From positions 2,046,001 to 2,110,000 of the forward strand of contig CP019454.1 of NCBI GenBank assembly GCA_002951815.1: 64,000 bases of DNA. The letters are read 5' to 3'. Under the pieces are notes generated by a model. The model was not told where the DNA came from. It did not search any database and saw nothing but the letters and a program-made list of their open reading frames with translations. This stretch comes from Sulfobacillus thermotolerans (GTDB lineage Bacteria; Bacillota; Sulfobacillia; Sulfobacillales; Sulfobacillaceae). Below, piece by piece: positions 1 to 64,000 of this stretch. The position numbers and the translations under genes are program-made. Position 1 is the stretch's first letter. The number at the start of each line of letters is the position of its first letter.

Positions 1-149
1 ATCTTGTGGCGTGACATGATTGGCTTACGCCATCGAGTTCACCATTATGGTGGAATTGATTTGTTGCGGTGCGGGAAACAATCCGAACGGATTTGACGCC
101 GCTTATCGAACAATTTATTGCGTTACAAGACCAGATGACATCGATGTAA
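1..149 (+). pseudogene. 3' fragment of a HepT-like (DUF86) RNase toxin gene, frameshifted
   Basis: The window opens inside this gene. Frame 1 reads LWRDMIGLRHRVHHYGG, matching the HepT/DUF86 C-terminal region with its R-x4-6-H-x-Y catalytic pattern. The similarity then moves to another frame, which reads RETIRTDLTPLIEQF and ends at a TAA at 147-149. The switch lies at about 60-75. HepT is the RNase half of MntA-HepT toxin-antitoxin pairs; the antitoxin would lie to the left, outside the window. The broken frame suggests a dead toxin, unless the upstream part differs from expectation. Confidence 0.5.
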
Positions 150-392
150 TAGTGCTTAGGGACCGCCTGATTGCTTGGCCTTGTTTTTTATGAACTCCAT
201 GAATATCCTACAAATACCGAATGGGGGAGGGATGGCAATGATGCAAAGGATGGTATGCCTAAAGAACTTAAGACCGGAAGGATTCATGCGTCATAAAAAA
301 ATTAGAGAGAGTGTGAGATTGTAGATCACGGGGCATTATCCTCAATTTCTTCGGTGTGGCAGCGGTCAGACCTCTCGTGGGAGGCATTTTGC

Positions 393-950
393 TTGATCCA
401 AGGAACCCGAATCACCCTGCGTCCTTTTACCCGCGATATGTGGCGTACGTATTACCATTGGCGTCTCGACCCTGAAGTCATGTTTTGGGCTACGGGAGAG
501 TCATATGCTTTTAGCCTTGTACCGGAAGAAGCATTTATGGCGGCATTCGAGCAGAGTATTTTAGTGGACTATCACCTAGTATCTGGCTGTTTGGGAATAT
601 TTACGGATGACGATGACTTTATCGGTGAAATCAGTTATCGGGATATGGATGTTGTGGCAGGCAGCGCCGTTCTAGGGATTCTGATTGGGAATAAATCTTA
701 CTGCGGCAAGGGATATGGGACGGATGCAGTTCGAACGATGTGTCGCTTTCTGTTTCAGCGATTTGGACTGCGCCGCATACAATTAGACACGTGGCCTGGC
801 AATGTCCGTGCCTTGAAGGCCTATGCTAAAGTCGGATTTCAAGTGGAAGGACGCTTACGTGAAGCGTTACGAGTTAACGGGCAGCCTATGGATCAAATGA
901 TATTGGGTCTATTGCGCCACGAGCTGTTGGAAGACGAAGCAATGGCCTAA
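393..950 (+). CDS. GNAT family N-acetyltransferase (RimJ/RimL type)
   Basis: A 185-residue acetyltransferase predicted to move an acetyl group from acetyl-CoA to an amine, either a protein N-terminus or a small molecule. It begins IQGTRITLRPFTRDM, the usual first strand of the RimJ/RimL group. The acetyl-CoA loop is GNKSYCGKGYGTDAVRTM (Q/R-x-x-G-x-G/A type), and the C-terminal NVRALKAYAKVGF segment is typical. I prefer the TTG at 393 because GGGAGG sits 8 nt upstream and the protein then starts like its family; a GTG at 354 would add 13 residues without a ribosome site. The substrate cannot be told from the sequence. It stands alone and ends at a strong terminator. Confidence 0.85.
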   Translation: MIQGTRITLRPFTRDMWRTYYHWRLDPEVMFWATGESYAFSLVPEEAFMAAFEQSILVDYHLVSGCLGIFTDDDDFIGEISYRDMDVVAGSAVLGILIGNKSYCGKGYGTDAVRTMCRFLFQRFGLRRIQLDTWPGNVRALKAYAKVGFQVEGRLREALRVNGQPMDQMILGLLRHELLEDEAMA

Positions 951-961
951 ATGGGACAAAA

Positions 962-994
962 GCCCCGGTAAGATTGGTTACCGGGGCCCTTTTT
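962..994. terminator. Bidirectional intrinsic terminator
   Basis: A perfect 10-bp stem (962-971 pairing with 978-987) has a 6-nt loop. It is followed by CCTTTTT on the plus strand and preceded by a short A run that serves the minus strand. It sits between the convergent acetyltransferase and threonine aldolase genes. Confidence 0.85.
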
Positions 995-1005
995 AGGAGC
1001 CAACG

Positions 1006-2121
1006 CTAGTCAACGGATTCCTTGGTGCGCACCGCGTCCAATAGCAATGTATTGAATTGGTCAAAGAGATCGCGTAAGGACAGCTCAGGAATCATGCCGA
1101 GCTGGTCACCCACACTGACCTCAAAAGAGCAGCTGTGGGTTCCGTGTTCGCGTAAAACTCCTGTCAGACCGATGGCGGTTGCGCGGTGAAGCTGTTCTAA
1201 TATCGCCTCGACTTGTTCTTTGGGCAAGTCAACGTAGACATGAAACATATTGCTGACAGGGACCAAAGGCATAGTCCAAACGCCCTGCAAACGATTAAAG
1301 CGTGCGGCTAACTCTTGCGCTTGGGCGTAATAACGGGCCATGTTGTTGACACGCCGATGAAAAAAGTAGTCGGCGGCTAGAATGTACGGATATAAACTGA
1401 TGAGGTCGCCGCCATGGCGGCGTTTCCATATTTTTGCCTGATCTGTGAATGGCTTAGGTCCGGCCAAGATGGCTCCTGCAATGCCACCGATCCCTTTATA
1501 AAATGAGACATAGACGCTATCAAAGAGGGCAGACACCTCAGCCGCAGTTTTTTGGTAATAGGGCAACACCTCGAACAGCCGTGCGCCATCTAAGTGCAGA
1601 ACGATGCCTCGCTCACGGCAGACATGGGCGATGTCTTGGAGCGTTTCGAACGGGGGAAGTTGACCACCAATTTCCCGTTGGGGTAACTCGAGCAGTAAAA
1701 CCGCGACGGATTCAGGCAAGTTGACGACGTCCGCTAGGTCGATGAGGCGATCGGGGGCACCAAGGAGGATCGGCTCAATATGGTGAAGGTGGCGCAATCC
1801 GCCTTCTTCGTGAATTTCTAAATGGCATAGGGGATGGTACGCTACTTTGGGAAGATGTTGTTGGTCGCACCAAATGCGCAAGGCAATTTGCTGTGCCATG
1901 GTCCCGCTAGGAAAAAATACGGCACTCTCTTTACCCAAGTACTCGGCGATTTTGTTCTGAAACTCCTCGATGATCACGCCTTGACCATAATAGTCCGCGT
2001 CCGTCATTTCCTCAGTGTCCGCTAACGCTTCTTTTAATATCTGGACTCGCCGGCGGCCATGGCCGCTGATTTGATGGGACGTTTCTTTAAACGAAGTCAA
2101 AAGCGCATTGGGATTCGGCAT
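1006..2121 (-). CDS. Low-specificity L-threonine aldolase / beta-eliminating lyase family
   Basis: A 371-residue PLP enzyme of fold type I. Family members split L-threonine or L-allo-threonine to glycine and acetaldehyde. The expected PLP lysine is Lys209 in SFYKGIGG, and Asp178 in LHLDGARL should bind the pyridine nitrogen. The early FFPSGTMAQQ segment (about 69-78) is the phosphate-binding loop of this family. AAGGAG lies at good spacing before the ATG at 2121. It is transcribed alone and convergently with the acetyltransferase. The exact substrate (threonine or another beta-hydroxy amino acid) is inferred from the family only. Confidence 0.85.
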   Translation of the reverse strand: MPNPNALLTSFKETSHQISGHGRRRVQILKEALADTEEMTDADYYGQGVIIEEFQNKIAEYLGKESAVFFPSGTMAQQIALRIWCDQQHLPKVAYHPLCHLEIHEEGGLRHLHHIEPILLGAPDRLIDLADVVNLPESVAVLLLELPQREIGGQLPPFETLQDIAHVCRERGIVLHLDGARLFEVLPYYQKTAAEVSALFDSVYVSFYKGIGGIAGAILAGPKPFTDQAKIWKRRHGGDLISLYPYILAADYFFHRRVNNMARYYAQAQELAARFNRLQGVWTMPLVPVSNMFHVYVDLPKEQVEAILEQLHRATAIGLTGVLREHGTHSCSFEVSVGDQLGMIPELSLRDLFDQFNTLLLDAVRTKESVD

Positions 2122-2341
2122 CGGTCAGCTCCTTCAGGTTCATCTGAGGGCAGTTCGGCCCTGCAGACGATGCATTCGTTTTTTCCTAGGGGTCCTAGGC
2201 TGGACCTGGTCATTCTCTTGAGAAGTATAGCGCTTTTTCCGTAATCGTGGCGCCGTGATTAGCCAAGGGGGAGCAGAAGACGTTGTGTGTAACCTCCGAC
2301 GGGTGCACTACGTTCTATATTGCAGAAATCGGAGGTGCGAA

Positions 2342-3757
2342 ATGATGAAGACTTTCAGTATGGTGGCGGCGGGCGTGGCATGCGGCTGGGTTTTGACCGG
2401 ATGCGGCGCTACGCATCAGGCCGTGCCACCGCAACCGAACAAAGCCGCGTCACGAACCCAAACATCGCCGGCACGCAACAAGTCGACGGCGACCCCACAG
2501 CCTACGTCTCCTTCACCAAATCTTGCAAGCCAACCAAATGGGACATCCGCGATTAAAACGTCTGTGGTCACAACAACAGCGCCAACGGTGACAGGACCCT
2601 TTAATCCGGTTGTGATGCAGGCCATGAATTACGTAAAAGTGCATACTCAAGTGGCCTTGCAAGCCCCGGAAACCATTGCGATTCCTGCGACCTCTCGCTA
2701 CCTTGCCGCATCAGCCACCGCTTCTCCCACGTTCTACCGGGTGAATCTTCAGCTGACCAAGACACCCATGGGTTTAAACAATCCCCAGGATGACTCCGGC
2801 GTTAACGGTGGTTTAGCAGATGTGCTTGGCGGATTTGGAGCCACAGAATATGGTTCCCCGAGTGGAGCCGCTGCCACCTTGCATCAGTTGCTCTATATTC
2901 AACCACCGTCTTCGGCGCCCCAAACGGTGAATCTCGGAACCGGGTTGACAGGAACTCGTTGGAATAGTGGACTGGTCGAGTGGCACGAAGGCGACTGGAC
3001 GTTAGAAGTGGTGGGAGGATCTGTCTTAGGGGATGTGCAAAAGGCGCAAGAGGTGGTGCTATATCTGCACCGTCATTTGTTGCCGGAGACCCGCGGGGTG
3101 CTCGAAGTGTTGAATGCGCCGGACGGGGCGCATACCACAGTGATATGGCAGGAAGGCTCGGTATTATACCAAGCTGATGACTATCATTCTGCCACCGGCG
3201 CCATGGAAATGGCGATGTCCATGCGCGAATATCCTTCCGGGGCGATGCCGTCGATGGACGCTGCGGCCACATTTTCGACACCGGAATTTGCGGGGGTTCA
3301 TGTCAGGCGTCTCACCGGTACGCAAATCGTGCCCGCCATTGCGCAGGGATATCAAAGCCCTACCGATAAGGCGATGGTGTTTTCCAGCAAGGCGTTTGTG
3401 CCACTGGAGGGATTTTCTGGATATTTAGATGGGCATTCGTTCGTCTTCGATATCTATCAAAATTACCCGAATGGCTTAGTATTGGGAGCAAGCTATCATC
3501 ATGTGCCAGTGTATTTTGGCCCCGGCCCCAGCCCGGTCTTTAGCGTGATCAACTTTACAGGGGATGAGGTGGTGTTAGGAAATCCTGCGGCGGGCAGTTA
3601 TATGGCCATTAATCTGATGACGGGGCAACGTACGGTGAATCTGTCCGCCGTTCTTTCGTTGAAAGGCTATCCAGGAATCGGATTGCCCTCGCACATTCTT
3701 GGGCTCCCCGGCACCCATTATTCGCCCCAAATTGCATATCCCCAAGACCCTTCTTAA
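2342..3757 (+). CDS. Secreted lipoprotein of unknown function
   Basis: A 471-residue predicted lipoprotein. The N-terminus has a Lys, a hydrophobic stretch and the lipobox LTGC, with the acylated Cys at residue 21. A linker rich in Pro, Ser, Thr and Gln follows (about 24-80), and then a globular region. I chose the ATG at 2342 because GGAGGTG lies just upstream and this start gives a proper signal peptide; the open frame extends further 5' but that part looks non-coding. I do not recognise the globular domain. Its last codons overlap the tail of the convergent lipoprotein gene by 4 nt. Confidence 0.75.
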   Translation: MMKTFSMVAAGVACGWVLTGCGATHQAVPPQPNKAASRTQTSPARNKSTATPQPTSPSPNLASQPNGTSAIKTSVVTTTAPTVTGPFNPVVMQAMNYVKVHTQVALQAPETIAIPATSRYLAASATASPTFYRVNLQLTKTPMGLNNPQDDSGVNGGLADVLGGFGATEYGSPSGAAATLHQLLYIQPPSSAPQTVNLGTGLTGTRWNSGLVEWHEGDWTLEVVGGSVLGDVQKAQEVVLYLHRHLLPETRGVLEVLNAPDGAHTTVIWQEGSVLYQADDYHSATGAMEMAMSMREYPSGAMPSMDAAATFSTPEFAGVHVRRLTGTQIVPAIAQGYQSPTDKAMVFSSKAFVPLEGFSGYLDGHSFVFDIYQNYPNGLVLGASYHHVPVYFGPGPSPVFSVINFTGDEVVLGNPAAGSYMAINLMTGQRTVNLSAVLSLKGYPGIGLPSHILGLPGTHYSPQIAYPQDPS

Positions 3758-4122
3758 GAGACGTGCACAATAAGGGCGACCAATTGGTGGCCCTTTTGGT
3801 GTTGACCCTTGACCATAACGACATTGCCCACTTTGACTGATGTGACGGCAATCGGTTTGTGTTGTGATGTAAATCGCGTGTGAGGTGTCAACACGAACAC
3901 TTTCGTTTTGTCTTTTTTCGTCGTAATGGTGAGCGATGTCGAGGAGATAGCGGTGACATGACCTTTCACATGGACATCTCGCGGATGAGAAAAAGTATGG
4001 GGAGAGCTGACGGTCTGCGTAGGTGCTTCGGAACTCGGTTTCGGTGTTGCTCCGCATCCCGTGATAAGCCACCCCGCAGTGGCGGCAAGAAGAGTGATGC
4101 GGAGGATAAGTGATCGACGCAT
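3754..4122 (-). CDS. Small lipoprotein with a DUF5666-like beta-barrel domain
   Basis: A 122-residue predicted lipoprotein. The signal is MRRSLILRITLL..., with the lipobox LITGC (Cys at about 23). A Ser/Thr/Pro linker follows, then a short domain with alternating strands, HVKGHVTAISSTSLTITT and KVGNVVMVKG. These resemble the OB-like repeats called DUF5666. AGGAGG lies about 11 nt before the ATG at 4122; an ATG at 4161 would spoil the signal peptide. The same kind of repeat occurs in the next gene upstream (4232-5245), so the two are probably related. Function unknown. Confidence 0.7.
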   Translation of the reverse strand: MRRSLILRITLLAATAGWLITGCGATPKPSSEAPTQTVSSPHTFSHPRDVHVKGHVTAISSTSLTITTKKDKTKVFVLTPHTRFTSQHKPIAVTSVKVGNVVMVKGQHQKGHQLVALIVHVS

Positions 4123-4190
4123 TGGGGTTTTAACCTCCTGTTGATATAAAAAGGACGGCAATGAGCAGATTTATCTTTGGTCCAAGGGAG

Positions 4191-4226
4191 TGTGGAGCAA
4201 GGGCGTTAGAGCGTCCTTGCTCCACA
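4191..4226 (-). terminator. 12-bp inverted repeat after the secreted-protein gene
   Basis: A perfect 12-bp stem (4191-4202 with 4215-4226) has a 12-nt loop just past the stop codon of the minus-strand gene ending at 4232. There is no clear U run after it, so it may be a weak terminator or an mRNA-stabilising hairpin. Confidence 0.5.
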
Positions 4227-4231
4227 ATAGT

Positions 4232-5245
4232 TTAATTAGCCGTGGAGGCGTCATGCATGACACGAATATGCACCTTATGGGCGGTGACGTGAACGGCGAC
4301 CATGGCCCCCGCAGGAATTTGCGCTAAGGATGCATTGGGATGGTCGGGGTAGACGACGGTGACAGTCTTAGATCCGACAGTGATAGTGGCTTGGCCCCAA
4401 GCGGTCGTGAGGTTAAGGGCCGAGGTATTGCTTCCCGTTAAGGTCCCCACGACATTGTGTCGTGCGATATCAGCAACTTTTTTCCATGGTGCGAGGTGTT
4501 CGGGCATTAATTCCAAGACAGCGTGGGTTTGCGGGTTGAGAATGGCCTGGACGTGTTGACCGACTTTTAGGTGGTCAAGCCAATGAGGCGCCGGGGAAGG
4601 CACCGTATAAGATACGGTTCCCCATTTTTTGGTCGTGAGCGTAATAAGGCCATTGGCAGCACTTGTCACTTGGGCGAGGGTCCGGTTAGCCGGTGCTGCC
4701 AAAACCGTCGGGGTGAGGCTTGTCGAGGACGTCACACCGTAGACGGTCACGCTTTGCCCTGGCGTGAGAGTCGAAAAACCAACGAGTTGTGCGGTACTGA
4801 CTGCGGTCAGCGTCCAGGTTTTCTTTTTGCCCACAACTGTCCAAGTTCCATTAGTATTTTGTAAGGTGCCGTGGACCACCGGGACCAGAAAGATCTGGGG
4901 ATGCGAACCTTGCCAGCTAACAATGCGCAGGTGTTCTCCTGTTTTGATAGTATTAGCAAGGACACTATAGGGGCCCGCTTTTATCGCGGCATTAGCTAAC
5001 GATATGGTGTGAGACAGTGCGTTCTTGCCATGCGTCACGGTCAGCGTTTGTCCGCTAATCGCTGTAACCCGGACAGCTAGGCCCTTATAGTGGGTATGTT
5101 TTTTCGTATGGGGCATGACGGTGTTTGTGCTAAGTTGAATGGCTGGGGAAGGGGCTGGTGAGGACTGAGCGAATGCTACGGCGCCTCCTCCGACGACCAT
5201 GAGGCCGGATAGACCAATAATTAGGGTCTTGGTGCGATTGGTCAT
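4232..5245 (-). CDS. Secreted protein with repeated DUF5666-like domains
   Basis: A 337-residue exported protein. MTNRTKTLIIGLSGLMVVGG plus an AFAQS cleavage-like site makes a good Sec signal peptide, and there is no lipobox Cys. The rest is built of repeated short beta-rich units with the pattern 'V..I....L.L......V..VGQ.V', for example LKVGQHVQAILNP. These look like tandem DUF5666/OB-type repeats, three or four of them. GAGGG lies about 10 nt before the ATG at 5245, and a GTG sits immediately before it. The protein is rich in Thr, Val and His. Function unknown; a cell-surface role is inferred only. Confidence 0.7.
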   Translation of the reverse strand: MTNRTKTLIIGLSGLMVVGGGAVAFAQSSPAPSPAIQLSTNTVMPHTKKHTHYKGLAVRVTAISGQTLTVTHGKNALSHTISLANAAIKAGPYSVLANTIKTGEHLRIVSWQGSHPQIFLVPVVHGTLQNTNGTWTVVGKKKTWTLTAVSTAQLVGFSTLTPGQSVTVYGVTSSTSLTPTVLAAPANRTLAQVTSAANGLITLTTKKWGTVSYTVPSPAPHWLDHLKVGQHVQAILNPQTHAVLELMPEHLAPWKKVADIARHNVVGTLTGSNTSALNLTTAWGQATITVGSKTVTVVYPDHPNASLAQIPAGAMVAVHVTAHKVHIRVMHDASTAN

Positions 5246-5519
5246 CACAAATGTGCCCTCTTTCGTTGTAATTTGTGGAAGAATGCAAGGCAGACTTGAT
5301 TGCACTTCCAGTGTCATCTTAACCACTCTTACTGAAGTCGCCCTGAAAGTGCCCTGAACTTCTGCTGAATCTTTGAATTGGACGATACCATTGATGGGAA
5401 AGACAGCGGTTTTGGGTGTCTTGGATAAAGGTGGAGGGTGGTGCACCGTGAAAGGGTGAGCGCGGCCTTAACAAAAGCCCAAGGAAGCACCTCCCGGGGC
5501 CGTCTTCAGTGGTGCGTCG

Positions 5520-5906
5520 TCACTGTGCGAAGGTGATCCAGCGATTTGCGGTAAAATTCCAGAGAAAGGCAGTGAATAATCCCATTGCCATCGCAATGGG
5601 GACTGCGATATGTGCGGAGGCGACCGCGACCCACACCGCGCCTTCGTTCAGAGCTAGCCCCATGAGCGCGACGCCAATGAACAATGGTAATTGACGCGAG
5701 AGCATAGCGGATGGGCTGCGAAAGGTCCAACGGTGGCTTAAAGGATAGTTGACCGCAAGGCCTACGAGAAAGCCCATACTTTGACAAGCCAGGTAGGACC
5801 AATGGCTAAGGTTGTAAAGAACAAAGCTCATTGTCCATGCCACAAGGGCGGCGATACCGCCTGAGAGCGCATATTTTATGGCTTGGCGGATTAGAGAGAC
5901 GCGCAA
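5520..5906 (-). CDS. GtrA family membrane protein
   Basis: About 128 residues with four predicted membrane helices. It starts RVSLIRQAIKYALSGGIAAL and ends NFTANRWITFAQ, both typical of GtrA. Known GtrA proteins help flip polyprenyl-linked sugars for cell-wall or O-antigen glycosylation. The start is uncertain: the TTG at 5906 gives a family-like beginning, but no good ribosome site is visible and longer in-frame readings overlap the upstream oxidoreductase remnant. The usual partner, a GtrB-type glycosyltransferase, is not nearby. Confidence 0.75.
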   Translation of the reverse strand: MRVSLIRQAIKYALSGGIAALVAWTMSFVLYNLSHWSYLACQSMGFLVGLAVNYPLSHRWTFRSPSAMLSRQLPLFIGVALMGLALNEGAVWVAVASAHIAVPIAMAMGLFTAFLWNFTANRWITFAQ

Positions 5907-5947
5907 TAGAGCAGCCAGACAAAGACCGGGGGCAATGAAAAGCTGTT

Positions 5948-6586
5948 TTACGCTTTGACGACCTTTTGAGGTACCCACCGTTCTTGTTGCGTGTGTTCGA
6001 GATATTCGGCATCGGTGTTGACGGCCCATAAATTGTAATCTCCACCTAATAGATTGCGAGCGGCTAAAAACCCTGTCATCATCGCATGATCTTGATTATT
6101 ATAACGGTGCATGCCATTGCGGCCCACGAGCTGCAAGTTGTGAGCGATGTGCGCTAATTCGTGTCGGATGGTGGCAATTCGCTCTTGATATCCTTCATCG
6201 TAAACCGGATAGGCTTTCGGCACGCGTACGACCTGTCCATCCATAATAAGGTGCTCCTGTTTGATGAGCTTCATGCTTCGCAGCTCGGACTCGGCAAGCG
6301 CTAGCAGCGCGTCATCGCTCTGATTCCACAACCCGTCACCTTCAAAACAAAAGTATTCCATGCCTAGACATGTTGTGGACGGATCAGGGACCATGGCCGG
6401 ACTCCAGTTGCCGAAGTTCTGTATGCGTCCAACTAATACCGATGGGTCGTGGATGTAGATCCAGTTGTCGGGAAATAAATTGGAGGTGTTGATAATGAGC
6501 GCGACTGTAATGAAATCGCGGTAGTGCAGTGCGCTAGCGGCGTTCCGCGTTGCAGAACGTCGTGGGCCAGGGCGAATAGCTTGTAG
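5948..6586 (-). pseudogene. C-terminal remnant of an FAD-dependent (UGM/protoporphyrinogen oxidase-like) oxidoreductase
   Basis: About 210 codons match the C-terminal half of a FAD-dependent amine-oxidase-like protein often found with GtrA and glycosyltransferases. Recognisable pieces are ALHYRDFITVALII, LFPDNWIYIHDP, WSPAMVPDP, GMEYFCFEGD and VGRNGMHRYNNQDHAMM. The N-terminal Rossmann domain with its FAD-binding GxGxxG is missing. Similarity starts immediately after the stop codon of the DUF2079 gene (6589), which suggests a deletion that removed about half of the gene. The only in-frame ATG (6394) lies well inside the conserved region. Likely inactive. Confidence 0.7.
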
Positions 6587-6588
6587 GT

Positions 6589-8007
6589 TTAAGACCTCTT
6601 CTCAAACAACCAAATGTTGTGTTGGTGGGCGATGACTTTCCAGTGGGAATTCGCTCGCAATATATGGAACCAATGGTGGAGGGCCTTTGCAGACACGAGT
6701 TCATTCGACATATCGTTCATATCCATAAAGGCGTAGGTGCCAGGTGTGCTATGAGCTATTGCGGATGCATCAATTAAACGAAGTTGGGTGCGGTTGGCCA
6801 ACAATGCGATGTCTTTGTTCATGCCGATCACAGGAGCGTTCCTAGGGATGCGGTGCCACATAGTTCGCAAGACGCTTTGGTATGGTTGATAAAAGGTTAG
6901 CAATTGACCCGAAGCTTGGGTAAAAGTGAACAGCAAAAGACCGGCCATGGCCCACAGCCATAGCCATTTGGTTTGTAAACGGATCTTTGGCCAGAGTGTG
7001 AGAGCTGTTGCAAACAAAAAGGGGACGGCGGGAATCCAGTATTGGTGAAATGGATAGATTTGTGGGTCAAATCCGGACAACCCATTAAAGGCGAAAACGG
7101 ATAAAATGGGAAGTCCATAAGGTGAGAAGAATGCGCTCCACAGCGGTAGAACAAAGCCGAATGCCAGAAGAAGCACGACAACGGCAGCAACCACGTTGGG
7201 ACGGGTCCATGCTTTGATAATGAGCCCGGGATGTGACACAAGGTGTTGAAAGGCTGCCGTGGGGTCTACTCCAAGCCACCCATAGGTAACGGTCCAGACC
7301 ACGACGCCATGGGGATAGATCCAGGGCAAGACCACGAAAAAATCGAGCAGCACGGTTCCTAATCCAATCAAGATAGCGATAATGCCGTAACGCGTCTCCT
7401 TGTGAAGCAGAAGACCAACGCCAAAAACAGCGGTCACCGCGGCACCGACGTCTTTGGTCGCGGAGGCAATGACGAGCCCTATCACGAATAGTCCAAGGCG
7501 CCTATTCTCAAAAGCACAAATGGCCAGAAAGAATCCTGGAATCATCATGACGTCGGGATGCCAATCGAAAAAGGCAGGGCCTATCACGGCGGGATAGAAG
7601 GCATAAAGGAGTAGCCAGCCTATGAGATCGAATGCGGTGAATTGATATTTTTGAGCGTAATAAAAGATCCCCAAAAAGCCTGTGCTCAGGGCAAGAGTTT
7701 GAACGATGAGGATGCCCGGCTGACCGATTAAGCCATAGAGCAATCCTAAGGGATAAAGAATGTAGCTGCCGGAGTCTGCTAATGCGGGATATCCCACCAC
7801 CGTGTCGTAGGCGCGCCAGTGTCCTTGACTGATGAGCCACAGGGCTTGACTATACCAAGCCATGTCCATGCCCGTGGCGTGCCAGCTTTCTAGACGCCAT
7901 AGGGATATAACTCCCGCCGCAAGGGACAAAGCAAGCGCCACTGCGATGGCAACCGCTTGGAAAGAGCGTTTCGGATGAGAAACAGGAGTGGCTAGAGATT
8001 CGTTCAC
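6589..8007 (-). CDS. DUF2079 family polytopic membrane protein
   Basis: A 472-residue protein with about ten or more predicted membrane helices. The motif GMDMAWYSQALWLISQG near residue 46 and the FFDWHPDVMMIPGF segment (about 148-161) are characteristic of DUF2079, a GT-C-like fold probably related to glycosyltransferases that use lipid-linked sugars. Conserved acidic residues in the first loop would fit such a role, but no activity is established. It sits upstream of a truncated oxidoreductase and GtrA on the same strand, suggesting a former surface-glycan cluster. Confidence 0.8.
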   Translation of the reverse strand: MNESLATPVSHPKRSFQAVAIAVALALSLAAGVISLWRLESWHATGMDMAWYSQALWLISQGHWRAYDTVVGYPALADSGSYILYPLGLLYGLIGQPGILIVQTLALSTGFLGIFYYAQKYQFTAFDLIGWLLLYAFYPAVIGPAFFDWHPDVMMIPGFFLAICAFENRRLGLFVIGLVIASATKDVGAAVTAVFGVGLLLHKETRYGIIAILIGLGTVLLDFFVVLPWIYPHGVVVWTVTYGWLGVDPTAAFQHLVSHPGLIIKAWTRPNVVAAVVVLLLAFGFVLPLWSAFFSPYGLPILSVFAFNGLSGFDPQIYPFHQYWIPAVPFLFATALTLWPKIRLQTKWLWLWAMAGLLLFTFTQASGQLLTFYQPYQSVLRTMWHRIPRNAPVIGMNKDIALLANRTQLRLIDASAIAHSTPGTYAFMDMNDMSNELVSAKALHHWFHILRANSHWKVIAHQHNIWLFEKRS

Positions 8008-8052
8008 AGGAAATGCTCCGTTTCATGCGTAGTGTGAGGGATTTTGCCTAAT

Positions 8053-8271
8053 TCACATGATATGAAAAGTCCCAAAGAGCAAGCCACAAATCAGCTCCAA
8101 GCGAAACGCTTGCCAATAGCGAAGACGAGGCCACCCAAAGAGGTCTGGCAAGGTGAGATTCCAGAGCCACATCAGAAGAGCAGGAATGCCAAAGACGACC
8201 ACGGCGACCAAGAAGACACCCAACGAACCGAATCCAGCAAACGGTAACAAGGGAAACCCGCTAAAGTTCAT
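8053..8271 (-). CDS. Small two-helix membrane protein
   Basis: A 72-residue protein with two hydrophobic segments, one at about 16-40 (LGVFLVAVVVFGIPALLMWL) and a weaker one near the C-terminus (LELICGLLFGTFH). Between them is a Trp- and Leu-rich stretch. AAAGGAG lies at normal spacing before the ATG at 8271, which supports real coding. It is separate from the DUF2079 gene by a 45-nt spacer. I do not recognise a family. Confidence 0.6.
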   Translation of the reverse strand: MNFSGFPLLPFAGFGSLGVFLVAVVVFGIPALLMWLWNLTLPDLFGWPRLRYWQAFRLELICGLLFGTFHIM

Positions 8272-8489
8272 ACGATCACGCTCCTTTTTGTGAGTCCGAC
8301 TGGTAAGTTTAGGATATCATAGGCCAACTTTTCTGATGGATATGGAAAGCTTATGTCGTAAAATAGTTTGGAAGGTCATAGCCCATCATGGAAACCTGTT
8401 GGTACGTGGGCTAGTCATTGATTCGATGGGGACGTAAGCGTAGAGGCAGGGGTTGCCCCTTGTTGGGAAGGTTATTTCGGAGAAGGGAT

Positions 8490-9041
8490 TTGAAAGCTGT
8501 GGCCAAGCACGTTGTGCAAGAAGCCGTCTATTGGGACCGACTAGATCAAGGGGACTGGTCGTTGTATTTAGCAGCGACTGAGTCCGGATTGTGTGCCATC
8601 ACGCTCCCCTATGACACGCTTGCTACGTTAGAACAGTGGATTGGTGCGCATATTCCCGGGGCCGTACTCGAGCACAATGTCATAGCGCTTGCACCATATA
8701 CGACTCAACTACAGGAGTATTTTAACGGCCAGCGTCAGCACTTTACCTGTGCTGTGGATATGCGTGGCACAACCTTTCAACGCCGTGTTTGGAACGCGTT
8801 GCGGGATATTCCCTTTGGCACGGTGCAAAGTTATTCCGATATCGCTGCCCGGATTGGAAGACCGCAAGCGGTTAGGGCTGTTGGTGCCGCCAACCGGGCC
8901 AACCCGGTGCCCATTGTCGTGCCTTGCCACCGCGTTATCGGCAAGAATGGAACGCTCACTGGCTACCGAGGAGGGTTAGAGGTGAAAGCGCATTTACTGG
9001 AACTCGAAGGAATAGCGGTGAGTCTAGATGCGCGGCGCTAA
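8490..9041 (+). CDS. ogt: Methylated-DNA--protein-cysteine S-methyltransferase (Ogt/MGMT)
   Basis: A 183-residue suicide DNA-repair protein that takes alkyl groups from O6-alkylguanine onto its own cysteine. The active site is VVPCHRVIG, with Cys at about residue 146. The helix-turn-helix region (FQRRVWNALRDIPFGTVQSY) and the arginine finger region (GRPQAVRAVGAANRANPVPI) are intact, as is the C-terminal LTGYRGG. The start is TTG 8490 or GTG 8499, both just after a GGAGAAGGG ribosome site. A longer frame back to 8418 adds an Arg-rich, non-family extension and is unlikely. Confidence 0.9.
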   Translation: MKAVAKHVVQEAVYWDRLDQGDWSLYLAATESGLCAITLPYDTLATLEQWIGAHIPGAVLEHNVIALAPYTTQLQEYFNGQRQHFTCAVDMRGTTFQRRVWNALRDIPFGTVQSYSDIAARIGRPQAVRAVGAANRANPVPIVVPCHRVIGKNGTLTGYRGGLEVKAHLLELEGIAVSLDARR

Positions 9042-9324
9042 GACTAATCTTTGTGAAGATTGTTCGTTTTGTACTCTCAGCGGGAACAATTCCTACTGCA
9101 CGCTCAGCCGGTCATTTCTACTCTAGTCTTCTTCGTAGCGATTTCCCCGTGGTAGGCCAAGGATTGGTGTCATGAAATAATGTCAGAGCGCACATGGAAA
9201 ACCGAAGAGGAAGCACCCATTGCCTTTTGTACGCTATAATAGTCGCGACATATGAGTCGTACGACGGATATCAGAATGCTTCGGGGTTGGTGCAAGGCTT
9301 AAGAAGCGAGGAGCGTGGGCGTTA

Positions 9325-10194
9325 ATGAGTGACCCATATGAACCGCACCCTTATCAGGGCCAGAAGGCGGTGTTAGCGACCAAGCATCAAAAGGAAATCG
9401 TATTGGGACCACCCTTACAGCAAGCCGTCGGATTGGACCTCTATGTTCCTGAAAACATCGATACGGACTTGTTGGGGACGTTTAGTGGAGAAATTGAACG
9501 ACATGGCACACCGCGGGACGTTGCGTTACGCAAAGCCCGGTGGGGGATGGAATTGACAGGCTTGTCGTTAGGTTTGGCGAGTGAGGGGAGTTTTGGGCCT
9601 CATCCGCAGCTGCTTTTTGTGCCGTCGGATCATGAATTACTCGCGTTTATTGATCAAGAGCGAGGCATAGAAATTGTTGAGCAAACGCTGAGTGTCGAAA
9701 CCAATTATGGCCATCAGGCGGCGAAATCTGTGGATGACCTGCAAGAATTTTTAACCCAGGTGCAATTTCCTTCGCATGCGCTGATTGTGCGGCCACACTC
9801 GGGATTTCAACCGGATTTATTGTTCAAGGGGATCTCTGATGTGCCTAGCCTTCGCAATGCTGTCGCCTTATGCAGCGCAGCATCGGCAGATGGGATGGCT
9901 CAAGTAGAGACGGATATGCGAGCGCATGTGAATCCCATGCGGCAGCGCGTCCTAAATGCGTTAGCGGCCCAGTTAGGCAGACGGCTCGCATCGCGTTGTC
10001 CTTCCTGTCACGCACCGGGATTTGGCGTGGTCGACGTGGTCAAAGGTCTGCCCTGCGAGCAATGTGGGCTTCCTACCCAGCTCATTAGTGAAGAGGTGTT
10101 TGGCTGCGCGGTGTGCACCTACCGTGAACAATACCCGCGAAGTGATGGGTTGCAGGTAGCGCCTGCGGCGAGTTGTTCCTTTTGCAACCCGTAA
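9325..10194 (+). CDS. DUF6671-like protein with C-terminal zinc-ribbon cysteines
   Basis: A 289-residue cytosolic protein. It starts with YQGQKAVLATKHQKE, a pattern I associate with DUF6671 proteins, and ends with four Cys-x2-Cys pairs (CPSC, CEQC, CAVC, CSFC) likely to bind two zinc ions. A GAGGAG ribosome site precedes the ATG at 9325, and a TATAAT hexamer lies at 9235-9240 without a convincing -35. The middle has VRPHSGFQPDLLFKGI, which is conserved-looking. Function is not known; the family name is from memory and needs a profile search. Confidence 0.65.
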   Translation: MSDPYEPHPYQGQKAVLATKHQKEIVLGPPLQQAVGLDLYVPENIDTDLLGTFSGEIERHGTPRDVALRKARWGMELTGLSLGLASEGSFGPHPQLLFVPSDHELLAFIDQERGIEIVEQTLSVETNYGHQAAKSVDDLQEFLTQVQFPSHALIVRPHSGFQPDLLFKGISDVPSLRNAVALCSAASADGMAQVETDMRAHVNPMRQRVLNALAAQLGRRLASRCPSCHAPGFGVVDVVKGLPCEQCGLPTQLISEEVFGCAVCTYREQYPRSDGLQVAPAASCSFCNP

Positions 10195-10931
10195 TATTCA
10201 AAGGTCTTCTCATTAAGGAATCCATCCTTTAGCAACCCAGGTGTTCCGGATTGTAGAATCTACGAGAGCAGAGGCACTTTTATGGTAGGTCTGACACTGA
10301 TGAGTATTGCAAGGCCTTCGGGAATGAATTCGCGCGAAATGACGCGGCCGGTTGGATGGTCTATTCCATGGATACTTGGAACTCGCGGATGATATCCTTA
10401 CTCCAATTGAGGTGAACGCCATGGCAACAAAATGCGATGCCGCGTTTAACCACAAGCGGTGAAATTAGTCACGGACCTCAAGACGTTAATCGTTTCCGGG
10501 ATCCGCGAGTTAGGGGTCCCGGAAACGACGCGCCACCGATAGATGAAAGATGTGCGGCGCATCCAGACCGTCTTTTTGTAGGTAGCGGCGCATCCCGGCC
10601 GGCGGACCGGATCTTAAAACTCGGGTAGGCTCTCACGTGAGCGCATTTTTGCTTTTTTCTCCGGGCCTCCGCATCCGACCTGAGTTATTTAGCGAGGTAT
10701 GGTGCGTACACAAGACGATAAAGCCTGAAATGTGGGGGGGGGGTGGGCTATAGGCATTTGCCGATCGTGGTGGAATCTGAATATCTCCGAAGATAGGCGC
10801 CTATAAAGGACGATGACTAAACCGTCCTTGTTGTCTATTGTTCTATTCGTGCCACGCGCACATTTTCTCTTCTACATTATTCTGGGGATATTGAAGGACG
10901 GCGGCAACACTGTCACAATTTCCCGCGACTT
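10195..10931. other. 737-bp gap with an 11-bp inverted repeat and a G10 run
   Basis: No convincing gene. A perfect 11-bp inverted repeat (10491-10501 with 10517-10527) can fold with a 15-nt loop but has no U run. A run of ten G residues lies near 10734-10743. On the minus strand at about 10275-10380 a stretch reads HPTGRVISREFIPEGLAILI without stops and could be a coding remnant, but I cannot assign it. Confidence 0.5.
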
Positions 10932-12095
10932 TTACACTGCAAGCCAGATTGCGGGGAGGATGGATGCGGCTAAACAGAGTGCGGCTGCGATAACTGCCCA
11001 GCTGAGTCCCCCGCTCTCCGCCAAACGACCCATAACCCAGGCGCCAAATCCTCCAATGGTATTTCCTAGTCCAAGCGTCAATCCCGACGCCATGCCCGCG
11101 CGTCCTGGAAACAGTGACTGACCATAGACCAACAGCACGGCTCCGGCTCCGTTTATCATAAACCCCCAGACGGCGACTGCGAACCAGAAGATGTCCTTTG
11201 TGCCCGAGATTAATGGCCAACCTAGAGCTGCTCCCGCGGCACCCAACAAGGAGATGACTAATATGGGACGCGGTCCCCAACGGTCTGATTGTCGGCCTCC
11301 CATTAGATTGCCAATCATGCCAGCAGCGTAAACTATACTAAGTAATAATCCCGTTTGAGACAAGGCTCCCCCTCTGTGAGTCCAGAAGATTGGCAGCAGT
11401 GTCAAAAGGCTCGCTGTGCCTAAATTGCGAAGAACAATCATAAGGAAAAAGGCGCGTCCTCTGTTCCATGCATTTCTCAAGGCTTCACGCGCGTGTGGTT
11501 TGACGGTTGCCGCGGGTCGCTTTAGCTTGCGAGCTGACTGATACAGAATTCCCGCCGCCAACACGCCAGGGATTGCCATGGCTGTTAGACCCCACTTTCC
11601 TTCCCATTGCCACATTGCCACGGCCACCAGAGGCGCTAGGGCATGTCCGATCATGCCGCTGACCATCCATCCACTCATTTTTCGTCCTTTGTCCGTCGAA
11701 TCGGTTTGTGTGACGAGGGCGGCCATGTGCGGATGAAATGCAGCATTGCCAAGGCCTGCCAGCATTAAAGCCAGTGCAAATACCGCATATGATGGAGCCC
11801 ACGCCAGTCCTAAGGCATTGCCCACGCTTCCAGCGACCAAGCCTCCTACGATAAACCAAGGACCTCCTAAACGGTCAGCCCACCAACCCCACAGAGGTTG
11901 CATGGCCTGGGTGGTCAAGGTCAGGAACCCGGCAAGGAGACCAGCTTGAGCAACGCCAAAGTGCCAACGCACCATCAATACCGGTAGCAATGCTAGGTAC
12001 AGTGTGGGATAACCGTCATTTATCGCGTGTGCTATGCTCCATATGATGGCGGTGTGGCGGATTTCGCGGGTATTGTGGCGTCCTAGTGCGGTCAC
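10932..12095 (-). CDS. MFS exporter, fosmidomycin-resistance (FsR)-like
   Basis: A 387-residue major facilitator with about 12 predicted helices. It begins with HAINDGYPTLYLALLPVL, the first helix motif typical of the FsR-like subfamily, and has WWADRLGG at the helix 2-3 loop and QSDRWGPRP at the equivalent place in the second half. It is the last gene of a minus-strand group and overlaps the upstream methyltransferase by 4 nt (ATGA), so the two are translationally coupled. The cargo is unknown. The context (ArsR-rhodanese regulator, cysteine desulfurase, methyltransferase) suggests export of a sulfur- or metalloid-containing compound, which is inference. Confidence 0.85.
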   Translation of the reverse strand: MTALGRHNTREIRHTAIIWSIAHAINDGYPTLYLALLPVLMVRWHFGVAQAGLLAGFLTLTTQAMQPLWGWWADRLGGPWFIVGGLVAGSVGNALGLAWAPSYAVFALALMLAGLGNAAFHPHMAALVTQTDSTDKGRKMSGWMVSGMIGHALAPLVAVAMWQWEGKWGLTAMAIPGVLAAGILYQSARKLKRPAATVKPHAREALRNAWNRGRAFFLMIVLRNLGTASLLTLLPIFWTHRGGALSQTGLLLSIVYAAGMIGNLMGGRQSDRWGPRPILVISLLGAAGAALGWPLISGTKDIFWFAVAVWGFMINGAGAVLLVYGQSLFPGRAGMASGLTLGLGNTIGGFGAWVMGRLAESGGLSWAVIAAALCLAASILPAIWLAV

Positions 12096-12802
12096 GTCTT
12101 GCGGACCTCCGCTTCTTGATCCAGATCATAGCGCAGAACAAGAAACCCTGCCTCGGCTAGAGGACGCTCTGCGGTCCGTCTGCGCTCGATAAGCCAACCC
12201 TGCGCTTCGGAAAGAAATTCTGTGGGGCCGATGTAAAGACCGCCCCGTACTGCGGAGGGGAAAGTCCGCAGCAACTGGTCGATGGTCGATTGGGTGAAAA
12301 AATGCGCACGGCGGTATACGGACGATGAATGGGTTTTGGCCCTTTCTTGATAGTACCGAGCCCAAGGCCCGCTGGCATTTATTAAACCGATGACTAGCCG
12401 GCCGCCTGGCTTAATTACCCGCACGGCCTCCTGCAGCACGGCTGCAGGCTCTTGAACAAACTCCAGAGTAACTTGGAGTAGCCCCCCATGGAAATAAGCG
12501 GAGGGATATGGCAAACGCGCCAAATCTGCTTGGATATAGTCGGCAGTACCTTGACGCACGGGCTTGGCACGCGCTTTTGCCAACATCATTGCGGATTCAT
12601 CCACACCGGTCATATGACAGCCCAGGGACGCCCAATCGACCGTGATAGAACCCGTTCCGCATCCTAGGTCAACTAGGTTTTCCCCTGCTTGGGGATTCAT
12701 TAATTCTCGAACCAGTTTCCGTTCCACTGTGTCGACAAATGCACCCAAAGGCGTCTGACAAAAATCATCATAATGTTCTGCCTTTTTATCGAAAAGCGCC
12801 AT
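12092..12802 (-). CDS. Class I SAM-dependent methyltransferase
   Basis: A 236-residue Rossmann-fold methyltransferase. Motif I is LVDLGCGTGSITVDWASLG, the acidic end of strand 2 is MTGVDES, and the post-I segment is IQADLARLPYPSAYF. Motif IV-like GLLQVTLEFV and the AVRVIKPGGRLVIG helix-strand are typical of UbiE/Coq5-like small-molecule enzymes. The ATG at 12802 has AAGGGG about 12 nt upstream; an ATG at 12835 lacks a ribosome site. It is coupled to the exporter downstream. I see no ArsM-type cysteine set, so arsenite methylation is not supported. Substrate unknown. Confidence 0.8.
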   Translation of the reverse strand: MALFDKKAEHYDDFCQTPLGAFVDTVERKLVRELMNPQAGENLVDLGCGTGSITVDWASLGCHMTGVDESAMMLAKARAKPVRQGTADYIQADLARLPYPSAYFHGGLLQVTLEFVQEPAAVLQEAVRVIKPGGRLVIGLINASGPWARYYQERAKTHSSSVYRRAHFFTQSTIDQLLRTFPSAVRGGLYIGPTEFLSEAQGWLIERRRTAERPLAEAGFLVLRYDLDQEAEVRKT

Positions 12803-12906
12803 CGTGATATTCGTCCCCTTTGTCTGTTCAACCATCTTTAGTCAGCAGCGCACAGCGATTCTAATAGGGTCGGTGTGACTAGAAGAGCCAATGGCGGCGA
12901 GAATTT

Positions 12907-14073
12907 TCACCATCCAGGAGCAGGCGTCTGCAGCACCGAAATCAGCGATTGACCAGCGATAGCCAACTCAGCCTGCGTAGTGCTTCTTCCCAGACTCAGC
13001 CGTACCAGTCCAAGGGCCAGGTTAGGAGCAATACCCATGGCGCGTAGCACAGGAGAGCCTGTGTCGGAGGAATGATGGCATGCTGACCCAGTGCCAGCGC
13101 GGATCGCGGGACATGCGGCAAGGACGGACGCTCCTGGCCAGCGGGGATGGGCTAGTGCCAAGGTATTGGGAAGGCGGAGCACCTCTTGCCCGAAGACTCG
13201 CAGTGCGGGGATGCTCTTCAATAAGTGCGCTTCCAACGCATCGCGTAATGCGGCTTGCTGCAAAGGCCCACTCGTTGCCAGCCAATCTTGGGCGAGTCTT
13301 GCTGCCATTCCCAGTCCAGCTATTAGTGCGACGGGTTCCGTTCCACTCCGGTATCCGCGCTCCTGGCCGCCTCCGGTGAGGAACGGGGGAAGGGGCAATC
13401 CGTTGTGAATATACAGGGCGCCGATTCCCTTGGGCGCATACAGTTTATGTCCTGCGACTGTTAAGAGATCGACTCCGAGAGCCTCTACATTAACGGAAAT
13501 CTTTCCCACGGCCTGGGCTGCGTCTGTGTGCATCCAGGCGCCAGCTGCGTGCGCTAAGTGTGCGATCTCAGCTACGGGCTGCAGGGTGCCGATTTCGTTG
13601 TTGGCGAGCATGACGCTGACCAAGGCTGTGCGGTCATCAAGCGCCTCCCTCAACGCATCAAGCCGGACTACTCCCTGAGCGTCCACAGGGATGGTGACAA
13701 TCTCGGCACCGAGGTGTTGCAAGTCCAAAGCTGTCTCTAGCACTGCCGGATGTTCGATGGCGGAGATAAGAATGCGGGGGCGTGTCGCCTGCCAGTATGT
13801 CCAGGCTCCGCGCAGAGCCATATTATTACTTTCTGTGCCGCCGCTGGTAAAGATGATGCGGGCGGGATCCGTACCGAGAAGAGCGGCCAAAGCAGCCCGT
13901 CCGTTCTCAACAACCTTGCGTGCTACCATCGCTTCGGGATAGGAAGAGGAAGGATTGAAAAAGTGCTCACTCCAATAGGGGGTCATAGCTGCCACAACCT
14001 CCGGCAAACATGGTGTCGTGGCGTTGTAATCTAGATAAATAGGCATCTCAGTGACCGTGTGTTCAGAAATCAT
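12907..14073 (-). CDS. Cysteine desulfurase (NifS/IscS class I)
   Basis: A 388-residue PLP enzyme that converts L-cysteine to L-alanine and leaves a persulfide on its own Cys. LDYNATTPCLPEV near the N-terminus, SGGTESNN (77-84), AIEHPAV (about 105-111) and HTDAAQAVG (182-190) are all standard. The PLP lysine is Lys210 in AGHKLYAPKG. The sulfur-accepting Cys332 sits in GTGSACHHSS. GAGGTCAAAG precedes the ATG at 14073. No IscU/NifU scaffold gene is nearby, so it is unlikely to be a housekeeping Fe-S gene. It lies between an ArsR-rhodanese gene and a methyltransferase-exporter pair. Confidence 0.9.
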   Translation of the reverse strand: MISEHTVTEMPIYLDYNATTPCLPEVVAAMTPYWSEHFFNPSSSYPEAMVARKVVENGRAALAALLGTDPARIIFTSGGTESNNMALRGAWTYWQATRPRILISAIEHPAVLETALDLQHLGAEIVTIPVDAQGVVRLDALREALDDRTALVSVMLANNEIGTLQPVAEIAHLAHAAGAWMHTDAAQAVGKISVNVEALGVDLLTVAGHKLYAPKGIGALYIHNGLPLPPFLTGGGQERGYRSGTEPVALIAGLGMAARLAQDWLATSGPLQQAALRDALEAHLLKSIPALRVFGQEVLRLPNTLALAHPRWPGASVLAACPAIRAGTGSACHHSSDTGSPVLRAMGIAPNLALGLVRLSLGRSTTQAELAIAGQSLISVLQTPAPGW

Positions 14074-14182
14074 CTTTGACCTCTTTCCTAAATAGTCAGG
14101 TGCCCACGATGCTCCGTGTTAAGGGACGCTACATGACAACCTTCGTGCTGAGGTCATCCCGCCAAGAGCGAGGCTACCACCA

Positions 14183-14382
14183 TTACGGCCGCCAGTCATG
14201 TTCCAATGCCACCTTGCTCGCGCTTGGCGTGAATGGCGGGCAATGGCTCTCCGTAAAAGTTTCTTTGAGCCGTGCCAGCAATGCCTCATCCCATTTGAAT
14301 AAAACACTAGACGGTGTAAAGGAATCATGCACATTTGCTGGATAGACAACGGGTGTGCTGGCCCTAGCCGGAACACGGCGTC
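14183..14382 (-). other. Possible small coding remnant between regulator and desulfurase
   Basis: The 309-nt spacer after the ArsR-rhodanese stop codon holds an open frame whose C-terminal part looks protein-like (SSVLFKWDEALLARLKETF, ending ALEHDWRP). The frame runs back into the regulator gene. The only obvious internal start is a GTG near AAATGTGCATGA, without a clear ribosome site. It could be a small gene, a truncated one, or chance. Nothing else is recognisable from 14074 to 14182. Confidence 0.3.
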
Positions 14383-15060
14383 TTAGGCGAGATCTTGGCC
14401 TTGCGACACAGGAAGCCCTTGGGCGCGCCAATCAGCCACTCCTTCGGCCAGCCGGATTGTCTGGAATCCGTGCTGTTGCAACACTTCCACGGCATGCAGG
14501 GCTAGCACGCAATATGGTCCTCGGCAATAAGCTACTACTGTACGGTCGCGCGGCAATTCCTCAAGGCGCTCGACCAACTCCTCCAAGGGCAAAGACCACG
14601 CTCCAGGCCAGTGCGCCGCTGCAAACTCGTCAGGGGGGCGAACATCCAAGAGCACTAAGTCCTCATCATCCATCCGCTGTTGCAGGGTCCGGGTATCGAG
14701 CGGTTCCAGGGCCTCCCGGTCATGAAGAAATGTCTCGGTCACCGCCTTGACGTCGGCATAGTAACGTTCCGCCAGTCCGCGCAAACTGCGAAAGAGATCA
14801 CAAGCGGCAGCGTCGTGAAGATGATAGATACGAGCTGGTCCCCGGGGTTCCACGCGGACGAGTTGCGCTTCTTTGAGATGCTGCAGATGCTGTGAGGCGC
14901 TTCCAATGGACATCGCGCTCTTCTGGGCTAATGTTTCCACGCTCATCGGCGCCTGGCACAGGAGATCCAGCAATTCCAGTCGGCGGGGATGCGCTACGGC
15001 TCGCCCTACACGCGCAATTTGTTCATAAATCGCTTCTTTGAATACTCGGTCCGGATCCAT
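14383..15060 (-). CDS. ArsR-family regulator fused to a rhodanese domain
   Basis: A 225-residue two-domain protein. Residues about 10-95 are an ArsR/SmtB winged helix (HPRRLELLDLLCQAPMSVET, then SIGSASQHLQHLKEAQLV as the recognition helix). Residues about 122-220 form a rhodanese domain (VLLDVRPPDEFAAAHWPGA) with Cys179 and Cys183 in AYCRGPYCVLA as the likely persulfide-carrying loop. Such fusions are thought to sense sulfur or persulfide species; Cys35 and Cys87 in the DNA-binding half could also take part. GGAGGA precedes the ATG. It heads the minus-strand group with cysteine desulfurase, methyltransferase and exporter and probably represses it. Confidence 0.85.
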   Translation of the reverse strand: MDPDRVFKEAIYEQIARVGRAVAHPRRLELLDLLCQAPMSVETLAQKSAMSIGSASQHLQHLKEAQLVRVEPRGPARIYHLHDAAACDLFRSLRGLAERYYADVKAVTETFLHDREALEPLDTRTLQQRMDDEDLVLLDVRPPDEFAAAHWPGAWSLPLEELVERLEELPRDRTVVAYCRGPYCVLALHAVEVLQQHGFQTIRLAEGVADWRAQGLPVSQGQDLA

Positions 15061-15074
15061 CCTATTCCTCCATA

Positions 15075-15121
15075 ATTCAATAGTGCAATAGAATACTAGA
15101 ATAAGCTAGCATAATTGACAA
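15075..15121 (-). promoter_or_regulatory. Promoter and probable ArsR operator
   Basis: On the minus strand the -35 is TTGTCA (15116-15121), followed by a 17-bp spacer and the -10 TAGTAT (15093-15098). An imperfect inverted repeat, ATTCAATAGTGCAATAGAAT (15075-15094), overlaps the -10 and the likely start site, where an autorepressor of the ArsR family would bind. Confidence 0.6.
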
Positions 15122-15662
15122 CGGCCGTCAATTTCTATTCGCCGAAAAAGCGGCGCGCGTAGACAATCCGGACATGATTCTGAAAAAAGGGACAAAATTA
15201 ATGGAACGCAATGATATTGCGGTCGAGCCGTTGTTTGGAACGATTTAAGCGGGGAAAGAGTATTGGGAGTAGGCACAGTTTAAGTTTCGTGCAACCCGGA
15301 TGCCTTCGTTTTATGGCACGGGGTAGGAGAATGCAAACCGGTCGGTGCCCTTTAGCTTGACAGGGGATGATCTAGCTGTTCTGTGAAAAACTAATTCAGC
15401 GCCTTACGGCAACGCCATGATTCAATCTTGGTCAAGCCTCGTCAAAAAGGAGTTGATTTATCTGCTGAAATTGCGTAGCCGACCGCGGGCGACCTTTGCT
15501 TCTAGCGAGATGTTCTCTAATGGACAGCAGCTCCCTAGGACTCTGGATTTTCGCACGCCACCCGACGTCGAAGCGGCGTATCCTGCTGGACCGGTTAATA
15601 TCTCCAGGGCGTTGATAGTGCAATAAGAGCAAGAATCCATGTCATTAGAGACAATGCGTCGT
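15122..15662. other. 541-bp gap, possible transposase scrap
   Basis: No intact gene. At about 15201-15248 the plus strand reads MERNDIAVEPLFGTI then a stop. The '-VEPLFGTI-' string resembles the C-terminal region of some DDE transposases, and the same frame continues in pieces broken by further stops. This could be an old insertion-sequence remnant; evidence is weak. I see nothing else. Confidence 0.3.
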
Positions 15663-16250
15663 TTAATAAGGATAGCCCCAGGTACCTTTGGGTAACCGCA
15701 ACATGACATAGATGAGTGTGTCTCGCAAAAGACCTTGGGGATCCCGCGTATTTTGATGAAGCACAGCTTCGCGATGAAATCCGGCCTGTTCGGCTACGTG
15801 TTGACTACGGTGGTTGCGGGGATCACAACGAATTTCAAGCCGCTTAGCATCTAAATGGTGAGCCGCCCAGTCTACAATGCCTTGAACAGCTTCAGTCATC
15901 AGCCCTTGGCCCACTGCGGAGGTACGAAGCCAATAACCGATCTCGAAACATCCGGCCTCCCAATTGAGATTATGCAGACCACTGCTGCCAACAAACTGGC
16001 CTGACGATTTGAGAAAAAGATGCAGGCGTAAGTTCTTGCGGAGTAAAAATTCAGCAGAGGCCTGGCGGACATTGCTTTCTGAGTCGGATACCGACGGTAG
16101 CGTGTGGGCCCACGGCATCCACTGCCTGAGCTCCTCATAGGATTCGACGATGGCCTCATTGACCATGAGACCGTCCCCGGATAATGGACTTCGGATGAGC
16201 AGGCGTTCTGTTTCAAAAGCGTTGGGAAAGTCTATGAGAAGCGGATTCAT
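15663..16250 (-). CDS. GNAT family N-acetyltransferase (RimJ/RimL type)
   Basis: A 195-residue acetyltransferase with the RimL layout. FETERLLIRSPLSGDG opens the domain, ELRQWMPWAHTLP is the characteristic early Trp motif, FEIGYWLRTSAVGQGLMTEAV carries the acetyl-CoA loop, and NHRSQHVAEQAGF is the C-terminal helix motif. AAAAAGGAGT lies 6-8 nt before the ATG at 16250. Family members acetylate the N-terminal residue of ribosomal proteins or small amines; the target here is unknown. It is a single gene, reading away from the neighbouring regulator. Confidence 0.85.
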   Translation of the reverse strand: MNPLLIDFPNAFETERLLIRSPLSGDGLMVNEAIVESYEELRQWMPWAHTLPSVSDSESNVRQASAEFLLRKNLRLHLFLKSSGQFVGSSGLHNLNWEAGCFEIGYWLRTSAVGQGLMTEAVQGIVDWAAHHLDAKRLEIRCDPRNHRSQHVAEQAGFHREAVLHQNTRDPQGLLRDTLIYVMLRLPKGTWGYPY

Positions 16251-16458
16251 AAGGACTCCTTTTTATTACAATTATCATCATGACCAGGAGTGATCGCAAG
16301 AGTGTCCCTCGCAAATCAACACGTAAAAATGCTTGATAAAGTAAGGTCTATGAGCTTTTGTCTTGATGGGCCGTGGCCTTAAGCCTGGCAAGCAATGAGA
16401 AAAATATATCAAAATGGGTCAAACATCTGCGTTCCCGAGTGAAGGAGATAATCGTCTT

Positions 16459-16659
16459 TCATTGCCAAGGTGACACAAATAGCTTTCGCGGATCCCATAG
16501 TCGTTCGATCTTTTCAATAAAGGGTCGCCATTCGTGGTAGGCCATGACCTTGGCATGCCCTCGTAGTACCTGGCGGGTTAATCCTGGCAGAGTCTGAGAC
16601 AATACATGAGCCGCGTATACTTCCCACGATCCAGTGCCAAGAAAGAGGGTTTTAACAGT
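16459..16659 (-). pseudogene. Detached 3' end of the GlcD-GlcE fusion gene
   Basis: On the minus strand an open stretch of about 66 codons reads TLFLGTGSWEVYAAHV, then GHAKVMAYHEWRPFIEKIE, and ends LWDPRKLFVSPWQ before a TGA at 16459-16461. This is the end expected of a GlcE-type FAD-linked oxidase (DP..LF close to the C-terminus). The gene at 18634-20970 on the same strand lacks exactly such an end. The two parts are separated by the IS607-type element. There is no start codon or ribosome site of its own. Confidence 0.75.
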
Positions 16660-16669
16660 TTGCTAAAAG

Positions 16670-16699
16670 TTTACCTATGGTTACCCATTATTGTATAAT
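16670..16699 (+). promoter_or_regulatory. tnpA promoter at the left end of the element
   Basis: The -10 is a perfect TATAAT (16694-16699). TTTACC at 16670-16675 is a fair -35 with an 18-bp spacer. Transcription would begin at about 16706, which is the A of the tnpA ATG, so the mRNA may be leaderless; no ribosome site is present. Confidence 0.55.
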
Positions 16700-16705
16700 T
16701 TAGGT

Positions 16706-17335
16706 ATGCATAGAAAACTTGTCGGCATTCGTGAAGCGGCGGAATTTTTAGGTGTGACCCCATCGACGTTACGTCGATGGGAACACGAAGGAACGTTGTT
16801 GCCCGATGAACGCACAGCGGGTGGGTATCGGCGTTACGACTTGGCCCGGTTGCGACCTGACCAGTTTCACCGACGCAGCCCGCGTCGCAAAACCGTCGCC
16901 TATGCCCGCGTATCGAGCCACGACCAGAAAGACGATCTGGAGCGGCAAAAGCACGTGCTGGAGATCTATTGTGCCCGTCAAGGGTGGACCTTTGAGGTCG
17001 TGGCGGATCTCGGATCCGGGATGAATTATCACAAAAAGGGTCTCAAGCGCCTCTTAAATGACATCCTCGCCGACCGGGTCGGTCGGCTGGTTGTGACCCA
17101 TAAGGACCGTCTCGTGCGCTTTGGGGCGGAGCTCGTCTTTGCGATCTGCGAAGCCAAGCAGGTGGAGGTGGTGATTCTCAATCAAGGCGAGGACACGACC
17201 TTTGAGGAAGAGCTGGCTCAAGACGTCCTCGAAATAATCACCGTGTTTTCGGCTCGGCTCTACGGCAGCCGCTCCCGCAAGAACCAAAAATTGCTCGACG
17301 GCGTGAAACACGCCGTGGAGGAGGCGTCATCATGA
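16706..17335 (+). CDS. tnpA: IS607-family serine recombinase TnpA
   Basis: A 209-residue site-specific recombinase. Residues about 5-50 form a MerR-like helix-turn-helix (GIREAAEFLGVTPSTLRRWE, with TAGGYRRYDLARL). From about 63 comes a serine-resolvase domain with the nucleophile Ser70 in VAYARVSSHDQKDDLERQ and the downstream GRLVVTHKDRLVRFG. The C-terminus is the short SRKNQKLLDG type seen in IS607. The ATG at 16706 coincides with the predicted transcription start. It overlaps tnpB by 4 nt (ATGA). It mediates strand exchange at short dinucleotide cores. Confidence 0.93.
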   Translation: MHRKLVGIREAAEFLGVTPSTLRRWEHEGTLLPDERTAGGYRRYDLARLRPDQFHRRSPRRKTVAYARVSSHDQKDDLERQKHVLEIYCARQGWTFEVVADLGSGMNYHKKGLKRLLNDILADRVGRLVVTHKDRLVRFGAELVFAICEAKQVEVVILNQGEDTTFEEELAQDVLEIITVFSARLYGSRSRKNQKLLDGVKHAVEEASS

Positions 17336-18519
17336 TTCTGGCCCATAAGATTGCGCTCGACCCGAATAACGTTCAAGAGACGTATTTCCGCAAGGCCGCC
17401 GGGACGGCCCGTTTCGCGTACAATGGGGCCTTGGATCAGTGGCAACAACAGTTCGACGCATGGAAAGCCGATCCTACGTTGCCCAAGCCGACCGAAGCCG
17501 CTCTGCGGCGTCAACTCAATGCACTCAAGCGCGACGCCTTCCCCTGGATGCTGGAGGTTACCAAGAACGCCCCCCAGATGGCGATTATGCACTTGGGTCA
17601 AGCGTTCAAGAATTTCTTTGCGGGGATCGCCGAGTATCCCACGTTTAAGAAAAAGGGCCGACACGACAGCTTTACGCTCACCAACGACCCATTCACGGTC
17701 AAAGGGCAAAAAGTGCATATTCCCAAATTAGGCTGGGTGCGCATGCACGAACCGTTGCGATTTATCGGCACAGTGGTAGCAGGCACCGTGTCGCGGACCG
17801 CTGATCGCTGGTTTTTGAGCGTCACCGTCGAACTTCCCGATCCCCCCAGTGTCCGCCGCGAAAGCCAAGCGGTAGTCGGCGTGGATTTGGGCGTGTCGGC
17901 GTTGGCGACGCTCTCGACCGGAGAGAAGATCGTGGGACCGAAAGCCTATGCGGACGCCTTGGCACAGCTTCGTCGGTTATCGAAACAATTCAGTCGCCAG
18001 ATGGAAGTCGCCAAAGTCCGCGCCGGGCTTCAGCCCGGCCAGCCCACCCCGAAAGGGATGCCCATGCCCTTGTCCCAGAATATGCGAAAGACGCAGCGGC
18101 GCATGGCCCGACTCCATGCGCGGATTGCGAATATCCGGGCGGATGCGTTACACCAACTGACCACCGATCTTGTGCAGCGCTTCGATGTCATTGCCATCGA
18201 GGACCTGAACGTCGCCGGGATGCTCAAAAATCATCCTCTCGCCCGGGCGATTGCTGATATGGGCTTTGGGGAATTCCGTCGGCAACTCGCATACAAAGCG
18301 GCCCAATGCGGGAAAACGGTGGTCATCGTGAGCCGTTGGTATCCGAGCAGCAAAACGTGTTCCGCGTGTGGATACAAAATGCCGAAAATGCCGCTCGCTA
18401 TGCGGGAGTGGACGTGCCCAGAATGTCACACACACCACGACCGCGACATCAATGCGGCGATCAATTTGCGAAACGTGGCCGAGAGTTCGGTGAGGAGCTC
18501 CTCACCCGTGTCTGCCTGA
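17332..18519 (+). CDS. tnpB: TnpB RNA-guided endonuclease (IS607-associated)
   Basis: A 395-residue TnpB, close to the usual full length. The RuvC residues are all present: Asp185 (GVDLGVSALATL), Glu290 (VIAIEDLNVAGM) and Asp372 (HDRDINAAINL). The zinc finger is CSACGYK...CPECH (Cys343, 346, 362, 365). The N-terminal ALDPNNVQETYFRKAAGTA segment is the typical start. TnpB proteins cut DNA matching a guide taken from the sequence beside the element's right end and so favour its retention. Intact residues suggest it is active. It is coupled to tnpA by a 4-nt overlap. Confidence 0.93.
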   Translation: MILAHKIALDPNNVQETYFRKAAGTARFAYNGALDQWQQQFDAWKADPTLPKPTEAALRRQLNALKRDAFPWMLEVTKNAPQMAIMHLGQAFKNFFAGIAEYPTFKKKGRHDSFTLTNDPFTVKGQKVHIPKLGWVRMHEPLRFIGTVVAGTVSRTADRWFLSVTVELPDPPSVRRESQAVVGVDLGVSALATLSTGEKIVGPKAYADALAQLRRLSKQFSRQMEVAKVRAGLQPGQPTPKGMPMPLSQNMRKTQRRMARLHARIANIRADALHQLTTDLVQRFDVIAIEDLNVAGMLKNHPLARAIADMGFGEFRRQLAYKAAQCGKTVVIVSRWYPSSKTCSACGYKMPKMPLAMREWTCPECHTHHDRDINAAINLRNVAESSVRSSSPVSA

Positions 18520-18643
18520 CGGCAGACCTGCTCGGTGACAGCCTGTGGAGTGCCCGCCCGTGGACGACCGGCCAATGGCCCTAAGAAGCGGTGGCATGAT
18601 GACACAGGAAGGTGGCTCCGTTTGATCAATTGATTAACGATGA
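18486..18643 (+). ncRNA. Candidate omega RNA / right end of the element
   Basis: TnpB guide RNAs come from the 3' end of tnpB and the right end of the element. Here the last tnpB codons and the following 120 nt hold two strong hairpins, GGTGAGGAGCTCCTCACC (18490-18507) and GTCTGCCTGACGGCAGAC (18510-18527), then GC-rich sequence up to the glcDE junction. The guide would be the flanking glcDE sequence. The exact RNA ends cannot be read from sequence. Confidence 0.35.
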
Positions 18644-20970
18644 TCAGACTTGGATAAGTCCATCAGAACGGTAAAAGAGTCAGAATCGCGGATTTGGAGT
18701 AATAGGTCTTTTAATCGCGAACGGAGCAGTCCGCCTTCGTAGAAGGCGCCGTGTTTTGCAGCGTGTTCCGCAAGCAACAAACGTTCCTGGTCGATCGTGT
18801 CTTCATAATCCGCGACCGGTTCCCACGATACTTGTGTGCCGTACTGAAATGCCTGCCATTGCGCATACTCGACCTGATGCACGGTTAGAGCCACAAGCAC
18901 GAGTTCTACGTTTTTATTCCATCTGCGAAGAATCAGGCTGTGGGGACGGTCATACGCCGTAGAAATAGCAAGAGCCATGTCGAGCAACACGAGTGGAGAC
19001 AGGTTGTCGATGGTGCCCATATAAACGGGAGAATTGCCGCGCCTTGCACGTAATGTCATTTGCGTAATGACGCCCAGTTTACCCCATGACCCGATCATGA
19101 GTTTAGCCACATCATAGCCGGCCACATTTTTCATCGTATGGCTCCCAAATTGCATCAATCGTCCTCGACCATCGATCCATTGCATTTGCAAGACAACATC
19201 GCGCCATTCCCGGCCGTATCCGTGCCGCCAGTGTCGTGTGTTGGCGGCGATGAGGCCCCCTATCGTATCATGAGTGTGAAGGCTTAAGCCGTCGATGACC
19301 ATGCCGTAAGCAGCTAGCCTCTCAGCAATTTCGCAGGCCTCTATCCCCGCGTCGACTGTGATTGTAAAATTGTCTTGGTCTATGTCAAGTACATGGTTGA
19401 GATGTCGGGTGGTAATGGCGCGACTTGGAGTTTTGTACCCCATTTGTTGGAGGCGCAGATTATGTCCAGTGATAAGACACGATCCGGGCTCTTGAGAATC
19501 TAAAATGCGAGTCTGGATATCACGCCGCGCCAAATCCATGACCCGCTTAGGTTCAGTGAACTGGGTAGTTCGTTCCGTAGAGATGGCTTTGCCGGGATTC
19601 AGTACATTTTGGGGGTCCAACGCGTTCTTGATTTCCTCCATTAATCTTCTTTCGTGAGTCGTGAACATGAGAGGCATATAGGCGAGCTTTTCCTTACCAA
19701 TACCATGTTCTCCCGATATGGATCCGCCTAAGGCTACTGCGCGGGTGAGTAAATGCGAGACGGCCTCTTGAACTCGAGAAACTTCCTCCGCATCCTTTGG
19801 GTCATAGGCAATGTCGGGATGTAAATTCCCATCACCCGCGTGGGCCACAGTGAAAATTTTAACGTTGTAACGCTCACTAATGCGTAAGACGTGTTCCATC
19901 ATCTTCCCAAGTTCGGGACGAGGCACCACAATATCTTGAACCCACACTCTTGGAGCTAGCCGAGCAGCGGCACCATATTGCGCTCTGCGACCCTCCCACA
20001 GGGTCTGACAAGATGCCCTATCGGTTGCGATCTTAATAAGATTGGCTCCGTGCTCTGTTAAAAGGACTGAAAGCCCTTGAGCCAATTCTGCTAACTCAGA
20101 ATCATGTCCTTCGATTTCAATGAGAAGAATGGCTGCGGCATCTGGTGGATATTGCGCGTGAGTATACGCCATGACGATATCCATGGACGGGCGGTCCATG
20201 AGCTCCAGGGCAACGACCGGTACGTCACGCGCAATGAGCGCGGTCGCGGATGCCGTGGCTTGCGTGATGCTTTCGAAAGCTGCTAGGAAAGTTGCCGCGG
20301 CAGGGGCTTGCGGAAGAAGAGACACCGTTATCGATTCGGCAATGGCTAATGTTCCTTCAGATCCGACAAGAAGCCCGGTGATATCAAGTACGGAGCGGTA
20401 ATCAGCGGTCGGCGGGGTATCCAACGTGGAACCATCGGCCATCAGAACGTGGGCACACAAAACATGATGGGTTGTCACCCCATAGCGAATGCTGTGGATT
20501 CCTCCTGCATTTTGAGCAAAGTTGCCGCCCAGTGTTGACACATGGTAGCTCCCCGGATCGGGTGCATAAAATAAGCCAAGGGGTTGTAAGACGGCTTCAA
20601 GGCTTTTTGTCAGAACACCGGGCTCAGCACTTAGCACGAGGTCCTCTTTGCTGAACGGTTCGACATCCCGCAATAGGGCGGTAGAAATTATGACGCCTGT
20701 CTTCACAATCACGGTGGCACCACAAAGGTTTGTCCCGGACCCTCGTATAATAAAGGGAATGGCATGCGAGATACACTGCATCATACAGGCATGGAATTCC
20801 GCACGTGTTTGGGGCAGGAGCACGAGGCTCGGCAAAGGTCCTCGTGCGCTGCCATCGTATTGGTAGGGGGTTAAGCGGGCGCGGTCGGCAATAATGCGCG
20901 CTGCTGGCAATATCCGGCAAAATAGGGTTGATAGGTCTGTCGGAGGTATGACGGAGTCTTTAAATGTCAT
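18634..20970 (-). CDS. GlcD-GlcE fusion, FAD-linked 2-hydroxyacid (glycolate-type) oxidase, 3'-truncated
   Basis: A 778-residue remaining protein. Residues about 1-460 are a GlcD-like oxidase: FAD-binding PCMH domain with IIRGSGTNLCGATV, DPGSYHVSTLGGNFAQNAGG and LLVGSEGTLAI, then the C-terminal domain with AHAGDGNLHPDI, SGEHGIG and ALDPQNVLNPGK. From about 480 a second, GlcE-like FAD domain begins (DGLSLHTHDTIGGLIAANTRHWRHGYG, shortened here; HTMKNVAGYDVAKLMIGSWG). The frame ends early (DLSKSDHR then TAA) at the IS607-type element, and about 65 codons of its expected C-terminus lie at 16459-16659. GlcF is absent. The start overlaps the aconitase-X small subunit by 11 nt. Activity of the cut protein is doubtful for the GlcE half. 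Confidence 0.85.
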   Translation of the reverse strand: MTFKDSVIPPTDLSTLFCRILPAARIIADRARLTPYQYDGSARGPLPSLVLLPQTRAEFHACMMQCISHAIPFIIRGSGTNLCGATVIVKTGVIISTALLRDVEPFSKEDLVLSAEPGVLTKSLEAVLQPLGLFYAPDPGSYHVSTLGGNFAQNAGGIHSIRYGVTTHHVLCAHVLMADGSTLDTPPTADYRSVLDITGLLVGSEGTLAIAESITVSLLPQAPAAATFLAAFESITQATASATALIARDVPVVALELMDRPSMDIVMAYTHAQYPPDAAAILLIEIEGHDSELAELAQGLSVLLTEHGANLIKIATDRASCQTLWEGRRAQYGAAARLAPRVWVQDIVVPRPELGKMMEHVLRISERYNVKIFTVAHAGDGNLHPDIAYDPKDAEEVSRVQEAVSHLLTRAVALGGSISGEHGIGKEKLAYMPLMFTTHERRLMEEIKNALDPQNVLNPGKAISTERTTQFTEPKRVMDLARRDIQTRILDSQEPGSCLITGHNLRLQQMGYKTPSRAITTRHLNHVLDIDQDNFTITVDAGIEACEIAERLAAYGMVIDGLSLHTHDTIGGLIAANTRHWRHGYGREWRDVVLQMQWIDGRGRLMQFGSHTMKNVAGYDVAKLMIGSWGKLGVITQMTLRARRGNSPVYMGTIDNLSPLVLLDMALAISTAYDRPHSLILRRWNKNVELVLVALTVHQVEYAQWQAFQYGTQVSWEPVADYEDTIDQERLLLAEHAAKHGAFYEGGLLRSRLKDLLLQIRDSDSFTVLMDLSKSDHR

Positions 20971-21385
20971 AGCGAATTCGGCCCTGGTTAGCCTCTACTT
21001 TGAGGGGCATGCCGGCGTGGACATCCTGGTAAAAAGCTGCGTCAACACGGTCCACAAGGGGTATTTCCAAAATAATACAGCTGGCCACCAAAACGGTGTC
21101 GGGGTTCTCGATTACTAGTGCCGCCGGTGCATTGTGATGTAGGGCTAATTGGTAGAGCCCATCGGTTTGCACTACGGAACTGCCCTTTCCTCCCGGAAAA
21201 ACTAGCACTTTGTTGGCCACGCTTAGGCCATAAAGAGCGTGGCCTTCTTCGATGACTTGGCCGGTACTGGGATCGCATAGGTAGAAACAGATGTCATCGG
21301 CCGAAACGAGTGCCGGACCTTCGGCTTCGCCCGGAGCAATTGTATGGCATGCTCGTGAGACGTTATAGTTCGGGGCTGAATTCAT
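20960..21385 (-). CDS. Aconitase X swivel domain / small subunit (DUF126)
   Basis: A 141-residue protein with the DUF126 signature: GEAEGPALVSADDICFYLCD, GHALYGLSVANKVLVFPGGKGSS and HHNAPAALVIENPDTVLVASC. It is the small swivelling subunit of aconitase X enzymes, which act as dehydratases (for example on cis-3-hydroxyproline or mevalonate 5-phosphate). The large catalytic subunit should be just upstream, but only its last part remains there, so this subunit has no intact partner in the window. Its ATG overlaps the upstream stop by 4 nt, and its end overlaps glcDE by 11 nt, marking one operon. Confidence 0.85.
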   Translation of the reverse strand: MNSAPNYNVSRACHTIAPGEAEGPALVSADDICFYLCDPSTGQVIEEGHALYGLSVANKVLVFPGGKGSSVVQTDGLYQLALHHNAPAALVIENPDTVLVASCIILEIPLVDRVDAAFYQDVHAGMPLKVEANQGRIRYDI

Positions 21386-21618
21386 TCTCCTATTGCTCCC
21401 TTCAGTGATGCCTCAATGCAAGCTTCAATGCTGCCTAAAGAAAAGCCAAGAGAACGTCTAGTCGTATAGTAGGCACATTTCAGGGAATCTGTTGCTCCAA
21501 TTTTGCCTGCTAAGTGATTCCAGATGGGTTGGTCGACGCATATGCCTCGGCCGGCACCGGTTACGATGGCGATTTTGTCTTTCCAGATTGCACGGTGGTG
21601 CAGAAAGTCTCGGCTCAT
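21382..21618 (-). pseudogene. Chimera of an SDR N-terminus and the aconitase X large-subunit C-terminus
   Basis: This 78-residue frame joins two unrelated pieces. Residues 1-26 (IWKDKIAIVTGAGRGI) are the NAD(P)-binding start of a short-chain dehydrogenase, cut just where the next Gly of GxxxGxG should come. From there it reads VDQPIWNHLAGKIGATDSLK, then CAYYTTRR and IEACIEASLKG, which matches the C-terminal end of the DUF521 aconitase X catalytic subunit. A deletion of about 1.5-2 kb would explain it. The ribosome site AAGGAGG and the ATG at 21618 are those of the lost SDR gene; the 4-nt overlap with DUF126 is that of the lost acnX gene. Confidence 0.75.
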
Positions 21619-21650
21619 TATCGTCCTCCTTATCAATGAGGATAGACCCG

Positions 21651-23033
21651 TTAGTCCGTGGCAGTGGCTTCGGGGATGGATTGATGGGAGTCTTTTCGCT
21701 GTATGGGGCGCATCAACGCATAATACAAGACAGAGGCAACGATCAGACCCACGATCCAGGAAATGTCGGCCCCTCCTAACAATTTGGCCAAAGGCCCTTC
21801 ATAGAGCGTCGTGTTGATGAATGGGACTTCTATAGCGATTGTTACAAAGAAGGTGATTAGGGTTCTGAAATTGAATAGAGGGTATTGTCCTCCGACATGA
21901 AGGATGGAGGGCACGTCGTAGTGGCCATGACGGACAAAATAAAAGTCAGTCAAATTGATAGCGGTCCACGGCACGAGGAAATACAAAATGATTAAGAGAA
22001 AGTTCCCGTAGTTATTAAGAAAGTTACCTTGACCCCAAATGGCTAAAGAGGTGCCAAGGACCGCTGCGGCTAAGACGATAGTGATGCGTGATGACACGTG
22101 GAAATTCCAGGGCTTAATGGCGTTGAGAGTAGTTGTAGTTGACATAAAAACACCATAAAGATTCAAGACATTGGCTCCTATAATGCCCAGAATAATCACG
22201 GGGAACACAATGTTGGAGAGTGATCCCCCAATATGGTTAGCCACAAACGACACGGAATTGGCATTGAATGCTTTAGCCGCGAAACTTATGGCTATAGCAC
22301 CAAGGGACATCATCCAAACTGTTCCAATGACGGAACCGAAATATGTGTACAAAAAAGATTGTCGGATTGATGTCGTCGTGGGTAAATAGCGCGAGTAATC
22401 GGCTACATAAGGCGCATAAGTAATTTGCCATGTGGCTGAGATGGATATGGCGAGTAAGAACGTGCTCCATGTGAAATGACCACTGGGCGTGTAGTGGTGG
22501 GGCAGCATGTTTAATAGTTTGACGGTGAGAATCACGAAGACAATGGCAAAGAGATATCCGGCCCACCGCTCATAGTGGTGAATCAAGTCGTAACCTACTA
22601 TCGCGAGCAGGGCATTAATCGCACTGACAAGGATAATGGCCACGTCGATCGGCATCCCGAGCCAGCCCGCAAGAGCCTGTCCCCCAAGCACTGCGCTCGT
22701 AGCAAAGTATCCTAAGTACATCATAAGCACCAAAAGAAGAGGAAGGATCGCACCATAAAACCCGAACTGGGCACGGCTTTGAATCATCTGCGGGATTCCT
22801 AATTTGGGACCTTGTGCGGAGTGATACGCCATGAAGATGGCGCCCAGCGCGTTGCCTATTACAATAGCTAGCAATGTCCCGGTTAAATTGAGGCCTAGAA
22901 CGATACCCAATGCGCCTGTGACGATGGTCGTTATCTGCATGTTTGATGTAAACCATATAAAGAACAGATTGCTAACCTTGCCATGACGTTCGGATTCCGG
23001 AATGTAGTCAATCGACCGAACTTCTACTTTCAT
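21651..23033 (-). CDS. NCS1 family permease (nucleobase/cytosine/hydantoin type)
   Basis: A 460-residue transporter with about 12 predicted helices and the NCS1 features: FIWFTSNMQITTIVTGALGI in helix 1, GPKLGIPQMIQSRAQFGFYG between helices 2 and 3, and ISISATWQITYAPYVADYSRYLP in helix 6, followed by the F/YFG. NCS1 proteins take up cytosine, purines, allantoin, hydantoins or thiamin-like compounds by cation symport. It is the first gene of the minus-strand operon with the SDR/AcnX remnant, DUF126 and GlcDE, and is divergent from the RpiR-led operon. Its substrate could serve either operon. Confidence 0.88.
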   Translation of the reverse strand: MKVEVRSIDYIPESERHGKVSNLFFIWFTSNMQITTIVTGALGIVLGLNLTGTLLAIVIGNALGAIFMAYHSAQGPKLGIPQMIQSRAQFGFYGAILPLLLVLMMYLGYFATSAVLGGQALAGWLGMPIDVAIILVSAINALLAIVGYDLIHHYERWAGYLFAIVFVILTVKLLNMLPHHYTPSGHFTWSTFLLAISISATWQITYAPYVADYSRYLPTTTSIRQSFLYTYFGSVIGTVWMMSLGAIAISFAAKAFNANSVSFVANHIGGSLSNIVFPVIILGIIGANVLNLYGVFMSTTTTLNAIKPWNFHVSSRITIVLAAAVLGTSLAIWGQGNFLNNYGNFLLIILYFLVPWTAINLTDFYFVRHGHYDVPSILHVGGQYPLFNFRTLITFFVTIAIEVPFINTTLYEGPLAKLLGGADISWIVGLIVASVLYYALMRPIQRKDSHQSIPEATATD

Positions 23034-23299
23034 AGGCTCACTCCTTTTGGAATTTGCTGTACCATAAATACTGGTGTGTGAAAGAGTTCAATCACGATAA
23101 GATAAATGTGTAAATGGTTATATACAAAATGTTACTATGTGGTTGCTAAAACACAAGAGTATTTCGACGTTTTAGGGAAAAGTCACAAGATGTTTTCTCG
23201 AATATCCTGATTTATATGCTAAAATATAGATGGTTAGAGTCAATCGTAGAAAATAGGAAGGTGAATGATATAATTCGTCAGATAGATAAGAACGTAACA

Positions 23300-24142
23300 A
23301 TGGAGTCATTCACAGAACTGATTCATCACGTTTCTGACGACTCTGCCACGAATCAACAAATTGCTGAGTATCTGTCCACACATTTGCGCGATGTTTCATT
23401 CATGAGCTCGGCGGATTTAGCGAAACAGACAGGGGTAAGTCAGGCGTCTATTACGCGCTTCTGTACAGCTATGGGATTTGCGGGGTATGGCGACTTCGTG
23501 CGCACTTTGCAGAATGTGGTCCGAGAGGAGTGGAAAGCACCGGAACGAACGGTGTACCTGCGTCCCAGTCTTCCCGAAGGTGCTGATCCCTTGTTACTGC
23601 AAGAGATTGCCAACTTAGAGCAGTTGCCGGAAATTCTGGAGAGCGAAGCGGTGGCCCAGCTTGTTGATCTTGTGGCCAAGGCAGAGCGGGTCGTGCTGGC
23701 GGGAGCGCGTATTTCTAGCACTCTTATTCCTTATGCCGCCTATTGCTTGGGAAAAGTTAGAAACGGCATTGAGGTAGCGACGCCGGGCTCAGTGGCATGG
23801 GATAATTTTTCGCCAACACCCGAGACTTTGATTATTGGGTGGGTGTTTCCGCGCTATCCCCGCGTATTGTTGGAGTGGTTGGAGGAGGCGAGAAAGGGTG
23901 GCGTACGGGTGGCGGCGATTACCGACCGTTGGATGTCGCCAGCCATGGCCTGGGCTGATCCGGCGCTCGTCGTGCCGGTCTCCAATGCTTCGCTCTTCGA
24001 TTCTTACGTGGCCCCTATGTTCTTGGTGAATTACCTGACTCGGCAAGTTGCACAGCGGATTCCAGTGGTGCGTGAGCGCTTGGAGCAGCTTGAGGAGCGC
24101 GATCAGCGTTTAGGGGTGTACTGGACGCGCCCGCATCATTGA
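23300..24142 (+). CDS. RpiR/MurR family transcriptional regulator
   Basis: A 280-residue regulator. The N-terminal helix-turn-helix (SSADLAKQTGVSQASITRFC) is of the RpiR type, and the rest is a SIS-like sugar-phosphate-binding fold (AERVVLAGARISSTLIPYAA, GGVRVAAITDRWMSP). I chose the ATG at 23300 because the protein then begins like its family; the frame is open back to 23216 but that part is AT-rich and unlike a regulator. It is divergent from the NCS1 operon across an AT-rich 266-bp spacer and is followed after 18 nt by the M20 gene, so it probably controls one or both operons. Confidence 0.85.
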   Translation: MESFTELIHHVSDDSATNQQIAEYLSTHLRDVSFMSSADLAKQTGVSQASITRFCTAMGFAGYGDFVRTLQNVVREEWKAPERTVYLRPSLPEGADPLLLQEIANLEQLPEILESEAVAQLVDLVAKAERVVLAGARISSTLIPYAAYCLGKVRNGIEVATPGSVAWDNFSPTPETLIIGWVFPRYPRVLLEWLEEARKGGVRVAAITDRWMSPAMAWADPALVVPVSNASLFDSYVAPMFLVNYLTRQVAQRIPVVRERLEQLEERDQRLGVYWTRPHH

Positions 24143-24160
24143 GCACAAGGAGATGGATGG

Positions 24161-25402
24161 ATGTCCGAGATTTCTTCACAGCGCTTGTTATCGCGTATAG
24201 AGCAATTGCGCGTGATTGGCGAAGATCCTCAAGGCGGTATTACCCGCCCGTTTGGCAGCACGGCGGAGATTGATGCGCGCCAGTGGTTTGTGTCAGAAGC
24301 TCAGCAGGCAGGGCTTAGCCTGCACGTTGATGCGGCGGGCAATATATGGGCGCGTTACCCCGGCAAGCGCCCTGGGGTGTTGGCCGTGGGATCACATTTG
24401 GATACGGTGCCTCACGGGGGTGCCTATGACGGGGCGCTTGGGGTACTGATGGCGCTTGAAGCGATTCAGAGCTTAAAGGAGTCCGGATATGCCCCCGAAC
24501 ATACGTTGGCCGTTTTAGTGTTTACCGGCGAAGAACCCAACGCGTTTCGGTTGTCTACCTTGGGGAGCCGCCTTTTAACGGGGGTTTTGTCATGGGAAGA
24601 TATTGTCTCGGTCACGGATGATGAGGGTCGGCCTGTCATGAAGGCCCTTGAGGACGCAGGGGCCAGTCCTGATGCTTACGATTTGTCACTGGACGATGTC
24701 CGGGGCTTTGTAGAACCGCATATCGAACAAGGGCCACGCCTGCAAGACAGCGGGGAAGTTCTGGGCGTAGTCTCCACGATTACGGGGATTATCCGGCACG
24801 CCGTGACGTTAGTGGGCGAGCAAAATCATGCCGGGACGACACCTTGGGCGCTCAGACGCGACAGCGTGCAAGCGTTTGCGCAGGTTATGATGATTTTTCA
24901 GCAGTGGTTGGCCCGCTATGCGGGCCGAGTCACGGGCACCGTGGGATTTGTGGACGTTTATCCAAACGCGGTGAATATTGTGCCCTCTCGGGTCGAATTT
25001 ATCGTGGAATGGCGATCGCCCGACCTGGACCTTTTGCAACAGGTCGCTCAAGGGTATTGGGAGGCGGTAGAAGCATGGAGCCGCACCCACCAAATTACGG
25101 CGAGTCGTCATGTGATATTGAACCAGCCGCCTAGTCCCATGGATCAAAGCGTGCAAACCTTATTGGCTGAAACCATTGCCCACCATGGGATGGCGGCCCC
25201 GGTTATGGCGAGCTGGGCCGGCCATGACGCGGCGCATATGGCCCGCCGTGTGCCAACGGGGATGCTCTTTATCCGCAACAATGGGAAAAGCCACTGTCCT
25301 GATGAAGATTGTGCACAGGATGATATTCTCGCGGCCCAGCAGGTGCTCACCGACTTTCTCGTGCAGTGGGATGAAACGCTGGCTAAGGAGGGAATCCGGT
25401 GA
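24161..25402 (+). CDS. M20 family N-carbamoyl-L-amino-acid hydrolase / allantoate amidohydrolase-like enzyme
   Basis: A 413-residue zinc amidohydrolase of the HyuC/AllC group. Visible family motifs are GSHLDTVPHGGAYDGALGV (first metal ligands), EEPNAFRLSTLGSRLLTG, EPHIEQGPRLQDSG, QNHAGTTPWALR and GHDAAHMARRVPTGMLF followed by SHCPDE. Family members remove N-carbamoyl or ureido groups from amino acids. AAGGAGATGG precedes the ATG. The stop overlaps the next start. In a histidine-type pathway the last step would be hydrolysis of an N-formyl or N-carbamoyl glutamate; this enzyme could do that in place of HutG, which is inference. Confidence 0.88.
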   Translation: MSEISSQRLLSRIEQLRVIGEDPQGGITRPFGSTAEIDARQWFVSEAQQAGLSLHVDAAGNIWARYPGKRPGVLAVGSHLDTVPHGGAYDGALGVLMALEAIQSLKESGYAPEHTLAVLVFTGEEPNAFRLSTLGSRLLTGVLSWEDIVSVTDDEGRPVMKALEDAGASPDAYDLSLDDVRGFVEPHIEQGPRLQDSGEVLGVVSTITGIIRHAVTLVGEQNHAGTTPWALRRDSVQAFAQVMMIFQQWLARYAGRVTGTVGFVDVYPNAVNIVPSRVEFIVEWRSPDLDLLQQVAQGYWEAVEAWSRTHQITASRHVILNQPPSPMDQSVQTLLAETIAHHGMAAPVMASWAGHDAAHMARRVPTGMLFIRNNGKSHCPDEDCAQDDILAAQQVLTDFLVQWDETLAKEGIR

Positions 25403-26739
25403 TAGACGCTTTCGTGGCTTATTATCCTGAGTGGCTATGGTATCAAGGGGCATTTGTGCCGGCCTTTGGCGTCGTGGTCAGTTCAACGACCGGCCTCATT
25501 GTCGCGGTTGGCCCCAAGGAGAAAATTTCAACCCAATATCCGCATGCGGCGTCTTGTCATTGGCCGCACTTGGCTATGGTGCCGGGCACCGTGAATACGC
25601 ATACGCATTCCTTTCAACATTTATTGCGCGGTTTAGCTGTGGATGAACCCTTCTTAGTCTGGCGCGATCAAGCACTGTACCGGGTCACGCCACACTTAGA
25701 CGCTCAAGCAATTTACTGGGGCGCTAAGCTGGCCTTTAGCGAAATGCTGCGGCATGGGATTACGACCGTCGCAGACTTTTTTTACGTCCATTCCCACGGC
25801 CTTGAAAATGATGAGGCGGTGATTCAGGCTGCCATTGACGTGGGTATTCGGCTGGTCTTAGCCCGGACGTTTTATGACTGGGAGGGAGCACCTGCCGCTT
25901 ACCGGGAGACGCCAGAAGAAGCCATAAGGCGCACGCGGGCGCTGGCGGTCAAATATCAAGGGAATCCGACGGTATCCATTCATCCTGCGCCGCACAGTGT
26001 GCACGGGGCATCGGACGAGATGATTCAGGCCGGGGTAGCCCTGGCGCGTGAGATGGATACGCCTTGGCATATTCATGTCGCCGAAGAGCCTTTCGAGGTC
26101 GAAGAGTGTCAAGCGCGTACGGGCCTTACGCCGGTCGCGCATTTGCAGCAAATGGGCGCGCTGGACGACCGCATGATTGCGATTCACTTAACATGGGCCA
26201 ATGCTGACGATATTGCCCTATTGGGCGAAGCCAAGGCTCACCTTGCCTATTGCCCATCTAGCAATATGTTTTTGGCAGACGGAGTGACGCCCCTAGGAGC
26301 GCTACGAACGGCCGGGGTGACAGCGGGCCTAGGTACGGATGGGGGATGTAGCAATAACCGCGCGAGCATTTTTGAAGAAATGCGAATGGCCGCTTTACTA
26401 CAAAAAGTCCACACCTTGGATGCTACCGCCTTGGACGCGTCCTCCGTATGGGCGATGGGCACCACAGCTGGGGCGCAGATGCTTCAGGTGAACGCCGGAG
26501 ACATCGCGGTAGGCCGTTTGGCTGATTTCGTGGCGGTGAACTTAACGCATGTCTCGTTGTTACCGTGGTTGCCCCAAACGCTGCTAGCCAATATTGTGTA
26601 CGCCATGAGTCCAGAAGCTATTCGGCATGTCGTGGTGGGCGGACGGGCGGTGGTTACAGACGGCGAGCTTGTCACAGTAGATGCCAACGAGTTGTTTCAG
26701 CAGGTCCAAAATGTGAGCACGCGCTGGAGCGGGCAATAA
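25399..26739 (+). CDS. Amidohydrolase, HutF/AtzA-type deaminase subfamily
   Basis: A 446-residue metal-dependent hydrolase with a TIM-barrel core. Metal ligands are seen in VNTHTHSFQHLLRG, in WHIHVAEEPFEVEECQ and in LGTDGGCSNNRASIFEEMRM. The HIHVAEE..EVEEC and LTPVAHL stretches recall formimidoylglutamate deiminase (HutF), but the final motif is of the AtzA/SsnA/guanine-deaminase kind instead of the SDS of typical HutF. By context it may deiminate a formimino- or carbamoyl-type glutamate derivative; the substrate is open. It starts with GTG after GGAGGG, overlapping the preceding stop by 4 nt. Confidence 0.8.
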   Translation: MIDAFVAYYPEWLWYQGAFVPAFGVVVSSTTGLIVAVGPKEKISTQYPHAASCHWPHLAMVPGTVNTHTHSFQHLLRGLAVDEPFLVWRDQALYRVTPHLDAQAIYWGAKLAFSEMLRHGITTVADFFYVHSHGLENDEAVIQAAIDVGIRLVLARTFYDWEGAPAAYRETPEEAIRRTRALAVKYQGNPTVSIHPAPHSVHGASDEMIQAGVALAREMDTPWHIHVAEEPFEVEECQARTGLTPVAHLQQMGALDDRMIAIHLTWANADDIALLGEAKAHLAYCPSSNMFLADGVTPLGALRTAGVTAGLGTDGGCSNNRASIFEEMRMAALLQKVHTLDATALDASSVWAMGTTAGAQMLQVNAGDIAVGRLADFVAVNLTHVSLLPWLPQTLLANIVYAMSPEAIRHVVVGGRAVVTDGELVTVDANELFQQVQNVSTRWSGQ

Positions 26740-26773
26740 AGAGTTTGACACATCTTGAAGGAGGTCTTTGTTA

Positions 26774-28477
26774 ATGCAGGATTTTATGCGTCATAGCGAA
26801 ATTCAAGCCCCCACTGGCCCCGAGCTTCACTGTAAAGGATGGGGGCAAGAAGGTGCATTGCGGATGCTCATGAACAACTTGGATGCGCGAGTTGGGGAAA
26901 ATCCGGCGCAGCGCATTGTGTACGGCGGACGCGGGCGGGCGGCCCGGTCATGGCCCGCTTATGACAAAATTGTGGAAAGCTTGCTGACCATGGACAATGA
27001 TGAAACGCTCCTCATTCAATCGGGAAAGCCGGTCGGCGTCTTTAAGACGCAGCCGGGGGCGCCGCGTGTGCTGATTGCCAATGCTAATCTTGTGGGGAAG
27101 TGGGCGACGCTTGAGGAATTTGACCGGCTGGAGCAAATGGGTTTAACCATGTTCGGTCAAATGACCGCAGGATCGTGGATTTACATCGGGAGTCAAGGTG
27201 TGATTCAAGGAACGTTTGAAACCCTAGCGGCGTTAGCGACCAAGCATTTTGACGGTACACTGCGCGGACGCCTCTATGTTTCGGCGGGGTTAGGGGGCAT
27301 GGGGGGCGCTCAGCCTCTGTCTGTGAAAATGCTTGATGGGGTGGCGTTATTGGCCGAAGTGGATGCACGCCGCATTCAAAAGCGTTTGGATTCAGGGTAT
27401 TTGGATGTTGGGTTGGAGAGTATCCCCGAAGCCGTGAACATCGCGTTACAGGCCAAGGCGGAAGGACGCGCACTCTCTATTGGGGTGCATTGCCACGCCA
27501 ATGAATTATTGCAATACCTTGTGGCGGAACGGATTACGCCGGATGTCTTGTCGGATCAAACTGCGGCCCATGATCCGTTGGTCGGGTATATTCCCGATGA
27601 ATTGACTGTGGAGGAAGCCACGATTCTGCGTGCTGAAGACCCGAGCCAATACCTGCAAAAAGCCCGGCAGTCTATTGCCCACCACGTCGAAAATATGTTG
27701 GTGCTGCAGCGTGCAGGGGCCCAAACTTTTGATTATGGCAATAACATTCGGCGTGAAGCGTTTGATCAGGGCGTAACCGACGCCTTTGAAATTTTAGGAT
27801 ACGTGCCGGCCTATTTGCGCGATTTATTCTGTGAAGGCAAAGGTCCATTCAGGTGGGCCGTATTGTCCGGCAAACCGGAAGAATTATACCAACTCGATCA
27901 ACTCGCCCTCGATATGTTTGGGGATAATCCCCTTTTGCGGAGGTGGTTTACGTTGGCTCGGCAATATATTCAGTTCCAGGGTCTCCCGGCCCGGATTGCC
28001 TATATGGGTCTGGGCGAACGTGACGCATTTGCGGTGCGGGTCAATGAGTGGGTAGCTCAGGGTAAATTGTCGGCACCCGTCGTCTTCGGACGTGATCACC
28101 ATGACACGGGTTCGGTGGCCTCGCCATACCGGGAAACCGAAAAAATGGCAGACGGTTCGGATGCGATTGCGGACTGGCCAATTCTCAATGCCTTGCTTAA
28201 TACGGCAGCGGGCGCGCACTGGGTGTCCTTCCATCATGGCGGAGGCACCGGCATCGGCTATTCCTTGCACGCGGGCGCCGTGGTGGTGGCGGATGGGAGT
28301 GATGACAGTGCGGGACGCTTGTCGCGGGTCTTTTTCAATGATCCGGGCATCGGCGTCATTCGTCATGCCGATGCAGGCTATTCTTTAGCGGAAAAAACCA
28401 TGCTGGCGCACAGTGCGCGCATGCGAGCACCTTTTGTGGGTCCGGCATCGAACATCCCCTCGGATACTCGCGCGTAG
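26774..28477 (+). CDS. Urocanate hydratase (HutU) homologue lacking the active-site cysteine
   Basis: A 567-residue member of the urocanase family, which adds water to urocanate using tightly bound NAD as electrophile. NAD-site motifs are kept: YGGRGRAARSWPAY (about 50-63), SAGLGGMGGAQPLSVKML and GRDHHDTGSVASPYRET. The usual motif near residue 410, PARICW, is PARIAYMG here: residue 409 (equivalent to Cys410 of the Pseudomonas enzyme) is Ala and the following Trp is Tyr. Together with the missing hutH this suggests an altered substrate. The ATG at 26774 has AAGGAGG 9 nt upstream; a TTG 6 nt earlier is too close. Confidence 0.88.
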   Translation: MQDFMRHSEIQAPTGPELHCKGWGQEGALRMLMNNLDARVGENPAQRIVYGGRGRAARSWPAYDKIVESLLTMDNDETLLIQSGKPVGVFKTQPGAPRVLIANANLVGKWATLEEFDRLEQMGLTMFGQMTAGSWIYIGSQGVIQGTFETLAALATKHFDGTLRGRLYVSAGLGGMGGAQPLSVKMLDGVALLAEVDARRIQKRLDSGYLDVGLESIPEAVNIALQAKAEGRALSIGVHCHANELLQYLVAERITPDVLSDQTAAHDPLVGYIPDELTVEEATILRAEDPSQYLQKARQSIAHHVENMLVLQRAGAQTFDYGNNIRREAFDQGVTDAFEILGYVPAYLRDLFCEGKGPFRWAVLSGKPEELYQLDQLALDMFGDNPLLRRWFTLARQYIQFQGLPARIAYMGLGERDAFAVRVNEWVAQGKLSAPVVFGRDHHDTGSVASPYRETEKMADGSDAIADWPILNALLNTAAGAHWVSFHHGGGTGIGYSLHAGAVVVADGSDDSAGRLSRVFFNDPGIGVIRHADAGYSLAEKTMLAHSARMRAPFVGPASNIPSDTRA

Positions 28478-28528
28478 AATCCCCTAGCGTGAGGCGAATG
28501 CTAAACACAACCGAAAGTGAGCGATGTC

Positions 28529-29785
28529 ATGCGCCAGCTCATTATTCATGGCACGATTTTTCCGGTGAAGACCTCTAGAGCACCCCGACGAGGCCAAGCA
28601 CTTCCGGCAGAACCGCCGATCCGAGATGGTGCGATAGTGATAGAGGACGATATCATCCAGGCCGTGGGACCGACCAAGGACATTGTGGCGCAATATCCCG
28701 GAGTGCATGCCGTGTGGGATGCTAAGGGGTGTGCGGTCCTTCCAGGATTTGTGGATTGCCATACCCATCTCCCTTTTGCGGCATGGCGGGCCGATGAATA
28801 CCGCCTGCGGCTTGCCGGCAAGCGCTATGAAGAGATTGCCCATGCGCGGGGCGGGATTGTTCGCTCAAGTCAACAATTGCGGCAAACGCCAAGTGACCAT
28901 GTCACTAGCTTTGTGCGGGCGCTGGCTGGTGAGATGCTGATGACCGGAACGACCACCATGGAAATGAAAAGCGGCTATGGGCTGAGCGTGCGTGATGAGT
29001 TGCGGCAATTGCGCCTGATTCAGACGCTGCGCAAGCAAGTCAAGCAGCGGATTGTTTCCACCGGACTTTTTCTGCATGCGCCGCCGCCCGAGACGTCACG
29101 ATCCTTATGGATTGATCAAGTGATGCACCAGCTTTGGCCGGCAGCTTACGATGAGGGGCTACTGGACGCCGTCGATGCCTTTGTCGAAGAGGGCGCTTTT
29201 ACCCCTAGCGAAGTGCGATCGTTGCTCGTACAGGCGTCTCAGCATCAGCTATTGACGAGACTGCATGCAGACCAATTGAGCCGCATGGGAGGAACCAAGA
29301 TGGGACTCGACCTAGCGGTGCGTGGCCTAGATCATCTTGACTACTTGGCTGCTGAGGATTTGGAGCGATTAGCCTCATCCGGTACGGTGGCGGTACTGTT
29401 GCCAGCGGCAACATATAGTATGAAGCAAACGGTGCGCCCGCCAGCGCGCGAAATAATTGACGCCGGCGGAGCGGTGGCGATTGCCACCGATTTCAATCCC
29501 GGGACTGCGCCCATCTCGAGCATCCCGTTGACGATGTCGCTAGCGGTTCATCTCTTTGATCTCACACCCGAAGAAGCGCTGTCTGCGGTGACGATTAACG
29601 CCGCTTATGTCTTGGGATTGGATCAACAAATCGGCTCACTGGAAGTCGGGAAACAAGCTGATGTCCTGATCTTGGATACCGATGAACTGGCGATGATTCC
29701 ATACCGCGCGGGTCACAATCCTGTGGCGCGGGTCATGGTGCGAGGGCAGTGGGTGGTCGGCGAGAAGGGATTGGGTGGGGTATAA
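28529..29785 (+). CDS. hutI: Imidazolonepropionase (HutI)
   Basis: A 418-residue amidohydrolase that opens the ring of 4-imidazolone-5-propanoate to N-formimino-L-glutamate. HTHLPFAAWRADEYRLRLAG with YEEIAHARGGIVRSS is the diagnostic HutI block, including the metal-binding HxH. Later TTTMEMKSGYGLS, LHADQLSRMGG, and ATDFNPGTAPISSIP are also family-typical. The ATG at 28529 gives the usual HutI beginning; a GTG at 28517 would add four residues. It closes the RpiR-M20-amidohydrolase-urocanase operon. Its product would feed the upstream-encoded deaminase-like and M20 enzymes. Confidence 0.9.
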   Translation: MRQLIIHGTIFPVKTSRAPRRGQALPAEPPIRDGAIVIEDDIIQAVGPTKDIVAQYPGVHAVWDAKGCAVLPGFVDCHTHLPFAAWRADEYRLRLAGKRYEEIAHARGGIVRSSQQLRQTPSDHVTSFVRALAGEMLMTGTTTMEMKSGYGLSVRDELRQLRLIQTLRKQVKQRIVSTGLFLHAPPPETSRSLWIDQVMHQLWPAAYDEGLLDAVDAFVEEGAFTPSEVRSLLVQASQHQLLTRLHADQLSRMGGTKMGLDLAVRGLDHLDYLAAEDLERLASSGTVAVLLPAATYSMKQTVRPPAREIIDAGGAVAIATDFNPGTAPISSIPLTMSLAVHLFDLTPEEALSAVTINAAYVLGLDQQIGSLEVGKQADVLILDTDELAMIPYRAGHNPVARVMVRGQWVVGEKGLGGV

Positions 29786-29883
29786 CGGGATTGATTACCG
29801 CGGTCCCGCCGGATACGGACATTGGCTATGGGCATTGCTTTCTTTAGGGGCATCCGAGGATTCTTTGGGATTTTTAGAGATCG

Positions 29884-29920
29884 AAAAAAGAGACAGCACA
29901 CCTCTAAACGTGCTGTCTCT
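29884..29920 (-). terminator. Intrinsic terminator of the solute-binding-protein gene
   Basis: A perfect 11-bp stem (29889-29899 with 29910-29920) is followed on the minus strand by six U residues (A run at 29884-29889). It serves the gene ending at 29958; on the plus strand there is no U run after it. Confidence 0.85.
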
Positions 29921-29957
29921 TGATGAGAACTGTGTTGTGTAAAAGCCGATCCCATGC

Positions 29958-31691
29958 TTAGGAAGGGGATATCCACCAATATTGGGGCGAGATGGCGTTG
30001 GTGAAATTGTTGGCCGATTGCTTCACGCCATGAACATTCTGCGCAACTTCTCCTAAATCTTCCGGCATGGGCATCCACAAATTAGGCAATTGTTTGGCTG
30101 CAAACACTTGATAGGCATCAAGAGCTTGCTGAGCCGCTTGTGGGGACGGTTGGGGCTGGTGCGTGGCGGCGATGAGCTTATTCATTTCTGAATTGCTATA
30201 GCCGTAGAAATTATATCCGCCTCCCGATTCATACATCCCGCCGCCGGTGGGATAACTGCCGCCATAACTCCAGTTGAGCCCGGTTTGTATCTCCCATTTG
30301 CTGGGCTGGGCGTGATATTGCAGCATTTGTACAAACTCGACGGGTGTGAGCGAGACTTTAATCCCTTCTTTGGCCCAATCTTGCTGCATCAGCTGAGCCA
30401 TGTCTAGTGTAGTGTTGCTCCCCGCAGCAAACTGCATGTTGAAAACGAGCTTTTGACCTTGCTGATTGGTCATCACACCATTGACTAAATGCCAGCCATT
30501 TTTCTCCAGCAAGGCTTTTCCGGCATTAATGTTGAAGGGGTAAATGGGCTGCGTGAGTTGGGGGGCCAGGAATGTCGGGGGATGAAGGGGGACAGGACCT
30601 GTTCCCAACACGCCCATGCCATGATAGAGCGTCTTGATAATTGCGGGCTGGTCAATGCCCATTTGCAAAGCTTGGCGAACCGGCAGTTGGCGCAAAATGC
30701 TCCCGACTTGGGGGCTGCGGAAATTTAACGGATTGCGCGCAATGGAATACGTATAGGCTGTATAGAGTTTGTCTTGGGGCAATTGCTGACGAATGGAATA
30801 CATGGATAACGGCAAGTAGCCGACCTGGATGGTCCCTGTTTTTAGTCCGTTGACTTCAGACGTTTCCGACGTCTCATACGCTAAAATCAATTTGTTGATA
30901 TACGGTTTGTGACCATCATAGTGAATATTGGGCACAAAGGTCCAGGAGTTGTTTTGCACGGCATTGACAATGCGAAAGGGGCCATCGACGACATGAAAAA
31001 AAGAGACATTATCAGCGTTATTGGCTAAGTACGTCAATTCTCGGTTGACGTTGTTAGGATATTGGTTCCACGATTGCGCTGGTAAGGGTAACAAATCCGC
31101 AAGTCCGTTATATTCAAACCAAATTTGGTTGACGGGTTGTGTGAGTGTGACTTGAAACGCATGGGAATTTAAAACCGTGACACTGCGAATGAGCGTGGGG
31201 ATGCCGCCGGAACCGGCTCCTGAATACGGCCATGGGGCCGGCGCATTCGGAGAAGATGCGGCTTTAATTAAGTGCCATGTAAACAAGACGTCTTGCGCCG
31301 TCACCGGAGTCCCGTCGGACCAATGCCACTTCTTATTCATGGTTATGGTGTAAACCGTGCCGGTCTTATTCCAATGAATGCCGCTAGCGATGCTACGCGC
31401 ATAGTCAATGGTGCCGTTTGATGCGATATGGAAGAGTCCTTTGTACATCAGAGATGCCGCCCAAGCATCGTAGAGGCTGTTGTCAGCGTTGGGACGCAGT
31501 GGATTGTACCAATTGATTGAAATGAGAGGGCCCAACGCGTCGACAATGGTGCCGCCTTTCGTGATATGCCCGGCCTTACTCACAGCCGCAGGGGGCGAGG
31601 TCGCGTTGGTGCCGCACGCCGCAAGTCCTGCCGACAACAACGCGCTGGTGGTGATGACTCCGAAGGTTTTCGAGATCTTTCTCATTGTCAT
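29958..31691 (-). CDS. ABC transporter family 5 solute-binding lipoprotein
   Basis: A 577-residue extracellular binding protein of the peptide/nickel/opine family (SBP family 5). It has a signal peptide ending in the lipobox LAAC, and the family block WHWSDGTPVTAQDVLFTW at about 125-142. HFQVTLTQPVNQ-like and QMGIDQPAIIKTLYHG motifs follow. The ATG at 31691 has GCGGAGG 9 nt upstream; longer starts disturb the signal peptide. No permease or ATPase genes are adjacent, so it is an orphan in this window. The ligand may be related to the neighbouring imidazole or amino-acid genes. Confidence 0.87.
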   Translation of the reverse strand: MTMRKISKTFGVITTSALLSAGLAACGTNATSPPAAVSKAGHITKGGTIVDALGPLISINWYNPLRPNADNSLYDAWAASLMYKGLFHIASNGTIDYARSIASGIHWNKTGTVYTITMNKKWHWSDGTPVTAQDVLFTWHLIKAASSPNAPAPWPYSGAGSGGIPTLIRSVTVLNSHAFQVTLTQPVNQIWFEYNGLADLLPLPAQSWNQYPNNVNRELTYLANNADNVSFFHVVDGPFRIVNAVQNNSWTFVPNIHYDGHKPYINKLILAYETSETSEVNGLKTGTIQVGYLPLSMYSIRQQLPQDKLYTAYTYSIARNPLNFRSPQVGSILRQLPVRQALQMGIDQPAIIKTLYHGMGVLGTGPVPLHPPTFLAPQLTQPIYPFNINAGKALLEKNGWHLVNGVMTNQQGQKLVFNMQFAAGSNTTLDMAQLMQQDWAKEGIKVSLTPVEFVQMLQYHAQPSKWEIQTGLNWSYGGSYPTGGGMYESGGGYNFYGYSNSEMNKLIAATHQPQPSPQAAQQALDAYQVFAAKQLPNLWMPMPEDLGEVAQNVHGVKQSANNFTNAISPQYWWISPS

Positions 31692-32176
31692 AGGAATGCG
31701 CCTCCGCTTTTTGCCGACTTTGATACGCAGGTATGTTCTTGTCCACATCATACGGACGGGCGTATACTGCCGCGTTTATTTTTACAAATCACAACTTATA
31801 AAGGTACCTATCCTTGCATCGTTCCGAGCAAGGAGTAATGAAGAGCATAGAGGAAGGGCCCGGGTGAATTCCTGTGCATTTAACACAATAAATTTATCAT
31901 ATTTTCTTCCGATATGTTGAGAATAGTGCGGCAATCAATGCTTAAACAAGAGCAAAGCATGCGAATGATAGACCTAGTATTTTCATTTCTCAAAAGGCGC
32001 GAGCCCTGTATCTGCAAATATCTAACATAGAAATCATAATAATGTTAAGTCTATGCGTAAATTATGTAATATATTACAAGAAAAATGCACAACATTTCGG
32101 TAATATAACAGAAAAATCCACAAAAAGAGAGGGAGAAAGTCGGCGGTATAGCGACTACAGAAGGGAGCGAAAGCTG
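31692..32176. other. 485-bp AT-rich divergent spacer
   Basis: AT-rich sequence between the divergent binding-protein gene and the aminotransferase gene. It presumably holds both promoters, but I cannot pick convincing -35/-10 pairs. The aminotransferase frame is open back to 32042, but that part is low-complexity Lys/Asn/Tyr and has no ribosome site. Confidence 0.5.
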
Positions 32177-33280
32177 ATGCGGTGGAATGTGATGCCGGAA
32201 GGATCTTTAGATCGTGGGGCCTTGCGTTTAACAGGAGAGTTTATTCGTCTTCACGCTAATGAATCGCCGTTTTTATTGCCTGACGTGGTGCGCGCTGCCG
32301 TCGTAGAGGAACTGACATGGCGAGGGCAATATTATCCTGACCCGAGTGGGTCGTCTTTAAAACGCGTGTTGGCTGAACGGTTGGGCCTTGCTCCGGATCA
32401 GATTGTCTTGGGATCTGGGTCGGGTGATATTATTGAACATCTGATTCGAGGATTGACCCAAGCGCCTTACGAGATGATTATTCCTGAGCCCTCGTTTCCT
32501 TTATATGAAGCCATCGCACGAACACAGTCAGCCGTGGTTCGCCACGTTCCTCTTCGCAGTGATGGGTGCCTAGACTTATTCGGGACCTTACAAGCTGTTA
32601 ATGAGGGAACATCCCTTATCATCCTTTGCAATCCCAATAATCCCACAGGAGGATACCTCCCTTTATCCGAAATTGCAGCGTTTTTGGACGAGGTCCCCTC
32701 AGAGGTGGCGGTATTGTTGGACGAAGCCTATTGGGAAATGACCGATGCCTATGCCAAAGGACAGCCTGGGGCTGAAACGCTATTAGCACGCTATGACAAC
32801 CTCTTAATTTCCCGTACCTTTTCTAAGTACTATGGGATGGCGGGTATGCGCTTAGGGTATCTCTTGGCTGCGAATGCGGCCGTGGCGCAGGCGGTGCAGC
32901 GCCGCATGAGTCGCGCCATGCCTAACCGGTTAGCCTTAAAAGGCGCAGAAGCGGCACTGTCTTCGGCGGCAGAGGTGGCATACCGGGAATATGGAGCCAT
33001 CATCCGCCGCGAGCGGGAGTTGATGGTACGGGAAATGACCGCGTGGAACCTTTCGGTCTACCCCACTCAGACCAATTTTATTAGTGTGGCATGGCAGGAC
33101 CACAGCCATGCTATGGATAGTGCCCATATTGCGATACGCTCCGGTCAGACAATGGGCTTACCGGGTTTTTCCCGCATTACGATTGGTACGCCTGAACAAA
33201 ATGACCAGGTTTTACGAGTGATTAAAAACAGTTTGGTGACCACAAATCTTTCTGCACCGTCGACCATTGATGCCAGATAG
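32177..33280 (+). CDS. HisC-like class I/II aminotransferase
   Basis: A 367-residue PLP aminotransferase of the histidinol-phosphate aminotransferase family. Landmarks are LHANESPF near the N-terminus, LGSGSGDIIEHLIRG (phosphate loop), CNPNNPTGGYLP, LLDEAYWEM (Asp for the pyridine ring) and ISRTFSKYYGMAGMRLGY with the PLP lysine in TFSKYYG. GGGAG precedes the ATG at 32177. It is followed after 15 nt by an APC permease and is not in a his biosynthesis operon, so it may instead transaminate histidine or another amino acid taken up by that permease; this is inference. Confidence 0.82.
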   Translation: MRWNVMPEGSLDRGALRLTGEFIRLHANESPFLLPDVVRAAVVEELTWRGQYYPDPSGSSLKRVLAERLGLAPDQIVLGSGSGDIIEHLIRGLTQAPYEMIIPEPSFPLYEAIARTQSAVVRHVPLRSDGCLDLFGTLQAVNEGTSLIILCNPNNPTGGYLPLSEIAAFLDEVPSEVAVLLDEAYWEMTDAYAKGQPGAETLLARYDNLLISRTFSKYYGMAGMRLGYLLAANAAVAQAVQRRMSRAMPNRLALKGAEAALSSAAEVAYREYGAIIRRERELMVREMTAWNLSVYPTQTNFISVAWQDHSHAMDSAHIAIRSGQTMGLPGFSRITIGTPEQNDQVLRVIKNSLVTTNLSAPSTIDAR

Positions 33281-33295
33281 AGAGGATGGACAACC

Positions 33296-34852
33296 ATGGC
33301 AGAAAATCGCGCATTGGGACAAGATGTGGGTCAATTGCAACCGCCCCAGCAGCTCGCTAAAGACCTGGGGTGGTTAGCCGTCATTGGACTCGGCATTACT
33401 AGTGAAGTGGGGGCTGGGATCTTTTATTTGACCGCCCAGGTGCAAGCCGAGGTTCCTGGTATTGGTCCTCATGTTCCGTTGGCCTTAATTGTGGACGCTT
33501 TACTCGCCACCGTTTTGGCCTTGACCTATTGGTTCTTTTCTCACTCTATTGCGGGTGCTGGCGGAGAATATCTTTTTGTCTCGCGTAGTCTTGGACCGCA
33601 AGCCGGGTTCATTGTCCATGTCGTCTCATGGTTTGGTGCAACGGCCAGCATGGGATTTTTGGCTTATACCGCGCCGTCTTTTTTGTCCGCTGCCCTGATG
33701 CCTATTGCTTCTGGTCTGGGGACATGGCTGGCCACACCCATGGGTACGGTCGTTGCGGGGTTGATAATGATATGGGGGGCGTGGGCGATTCATGCCCGAG
33801 GCGTCAAGCATGTCGGAACATTAGTGAAGGTGGCGACGGCGGTTATCGCGGTGGCGGCTAGCATGGTCATTGTTGTCGGGTTTGCGCACGGGCCGACCGC
33901 TTTAGCACAGAGGCTAGCTGAAAAAGATCATTTGTCGTTCGCCTTTTTAAATGCGCACGCGGGTGCTTCACCGCATTGGATGGCCTTTTTAGAGGCATTG
34001 CCGATATTGTATTTCGCTTATGCTGGTTTGCGCAGCACGACATATGCGGGTGGCGAAGTGCGTCAAGCACGTAAAGTGGTGAGTGGTAGTGTCTTGGTGG
34101 TGCTAGGCTTGGTTGCGATATTGTACGTCACATTTGCCTTGGCACTCTATCATATGGCGCCTTGGTCGGTTATCGCGGGCCTTATCGCGACGGGACACAA
34201 GTCATTGGCGAATGCTTCTGCACTAACGGGATTGTTTTTACCCGCGTGGGCGGCTATTCTCTTAAGTTTCGCCGTTGCGGCCATTGTGTTTAAGACAATC
34301 TTGCCCGGAATGATGGGCCAATCGCGGATGTTGTTGGCCTTTGCCGAAGATGGACTCGTGCCGCAAGGCCTTACGCATTTATCCTCGAAGAAAACACCGG
34401 TACGGGCCTTAACGGTTGGGGCGGCACTGGCTAGCGTGGTCTTAATCCAAACCGGGTTGACCGGGACGCCTTTTGGAGTGGCCGCAAGCGTGTTAGCAGG
34501 TGCTATTGTACACGCTGCCTTGGGACTCGGGCTTATTATGATGCCGCGCATGGCACCAGGTTTATTTGCCGCCAATCAGAGCTGGCTTGCTGGGCGACCG
34601 GGTCTGCGAGTCGCCTTAGGGACGCTGATGATCCTGATTGGGGGTGGTATGGGGGTCCTTGTTGTGATTCCCGAAATAGCCAATCCATGGTATGACAATC
34701 CACTTTTTGAAGTCGCCTTGTTCGCGGTAATTGGGATCGCCTTATACCGAAACTATTGGCAAAACGTTCAGCGGACCCAATCCGAACAGGCTCACCGCAG
34801 TAAATTCTTTCCCGCACCACAAGAGCTTGAAGCTGTCCAACAAGATGCCTAG
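33296..34852 (+). CDS. APC superfamily amino-acid permease
   Basis: A 518-residue membrane protein with about 12 or more predicted helices. Helix 1 has GLGITSEVGAGIFYLTAQVQ, the glycine-rich unwound segment of APC transporters, and AGAGGEYLFVSRSLGPQAGF follows in the helix 2-3 region, as is usual. FAYAGLRSTTYAGGEVRQARK corresponds to the helix 6 motif. The C-terminal tail is hydrophilic. It is downstream of the HisC-like aminotransferase with a 15-nt spacer, so the two are probably co-transcribed and share a substrate. Confidence 0.87.
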   Translation: MAENRALGQDVGQLQPPQQLAKDLGWLAVIGLGITSEVGAGIFYLTAQVQAEVPGIGPHVPLALIVDALLATVLALTYWFFSHSIAGAGGEYLFVSRSLGPQAGFIVHVVSWFGATASMGFLAYTAPSFLSAALMPIASGLGTWLATPMGTVVAGLIMIWGAWAIHARGVKHVGTLVKVATAVIAVAASMVIVVGFAHGPTALAQRLAEKDHLSFAFLNAHAGASPHWMAFLEALPILYFAYAGLRSTTYAGGEVRQARKVVSGSVLVVLGLVAILYVTFALALYHMAPWSVIAGLIATGHKSLANASALTGLFLPAWAAILLSFAVAAIVFKTILPGMMGQSRMLLAFAEDGLVPQGLTHLSSKKTPVRALTVGAALASVVLIQTGLTGTPFGVAASVLAGAIVHAALGLGLIMMPRMAPGLFAANQSWLAGRPGLRVALGTLMILIGGGMGVLVVIPEIANPWYDNPLFEVALFAVIGIALYRNYWQNVQRTQSEQAHRSKFFPAPQELEAVQQDA

Positions 34853-35081
34853 GTGTGACACAGCAGAGACCAGGAATTAAAGACTTCCGCAGAAGAGGGA
34901 TAGACACGTCTGTCTAACAATGCCTACAATGCGTTGTACCAGTAGGGCGATTATCGGCAGGTGTGGCCCGTAGTCAGCTCATAAGGAGCAATTTGTGTTT
35001 GTGCTTAAGTGTTGTGTGACTTCGTCAAGCAGCGGGCAAAACGCTCTTCTTAAATGAGGACCGTTTTGCTTTGCCATGTTC

Positions 35082-35766
35082 CTACCGAGTAGGCCGTTTA
35101 AGTTTAGTTAAAGATTCCGCAATGGCGTCGACTTGTGTTTGCGATATATCCCGGGAACCTTGGATGAGGTAGTACATGCCTTGCCTATGAAAAGTTAAAG
35201 GCGGCGCGCCCCCACTTGCGGCTGCGGGTTGATTCCACGTCGCGGTAAGCGAAGAATCCAATATCGTGAGGCGCACCGTCCTTAAGACCGGGCGACCTGT
35301 CAGTATTGGCCTGGTAAACTCCTGAACACTTAAAGTTACTATATTGTATTACGAGCATAGATCCTCCCCCGCTCATAAGGATTCTTTGCGTGTACTGGTA
35401 TTGCGACCCGAACCCCCTCATAGGGACAGCCACCGCGGGCAAGCCGATGGACTGGGCCGCCTGCATGATAAATGATTGTTGTTGATGGGTATACAGAATT
35501 GCGCTTTCCGCGTGCGTGTTGGAGGACCAACTGGGTAGCGCGGATGGCAGCGCCGTAGATGGAGAGCTCGGCAAAGGCGAAGATGGGGAGGAGGGAGATG
35601 AGGATACGGGACGTGATGACGGTGTGATCGGCGGGGATGGATTCACAGTTCGTGACTGATTATGGGGAGCACCGGTCACGGGATGCCTGTTGGTGCCACA
35701 CCCGACGAGGACTATACTGCCCCAAAATATGGCTGTGCTGATGATGCCATATTGTCGTGTAAACAT
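35082..35766 (-). pseudogene. Frameshifted lipoprotein gene (DUF4367-like C-terminus)
   Basis: The frame starting at the ATG at 35766 (AGGAGG 9 nt upstream) encodes a lipoprotein signal with the lipobox LVGC, then a long Ser/Pro-rich linker, then SGGGSMLVIQYSN. There the sensible reading moves to another frame, which continues LSVQEFTRPILTG, LTATWNQPAAA and YYLIQGSRDIS, and ends SLTKLKRPTR at 35082. The shift lies at about 35330-35342. The C-terminal pattern (a Tyr-Leu-Ile strand, then a final helix IAESL) recalls DUF4367/RseB-like domains. Either a real mutation or a sequencing error. Confidence 0.65.
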
Positions 35767-35913
35767 GTTATAAGGCCTCCTAGGTGGCAAAATGATGCCG
35801 TTGTCTAGAACAACGCGGCTTGTTCCCGTGCCGGTTACAAGAAATTTGTGACAGGGGCCGTGCTGTGGATAGCCACGGCCCCGGAAGGGCTCTTGCCTAG
35901 TGTGCGTTGCTTC

Positions 35914-37677
35914 TTATGGCGTAGGAGAGGTTGTTCCGGTCCACGTTTGCCAATGCACTAACTCTTTGACGGCGAGGGCATCCGCCCACCGAACTGTTTT
36001 CAGTTGTGGTTCTGGCGGGAAATGATCAGTATAGCCGACACACAGGACGGCAACGGGTTGGATACCAGGGGGAATCTCAAGAACTTGGCGCAGGTGACGC
36101 GGTTCAAATAAACTTACCCAGCCCACGGCGACACCTTCTGCGCGGGCGGCAAGCCAAAGGTTTTGCACCGCACATACGGCAGAATAGAGAGTCGTTTCCT
36201 CCATCGTGTGGCGGCCAAGCACTTCGGGTCCTCCGCGTTCGAGGTTGGCGGTAATCACTAGGACAATGGGTGCCTCGAGTAATCCTTCTAATTTCAGCTG
36301 TAAGAACTGTTGCGCGCGGTCGTCATCAAAGTACAGCTTTTGAACTTGTCGTTCGCGATCTGCTAAGCTTTTTAATTGTTGTTTGATGGCGGGATCTGTA
36401 ATTAGAATGAAGTCCCATGGCTGTGAAAAGCCGACAGATGGCGCATGATGGGCCGCCCACAACAAGCGCTCTAAAATCTCGGGAGGCACGGGGTCGGAAC
36501 GAAACTGCCGGATATCGCGGCGGCTTTCAATAGTCCGGTAAACGGCTGCACGCTCAGGCCAGGAAAACTGATGGCGTGTGATGGCCCCAGTCGAGGCATG
36601 ACTTGAGCTGTTAGCCAGCTCGGCTTCTTCAAATGTGGCCATTTCGCTAGCGATGGCGCAGGCTTGACGCAGCAGGGGCAAAGCTAATGCGGCGCCGCTG
36701 CCCTCCCCTAAGCGCAAGCCCCATTCCAACAGAGGATTTAGGCCTAAAGCGCTTAGTACCCGGCCATGGCCCGGTTCTGCGGATTGGTGGGAGGCGACAA
36801 GATAGTCGACCGAGGCGGGGGCTAAACGCACCGCGAGCAAGGCCGCAACACCGGTGAGATAGCCATCCAAAATGGTTACGATATGGTGCTGGGCTGCTCC
36901 CAAAATGGTTCCGACCATGGCCGCGACTTCAAAGCCACCGAGTCGTGTGAGGACGTCAAAAGGCTCTAAATCCGGCCGATGATGTCGCGTCAGTGCGGCT
37001 TCAACTGTTCGGATTTTGTGTTCCCAACGGTCTTGGTCAATGCCTGTGCCGTGTCCCGTCATGGTGCGGGGCGATTCATTTAATAACGCGGAGGCTAAGG
37101 CGGCGGCAATGGTCGTATTGCCAATGCCCACTTCGCCTAATAAAATCGCACGGTAGCCTTGGGCATGGGCGGCTTCTGCGCGTTGAATGCCTATAGTAAG
37201 CGCCATCAGGCATTCATCGGGCGTCATGGCGGACTCTTCCACAAAATTGCGGGTGCCGGGCCGAATTTTTTGAGAGACAACGATCTTATCACGATCGTCA
37301 TTGGTCCATTCGCCGTTCACGCCGACGTCAATGACTTCCACAACACTCCCAGCATGACGCGCCAAAACGGAAATGGCGGCAAATTGGTGTTGATAGGCGC
37401 TGAGCATTTGGGCTGTTACGCTTGCCGGATATTGTGATACCCCGAGCGATGCGACGCCGTGATCGCCTGCGTAAATGAGCGTAATCGACGGATCGACAGC
37501 AGGTCTGAGGGTGCGCTCGGCGCTCGCGAGCTGACACGCCAAGCGTTCTAATCGGCCTAAACTCCCAGGAGGTTTGATTAAGGCATCTAAATGATTTTGC
37601 ATTTCGCGGTGAATCAATCGGTCCTTAGGCAAAATGTTGTTCAGTACTTGATCGAGGTCAGTTAAAGTTGTTGCCAT
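35914..37677 (-). CDS. cobT: CobT-BluB fusion: DMB phosphoribosyltransferase plus DMB synthase
   Basis: A 587-residue two-domain protein for lower-ligand assembly of cobalamin. Residues about 1-350 are CobT (IKPPGSLGRLE, YAGDHGV, GEVGIGNTT, HQSAEPGH), with the catalytic Glu325 in LRLGEGSGAALALPL. Residues about 370-587 are a BluB nitroreductase-like domain (ESRRDIRQFRSDPVP, HHAPSVGFSQPWDF, GVAVGWVSLF), which makes 5,6-dimethylbenzimidazole from FMNH2 and oxygen. One chain thus makes DMB and turns it into alpha-ribazole phosphate. AAGGAG precedes the ATG at 37677; the frame is open further upstream. Expression should be controlled by the cobalamin riboswitch just upstream. Confidence 0.92.
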   Translation of the reverse strand: MATTLTDLDQVLNNILPKDRLIHREMQNHLDALIKPPGSLGRLERLACQLASAERTLRPAVDPSITLIYAGDHGVASLGVSQYPASVTAQMLSAYQHQFAAISVLARHAGSVVEVIDVGVNGEWTNDDRDKIVVSQKIRPGTRNFVEESAMTPDECLMALTIGIQRAEAAHAQGYRAILLGEVGIGNTTIAAALASALLNESPRTMTGHGTGIDQDRWEHKIRTVEAALTRHHRPDLEPFDVLTRLGGFEVAAMVGTILGAAQHHIVTILDGYLTGVAALLAVRLAPASVDYLVASHQSAEPGHGRVLSALGLNPLLEWGLRLGEGSGAALALPLLRQACAIASEMATFEEAELANSSSHASTGAITRHQFSWPERAAVYRTIESRRDIRQFRSDPVPPEILERLLWAAHHAPSVGFSQPWDFILITDPAIKQQLKSLADRERQVQKLYFDDDRAQQFLQLKLEGLLEAPIVLVITANLERGGPEVLGRHTMEETTLYSAVCAVQNLWLAARAEGVAVGWVSLFEPRHLRQVLEIPPGIQPVAVLCVGYTDHFPPEPQLKTVRWADALAVKELVHWQTWTGTTSPTP

Positions 37678-37733
37678 CGTTGTTCTCTCCTTAGTCACCG
37701 TAAGTTCTAGAACGAGTTGGGCCAAGATGGGGT

Positions 37734-37768
37734 GAAAAAAATGCCCGACCTTAATAGGTCAGGCATTT
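37734..37768 (-). terminator. Terminator of the cobalamin riboswitch expression platform
   Basis: On the minus strand a 13-bp stem (37756-37768 with 37739-37751, one G-U/mismatch) is followed by seven U residues. It lies between the riboswitch and cobT-bluB, so cobalamin binding probably ends transcription here. Confidence 0.85.
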
Positions 37769-37798
37769 TACCATCACGCCCTCGTAGCCTTTGTCAAT

Positions 37799-37945
37799 TG
37801 GGCAGGTCTCCTGGCTTCGGTTCATCGTAGCATCGTCTTCCCACCCCAAACGGGGCAGTGACGTGTTGATGCGTCTCACCGATTACAGTGGCGGGACCGC
37901 TCCGGACTTTCACCGGATTTCCTATTCTCCCGTTCGGGCACCCAA
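37799..37945 (-). promoter_or_regulatory. Cobalamin (B12) riboswitch
   Basis: Reading the minus strand gives the conserved cobalamin-riboswitch parts in order: GGTGCCCGAACGGGAGAATA, then GGTGAAAGTCCGG, GGTCCCGCCACTGTAATCGG (B12-box region), a variable stem, and GAAGCCAGGAGACCTGCC at the 3' end. It lies upstream of cobT-bluB with a promoter on its far side and a terminator on its near side. Confidence 0.95.
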
Positions 37946-37958
37946 TGACGTTATGAGC

Positions 37959-37987
37959 ATTGTAGCGTACAGGAGAAATTCCAACAA
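37959..37987 (-). promoter_or_regulatory. Promoter of the riboswitch-cobT transcript
   Basis: On the minus strand TTGTTG (37982-37987), a 17-bp spacer and TACAAT (37959-37964) stand directly upstream of the riboswitch aptamer. Confidence 0.6.
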
Positions 37988-38120
37988 ACCTAAAATTGGT
38001 AAAGAAAGACAAGAAGGCATGCTCGAATCCACAAGAAATCTGTCTCAGATGTCCTGGGCTCATGGTTTTTCGCAGAGGACGCTTTTTGAATATAGCGCGA
38101 AACGCCCGTTATCGTTATCC

Positions 38121-39718
38121 TTATGGTCCCTCTTGTTTTAGCAAGTCCATGATCCGTGCATAATCATGGGCGCCTTGAATAGCTTGTGCAACCAGCTTCT
38201 CGTACTCCTGGTGGCGAGATAGGGCTGCCTTTATGGGCTGAACAGAAGGAAGAGGCACGCTTAAGGAATAAATGCCCATAGCCGCAAACAAAATGGCCCA
38301 CGGGACATCGGCCGCTAATCCTCCACAAACACCTAATGGCAACTGAACGTCGCGTGCACTCGCTGCAATGGCGTGGATGAAGCGGAGCAGGGCGAGACCA
38401 CTATGAAAAGAAGCGTCCGATTCCCTATCGGTGGCAAAGAAGTATTGCGACAAGTCGTTCGTGCCTAATGAGGCAAAATGGGCGCCATGTAAGGCAAGTT
38501 CGGGAACTAAAAATCCTAAGGACGGCACCTCGATCATGACGCCCAGGCTAACGTCATTGGCCGGGGATGATGACACCGTGGAAGCCACGCGCTTCGCCTG
38601 ATCGCGACAAAAATCCCAGTCCTCGGTGGTTGTTACCATCGGAAACATAATGGACATGGGAGCGACTTCGGAGGCCCGGTAAAGGGCGGTTAATTGGTCC
38701 TGAAACAAGGTAGGATGGGTCCGGTATAACCGCATGCCGCGTGTGCCCAAGGCAGGATTCGGCTCAGAGGGCATGTCTAAAAAGGCCAGCGGTTTATCGG
38801 CTCCAATGTCAAAAGTTCGGAATATCACCGGTCCTGAACTCTTCCGAAGAACATCACGGTATATCTCTTCTTGTTCGGCGATGGATAAAAGACGGCCGGC
38901 TTGTTCTAATAGCATTTCCGTGCGAAAAAGTCCTACCCCATCTGCGCCAACCGCCCGGGTTCTTTCGGCTTCGACGAGGGATGCGATGTTGGCGCGCACC
39001 TCAACCGTTCGCCCACTTGGGAGGGTGATGGGGTTTGTATGACCTAGCAATCTCTGCTCAGTGGGGCTTGAAGCAGGAGCTTGGGCCTCGGTATCGACCA
39101 TGCCATTGGCGCCGTCGATGCTGACAACTTGTCCTTCATGCATGTCACGAACGGCGGCTTTGTCCATAACAACTACAGGGATGCCAAGATTTTGAGCAAT
39201 GAGGGCGGCGTGCATCAGGGGGCTGCCTTGCGTGCAAATCACCCCAGCGACCGGGATTTCGGCCCATTTCAAAATGTTTTGGACCAAAAGGGTCTCACAG
39301 AGCACAATAGAGCCTTGCGGGCAGGCATCTTCTTGAACGGGGCCAACGCATTTTGCCATAACTGACCCACTTCGCGAATATCCGCCGCACGTTGGGCGAG
39401 GTACGGGTCGTCAACTTGCAGCAAGGTGTTGGCAAATTCGTCGCAAGCCTGAGCGATGGCACTATACGCGCTAACACCGCTGCTGATGAGCGCTTCGACG
39501 CGGGCAAGGAGTTCGGGATCTTCTAACATGGATTTTTGGGCTAACAAGATATCCGCCCCGGTAGAAACGTGCTGGGCCTGCGTCTCTAATTGCAAGGCAG
39601 CGCTCTCCCGGGCTTGTTGCACGTTGGGGGATGTGCTAGGCGCTTCTGAGGTGGCTTGTACGATATGAATAGGGCCAGTGGTGCTCCCGGGAGATAACAC
39701 ACGACAGGAATAGTGCAT
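38121..39718 (-). pseudogene. ptsI: PTS enzyme I (phosphoenolpyruvate-protein phosphotransferase), frameshifted
   Basis: Two overlapping frames together make an EI-like protein of about 530 residues. The first (start 39718, MHYSCRVLSPGSTTGP) covers the HPr-binding N-domain up to DDPYLAQRAADIREVGQLW. The second (from about 39340 to 38121) continues with GSIVLCETLLVQN and the phospho-His region TQGSPLMHAALIAQN. It then has the PEP-binding barrel: VGLFRTEMLL, FRTFDIGADKPL, NPALGTRGMR, GVMIEVPSLGF, LGTNDLSQY and LPLGVCGGLA. The switch lies in the linker at about 39300-39350, and no slippery heptamer is evident. EI starts the PEP to HPr to DhaM phosphate relay needed by the DhaKLM genes nearby. 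If the shift is real, this EI is dead or needs ribosomal frameshifting. Confidence 0.8.
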
Positions 39719-39791
39719 TTATATGTCACCTTCTCTTGATAAATTGTGGGAGAGCGTTGAGGATGTATTCGTGTTCCCAACCACGAGGCAC

Positions 39792-39820
39792 TTTACAATG
39801 CTTTCACTATGATTCATAAT
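39792..39820 (+). promoter_or_regulatory. glpABC promoter
   Basis: TTTACA (39792-39797), a 17-bp spacer and CATAAT (39815-39820) precede a leader of about 110 nt that contains the terminator-like hairpin before glpA. Confidence 0.6.
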
Positions 39821-39882
39821 ATTTTATGAAGTCAATAGCGAGTCGAAAATTTCACGGTATTTGTCTGAGCAGAGATAAAGAG

Positions 39883-39920
39883 AGCTCGGCGACACCCCTC
39901 AGGTGTCGTCGGGCTTTTTT
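39883..39920 (+). terminator. Leader terminator upstream of glpA, probable GlpP antitermination target
   Basis: A 14-bp stem (39883-39896 with 39902-39915, two G-U pairs) with a 5-nt loop is followed by six T residues. It ends only 16 nt before the glpA ATG, downstream of the glpA promoter. In Bacillus, GlpP with glycerol-3-phosphate prevents termination at such a hairpin in the glpD leader; a glpP gene lies in this operon. Confidence 0.8.
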
Positions 39921-39936
39921 AATGGGAGGTAGGAAA

Positions 39937-41460
39937 ATGGTCGTGGTGATAGGGGCGGGCGCTACTGGATTGGGGGTGGCAAGGGACCTGGCCTTGCGGG
40001 GCGTGAAGGTCACGGTGGTGGACCAGTGGGAACCAGGCTTTGGGACATCGGGGCGTTTTCATGGTCTCTTGCACAGTGGAGCGCGCTACGTTGTGACCGA
40101 TCCGACCGCTGCTGAAGATTGTTACCGTGAAAATACGTTGTTGCGGGCGGTGGCTCCGGACGCGATTGAGCAGACGGGTGGGATATTTGTTCGTTCGGAG
40201 GATGATGATCCCGGGTTCGAACAGGCGTGGCTGAAGGGCTGTGATCGTGCCGGCATTCCCGTGACGGCATTGGATCCTCGCGCCGTGCGTCAGCGGTATC
40301 CGGACTTGACAACACGGGTGGCGTCAGCGTATTGGGTGCCCGATGGGGTCTTGGAAGGCTTTCATCTCTTGCAAATGCTGGCTAAAGACGTGCTTGCCCA
40401 TGACGGGACATTATTGAGCAAACACCGCGTTACCGCAATACAGACCGTGAACGGTCGGGTGACAAGCGTGAGTGCCCAAGGTCCGAATGGGGAAGTCGAG
40501 GTAGGGTGTGACGCCGTTGTCAACGCGGCCGGCCCTTGGGCCGGAGCCGTCGCCGACCTGTTTGAAGATCCGATCCCGATGCATCTCTCGTATGGATTAA
40601 TGATTTTGTTTGCGCACCGCAAGTTTCCGGTGGTGGTGAATCGTCTAAAATCCCCGGGGGATGGGGACATTTTTGTCCCCCATCAGCATGTAACGATCTT
40701 GGGGACGACCGATGTTGCGCAAGATTCTCCTATCGCTCCAGATATTCAAGCCTCTGAGGTCTTGCGTCTTATGGACCTGGGACGTGAGTTGGTGCCCGGT
40801 TTAGATTCTTGGCGCGTGCTGCGTGCCTTTACCGGCGTGCGTCCGCTTTATGATGGACAGGGGCACGCCGCCACGTCACGCGAAGTCAGCCGCGACTTTA
40901 AAGTGATTGATCATCAGCGGCGCAAGGGTCCGGCAGGCAGTTTTTCGGTTGTCGGAGGCAAATGGACAACATTTCGTTTAATGGCCGAGCGCACGGCTGA
41001 TATCGTGACGCAGTATCTAGGTATATCGGCTCCTTGTGTGACCGCCCAGGTGCCGTTAACGCTGCATCCAGTGACATCTTTTTCGGCTTCTGAGCCTTAC
41101 CTATGCGAATGTGAAAAAGTTTCCGCGTCGCAATTGACAGCCATTGATGGATCGTTGTCCGAATGGCGTACGGCAACATGGTTTGCGATGGGGCCGTGTC
41201 AAGGGACGTTCTGTGCTCACCGCGTCACCGCGCTGCATCATGCGCTGTTTCCCAGTGAAGATTCAGGTGCGGCACTACAGGACTTGCGCGCCGAGCGCAC
41301 CAAAGGCATGCTTCCCGTGTTGTGGGGAGCCAATGCGCGTGAATACGCACTACAGCAGGCCGTCCGCTTCCAAACGCTCGCGGAAGGGGACCCGCAGTGG
41401 GCGGGCAACTCACCAGGGCTGAAAAATTCATCGCCTAGCTCAGAAGGGGTGACGCTATGA
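39937..41460 (+). CDS. glpA: Glycerol-3-phosphate dehydrogenase subunit A (GlpA)
   Basis: A 507-residue FAD-dependent catalytic subunit oxidising sn-glycerol-3-phosphate to dihydroxyacetone phosphate. The N-terminal FAD fold is VVVIGAGATGLGVARDLALRG (cut here to its start), followed by GRFHGLLHSGARYVV, typical of GlpA/GlpD. The C-terminal part has CECEKVSASQL and GPCQGTFCAHR, the BFD-like cysteine cluster found in GlpA but not in GlpD. GGGAGGTAGG precedes the ATG at 39937. It overlaps glpB by 4 nt. The leader terminator implies control by GlpP and glycerol-3-phosphate. Confidence 0.92.
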   Translation: MVVVIGAGATGLGVARDLALRGVKVTVVDQWEPGFGTSGRFHGLLHSGARYVVTDPTAAEDCYRENTLLRAVAPDAIEQTGGIFVRSEDDDPGFEQAWLKGCDRAGIPVTALDPRAVRQRYPDLTTRVASAYWVPDGVLEGFHLLQMLAKDVLAHDGTLLSKHRVTAIQTVNGRVTSVSAQGPNGEVEVGCDAVVNAAGPWAGAVADLFEDPIPMHLSYGLMILFAHRKFPVVVNRLKSPGDGDIFVPHQHVTILGTTDVAQDSPIAPDIQASEVLRLMDLGRELVPGLDSWRVLRAFTGVRPLYDGQGHAATSREVSRDFKVIDHQRRKGPAGSFSVVGGKWTTFRLMAERTADIVTQYLGISAPCVTAQVPLTLHPVTSFSASEPYLCECEKVSASQLTAIDGSLSEWRTATWFAMGPCQGTFCAHRVTALHHALFPSEDSGAALQDLRAERTKGMLPVLWGANAREYALQQAVRFQTLAEGDPQWAGNSPGLKNSSPSSEGVTL

Positions 41461-42641
41461 GCGCGATAACCATTATTGGGCAAGGGCCTGCTGCGCTATT
41501 AGCCGCCTCTTTTATCCAGGAAGTTCAGCAAGACTGTGTGATCGTGGCAGATTCGGAAGGCAGTTTGCCTTTGTGGAGCGGTAGCTTTGATTTTCATGCT
41601 CCAAGTGACGATATCAGCAACCCGTGGTCTTTACTCGACCGTCAACCGCTGATGCTGCCCGCTGAGACATGGGCTTTTCTCTGGGAAAGCTTGGTGGGTT
41701 TTGAGCGAGCGGCCGGCATTCCTGTTGCGGCCGATATCCCGTCACATAATTGGTGGACGATAACGTGCACCGGTAAGTCAAAATCGGTGTTTGTTGTGCC
41801 ACAGTGGCAATACGTTCAAAAAACCTTTCTGCCCGTTTGGTTTATCGGATTTCAAGGCTTGGCGGATTCCATGGCGGATTTTCAATGCCACACCTATCAG
41901 CAGCAAACGGGCGTTGACGCAGGGTTTCATGTGTTGCCTAACCCGACCCCTTGGACGCCTTCTTGGGGGCCGATTCGGTGGGCTAGCTACATGGATACCG
42001 ATGAGGGACTAAGTTGGTTATTGTCAGAAATCCAGAAGGTGGCCCCAGAAATTCCTAAAACCTGGCCGATTTTGCTGCCTCAAGTGATAGGGCGCAGGAG
42101 GGCTGAGCACAACTTGCAAGCTCTGACGACGGCGTTGGGTCAGATGGTGTTTGAATACCCCCTCGTCACGCCGTCTTTAGGGGGCATGCGCATCCGCGAC
42201 CGTTGGGTGTGGTATCTCAAAAAACAAGGCGTGCCGTTTTTAACGGGGCGCGCCATCTCAGTCGAGAAGGGGTGGGTCACTTTGGCGGATGGGCGCCAGT
42301 GGCACAGTGACCATGTGATTGTCGCCACGGGCGGCATTCTCGGAGGTGGGCTTGAGGTGATGGTGGACGGACGCCTGCGAGATCCTCTTCGAGACACCGT
42401 GGTGGGAAGAATGCCACCCGGTCGTGCCATTGATCTGTACTCCTGGGGACAACCGGCCGACTACGGCACGCCGGAGATGACCGCATGCGGGAGTCAATGT
42501 GGGGGGTGGGATCCCAACCAAGATGGAAATGGGGGCGCCATGATTCTGGCAACAGTGTGGCAGAGTTTATGCCGGACCGGGATTTTCTCCAACCTTGGAT
42601 CTTGTAACTCCGAAAGGAGCGTCACGCATGTGGGAAAATGA
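41457..42641 (+). CDS. glpB: Glycerol-3-phosphate dehydrogenase subunit B (GlpB)
   Basis: A 394-residue subunit with a flavoprotein-like N-terminus (ITIIGQGPAALLAASFIQEV) and the GlpB-type features SLPLWSGSFDFHA, ALTTALGQMVFEYPLVTPSL and HVIVATGGILGGGL. In GlpABC it links the catalytic GlpA to the iron-sulfur subunit. It starts within the glpA stop (ATGA) and its last 14 nt overlap the start of glpC, so the three are tightly coupled. Confidence 0.88.
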   Translation: MSAITIIGQGPAALLAASFIQEVQQDCVIVADSEGSLPLWSGSFDFHAPSDDISNPWSLLDRQPLMLPAETWAFLWESLVGFERAAGIPVAADIPSHNWWTITCTGKSKSVFVVPQWQYVQKTFLPVWFIGFQGLADSMADFQCHTYQQQTGVDAGFHVLPNPTPWTPSWGPIRWASYMDTDEGLSWLLSEIQKVAPEIPKTWPILLPQVIGRRRAEHNLQALTTALGQMVFEYPLVTPSLGGMRIRDRWVWYLKKQGVPFLTGRAISVEKGWVTLADGRQWHSDHVIVATGGILGGGLEVMVDGRLRDPLRDTVVGRMPPGRAIDLYSWGQPADYGTPEMTACGSQCGGWDPNQDGNGGAMILATVWQSLCRTGIFSNLGSCNSERSVTHVGK

Positions 42642-43830
42642 TGATGCCTGCATCAAATGTTCCATCTGTATTAGTGTCTGTCCGGTCTATGGTCAGGACT
42701 TGGAGTTTCCCGGACCTAAGGCATTGGGGCCCGATTGGTTTCGAGCGTATCAAGCCAACCCGTTGACGGTACCCAGCGAGCACGTCGATGACTGCACATT
42801 TTGTCAGTTGTGTGAGGCATCGTGTCCGGTGCATGTGCCCATCGCACATCTTATCGCGCAACATAAGAGTCTTAAGAAGAAAACGTGGCGCATCAACTTG
42901 CGAGACCGTATTTTGGCGCATCCGCACTGGGTGGCGCGCTATCCGCGCCTAGCGAATGCCCCCAACTTTTTGGTCCGCCCCTTAGGCTTTGGCACACAAA
43001 GTCGCTGGCCTCGTCCCCAAAGACGTGTGGCCCCGTTGTCTTCCTCACCTCAAGCGGATACTAGGCAGATTGTGGGGTTGTTTGTAGACTGTTATAGCAG
43101 GGGGTTTGACCAAGATGTCCTGTCAGCGGCTCAAGCATTATTGGAGCTTTGGGGGTTTTCGGTGCGGCTGTTGCCGCACGCTAGTCATTGCTGCGGTGCC
43201 GCCGCTTATGCTGCCGGCCAACCTGAGGAAGGACAGCGCATTGCACACTCAACCTATGACGCCATGACCCCAGGTCTCACGGATCTCTCGCAGATTGTGA
43301 CACTCAATGCGACGTGTGACAGTACGCTCAGGGAAGAATGGCCGCTGTACTGGAATTTGTCGTTGCCTGTACCTGTCCTATCCTTTTCGGAATTCGCTTT
43401 AGATAAGGCGCCTGCATGGTTTTGGGATGCAATGCATAAGGGGATGACAGCACGCCAGGAACAGGGGGAAACCACGTCTTGGATTCATACCACGTGCCGA
43501 AGCCGTGTGTCGCGTGGGGACGGCATATTAGAACAACTTGCCGACAAGGCGGGCTTAGCTGCCATTCAACCATTGAATTTGGCCTGTTGCGGAGCGGGCG
43601 GATCCTATGCGTTCAAAGAGGAGCATGAAAAAACGGCTCATGCCTTGGGAGCGGCGGCGCTTGAGCAGGTCACAGAGACCCATGATCGGATTATCGTCGA
43701 TAGCGGAACGTGTGCGTTGCATCTCACGCAGATTACAGGAGCATTGGCGAAACATCCCGCCTACTGGCTCTATCAACGCTTTTTGTCACTGACACAAAGG
43801 AGTGGGGACATTGCCTCTCAAGAAAAGTGA
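42628..43830 (+). CDS. glpC: Glycerol-3-phosphate dehydrogenase subunit C (GlpC), Fe-S membrane anchor
   Basis: A 400-residue protein with two ferredoxin-type 4Fe-4S motifs at the N-terminus (CIKCSICISVCPVYG and CTFCQLCEASCPVHVP). Two CCG domains follow, whose cysteine-rich signatures are HASHCCGAAAY and NLACCGAGGSYAFK. It passes electrons from GlpAB to the quinone pool. The ATG at 42628 has AAAGGAG upstream and lies inside the end of glpB. It overlaps the start of glpP by 20 nt. Confidence 0.92.
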   Translation: MWENDDACIKCSICISVCPVYGQDLEFPGPKALGPDWFRAYQANPLTVPSEHVDDCTFCQLCEASCPVHVPIAHLIAQHKSLKKKTWRINLRDRILAHPHWVARYPRLANAPNFLVRPLGFGTQSRWPRPQRRVAPLSSSPQADTRQIVGLFVDCYSRGFDQDVLSAAQALLELWGFSVRLLPHASHCCGAAAYAAGQPEEGQRIAHSTYDAMTPGLTDLSQIVTLNATCDSTLREEWPLYWNLSLPVPVLSFSEFALDKAPAWFWDAMHKGMTARQEQGETTSWIHTTCRSRVSRGDGILEQLADKAGLAAIQPLNLACCGAGGSYAFKEEHEKTAHALGAAALEQVTETHDRIIVDSGTCALHLTQITGALAKHPAYWLYQRFLSLTQRSGDIASQEK

Positions 43831-44425
43831 TATGCCTGTGATCATTCAGGCCATTCGAGATCCCAATCAATGGCAGGACCTATCTCCATCCAGTCCCTGC
43901 TGGGTCTTCATTCTCGGGGGGACAATTGACAGTGTCGCAGAAAGTGTGGCGCGGTTGCAGCGCTGGGGTTGCAAAGTCTTTGTGCATGTCGATATGGTTA
44001 AGGGGCTCAATGGGGATTTTGAAGGGATTCGCTTTTTTCAAGAGTTTGCGGCGCCTGACGGTATTATCACGACGCATCCTTATACGATTACGCATGCGAA
44101 AAAGCTGGGCTTGGCCGCCATCCAAAGAATTTTTTTACTAGATAGCCAATCGGTCGAGTCTGGCATTCAACAAATCGCGCATGTCGATGCCGATGCCGTG
44201 GAAGTGCTGCCGGGATTGTTGCCCGTCCTCATTCGCTATCTGTGCCAGCGCATCGCTAAGCCTTTGATAGCCGGAGGCCTTATTACGACGACTGAACATG
44301 TGGCCGGTGCCTTAAACGCTGGCGCTATCAGTGTGTCGACCAGCAGCCAGCGCCTGTGGCATCAATCATGGGACCGGGCGTCTCTGACAGCGCCCCATCA
44401 GTCCAATCAATATCAGGAAGGATGA
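43811..44425 (+). CDS. glpP: Glycerol-3-phosphate-responsive antiterminator (GlpP)
   Basis: About 204 residues, a TIM-barrel-like RNA-binding regulator. Family landmarks are FVHVDMVKGLNGDFEGI, DGIITTHPYTITHAKKLG, IQRIFLLDSQSVESG, VEVLPGLLPVLI, IAGGLITTTEHVAGAL and the end ISVSTSSQRLW. In Bacillus it binds glycerol-3-phosphate and lets RNA polymerase pass a leader terminator. Such a terminator stands before glpA here. The TTG at 43811 has AGGAG 8 nt upstream; an ATG at 43832 has none. It overlaps glpC, so it is made with the operon it probably regulates. Confidence 0.9.
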   Translation: MPLKKSDMPVIIQAIRDPNQWQDLSPSSPCWVFILGGTIDSVAESVARLQRWGCKVFVHVDMVKGLNGDFEGIRFFQEFAAPDGIITTHPYTITHAKKLGLAAIQRIFLLDSQSVESGIQQIAHVDADAVEVLPGLLPVLIRYLCQRIAKPLIAGGLITTTEHVAGALNAGAISVSTSSQRLWHQSWDRASLTAPHQSNQYQEG

Positions 44426-44433
44426 CCAGAGAT

Positions 44434-44691
44434 ATGATTACGCGTTCTTATGTGATTGCCGACCCCCAAGGATTACATGCCCGGCCGGCCGCGCAGTTTA
44501 TTCAGGCTATGGCGCTATGCCCGGAAGCAGTGCAAGTCACCTTTGGAGAAAAGCACGCTAACGGCAAAAGTATTCTGAATGTCTTGGCTCTTGGAGTACG
44601 GGCAGGTGATGCAATCGTTGTACACTATCAGACAGACGATGAAGCGATTGTAAAGCGGTGCGAGGAAGCGCTAAAGCCTTTATTGTCATAA
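44434..44691 (+). CDS. ptsH: HPr phosphocarrier protein
   Basis: An 85-residue HPr, normal length. His15 in DPQGLHARPAAQF is the PEP-dependent phosphorylation site, and Ser46 in NGKSILNVLALG is at the place phosphorylated by HPr kinase in Gram-positives. The ATG at 44434 gives the standard start, with GGAAGG about 11 nt upstream. It lies just after glpP. In this neighbourhood, without any sugar EII, it most likely passes phosphate from EI to DhaM. The EI gene 5 kb away is frameshifted. Confidence 0.92.
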   Translation: MITRSYVIADPQGLHARPAAQFIQAMALCPEAVQVTFGEKHANGKSILNVLALGVRAGDAIVVHYQTDDEAIVKRCEEALKPLLS

Positions 44692-44802
44692 AAGGACAAA
44701 GGAACGTCTAAGGGCGTTCCTTGTGAATAGAAGACGTAAAAGGTTCCGTTTGATATAAATTTACTGAATTATACGGGTAATCAATCTAAAACATGACGTT
44801 GT

Positions 44803-44958
44803 GTAGATGCCGCTAGGCCGCCGGGACCCTTTGGCTACTGGTGGGTTCCGATATTAGGGCCATTCGTGGGGGCGGTTATCGGTGTGGTGGTATACAAATA
44901 CTTCATTGAATTGACGCTGGCGAAGCGGCAAATGACCTCAAAGAGGCTACGGGATTAG
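44803..44958 (+). pseudogene. glpF: C-terminal remnant of a glycerol facilitator gene (glpF)
   Basis: About 45 codons read GPFGYWWVPILGPFVGAVIG, then VVVYKYFIELTL, and end KRLRD with a TAG at 44956-44958. This is the last helix and tail of an aquaglyceroporin. The frame has a stop (TGA) shortly upstream and no NPA motifs, so the rest has been lost. It sits where glpF is expected, just before glpK. The remaining spacer from 44692 holds a 10-bp hairpin after the HPr gene, without a U run. Confidence 0.7.
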
Positions 44959-45000
44959 TGGATCCCGAGCCTCAATCTGAAGCCCAAGGGGGAACGGTCA

Positions 45001-46509
45001 ATGTCTGAAGCGAACTATGTGTTAGCACTCGATCAAGGGACCACGAGCAGTCGTGCGATCTTATTTGACCAGCAGGGCTTGCCGGTCGCCACCGGCCAAC
45101 AGGAATTTAGGCAAATCTATCCCCAACCGGGGTGGGTAGAACATGATCCTGAAGAGATATGGCAATCGCAATGGCAATCTATTCAAGCGTGTCTTGCTCA
45201 AGCTAACGTGCCCATTGAGCAGATCAAGGCCATTGGCATTACCAATCAGAGGGAAACGACGGTGGTCTGGGACAGGCGGACAGGCAAAGCCATCTACAAT
45301 GCCATTGTATGGCAGTGTCGGCGTACAGCCGATGTCTGTGATAGGTTACGGGCGCAAGGGTTCACGTCAACCTTTCAAGAAAAAACCGGTTTGGTTTTGG
45401 ATGCGTATTTTTCGGGCACAAAAGTGGGATGGATTTTAGACCATGTGCCAGGAGCACGCCAAGACGCTGAAGCGGGGCACTTGGCCTTTGGGACAATTGA
45501 CAGCTGGTTGATTTACAAACTGACAGGTGGCAAGAAGCATGTCACGGATTATTCCAACGCATCAAGAACACTGCTTTACAATATTCATACGCTTCAGTGG
45601 GATGCCGACTTGCTCAATATTTTGCAAGTGCCGCAGAATATGTGCCCCACGGTTGTCGATTCCTCCGGAATTGCGGGATACACAGATACGCAATGGTTTG
45701 GGAACGAAATTCCCATTGCGGGCATTGCCGGGGATCAACAAGCCGCGCTCTTTGGCCAAGGCTGTTGGACTCCGGGTACGGCCAAAAACACCTATGGTAC
45801 CGGTTCGTTTTTGCTTATGAATACCGGCGAAGAACCTGTGCCTTCGCATCAAGGCCTTGTCACAACCATTGCATGGGGCATTAACGGGCAGGTGACGTAT
45901 GCGTTAGAAGGCTCAATTTTTATCACGGGTGCGGTCGTTCAGTGGCTGCGCGATGAATTACAATTAATTCATGACGCCAAAGAAACAGAAGATATCGCCT
46001 TGTCTGTGCCGGATACGGGTGGGGTCTACGTCGTCCCAGCATTTGTGGGATTAGGGGCCCCGTATTGGGATAGTTATGCGCGTGGTACGATTGTTGGTCT
46101 GACCCGTGGAAGCAACCGCGCGCATATTGTGCGCGCAGCCTTGGAGTCGATTGCTTATCAGAGCCGCGATGTATTGGAGGCGATGATGAAAGATTCTGGA
46201 CGGCAGATCAGTATGTTGCGTGTCGACGGGGGCGCTATCGCGAACAGGTTCTTGGCGCAATTTCAAGCAGATTTATTAAATTGCACGGTGGAACGGCCTC
46301 AAGTTACGGAAACAACGGCGATGGGAGCGGCATTTTTAGCAGGTCTTGCGACGGGTGTATGGCCGGGCTTTGAGCCTTTAGCCCAAGCATGGAAACGGGA
46401 TGCGCTGTTTTACCCCTCTATGGCGGAAGACACGCGGGATCATCTCTATCAACAGTGGCAGCGAGCGGTCGAGCGCGCGAAGAACTGGATTGAGCCCAGT
46501 GAGATGTAA
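45001..46509 (+). CDS. glpK: Glycerol kinase
   Basis: A 502-residue FGGY-family kinase making glycerol-3-phosphate from glycerol and [54 protein letters not shown] and [12 protein letters not shown] are all standard. In many Firmicutes a His near residue 232 is phosphorylated by P-HPr to activate the enzyme; here that stretch reads [14 protein letters not shown] and lacks the His, so PTS activation is unlikely. AAGGGGGAA precedes the ATG. It is the first intact gene of the glpK-dhaKLM group. Confidence 0.95.
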
Positions 46510-46523
46510 AGGAGGCGACGACA

Positions 46524-47534
46524 TTGAAAAAAATTATGAACAGTCCGGACACGTTAGTGGCAGAAGCGCTTGAGGGTCTTGTTATTTCCTTTCCCCAATA
46601 CCTTAAGCAAGTCCCTGGAACCCATGTGTTGACAAGGGCCACCCCGAAGCCAGCCGGACGCGTAGGGCTTGTCTCCGGCGGTGGGTCCGGCCATGAGCCG
46701 GCCCACGCCGGCTATGTGGGTTACGGCATGCTCGATGCCGCGGTAGCAGGGGAGGTATTTACGTCGCCGACCCCCGATCAAGTCTTGGAAGGCATTCGCG
46801 TGGCCGATCATGGGGCAGGAGTTTTGTTGGTGGTAAAAAATTATACGGGCGATGTCATGAATTTTGATATTGCGCGGGAACTAGCGGAAGCTGAGGGCAT
46901 TAAAGTGGCCACGGTAGTTGTGAACGACGATGTCGCCGTGGAAAACTCTTCGTTTACCACCGGCCGAAGGGGTATTGCGGGGACCATTTTTGTGCATAAA
47001 ATCGCCGGCGCTTTAGCAGAGCAAGGGGCATCGCTAGAGGAAGTAGAAGCGGTGGCTAACCGTGTGATTGCCCATGTCCGCTCTATGGGCTTTGCCCTTG
47101 AGCCGTGCACCGTGCCGCAAGCCGGTCAACCCACATTTACTTTGGCCGATGATGAAATCGAGATGGGCATTGGGATTCACGGAGAGCCAGGCATTGAGCG
47201 CCAGAAGTTGCGGTCAGCGCACGAATTAGCCCAGAGCTTGCTGGAGAAGATTGCCATGGACTTGCCGCTTAAGGCCGGAGATCACTTAGCTTGTATGGTC
47301 AACGGCATGGGAGCGACTCCGCTGTTGGAATTAGCGGCCTTGGCGCGAGAGGTGTCTTTATGGTCGAAAAGCCACGATATGCCACTAGATGTGGTGTGGA
47401 CCGGTGAGTTTATGACGTCATTGGAAATGGCCGGTGCTTCCCTAACGCTATTGCCCTTGGACGATACCTTAAGGACGTTGTTGGCAGCACCTTGCGACAC
47501 ACCGCAGCTGCGACAAGGAGTTCACCATGACTAA
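46524..47534 (+). CDS. dhaK: Dihydroxyacetone kinase subunit K (DhaK)
   Basis: A 336-residue substrate-binding subunit. It holds dihydroxyacetone through a hemiaminal bond to His219 in MGIGIHGEPG. SGGGSGHEPAHAGYVG near residue 51 and VKNYTGDVMNFDIA (105-118) line the site. The start is TTG with GGAGG 8 nt upstream, and the gene follows glpK after 14 nt. Its end overlaps dhaL by 8 nt. With DhaL and DhaM it forms the PEP-dependent (not ATP-dependent) kinase. Confidence 0.95.
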   Translation: MKKIMNSPDTLVAEALEGLVISFPQYLKQVPGTHVLTRATPKPAGRVGLVSGGGSGHEPAHAGYVGYGMLDAAVAGEVFTSPTPDQVLEGIRVADHGAGVLLVVKNYTGDVMNFDIARELAEAEGIKVATVVVNDDVAVENSSFTTGRRGIAGTIFVHKIAGALAEQGASLEEVEAVANRVIAHVRSMGFALEPCTVPQAGQPTFTLADDEIEMGIGIHGEPGIERQKLRSAHELAQSLLEKIAMDLPLKAGDHLACMVNGMGATPLLELAALAREVSLWSKSHDMPLDVVWTGEFMTSLEMAGASLTLLPLDDTLRTLLAAPCDTPQLRQGVHHD

Positions 47535-48150
47535 TACACAATTTCAACAACTCTGGGTTTGTTTTGGTCAGGCAGTGAGCAAACATAAAGACGAGTTGAA
47601 CCAATTGGATGCGGCGATCGGGGATGCGGATCACGGCACGAATTTAGACCGAGGTCTACAACAAGTTCTTGAAAAAATGCAGGCGGCGTCTCCTGCGACA
47701 TTGCAAGCCACCTGCAAGCTGGTCGCTATGACGCTCTTAAGCACGGTTGGCGGAGCATCCGGAGCCCTTTGGGGCTCCGGGCTTCTCGCGGCGGCCAAAG
47801 TGTTTCCAGACACTGACACATGTGACGACAAGACGCTCACACAGGCCATACAAGCGTTTGTTGATAGCATTGAGCAAAGGGGCAAGGCCGTGGTGGGTGA
47901 CAAGACCATGCTGGACGTATTCGTTCCGGCCCTGTCTTCGCTGGCACAAGACGCTGAACCTATAACCGTAGTTGTGCCTGAAATTGCCGCACACGCGAAA
48001 GAATGGGCCGAAGCCACGGCTTCGTTGCAGGCCAAAAAGGGGCGCGCGGCATATCTGGGCCCTCGCAGTGTGGGTCATATTGACCCAGGCGCCACGTCTT
48101 CAGCGCTTTGGTGGCAGTGTTTAGGGCGCATTATAGGAGGGTCTGTATGA
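47527..48150 (+). CDS. dhaL: Dihydroxyacetone kinase subunit L (DhaL)
   Basis: A 207-residue ADP-binding subunit with the metal-binding aspartates in LDAAIGDADHGTNLDRG and the nucleotide loop GGASGALWGSGLL. GDKTMLDVFVPA and the C-terminal AYLGPRSVGHIDPGATS are also typical. Bound ADP is re-phosphorylated by DhaM and the phosphate passed to dihydroxyacetone on DhaK. It overlaps dhaK by 8 nt and dhaM by 4 nt. Confidence 0.95.
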   Translation: MTNTQFQQLWVCFGQAVSKHKDELNQLDAAIGDADHGTNLDRGLQQVLEKMQAASPATLQATCKLVAMTLLSTVGGASGALWGSGLLAAAKVFPDTDTCDDKTLTQAIQAFVDSIEQRGKAVVGDKTMLDVFVPALSSLAQDAEPITVVVPEIAAHAKEWAEATASLQAKKGRAAYLGPRSVGHIDPGATSSALWWQCLGRIIGGSV

Positions 48151-48533
48151 CGGGCATGCTCTTGGTCTCTCATTCCAGAAAATTAGTGAACGGTTTGGCG
48201 GACTTAACACGAGAGCTAAGCGGTTCGGTGGTTCCAATAGAAACTGCAGGAGGTGAAGATAGTTTAGGCGTCACAGCGTCCATGGTAGCTAGCGGCATAA
48301 CGTCCTTGTTGGTGCAAGGAGTGGATGGCATTCTAATTTTGGGGGACCTTGGCAGTGCCTTTATTTCGGCAGAAACAGCCATTGACCTTGTATCAAGTCC
48401 AACGCCCGTGCATATTGTCGACGCGCCGCTCGTCGAAGGTACCATCGCGGCTGCCATGACGCTTAGCACCGGAGCTGCAATTCAAGATGCTATCAGCGCG
48501 GCAACAGAGGCTTATACGATCCGTAAAAGGTGA
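48147..48533 (+). CDS. dhaM: DhaM, EIIA-Man-like phosphotransfer subunit
   Basis: A 128-residue single-domain DhaM. The phosphorylated His9 lies in LLVSHSRKLVNGL, and GGEDSLGVTASMV and GILILGDLGSAFISAE follow the EIIA-Man fold. E. coli DhaM also carries HPr and EI-like domains; these are absent here, so separate HPr and EI proteins are needed. GGAGGG precedes the ATG at 48147, inside the dhaL stop region. Last gene of the glycerol block; a GC-rich hairpin (48724-48746) stands in the spacer before the convergent galactosidase gene. Confidence 0.9.
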   Translation: MTGMLLVSHSRKLVNGLADLTRELSGSVVPIETAGGEDSLGVTASMVASGITSLLVQGVDGILILGDLGSAFISAETAIDLVSSPTPVHIVDAPLVEGTIAAAMTLSTGAAIQDAISAATEAYTIRKR

Positions 48534-48783
48534 CACTTGGTTGGTCGTGCCACTGTCCGATTCTCAGGTGTGAGTTTGACAAGGTCTTTAGTTCCGCTGG
48601 GTTTGTTTAAGTGGCATAGAGTTGTTATTTTCAGAGAAGTTTATGTGGATTTCATGAGTTCTTTGCTGAAAATACCGAAGAGCGACGTTGGGATGGGTAC
48701 TAGCCATTTCAAAGTGGTCCATTGGACCCGGATGATGACCGGGCCCTACAACAACGAACTTTGCGCGGTTCGGGGACCATACA

Positions 48784-50991
48784 CTAGTTGCTAGGAGACT
48801 CCCATTTTTCTGTAATGATCCACAATCGACTTTGGTAAGGACCAAAAAATCTTGATAGTACCAAACCTTTTAAACGTAGTTCAGATCCATATGCTAGAAT
48901 TGTATCTCCAGAATCGACATCCGTTACATCGTAGATTGCATCGTCTGATAAATCAGCAATGGTGAGCCGCCGTGACAATTGGTTAGGGCGGTTGCGGCGG
49001 GAAAACCAGTAGATAATTCCGCGTCGAGTCTGGTTGTCCCAAAACATCCATGAGGCTTGGTCAAGATCGTCGTCCACAATTAATGGAATGTACTCGCCAG
49101 AAATCAGGATATCTCGGTGCTCTTTATACCATCTTATATGTTCGCGCGTTAACGCTTTTTCTTCTTCGGTCAATTGAGATACATTCAGTTCATATCCGAG
49201 CACACCGGATGCCGCTACACGGTATCTATAAGTTAATGAAACTTCCCGGCCTGTTTGATGGTTGGGAACCGCGCTGACGTGCGCACTGATTGTACTGATT
49301 GGATAGAGCAAAGCGGTGTTACTTTGGATCGTAAGACGATCGATAGCATCGGTATTGTCACTTGGCCAAATTTGAGGGGTAAAAGCTAACATACCAGGAT
49401 CAAATCGACCGCCGCCTCCCGCACAGCCTTCAATTAATAAATCAGGAAAACGCTGGGTTAATGAATTCAAGATACGGTATAGACCCAAAACATAGCGGTG
49501 AGCCATTTCCCCTTGGCGCTCTGCAGGCAAATTAAGCGAGCCGCCAAGAGCCATAGGACGATTCCAGTCCCACTTAAGATACGATAGGTCGTACTGAGTT
49601 ACGAGGTCAGTTACAGTACTAATAATCCAATCTTGTACGGGTTTTATGCTAAGATCCAAAAGCAACTGATGTCGGCCTTCCAAGGCAGGCCGGTTGGGTG
49701 CTGTTAGGCACCAATTCGGATGAGCTCGATATAATTCGCTATCCGGCGATACCATTTCTGGCTCAATCCATAGTCCGACTTGAAGACCCCGTGCCTTTAA
49801 CTGTTGAAAAATCGGCAATAGCCCTTCTGGAAACTTAGCATTGTTCACCTTCCAGTCGCCTAAAGAAGATTTGTCGTCATTTCGATGTCCGAACCATCCA
49901 TCATCAACGACTAAGAGTTCGACTCCAAGGTCTTGGGCCTGTTTACCGAGGTCTAGGATATTTGCGGCTTCAACTTGGAAATAGCTGGCTTCCCAAGTGT
50001 TAACAGCGATGGGGCGAGGGCGATTCTGCCAGTTTGGTTGTATGAGGCGTTGCTGATAGACTTGATGCAATCGTTGGCTAATACCGTGTAATCCGTGAGA
50101 CGAAAAGCCTAGGACTACCTCAGGAGTTTGAAATGTCTCGCCGGGACGAAGGAGCCATTCAAATTCCTTTGGATGAATACCTAAACCTAGTCGCAAATGT
50201 TGGTATTCGTCTACTTGCGCAAAGCCCATAAAGTTTCCGCTGTATACAAGGTGCAACGCGTAAGTGTCCCCGTGATGGAGACTTGAATTGGCGCGTGCGA
50301 GAATAATAGCCGGTTGCTCCTGATGACTACTGCTTCCCCGAAGACTCTCGATGACAAGGCGTTGCGGTGCTGCTAAGGAATGCCACGATTGTTCGCGTTC
50401 TCGAGCCCAAGCTCCGCTTAGATGCAAAAGCCGAAACGACGACTCATCAAAGTCAACGATGGCACTCAGTGTTTGCGTTAAACGAACGTCAAGAGTGCCT
50501 TCGTTATCCCAGCGGACAGAACGTGTAATGATATCGTAATCTGCCAATATAGAATATTGCAGGGTGATCTTTAAGAGACTTATACGGTCTTTAAGATAAA
50601 TCTCTAGTGTGTCCGTATCATCTGTTGATGAGGCTCGAAGACAGGGGAGACCTTCTAACGGAGGCTTCCCATGGATGATTCGATATCCCTCGTATGCTAG
50701 ATCTAGAGAGGTTGTACCATCTAAAAATTTCACTCCGAATAAAGGCTCCCGATAGTCTGAGGAACCAATCCATGAACACTCGAGCGGTAAGGCATGCAGA
50801 CTAATCCCGTTAGGTCCTGTCCCAATTGAGTGTGGAATAGGTTCTATGATTGGCTCAAGCAACGAACCGGGTTTTAAAACGGCACCCCAATAAACGTGAT
50901 GTACAATTCCATGCTCATCAGGTTTTAGCACATAACTTGTATGTGGGGTGAACAAATGGAATCGCCCGTCTTGTAACAGTTCAATAGGCAT
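48784..50991 (-). CDS. Alpha-galactosidase, glycoside hydrolase family 36
   Basis: A 735-residue GH36 enzyme that removes terminal alpha-galactose, for example from raffinose or melibiose. The nucleophile Asp is in SYLKWDWNRPM, and the acid/base Asp in PQIWPSDNTDAIDR. IEGCAGGGGRFDPGML and VDDGWFGHRND are further family landmarks. The N-terminal beta-sandwich and the length match the AgaA/RafA group. There is no signal peptide, so it acts in the cytosol on imported sugars. It follows the GH42 gene after 5 nt in the operon. Confidence 0.93.
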   Translation of the reverse strand: MPIELLQDGRFHLFTPHTSYVLKPDEHGIVHHVYWGAVLKPGSLLEPIIEPIPHSIGTGPNGISLHALPLECSWIGSSDYREPLFGVKFLDGTTSLDLAYEGYRIIHGKPPLEGLPCLRASSTDDTDTLEIYLKDRISLLKITLQYSILADYDIITRSVRWDNEGTLDVRLTQTLSAIVDFDESSFRLLHLSGAWAREREQSWHSLAAPQRLVIESLRGSSSHQEQPAIILARANSSLHHGDTYALHLVYSGNFMGFAQVDEYQHLRLGLGIHPKEFEWLLRPGETFQTPEVVLGFSSHGLHGISQRLHQVYQQRLIQPNWQNRPRPIAVNTWEASYFQVEAANILDLGKQAQDLGVELLVVDDGWFGHRNDDKSSLGDWKVNNAKFPEGLLPIFQQLKARGLQVGLWIEPEMVSPDSELYRAHPNWCLTAPNRPALEGRHQLLLDLSIKPVQDWIISTVTDLVTQYDLSYLKWDWNRPMALGGSLNLPAERQGEMAHRYVLGLYRILNSLTQRFPDLLIEGCAGGGGRFDPGMLAFTPQIWPSDNTDAIDRLTIQSNTALLYPISTISAHVSAVPNHQTGREVSLTYRYRVAASGVLGYELNVSQLTEEEKALTREHIRWYKEHRDILISGEYIPLIVDDDLDQASWMFWDNQTRRGIIYWFSRRNRPNQLSRRLTIADLSDDAIYDVTDVDSGDTILAYGSELRLKGLVLSRFFGPYQSRLWIITEKWESPSN

Positions 50992-50996
50992 AACGT

Positions 50997-53012
50997 TTAC
51001 TGTCCTTTCCGCTCCGCGAAAACCAGCACATCTTTGGACCTTAATCGCTCGATGGTCTTTGCGGAACTGCCCGTAAATAAGTTTGTCATATCAGTAGCGG
51101 GCATCGCGATGTCCACGTCATCGTCTCGGTGATTTAATAGAAAATAATAACGAGTGTCTGTTGTTTCTCGAATACGTACTTCGACATTGGTGGGAACGGA
51201 CAGTGGGGCTGTAATGTGGTGCTGAGAAAGAATATTGTCCAAAATTTCGGTGAGTAAATAATTGTCAACGGCCGTGGCTAGATATAAGGCCTCGCCGTGA
51301 CCCCAGTGATTGCGTGTTACTGCTGGGCCATGCAAAAAACCGTCGTTAAAAACCGCTAAAGGTTCGGCGGATATTAGCTGCACATGTTCGGCCCAGAACG
51401 CGGCGTTATATGACGTTCTGGATAATATTGAATGGGATCGTGACAACCTTATTTTTTGGTCATTTCCTAACGGGTAAAACTCGCTGACTGTTAGCCCCAG
51501 AATCTTTTGCATTGGTGCTGGATAGCCCCCGAGCAAAATGCGATCGTTGTTGTCGACTATTCCCGAAAAGTAGTCCGTCAGGAGAGTTCCGCCTTTTTCT
51601 ACAAATTCCTCAAGTTTTGTGGAATAGCCTTCTTGGAATAAATACAGACCAGGAGCGATCACGAGGTCGTATTGATCAACGGCCATGGAGGGATGAATAA
51701 CGTCAACGGGGATGTTTCGTTGGAACAATATGTTATAGTAGGGCATAATTCGATTTAAATACTTCATTTCTCTTGGTTTTGATGGGAGTTCTAATGCCCA
51801 CCAGTTCTCCCAATCAAATATAATGGCGACGCGAGCTGGCACCCGTGAATCAACTATTTCGGACAAGTTTCTTAATTCTTGGCCTAGTTCAGCAACTTCC
51901 ATAAAGACCCGGTCTGTTTTTTGTCCACTATGGCCGACAATAGCCCCATGGAATTTTTCCGCACCGGCCTTTGATGCGCGCCATTGAAAAAACATGATAC
52001 CGTCTCCTCCATGGGCCAGGGTCTGATAGCTCCACAGTCGCATAACTTTGGGAGGTTTGATTTGGTTTATGGGACGCCAGTTTACGGCACTGGGCGTTTG
52101 TTCCATTAAAATAAACGGTTGTCCCGCCTTTAGGCCTCTCATCAAATCGTTGGCTAGAGCTGCAGAGACTGGCGTTCCCTCTGCAGGATCCGGATAACTG
52201 TCCCATGATACGATATCGAGACCGGGAGCCCACCGGAAATAGTCTACCGGTTTAAACAGTCCCATAAGGTTTGTTGTGATTGGGATATCGGGCGTAATTT
52301 CTCTTAAAATGGCGACTTCATTTTCATAACAAGCGTAAAGACTATCAGACATGAATCGAGCATAATCTAGCTCTTGGCCAGGATTGCGAAATGTTGGAGT
52401 ATGGCCTGGCAACCCAATTTCGTCCCAGTTTCCATAACGTTGGCTCCAAAAGTTTGTTCCCCACCGGTCGTTAAGAACTTCAAGGGTCTGATAACGGTTG
52501 CGAAGCCATATACGAAAAGTTTTTTGACATGTATTGCAATAACAAGCAGAAACATGGCATCCATACTCATTATTCACATGCCACATACTTAGAGCGGGGT
52601 GATTTTGATAACGCTCGGCAATCTGATGAACTAATTCCGCCGACGCTTTGCGGTAATGCTCATTGTTTGGACAATAATGCTGTCGTGACCCATGTACATA
52701 TCGAGATCCATACTGATCGACAGGAAGAATGTCGGGATATTGATTTATCAGCCAAGCTGGGGGTGACGCAGTTGCCGTGGCTAAATCGACTGAAATGCCA
52801 TTTTGGGTCAGAAGGTCCATGATTTCATCTAACCATGCAAAATCATATCTGCCAGCTTCCGGTTGTAATAATGCCCACGAAAAAATTCCTACACTGACCA
52901 TGTTAATGCCGGCTTCTTGCATCAATGCAATATCTTGCTTCCATGTATCTCGGTTCCATTGTTCGGGATTATAATCAGCTCCGAAGAGTATATGGTTTGC
53001 CATCTTAGTCAT
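50997..53012 (-). CDS. Beta-galactosidase, glycoside hydrolase family 42
   Basis: A 671-residue GH42 enzyme. The acid/base Glu is in WHVNNEYGCHVS and the nucleophile Glu in FILMEQTPSAVNW. FGADYNPEQWNRDTW is the typical start, and the CYCNTCQKTFRIW cysteines belong to the zinc site seen in many GH42 enzymes. It lacks a signal peptide. The ATG at 53012 has AAGGAG upstream and overlaps the end of the LacI-type regulator gene by 8 nt. It would hydrolyse beta-galactosides brought in by the ABC importer. Confidence 0.93.
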   Translation of the reverse strand: MTKMANHILFGADYNPEQWNRDTWKQDIALMQEAGINMVSVGIFSWALLQPEAGRYDFAWLDEIMDLLTQNGISVDLATATASPPAWLINQYPDILPVDQYGSRYVHGSRQHYCPNNEHYRKASAELVHQIAERYQNHPALSMWHVNNEYGCHVSACYCNTCQKTFRIWLRNRYQTLEVLNDRWGTNFWSQRYGNWDEIGLPGHTPTFRNPGQELDYARFMSDSLYACYENEVAILREITPDIPITTNLMGLFKPVDYFRWAPGLDIVSWDSYPDPAEGTPVSAALANDLMRGLKAGQPFILMEQTPSAVNWRPINQIKPPKVMRLWSYQTLAHGGDGIMFFQWRASKAGAEKFHGAIVGHSGQKTDRVFMEVAELGQELRNLSEIVDSRVPARVAIIFDWENWWALELPSKPREMKYLNRIMPYYNILFQRNIPVDVIHPSMAVDQYDLVIAPGLYLFQEGYSTKLEEFVEKGGTLLTDYFSGIVDNNDRILLGGYPAPMQKILGLTVSEFYPLGNDQKIRLSRSHSILSRTSYNAAFWAEHVQLISAEPLAVFNDGFLHGPAVTRNHWGHGEALYLATAVDNYLLTEILDNILSQHHITAPLSVPTNVEVRIRETTDTRYYFLLNHRDDDVDIAMPATDMTNLFTGSSAKTIERLRSKDVLVFAERKGQ

Positions 53013-54033
53013 TAAACTCACTCCTTAGGATGTCTGTGGGGGCTGTTGAGTGTCGTAGGATGAGCCTGCCCTTAAGGGGAGGGAGGCTGAAAAATTGTTT
53101 GTGACCCTCGATGTGGTCAATAAGTTGTGTTGCTAAAATTCGACCGATATCTCGCTTAGGAATTTGAACGGTAGTCAAAGGCGGATCAATATAAGAGGCA
53201 ATGTCTATATCGTCAATACCTGTTACGGAGATATCTTCTGGAACTTTAAACCCTTTGTCGTGTAGAGCACGAATTGCTCCGATTGCTAATAAGTCATTTG
53301 CCGCGGCAATTGCTGTGAAGGTTTGGCCATCATTTAAGACGTCTATTACACGCTCGTAGCCGGCCGATAAACTATCTTCCCACCGCGGAATTCCTTGAAT
53401 TAAATGCGGTCGAATCGGAATTCCAGCTTCGGAAAGGGCACGTTGATATCCGAGAAGTCGAGGATTTTGCTCAAGACGTTGGGCTTCGTGTCCTAAAAAT
53501 AATACCCGTTCATGTTTTAGACTGAGCAAGTGATACACGGCTAATTTCATGGCATCCACTAAATCCGCCGATACGTAGGGGATAGTGGGATTTTCAAGCC
53601 AGTCCCAATATGCGATAACCGGGAGTCCATTTAAATGAGATTGTAAATCTGCTACGCGCGTCCATTCAACAGGAGATAGGACGATCAATCCATCGTGTGC
53701 TTGGCGGCGGAGGGCGTCATAGTAGTCCCGTTCATTTAAGTCGCGATTAAATAAAGAAAAAGAATAACCCCTTCGGTAAGCCTCTTCTTCGATTCCTAAG
53801 ACGAGTTCCCCATAAAATGGATTGGTGACACTGTGCGTGATGCATGCGATATCTTGGGTCTTGCCTGTTTTTAGACTTCGGGCAATCCTGTGCGGCACGT
53901 AATTTAAGTCTTTGATGGCTTGAAGTACTCTTTGACGGACAGTCTCTTCAACGTAGCCATTGCTATTAAGTACTCGGGAAACAGTGGTTTCTGAAACTTC
54001 TGCACGAACCGCCACATCCTTGCGCGTTGCCAT
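53005..54033 (-). CDS. LacI family transcriptional regulator
   Basis: A 342-residue repressor. The N-terminal helix-turn-helix and hinge are TRKDVAVRAEVSETTVSRVL and RVLQAIKDLNYVPHRIARSL. The periplasmic-binding-protein-like core follows, with GIDDIDIASYIDPPLTTVQI and IPKRDIGRILATQLIDHI near the end. It lies inside the galactoside operon between the importer and the hydrolases and probably binds the near-perfect palindrome upstream of the binding-protein gene. AAGAGGTGATT precedes the ATG. Confidence 0.9.
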   Translation of the reverse strand: MATRKDVAVRAEVSETTVSRVLNSNGYVEETVRQRVLQAIKDLNYVPHRIARSLKTGKTQDIACITHSVTNPFYGELVLGIEEEAYRRGYSFSLFNRDLNERDYYDALRRQAHDGLIVLSPVEWTRVADLQSHLNGLPVIAYWDWLENPTIPYVSADLVDAMKLAVYHLLSLKHERVLFLGHEAQRLEQNPRLLGYQRALSEAGIPIRPHLIQGIPRWEDSLSAGYERVIDVLNDGQTFTAIAAANDLLAIGAIRALHDKGFKVPEDISVTGIDDIDIASYIDPPLTTVQIPKRDIGRILATQLIDHIEGHKQFFSLPPLKGRLILRHSTAPTDILRSEFND

Positions 54034-54073
54034 TGACTAATCACCTCTTGTTTATGTATAACGCCATTTGGAT

Positions 54074-54901
54074 TTAGCGGCTATATCCAGACATAATCCC
54101 GGAGATAAAATTACGCCTTAATAAGGCAAATAGAATCAACATTGGCAGTGTTGCGATACTTGCTGCCAGCATTACCATGCCATAATTAGGTAATGTTTGG
54201 ACGCTCTCCAAGATGCTTAATGCAACGGGAATTGTGTAGCTGGATGAATTGTTTAACACGACTAGTGGCCATAATAGATTGGTCCATGAAGCCAAAAAGA
54301 CAATAATACTTAAAGCGGATAAGGTTGAGCGTGATAGTGGGACCACAATGCGAAAATAAATACTGAGTTCGGATAATCCATCAATCCTTGCTGCGTCAAT
54401 TAACTCCTCAGGAAAAGACAAAAAGGCTTGTCGCATTAAAAAGACCCCAAATACCGAAGGTACAGCAGGTAAAATAATCGCCCACCAGGTATCAATCAGA
54501 TGTAAATGTGTCATCAAAATAAACAAGGGAATTAACGTCACTTGAGCAGGAATCATAAGGGCTCCTAATACTACGGCAAAGATCGTGTTCCGACCTCGGA
54601 ACTGATAGCGTGCAAATCCATACCCAGCCATAGATGAAAAGGTGACGGCGACTATCGTGGTGCCTCCAGCAATAACAATACTGTTAAGGATTGCCCGGAA
54701 GATGTCAACGCTTCCATTAGTCATTAAGGCGTGAAAGTTAGCCTGCAGAGAATGGCCAATCCACAGGTCTGGAGAGACTCCCAAAATCTGCTGATTACTT
54801 TGTGTTCCTGCAATAAACATCCAGTAAACAGGAAAAACAGAGATCACAAAACCAATAATGACGACAATATGCAACAAGCTGGCACTTAATTTTTTTTTCA
54901 T
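54074..54901 (-). CDS. Sugar ABC transporter permease (MalG family)
   Basis: A 275-residue inner-membrane permease with six predicted helices. The EAA loop reads EELIDAARIDGLSELSIYFR with the GLS variant of the EAA...G motif, and the C-terminus has the usual RRNFISGIMSGYSR. Its start overlaps the MalF-like gene by 4 nt. No ATPase gene is present in the operon; such CUT1 importers often share an MsmK-type ATPase coded elsewhere. Confidence 0.9.
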   Translation of the reverse strand: MKKKLSASLLHIVVIIGFVISVFPVYWMFIAGTQSNQQILGVSPDLWIGHSLQANFHALMTNGSVDIFRAILNSIVIAGGTTIVAVTFSSMAGYGFARYQFRGRNTIFAVVLGALMIPAQVTLIPLFILMTHLHLIDTWWAIILPAVPSVFGVFLMRQAFLSFPEELIDAARIDGLSELSIYFRIVVPLSRSTLSALSIIVFLASWTNLLWPLVVLNNSSSYTIPVALSILESVQTLPNYGMVMLAASIATLPMLILFALLRRNFISGIMSGYSR

Positions 54902-55812
54902 ATGTTTGCCCTCTCACGACTAACGCGCAGTTGAACGATTGACAATAACGCAATTAAAACGGCTACGGCAAAAGCTATGGCCGAGGCGTAACCAAAGTGA
55001 AATTGTTGAAAGGCAACTTGGTATAAGTATAGAACGGGCGTCATACTTGAATGTTCTGGGCCACCAGCCGTTAGAATATAGGGTTCAGTAAATAGTTGCA
55101 ATGTGCCAATAGTGGATAGCACGGACTCGAATAGTAAAATTGGTGCTACAAGAGGTAAGGTAATGGATGCCCATTGTTTCACGGCTCCCGCTCCATCGAG
55201 GCTTGCCGCTTCATAAATCGATACCGGGATCGATTGCATGGCGCCTAGCAAAATAATTATATTGTAACCCGTCCAATGCCACGTCATTGCGATCATGATT
55301 GCAATTTTTGACCATTGGGGGGAATTAAGCCAATTAATCGGAGGTATGCCAAAAAGTCCGATAAAGTGATTCAATAGTCCATCTGGAGCTAAGAGAAACG
55401 AAAACACCAACGAGTAGGCAACCATGTCAATCAGTACTGGCAAAAAGAATCCTAACTGAAACAGGGCTCGGCCTTTCAAACGAGGAGAATTCAGCAGCGA
55501 TGCATATATGGCGGCTAACGTCAGCATAATCGGGACTTGGACAACGAGAATGATGCCGACGTTCAATAGGCTTTCCCAAAACTCCCCATCATTTAACAAC
55601 AACCGGTACTGGAAAAGACCTCGGAAGACTAAGTGTCCTGCTTGCCAGTGAGATAAACTGATAATGAAAGAGTAGATAATGGGGTAAACCAAAAATACTC
55701 CAAACATCACAATGAATGGTGTCAGAAACATATATGGTGTCACCATTAATTGCGCTCTACGTACTCTGGAACCCGTGTGCTGCAGGGATTCCGCGGGGGC
55801 TGGGGCACTCAT
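54898..55812 (-). CDS. Sugar ABC transporter permease (MalF family)
   Basis: A 304-residue permease with six predicted helices, and the EAA loop SIYEAASLDGAGAVKQWASI. YMFLTPFIVMFGVFLVYPII is the first membrane segment of the CUT1 group. It pairs with the MalG-type permease downstream to form the channel of the galactoside importer. A hairpin lies between it and the binding-protein gene upstream. Confidence 0.9.
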   Translation of the reverse strand: MSAPAPAESLQHTGSRVRRAQLMVTPYMFLTPFIVMFGVFLVYPIIYSFIISLSHWQAGHLVFRGLFQYRLLLNDGEFWESLLNVGIILVVQVPIMLTLAAIYASLLNSPRLKGRALFQLGFFLPVLIDMVAYSLVFSFLLAPDGLLNHFIGLFGIPPINWLNSPQWSKIAIMIAMTWHWTGYNIIILLGAMQSIPVSIYEAASLDGAGAVKQWASITLPLVAPILLFESVLSTIGTLQLFTEPYILTAGGPEHSSMTPVLYLYQVAFQQFHFGYASAIAFAVAVLIALLSIVQLRVSRERANI

Positions 55813-55845
55813 TAAGTTATCACTCCTAGCGTGGGATTGAAAAAG

Positions 55846-55872
55846 GGGGAAGGGATCCCCCGGGGATCCCCC
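55846..55872 (-). terminator. Intercistronic hairpin between binding protein and permease
   Basis: A 9-bp stem (GGGATCCCC at 55852-55860 with 55862-55870) is followed on the minus strand by a C/U-rich stretch with U5. It probably lets the binding protein be made in excess over the permeases by partial termination or mRNA protection. Confidence 0.55.
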
Positions 55873-55877
55873 TAAAT

Positions 55878-57191
55878 CTACGGCGCTATTGATTGCCCTG
55901 TTTGTTGGGAAATTTTTTGGGCTGCTTGTCTCATAGCAGTCGCGGCAGGAACACCATTTAAAACGGCCTCTTGCAATGCATTTTCGATGATAGGATGTGC
56001 GGTCTCCCAGTTTGACGTATGATTGACCACAGGTATTTCTTTGGCTTCCTCTGCAGCAAGTTCAAACACCTTTTGGTTATCAAAAAATGGCAAAGGTTTT
56101 TGAATAATGGGGTTAGAGTAATAAGGTAAATATGAGGGGAAAATTCCATAATGCATGGAATTGTTCAATGCCTGCGTATTGGTCATACAAAATTCAGCGA
56201 AGCTAACGGCCGTTTTGGGGTGCGGGGTAGAGGCCGAGATTAATAGATTAGATCCACCTAAATTGGCAGCGTGACTTCCGTTGGGTGTAAATGCAGGCAA
56301 CGGGAAAACGCCCCACTTGCCGCTTTGAGATGGAGCAGATTGCTCTATGGTCCCAACATACCAGATACCGTCTGGAGCCGTTGCAATTTGGTTGTTGGTG
56401 AAAGCCTGTATGGTGTCGTTCCAACCGTTGGCGTATGGTACGACGCTAAGTAAACCGTCTTTATACATTTCACGAAGTACATCAACTGCGCGAATGGAAG
56501 CTGGAGAAGTGATAGCAATTTGTCCTTTCTTATTAAACCAATACGTGTTTTGCTCATAGAGCATCTCGCGATATAAACCTGTTGAGCCTGAACCCCAAGT
56601 CGTTAGCTTGACTTGACCGTGATAGTGGTTCTCGATTTTCTGACCGGCCTGAATAAATTGTTGCCATGTTTGGATTGTTGATGGATTTACATCGGCTGCT
56701 TTAAACATATCTCGCCGATAAAAAATCATCGAGGGTCCAACGTCCCACGGTATCCCATAAATTTTCCCATTGGAAGTCAGGCTGGCCCATTTTTCAGCCG
56801 CAAACTTTGGCTTTAAACTTCCTACGTCTTTTGTAACATTGAGAAAACTTGTTGGAAATCGATTTAGAAATGATGGGGCAATATAGGTCTCAATCGTCAT
56901 GATGTCCGGAACGTTAGATCCCGAAGCGAGTTCGGCGTTTAACTTTGTATATGTGCTGGTAGGACTGTTCTCGATAATTACGTGAATTGTGACGTTTGGG
57001 TGTGCCTTCTCATAAAGAGCGGCATCGCGTTGCAAAGTATCTGCTGCTACATTCCAACTCATCACTGATAATGTAATGTGATGAGAACTGGTGCCGCTTG
57101 TTGCAGAAGTTGAGCCACAACCAGCGAGAGCTAACGAAAGCATACTGGTCGCGCCGATTGCGAAGATGCTTGTTCGTATATTTCGTGCCAT
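55878..57191 (-). CDS. Sugar ABC transporter substrate-binding lipoprotein (family 1)
   Basis: A 437-residue extracellular binding protein. It has a signal peptide ending in the lipobox LAGC, then the SBP family 1 pattern NVTIHVIIENSPTSTYTKL and NVPDIMTIE, with YGIPWDVGPSMIFYRRDMF in the middle. AAGGAGG stands 5 nt before the ATG at 57191. It is the first gene of the galactoside operon. The cargo is inferred from the GH36 and GH42 hydrolases to be a galactose-containing oligosaccharide. Confidence 0.9.
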   Translation of the reverse strand: MARNIRTSIFAIGATSMLSLALAGCGSTSATSGTSSHHITLSVMSWNVAADTLQRDAALYEKAHPNVTIHVIIENSPTSTYTKLNAELASGSNVPDIMTIETYIAPSFLNRFPTSFLNVTKDVGSLKPKFAAEKWASLTSNGKIYGIPWDVGPSMIFYRRDMFKAADVNPSTIQTWQQFIQAGQKIENHYHGQVKLTTWGSGSTGLYREMLYEQNTYWFNKKGQIAITSPASIRAVDVLREMYKDGLLSVVPYANGWNDTIQAFTNNQIATAPDGIWYVGTIEQSAPSQSGKWGVFPLPAFTPNGSHAANLGGSNLLISASTPHPKTAVSFAEFCMTNTQALNNSMHYGIFPSYLPYYSNPIIQKPLPFFDNQKVFELAAEEAKEIPVVNHTSNWETAHPIIENALQEAVLNGVPAATAMRQAAQKISQQTGQSIAP

Positions 57192-57232
57192 ACTGATCCT
57201 CCTTAAATAACAAATATTCGCAATAAAAAGTA

Positions 57233-57283
57233 ATATGAACACGTGTCCATATCAATCATCCTCAATATTATATGTTTTGTCAA
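57233..57283 (-). promoter_or_regulatory. Galactoside operon promoter with LacI-type palindromic operator
   Basis: On the minus strand a perfect -35 TTGACA (57278-57283), a 17-bp spacer and GATGAT (57255-57260) are followed by ATATGGACACGTGTTCATAT (57233-57252). That 20-bp palindrome has one mismatched pair and a central CG, as in LacI-family operators. The operator covers the likely start of transcription, so binding would block it. Confidence 0.7.
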
Positions 57284-57755
57284 TGCTGTCTGTTTTTTAT
57301 TTTTTAGCCAAATTTCTCTTTATTAGCGGAGTACTCTAATTATTTATTCGAAAAAGTTTGGGGTGTTCTGAGGTGTTTTAGCGCAGAGACGGGTAACTCT
57401 GCCGTTGGTTTGAGGAGGAGTTAGGACGTAGCGTTTGCGCTGTCGTGAAGAGATTGTTGTCTCTTGGTATAACTATTATTCGACAAACCAAGAATGTCCG
57501 GTGGGTCTCGGGTTTTTCGGTAATCCGAAAAAATTTACGGCAAGGGTTTGCTTGCTACATTTTGCATTTTGATGTTCTGGCTAGTTGGGGCGAGAGAACC
57601 CTGTTCCGTAATTGAGGCAAAGTTGGCACGGGCAATGGTTGCCGAACTCCATGCGATTTGAAGGGTTTATCGAAACGGGAGGGCCGCGTGTAATTTATGG
57701 GTAGCCAGAATTGCTACAGCATCAGCCACATGAGCAAAAATCCGTGCCATGTCAT
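57284..57755. other. 472-bp spacer, no gene seen
   Basis: Between the galactoside operon promoter and the end of the ROK regulator gene. The first part is AT-rich. Short frames at about 57540-57656 have no ribosome site or recognisable similarity. Nothing else can be supported. Confidence 0.5.
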
Positions 57756-58922
57756 TTACGCTTCACGCGTTTCAATGGCGGTATGTAACACCATGGCGCC
57801 GGCGCCAAAGACACTGGTTAGGTCGCCTAGGCTCGTGATTTGCACGGCAATTTGGCGGCGTCCTTCGGCAATCCCCCGAGCATTGACTGCTTCGTCAATT
57901 TCATGTCGAAGAAATTCCCCTAAATGGGATAATGGGCCGCCCAGAATAATCGTGTCGGGATCATAAATATTCGCCACATTCACGAGGCCGATTTTCAAAT
58001 ACGTCAACGTTTCTTCGACAGCTCGAACCGCCCAGTCTTCGCCTGCGGCGAAGCTAGTGAGGATGTGGTCGAGTTCAATCCACTGCCTGACATCGGCCGT
58101 GCGCATTGCGCGTTCGGTTAACGCGCGTACAGAGGCCATAGCTTCAAAACAACCGTGACGTCCGCAACGACACAGCGGGCCGTTCTCAACAATAACCATG
58201 TGGCCGACTTCAGTGCCCGCGCCCGTCGCACCTTGCATGAGGTTGCCTTCAACAACCGCACCTCCGCCAATGCCCATGCCGAGTGAGAGATAGAGCAAGA
58301 GTTCGCTATGTTGCGCTTCGCCAAAAAAGTATTCGCCTACGGCTCCCGCATTGGCATCGTTCACAATGAACACAGGCTCCCCAAACAGTCGGACAAAAAA
58401 GTCGCGCATGGGGACGTTGGTCCAACGAATATTAGGCGCATAAATCACATCACCCCCTGTGGAGATGATGCCGGGAATGGATATCCCAAATCCCAAGTAG
58501 CGTCCTTGGTCAATATCTTGGCGGAAGGCGGCGGCATCTTGGCCAATCGACTCGAGGACTTTTTCTGGAGGACTCGATAAATCGTAGTAGCCAATGGTTT
58601 GCCGTATAATACGGGCTTGCAAGTCAAACAAGATGACGTGGTAGCTACCGACGTCGATGGCGGCGCCAATAATGAAACCACCGGTGGGATTAATATCGAG
58701 CAATCGTTCGGGATGGCCGGGTCCTGCACTGACTGACCCTACTTCAGTTAGGATATGCTTTTGTAATAAACGTTGGGTCGCGACGGTAACGGTCGATTTT
58801 GTTAGCCCTAAAATTTCAGCGATGCGGCGACGTGAGGTGGGACCATTTTGACGAACAACGGTAAGAACAGCAATATCGTTCATTTGGCGCATTAAACTGT
58901 GGCGCGCCACAGAAATTGGCAT
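57756..58922 (-). CDS. ROK family transcriptional regulator (XylR-like)
   Basis: A 388-residue ROK repressor. The N-terminal winged helix is GPTSRRRIAEILGLTKSTVT, and the sugar-binding domain has IGAAIDVGSYHVILFDLQ and the ROK signature zone GAGTEVGHMVIVENGPLC followed by CRCGRHGCFEAM, the zinc-binding CxCGxxGCxE. It is divergent from xylose isomerase across 161 bp and probably represses it until xylose or glucose is bound. Confidence 0.9.
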   Translation of the reverse strand: MPISVARHSLMRQMNDIAVLTVVRQNGPTSRRRIAEILGLTKSTVTVATQRLLQKHILTEVGSVSAGPGHPERLLDINPTGGFIIGAAIDVGSYHVILFDLQARIIRQTIGYYDLSSPPEKVLESIGQDAAAFRQDIDQGRYLGFGISIPGIISTGGDVIYAPNIRWTNVPMRDFFVRLFGEPVFIVNDANAGAVGEYFFGEAQHSELLLYLSLGMGIGGGAVVEGNLMQGATGAGTEVGHMVIVENGPLCRCGRHGCFEAMASVRALTERAMRTADVRQWIELDHILTSFAAGEDWAVRAVEETLTYLKIGLVNVANIYDPDTIILGGPLSHLGEFLRHEIDEAVNARGIAEGRRQIAVQITSLGDLTSVFGAGAMVLHTAIETREA

Positions 58923-59013
58923 AGAAGCGAGCTCCTTGACCTGTAGATTATAGGTATCAGAGTATCACAGCATAATGGCCATGCCAAATGTATGATGAAA
59001 ATATTGCGAAATC

Positions 59014-59044
59014 TTTTAGCTTTGAGTCAAAATATCTGCTAAAA
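59014..59044. promoter_or_regulatory. Possible operator of the ROK regulator upstream of xylA
   Basis: TTTTAGC (59014-59020) and GCTAAAA (59038-59044) form a 7-bp inverted repeat with a 17-nt spacer just upstream of the xylA ribosome site. The position and the AT-rich arms fit a XylR-type operator, but the match to known ones is loose. Confidence 0.4.
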
Positions 59045-59083
59045 TGAACACAATCCGAATTAATTAAGGAGGAAGACTTTATT

Positions 59084-60217
59084 ATGGCGACTGATAAGTT
59101 GGCTCCGCAAAAAGACGATCATTTTACTTTTGGCTTGTGGACTGTTGGCAACCGAGGGCGAGATCCATTTGGTGATGCTGTTAGAGATACACTTGCGCCC
59201 ACAACGATTGTTAGGGAATTAAGTAAGCTGGGGGCTTATGGTATTACGCTTCATGATAATGACCTTATTCCCATGGAGGCAACTTCCGCTGAAAGAGACC
59301 GGATTGTGAACGAATTTCGCAAGGCATTAGACGAATTCGGCATGGTTGTACCGATGGTCACCGTGAACTTGTTTTATGATCCGATTTTTAAAGATGGAGC
59401 CTTTACCTCCTCAGCTCCAGCCGTAAGGCGTTTTGCGATAGACAAAGCCAAACGGGCGATCGATTTAGGGCAGGAGTTAGGAGCGCACATTTTTGTTGTG
59501 TGGGGTGGACGCGAAGGTGCGGAAGTCGATGGAGCGAAAGATCCCCGTGATGCGCTAGCGTGGTACCGGGAAGGAATTAATACACTAACCGAACATATTC
59601 GTAGTCGGCGCTACGATATGCGCATTGCTTTGGAACCGAAGCCTAACGAACCGCGCGGTGATATTTATTTGCCGACGGTGGGATCGATGTTATCGTTTAT
59701 TGGAACTCTCGATGATGCGGAACTTGTCGGAGTCAACCCCGAAATTGCGCATGCCAAAATGGCGGGTTTGAATCCAGTACACGAGATTGCCCAGGCCATT
59801 GACCAAAATAAGCTATTTCATATTGATCTTAATGATCAGCGGATTGCCCGTTTTGACCAAGATTTGCGCTTTGGGTCCGATGATATCAAGGGCGCGTTTT
59901 ATATCGTTAAACTACTTGAAGACAGCGGATACGATGGGCCTCTCCATTTTGATGCGCATCCCTACCGCACAGAAGATGCTGAAGGCGTCTGGGAATTTGC
60001 GCGTGGCTCTATGCGCAGCTACCTAGGATATCGGGAAAAAGTGCGTCAATTTCATACGGATGCGGAAATCTCTGGAGTTTTAGCGCGCATTCGGGAGTTA
60101 AATGAAACGGGGCCTGCTGTTGTGGATAGCTCAAGTTTGGCATACTGGCGCGAACGCGGCTATGCGTATGAAAAGCTTGACCAGCTTGTGACCGAGTTAC
60201 TCTTGGGGCTAAGATAA
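59084..60217 (+). CDS. xylA: Xylose isomerase (short, actinobacterial-type)
   Basis: A 377-residue isomerase interconverting D-xylose and D-xylulose (and glucose and fructose). The short length and the start [20 protein letters not shown] are of class I as in Streptomyces. Active-site features are [12 protein letters not shown] (catalytic His), [39 protein letters not shown] and LFHIDLNDQ with metal-binding residues. AAGGAGGAAG precedes the ATG. No xylulokinase is found nearby; an aldose epimerase follows. Confidence 0.95.
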
Positions 60218-60306
60218 GGGGCGGTAGGCTAACTTAGCCAAGCACAAGCGCACAGAGAATTACGACACCATTGCGTCACGTAGCGGAATTGGAGGGCCAC
60301 TTAGCT

Positions 60307-61254
60307 GTGGAGAAGGTCACGCACCATATTGGAGACATTGACGTTATTAGTTTGGAGAATCCCTATTGGGCCTGCCTTATTGCCCCAGCGCTGGGAGGAC
60401 AGATTCTGTCGTTGCGCTTCAAGCCGTTGAATTGGGAATTGCTCCGCGTGCCGAGTCACCAGAAAGCATGGGAAGATGAGCCATTCTTATTTGGTATTCC
60501 CATTTTAATCCCCCCTGGCCGGATTGCAGAAGGACAGTTTACCTGGAACGGGACTCATTACCACTGGCCTCAGAATGACACGGCTGGACCAAATCATCTT
60601 CATGGGTTTGTTTGGAATCGGCCATGGCGGGTTGTCGACGTGAGCGCGGCACATTTGTGGTTGACGCTAGGCGCGCAAGGCACTGCGGACCTGGCGTGGT
60701 ATATGGGGTCTCGCTTGAACGTTGGTGTGGAATATGCGTTGCGTGGCCCAGAGCTCCTAATTCGGGTCACAGCGCAAAATACGGGATCAATGAGCGTGCC
60801 ATTCGGCATAGGATTTCATACGACTTGGAACTTGCAAGAACAGGATTGGGAGGTACTGGTTCCTCGTGGGCGAGAGTGGGCCATGACTACGGCAGTGATG
60901 CCCAACGGAACATTTCTTCCCCATTTATCATCGTTGCGAGGTTTACCCGTTGGACGATTAGCCACGTCCGTAGTGGCTGATGCCTGTTACCGCCTCGATG
61001 ACGACGTTGATACCGCGGTATTCATGCGAGGTGCCGAGTCGGCTTTCGAATTTATTTGGCAACCCGATGCACAATTTCGTCAGTTGACGATCTTCCGGCC
61101 CTCGTTAAACAGTCCATTCATCTGCGTTGAGCCCTGTACGTGGACACACAACGCACCCAATTTGTCCGTAGACCAGGCTATCAGCGGAATGAGTGGCTTA
61201 GATTCAGGTGAGGAAAAGGTGTTTGAGTATCGTATTCTGGCTAATGCGCAGTAG
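60307..61254 (+). CDS. Aldose 1-epimerase family protein
   Basis: About 315 residues with the galactose-mutarotase fold. It shows IAPALGGQILSLRFKPLNWE, GIPILIPPGRIAEGQFTW, NHLHGFVWNRPW (substrate-binding His) and FGIGFHTTWNL with the second His, then the C-terminal FICVEPCTWTHNAPN carrying the catalytic Glu. GGAGGG lies 10 nt before the GTG at 60307; a TTG at 60271 lacks a ribosome site. It probably mutarotates xylose or glucose for the isomerase upstream. Confidence 0.85.
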   Translation: MEKVTHHIGDIDVISLENPYWACLIAPALGGQILSLRFKPLNWELLRVPSHQKAWEDEPFLFGIPILIPPGRIAEGQFTWNGTHYHWPQNDTAGPNHLHGFVWNRPWRVVDVSAAHLWLTLGAQGTADLAWYMGSRLNVGVEYALRGPELLIRVTAQNTGSMSVPFGIGFHTTWNLQEQDWEVLVPRGREWAMTTAVMPNGTFLPHLSSLRGLPVGRLATSVVADACYRLDDDVDTAVFMRGAESAFEFIWQPDAQFRQLTIFRPSLNSPFICVEPCTWTHNAPNLSVDQAISGMSGLDSGEEKVFEYRILANAQ

Positions 61255-61628
61255 AATTCGTTACAAATGTTCGTTTATTGATCGATCAGGGTGTCCGCGG
61301 TTAGATACAATATATCAATCTTTTTCCTCTTCGTATGATGTCGTTCTGCTGTAGATTTAAAGTATCCCAAAGGCCTACTTTAGGTAAATAAGGGATTTAA
61401 TCGTTTGATGTCTCCGTGTTAGCCACTTGTCCTAAGAGCGCGCTCTGTTCCTGTTGTGGCCCTCGGGGGAAGGAATTGGCGAAGGACAATCATGCTATGC
61501 TATGGATTAAAGGAACGTGTTCTCTTCAATATGCAACATCTGACACAAACCTTCGATTATCCACCTAGACAATTGGGGAAGAACGTAAACGCATTCACCG
61601 AAAGCCTTCAAGAATCATCCCAAGAGTT
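61255..61628. other. 374-bp spacer, no gene seen
   Basis: AT-rich after the epimerase gene. I see no ribosome site with an open frame, no strong hairpin with a U run and no repeats. Confidence 0.5.
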
Positions 61629-62936
61629 GTGCTGTTAGCTAAACATGTTATTGAGCAGCAGACAAATCAACGCAATTATGAAATAATTTTGACGAGAATA
61701 CAGAAATTCCATCCCAGGAAGTCCGATAGGAGGGGTTGTCAGACGATAAGACAAGAAATTTCCCAAATTGTCGCTGAGAATAGTGATGCGTTGTGGACTA
61801 TAGCACATACCATCCATGAACTTCACGAGTTACGGTTCGCCGAAGTTAAATCTGTCGCAGTGCTCACCCAATGGTTGACAGAACAAGGATTCAGCGTGGA
61901 AAGGCCCGTTGCCGACATGGTCACAGCATTTGTTGCGCATCGCATCATAGGAAAATGCGGAAATGGCCATCCGGCGGTGGCCTTTGTGGCGGAATATGAT
62001 GCGTTGCCTAACATGGGTCATGCGTGTGGCCATAATCTTATTGCGACTATGTCCGTAGGCGGTGCTGTCGCTCTGGCGACGTGGCTAGAAGACCACGAAT
62101 ACTCCGCCCATATCCAGGTCATTGGAAGCCCTGGCGAAGAAGGCGGTGGCGGCAAAATCTTTTTGCTTGAGAAGGGGGTTTTTGAAAACGTCGACTTGGC
62201 TCTGATGCTTCATCCAGCGGCAAACGACGAAGTGGCGCCGCAGTATCTGGCACGCGAAGGCATTGATGTGGAGTTCTTCGGTGTGGCAGCTCACGCCGCT
62301 GCTGCACCCGAACAGGGAATTAATGCGCTTGACGCCGTCGTCGCATTCTATCAGTTGCTTCATGCGCTACGTCCTCGTTTAAGGCCTACTGACCGGATTC
62401 ACGGCATTATTACTCATGGTGGAGATTCACCCAACGTTATCCCTGAATACACTAGTGCCCGCATCCTGGTTCGATCCATTGATGCTGAGCGTGTGCATGA
62501 GCTCTTAACATGGGTTGAAATGGCGGCGGATTCTGCAGCGAAAGGAACAGGTTGTCAATTTCGTTGGTCCCGGTTCGTGCCCTTTTATGAAAATGTTGTG
62601 CACAATTCTAAACTCACGGGTCTCGCTGAACACGTGTTTCGTGAATTCGGTCGTGTTCCGGTAACGGGTACACAGTCTCATGGCTCAACCGATATGGGAA
62701 ATGTCAGCCATCTGGTGCCATCTTTACATGCCAACATTGGGCTCGGTCAAGGTCTTGTTGCCCACACTCATGACTTTTGTACGGCAGCCGATTCGGTACA
62801 AGCTAGGCAGACGATGATTGATGGGGCTGGCATTTTGGCGACGATGGGGGCGCGCTATGTGACTGACATGGGGTTGCAAAATAGCGTGCATTCCCAATTC
62901 TTGCGACCCCAAGGGGTGTTTGTCGATAGAGATTGA
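61629..62936 (+). CDS. M20 family amidohydrolase (AbgB / N-acyl-amino-acid hydrolase type)
   Basis: The frame encodes up to 435 residues. The conserved enzyme begins at about residue 40 and shows AFVAEYDALPNMGHACGHNL (first metal-binding motif), VIGSPGEEGGGGKIFLLEKG, GVAAHAAAAPEQGINALDAV and STDMGNVSHLVPSLHANIG, all of the aminobenzoyl-glutamate/M20D group. It would hydrolyse an N-acylated amino acid or peptide-like amide. The start is unclear: AGGAGGGG at 61728-61735 points to a start near 61746, but the in-frame codon there is ATA; the GTG at 61629 has no ribosome site. It is followed by an MFS transporter after 88 nt. Confidence 0.85.
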   Translation: MLLAKHVIEQQTNQRNYEIILTRIQKFHPRKSDRRGCQTIRQEISQIVAENSDALWTIAHTIHELHELRFAEVKSVAVLTQWLTEQGFSVERPVADMVTAFVAHRIIGKCGNGHPAVAFVAEYDALPNMGHACGHNLIATMSVGGAVALATWLEDHEYSAHIQVIGSPGEEGGGGKIFLLEKGVFENVDLALMLHPAANDEVAPQYLAREGIDVEFFGVAAHAAAAPEQGINALDAVVAFYQLLHALRPRLRPTDRIHGIITHGGDSPNVIPEYTSARILVRSIDAERVHELLTWVEMAADSAAKGTGCQFRWSRFVPFYENVVHNSKLTGLAEHVFREFGRVPVTGTQSHGSTDMGNVSHLVPSLHANIGLGQGLVAHTHDFCTAADSVQARQTMIDGAGILATMGARYVTDMGLQNSVHSQFLRPQGVFVDRD

Positions 62937-63024
62937 TTGATTTTCAAAACCCAAGGGAATGGCAAGAATTCAAGTTTAGGTAAACCGTAGCGTTCATGAC
63001 CATTATGAGGGGAGATAAAAGGAA

Positions 63025-64000
63025 ATGGGCCAAGAAGTTACCGTCAAAACCATGAAAGCGCCTGACACATTACGAGGACGGGCTAGACAAAGTCGCACCA
63101 TGTTTATTGTGATGGTTCTCGTTGCGGGCTTGCCGGCGTTAATTGAAGGGTTTGATACGAGCTTATATGCTTTTGGATCCCCGTATATTCTCAAGGACAT
63201 GCATGCGCATTCCTTGGCCTTGTTAGGCTTAATTGGTACAGCTTATGCTCTTGGTATTGCGGTGTTTAGCTTAATCGGTGGCTTGCTATTTGACTATTTT
63301 TCCGTAAAGTGGACAGTGATGATAGCTGTTTTAATTTTTGCCATTTTTACATTGCTAACAGGCTATGCCCCAAACGTTATGTCGTTATTTTGGATGCGTC
63401 TACTAGTAGGATTTGGCGAGGGGATGTTCCAGCCGGCTATTATCACTTTGCTCGGAGACATTTTCTTTGAAACACGAGGACGAGGGGTTTCTGTATTTGC
63501 CGTTTTCTTTGGCGCTGGTGTTTTTTTTAGCCCCTATGTCATTGCGCCTTTTCTTCCCCATGTGCAAATTCCTTTTGCTATATCCGCCCTTTTAAGCGTT
63601 ATTGTGTTAGGACTTTTTGCTTGGATAATACCCCCCGTTTACAAAACGGTGACGGCGAGACGACTTCAATTGGGAAATATCTTCAACCGCAACGTGTTAG
63701 CCTTATCTACATCCATTTTCTTATTTGGTATTAGTTTGTTTGGCTTTCGCAGTTATTTCTCAGATTACCTATTGTTTGGGTTACATTTAGTGAAAGCACA
63801 AGCTGCAACTATCGCATCCATGGAAGGATTAGGCGGCCTCTTATTGGCCTTTCCTCTAGGATCTTTAGCAGATAAATGGGGACGCAAACCGGTGGTGAGT
63901 GTTGCTTCGGTTCTGGTCATGTTGGGTAGTTTGTTAGTGTTTAGTGGTAGCGGACAAGTCGGTTTTTTGATCTTTTCTACATTCTTATTTGGTGCCGGAT
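63025..64000 (+). CDS. MFS transporter, partial at the window end
   Basis: An open frame from the ATG at 63025 (AAAGGAA upstream) runs off the window with at least 325 codons. It begins GQEVTVKTMKAPDTLRGRAR and has helix 1 with ALIEGFDTSLYAFGSPYIL, the D-x-x pattern of acid symporters in the AAHS/SHS groups. Other landmarks are LIGGLLFDYFSVKWTVM, FWMRLLVGFGEGMFQPAIIT and SLADKWGRKPVVS. Likely imports an organic acid or acyl-amino acid; its partner may be the upstream M20 amidohydrolase. Confidence 0.88.
   Translation, partial: MGQEVTVKTMKAPDTLRGRARQSRTMFIVMVLVAGLPALIEGFDTSLYAFGSPYILKDMHAHSLALLGLIGTAYALGIAVFSLIGGLLFDYFSVKWTVMIAVLIFAIFTLLTGYAPNVMSLFWMRLLVGFGEGMFQPAIITLLGDIFFETRGRGVSVFAVFFGAGVFFSPYVIAPFLPHVQIPFAISALLSVIVLGLFAWIIPPVYKTVTARRLQLGNIFNRNVLALSTSIFLFGISLFGFRSYFSDYLLFGLHLVKAQAATIASMEGLGGLLLAFPLGSLADKWGRKPVVSVASVLVMLGSLLVFSGSGQVGFLIFSTFLFGAG

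Follow-up and report, generated by a model that had tools for sequence, protein, structure and literature searches.

The GlpP system of Bacillus subtilis (glpD, glpFK and glpTQ) is the closest described counterpart of the locus analyzed here. In B. subtilis, GlpP activates PglpD, PglpFK and PglpT, whose 5' UTRs each contain a GlpP site and a terminator, and the induction of PglpD is abolished without glpP (PMC9604022). A dual role of GlpP at the glpD leader, in antitermination and in mRNA stability, has been reported (Glatz 1996, as cited in PMC9604022 and PMC3997798). By its description, GlpP of Thermotoga maritima is similar, i.e., an RNA-binding regulator of the glycerol pathway including GlpABC and GlpF, although the GlpP regulon is stated to lie outside that comparative genomics study, which describes no leader (PMC3750489). 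In Paenibacillus cellulosilyticus (locus L043), a GAGA element and a terminator precede glpP, as they precede glpA in the present locus, which makes autoregulation likely there too; unlike the present locus, that of P. cellulosilyticus has a separate glpD leader, and no glpABC is seen in it. A literature search found no paper on GlpP leaders located upstream of glpABC.

The window analyzed here is a 64-kb stretch of the Sulfobacillus thermotolerans genome, and all positions refer to it (Table 1). The locus shares with B. subtilis a GlpP homolog of the PF04309 family and the arrangement of a promoter, a leader element and a terminator just 5' of the target gene, which encodes a glycerol-3-phosphate (G3P) dehydrogenase in both cases. 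However, the target here is glpABC rather than the single-subunit glpD, glpP occupies the fourth position in the operon that it is predicted to control, a single leader was found in the whole genome compared with three in B. subtilis, and genes for HPr and DhaKLM lie within the cluster.

Table 1. Elements of the glpA leader and genes of the downstream cluster, in window positions
Feature	Positions	Strand	Evidence
Promoter	39792..39820	+	TTTACA 39792-39797, 17-nt spacer, CATAAT 39815-39820; kept in relative G001
GAGA-TAAA-GAGA element, proposed GlpP binding site	39872..39883	+	top matrix score in window; present in relatives
Intrinsic terminator	39883..39920	+	14-bp stem 39883-39896 / 39902-39915, loop CCTCA, T6 at 39915-39920
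glpA, FAD subunit A of G3P dehydrogenase, divergent	39937..41460	+	DAO PF01266 1.4e-52; TIGR03377
glpB-like subunit, very divergent	41457..42641	+	NF003725 E 6.7e-13; synteny in relatives
glpC-like iron-sulfur/CCG subunit	42628..43830	+	PF02754, PF13183; NF008369 1.1e-54
glpP, predicted G3P-responsive antiterminator	43802..44425	+	PF04309 E 1.7e-55
HPr-family phosphocarrier	44434..44691	+	PF00381 8.2e-19
glpK, glycerol kinase, possible read-through target	45001..46509	+	TIGR01311 over cut-off
dhaK, dhaL, dhaM (PTS-type dihydroxyacetone kinase), possible read-through targets	46524..48533	+	TIGR02363, TIGR02365, TIGR02364

The identification of GlpP, already placed fourth in the cluster by the preliminary description, is supported by 187.6 bits against a PF04309 cut-off of 27 and by relatives in the PDB (3kts and 1vkf); its start codon is uncertain (43802, 43811 or 43832). 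The three-subunit GlpABC enzyme named in the same description fares less evenly: the best specific family matches of the three proteins are GlpA, GlpB and GlpC, and synteny agrees, but all three miss the NCBIfam equivalog cut-offs (482 vs 553 bits for GlpA, 48 vs 345 for GlpB and 186 vs 278 for GlpC), so that the enzyme is best called GlpABC-like, with the assignment resting on best match and synteny. Among the dha families, TIGR02363 and TIGR02365 exceed the cut-off, and TIGR02364 falls just under it.

Several other features of the region bear on the physiology of this cluster. A C-terminal remnant of glpF (44797-44955; sharing 70% identity with an intact glpF over 37 aa) lies between the HPr gene and glpK, and a decayed glpF remnant occupies the same place in relative G001; no aquaporin/MIP-family gene was found elsewhere in the genome. 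With glpF reduced to a remnant and its own leader gone, glpK and dhaKLM presumably rely on read-through from glpA or on an unrecognized promoter. The ptsI gene (38121-39718, minus strand) is split by a frameshift into two overlapping frames, an N-terminal part (39269-39718) and a C-terminal part (38121-39359), and is in a single frame in relatives G001 and G002. No other recognizable full enzyme I is encoded in the genome, so that DhaM may lack a working PTS donor, unless the frameshift is a sequencing error. A cobalamin riboswitch (RF00174, 37784-37960, minus strand, 109.8 bits), the only Rfam match in the window, is located just upstream of a long minus-strand ORF (35914-37725) resembling a cobT-nitroreductase fusion.

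The initially described order is confirmed, with the promoter followed by a hairpin of 14 bp and T6 and then by glpA, and this layout of a promoter and an intrinsic terminator directly 5' of a glycerol gene is kept in relatives. Promoter-like matches of such quality number 3 in the region compared with 6.0 in shuffled sequences, i.e., show no excess over chance; the promoter call is supported instead by comparison with the nearest relative, G001, in which the promoter forms a conserved block (ACTTTACAATG...CACTATGATTCATAATATTT) within diverging flanking sequence. The leader fold has z = -2.77, with 1 of 200 shuffles equally stable. A simple promoter/terminator scan of the region did not list this terminator, probably because the pairing continues through AGAG into the T run. 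In an alignment of ten leaders of relatives, 8 of the 13 stem pairs show changes on both sides, and stem covariation reaches 0.439 compared with 0.264 in shuffled alignments (0 of 500 shuffles attain the observed value); 89.8% of the cells in this alignment are paired, compared with 81.1% in shuffles, and sliding the partner strand by one to three columns reduces pairing to below 46%. Thus, the hairpin is maintained as a structure and the GAGA motif as a sequence. The glpA ATG is preceded by GGGAGG. The glpA reading frame is also open through the leader and the terminator back to an ATG at 39826 (39826-41460), so that gene callers may place the start 37 codons early; the relatives favor 39937.

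The element that provides the decisive evidence for GlpP control, and that is absent from the preliminary description, is a GAGA repeat immediately 5' of the hairpin, which reads GAGATAAAGAGA in the window. The foot of the terminator stem lies partly within the second GAGA copy, which can extend the pairing into the T run, and GAGA-N4/5-GAGA just 5' of the terminator is the sequence common to the glpA leaders of the relatives. The same element and a terminator precede glpF and glpD in Bacillaceae and glpP and glpD in Paenibacillus; with these orthologs standing in for the B. subtilis genes, the leader element is common to the established GlpP targets. When both strands of the window are scored with a 20-column weight matrix trained only on 26 leaders from Bacilli, the glpA leader comes out on top at 14.8 bits, and the runner-up, at 12.7 bits, lacks a terminator; in order-1 Markov sequence of the window composition, 14 positions in 6 Mb reach that score, an expectation of 3e-4 per leader. 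Thus, the initially proposed GlpP antitermination of glpABC gains support from a sequence shared with the Bacillaceae glpF and glpD leaders, and GAGA-N4-GAGA is presumably the GlpP contact site.

The comparison of leaders among relatives, suggested in the preliminary description, covers 41 genomes (that of the window and others of its genus, family, order and class), 17 of which encode GlpP above the cut-off. The element or a close variant, together with the hairpin, is present in all 14 GlpP-positive genomes, that of the window included, in which the region upstream of glpA is readable; the first GAGA is CAGA in G025 and G030, and the spacing is irregular in G035. The element is absent from all five GlpP-negative genomes that have glpA (G010, G013, G019, G021 and G033), in which glpK lies directly upstream of glpA. 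The one discordant case is G029, a fragmented draft (93% complete) with a leader and no detected glpP. A covariance model built from ten of the relatives' glpA leaders (R1) has a single match in the S. thermotolerans genome, the glpA leader (E 1.8e-12), and its strong matches in relatives are nearly all at glpA leaders. At E < 1e-3, R1 matches 14 of the 17 GlpP-positive and 1 of the 24 GlpP-negative genomes, where the Fisher probability of 2.6e-7 overstates independence, ten of the counted leaders having trained the model (a partly circular count) and the genomes being related. As far as R1 can see, the GlpP regulon of this genome would comprise one leader. A search for further targets with VAGANNNNGAGA followed by a T run gave 11 sites compared with 8 in the reversed control, and these candidates were not retained.

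In most of these relatives, glpP follows glpC, so that an autogenous layout is conserved; in G024, glpP lies apart from glpA and has its own upstream R1 match (E 9.7e-4), and in G011 and G025, glpF-glpK carries its own GAGA leader. Other arrangements were also encountered. In G006, of the same genus, the GAGA element and hairpin precede a glpD-like oxidase gene instead of glpA (L118 1345). In G035, GAGACAAGGAGA and a strong terminator are found before a gene near glpP that encodes an alpha/beta-hydrolase-like membrane protein (L040 362), a possible extra GlpP target, and in G008, GAGACATTGGAGA and a terminator precede a gene, divergent from glpA, for a HAD-type phosphatase-like protein (L029 3707, minus strand).

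Against 25 Bacilli loci, R1 yields 24 matches, 22 of them at a glpF or glpD leader, with the Bacillaceae matches individually weak (E 0.025 to 0.9). A joint covariance model of the Bacilli glpF and glpD leaders was dropped because the MAFFT alignment puts the stems out of register. Downstream of glpP in Streptomyces clavuligerus (L161 6430-6975), AGAGACCAGAGAACAGTAA...TTACTGTTCTCTTTTT has the layout seen in GlpP leaders, and it is possible that GlpP antitermination also operates in Actinomycetota.

These observations are best compatible with the glpA leader being a GlpP-responsive conditional terminator, to which a probability of about 0.87 is assigned. The sequence itself shows the promoter, the element, the conserved terminator, the homology and co-occurrence of GlpP, and the position of glpP. 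Transcription would start some 110 nt before glpA; when G3P is absent, the hairpin would form and most polymerases would halt before glpA. G3P-loaded GlpP is predicted to bind the emerging GAGA-N4-GAGA segment and to prevent hairpin closure, since the 5' arm of the terminator has the second GAGA at its base, so that the transcript would extend into glpABC-glpP-HPr and, plausibly, into glpK-dhaKLM. G3P binding, RNA binding and antitermination are ascribed to this GlpP by analogy with the B. subtilis protein; if it acts in the same way, the presence of glpP in the cluster implies positive feedback, in which leaky read-through together with G3P would yield more GlpP from the very transcript that GlpP frees, and this feedback might be important. 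Points that count against such a switch are the discordance of G029, the chance-level frequency of promoter matches, the partial circularity of the R1 count and the weakness of the Bacillaceae matches. Nevertheless, GlpP antitermination of glpABC, with autoregulation of GlpP, is well supported at the level of sequence.

Other explanations of the leader have to be considered. It is improbable that GlpP mainly stabilizes the leader mRNA or that the terminator is a fixed attenuator, with expression lowered irrespective of GlpP. The dual role reported for the B. subtilis protein lends some credence to the former, but a role in mRNA stability would supplement antitermination rather than replace it, whereas a fixed attenuator leaves unexplained the conservation of GAGA outside the stem and its absence in the relatives that lack GlpP. 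Still less probable is control independent of GlpP, in which the leader would act through an alternative RNA fold, be it a riboswitch or a classical antiterminator hairpin. Riboswitches do commonly share this layout, with roughly 110 nt of leader ending in a terminator; however, the Rfam scan of the window gave no family at gathering score for the glpA leader, even though it detected the cobalamin riboswitch, and upstream, only the promoter and the GAGA element are conserved. Moreover, no upstream strand competes consistently for the 5' arm in nine leaders (duplex p 0.07 to 0.96), a result more in keeping with an RNA bound by a protein than with a riboswitch.

The least probable alternative, by a small degree, is one already raised in the preliminary description, namely, that a plus-strand transcript from upstream is terminated here and that glpA starts downstream of the terminator. 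The T run ends only 17 nt before the glpA start, and the position of the transcription start is a prediction, both of which would be compatible with this scenario. However, the gene upstream of the leader, ptsI, is divergent and lies on the minus strand, so that the terminator could not mark the end of any plus-strand gene; the interval from 39920 to 39937 is too short for a promoter; and the conserved promoter block sits 5' of the terminator. The conditional terminator under GlpP control thus remains the preferred reading.

Antitermination by GlpP is itself already known; what differs in the predicted system is glpABC, instead of glpD, as the target and the autogenous wiring. A broader proposal, with about even odds of being correct, is that the GlpP target is GAGA-N3/5-GAGA over the terminator foot, that this target is shared across phyla (in Bacilli, in Sulfobacillia as the class of the S. 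thermotolerans genome and, apparently, in Streptomyces) and matches no Rfam family, and that here it has been reduced to one leader, which drives the glycerol pathway together with its own regulator as a minimal self-amplifying G3P switch. Most of what is known about GlpP antitermination comes from B. subtilis; a defined element would make GlpP regulons readable from sequence. Control by GlpP appears to be tied to a reaction, the oxidation of G3P, and not to a particular enzyme family, and the glpA leader together with glpP would constitute a compact self-amplifying switch that is open to testing.
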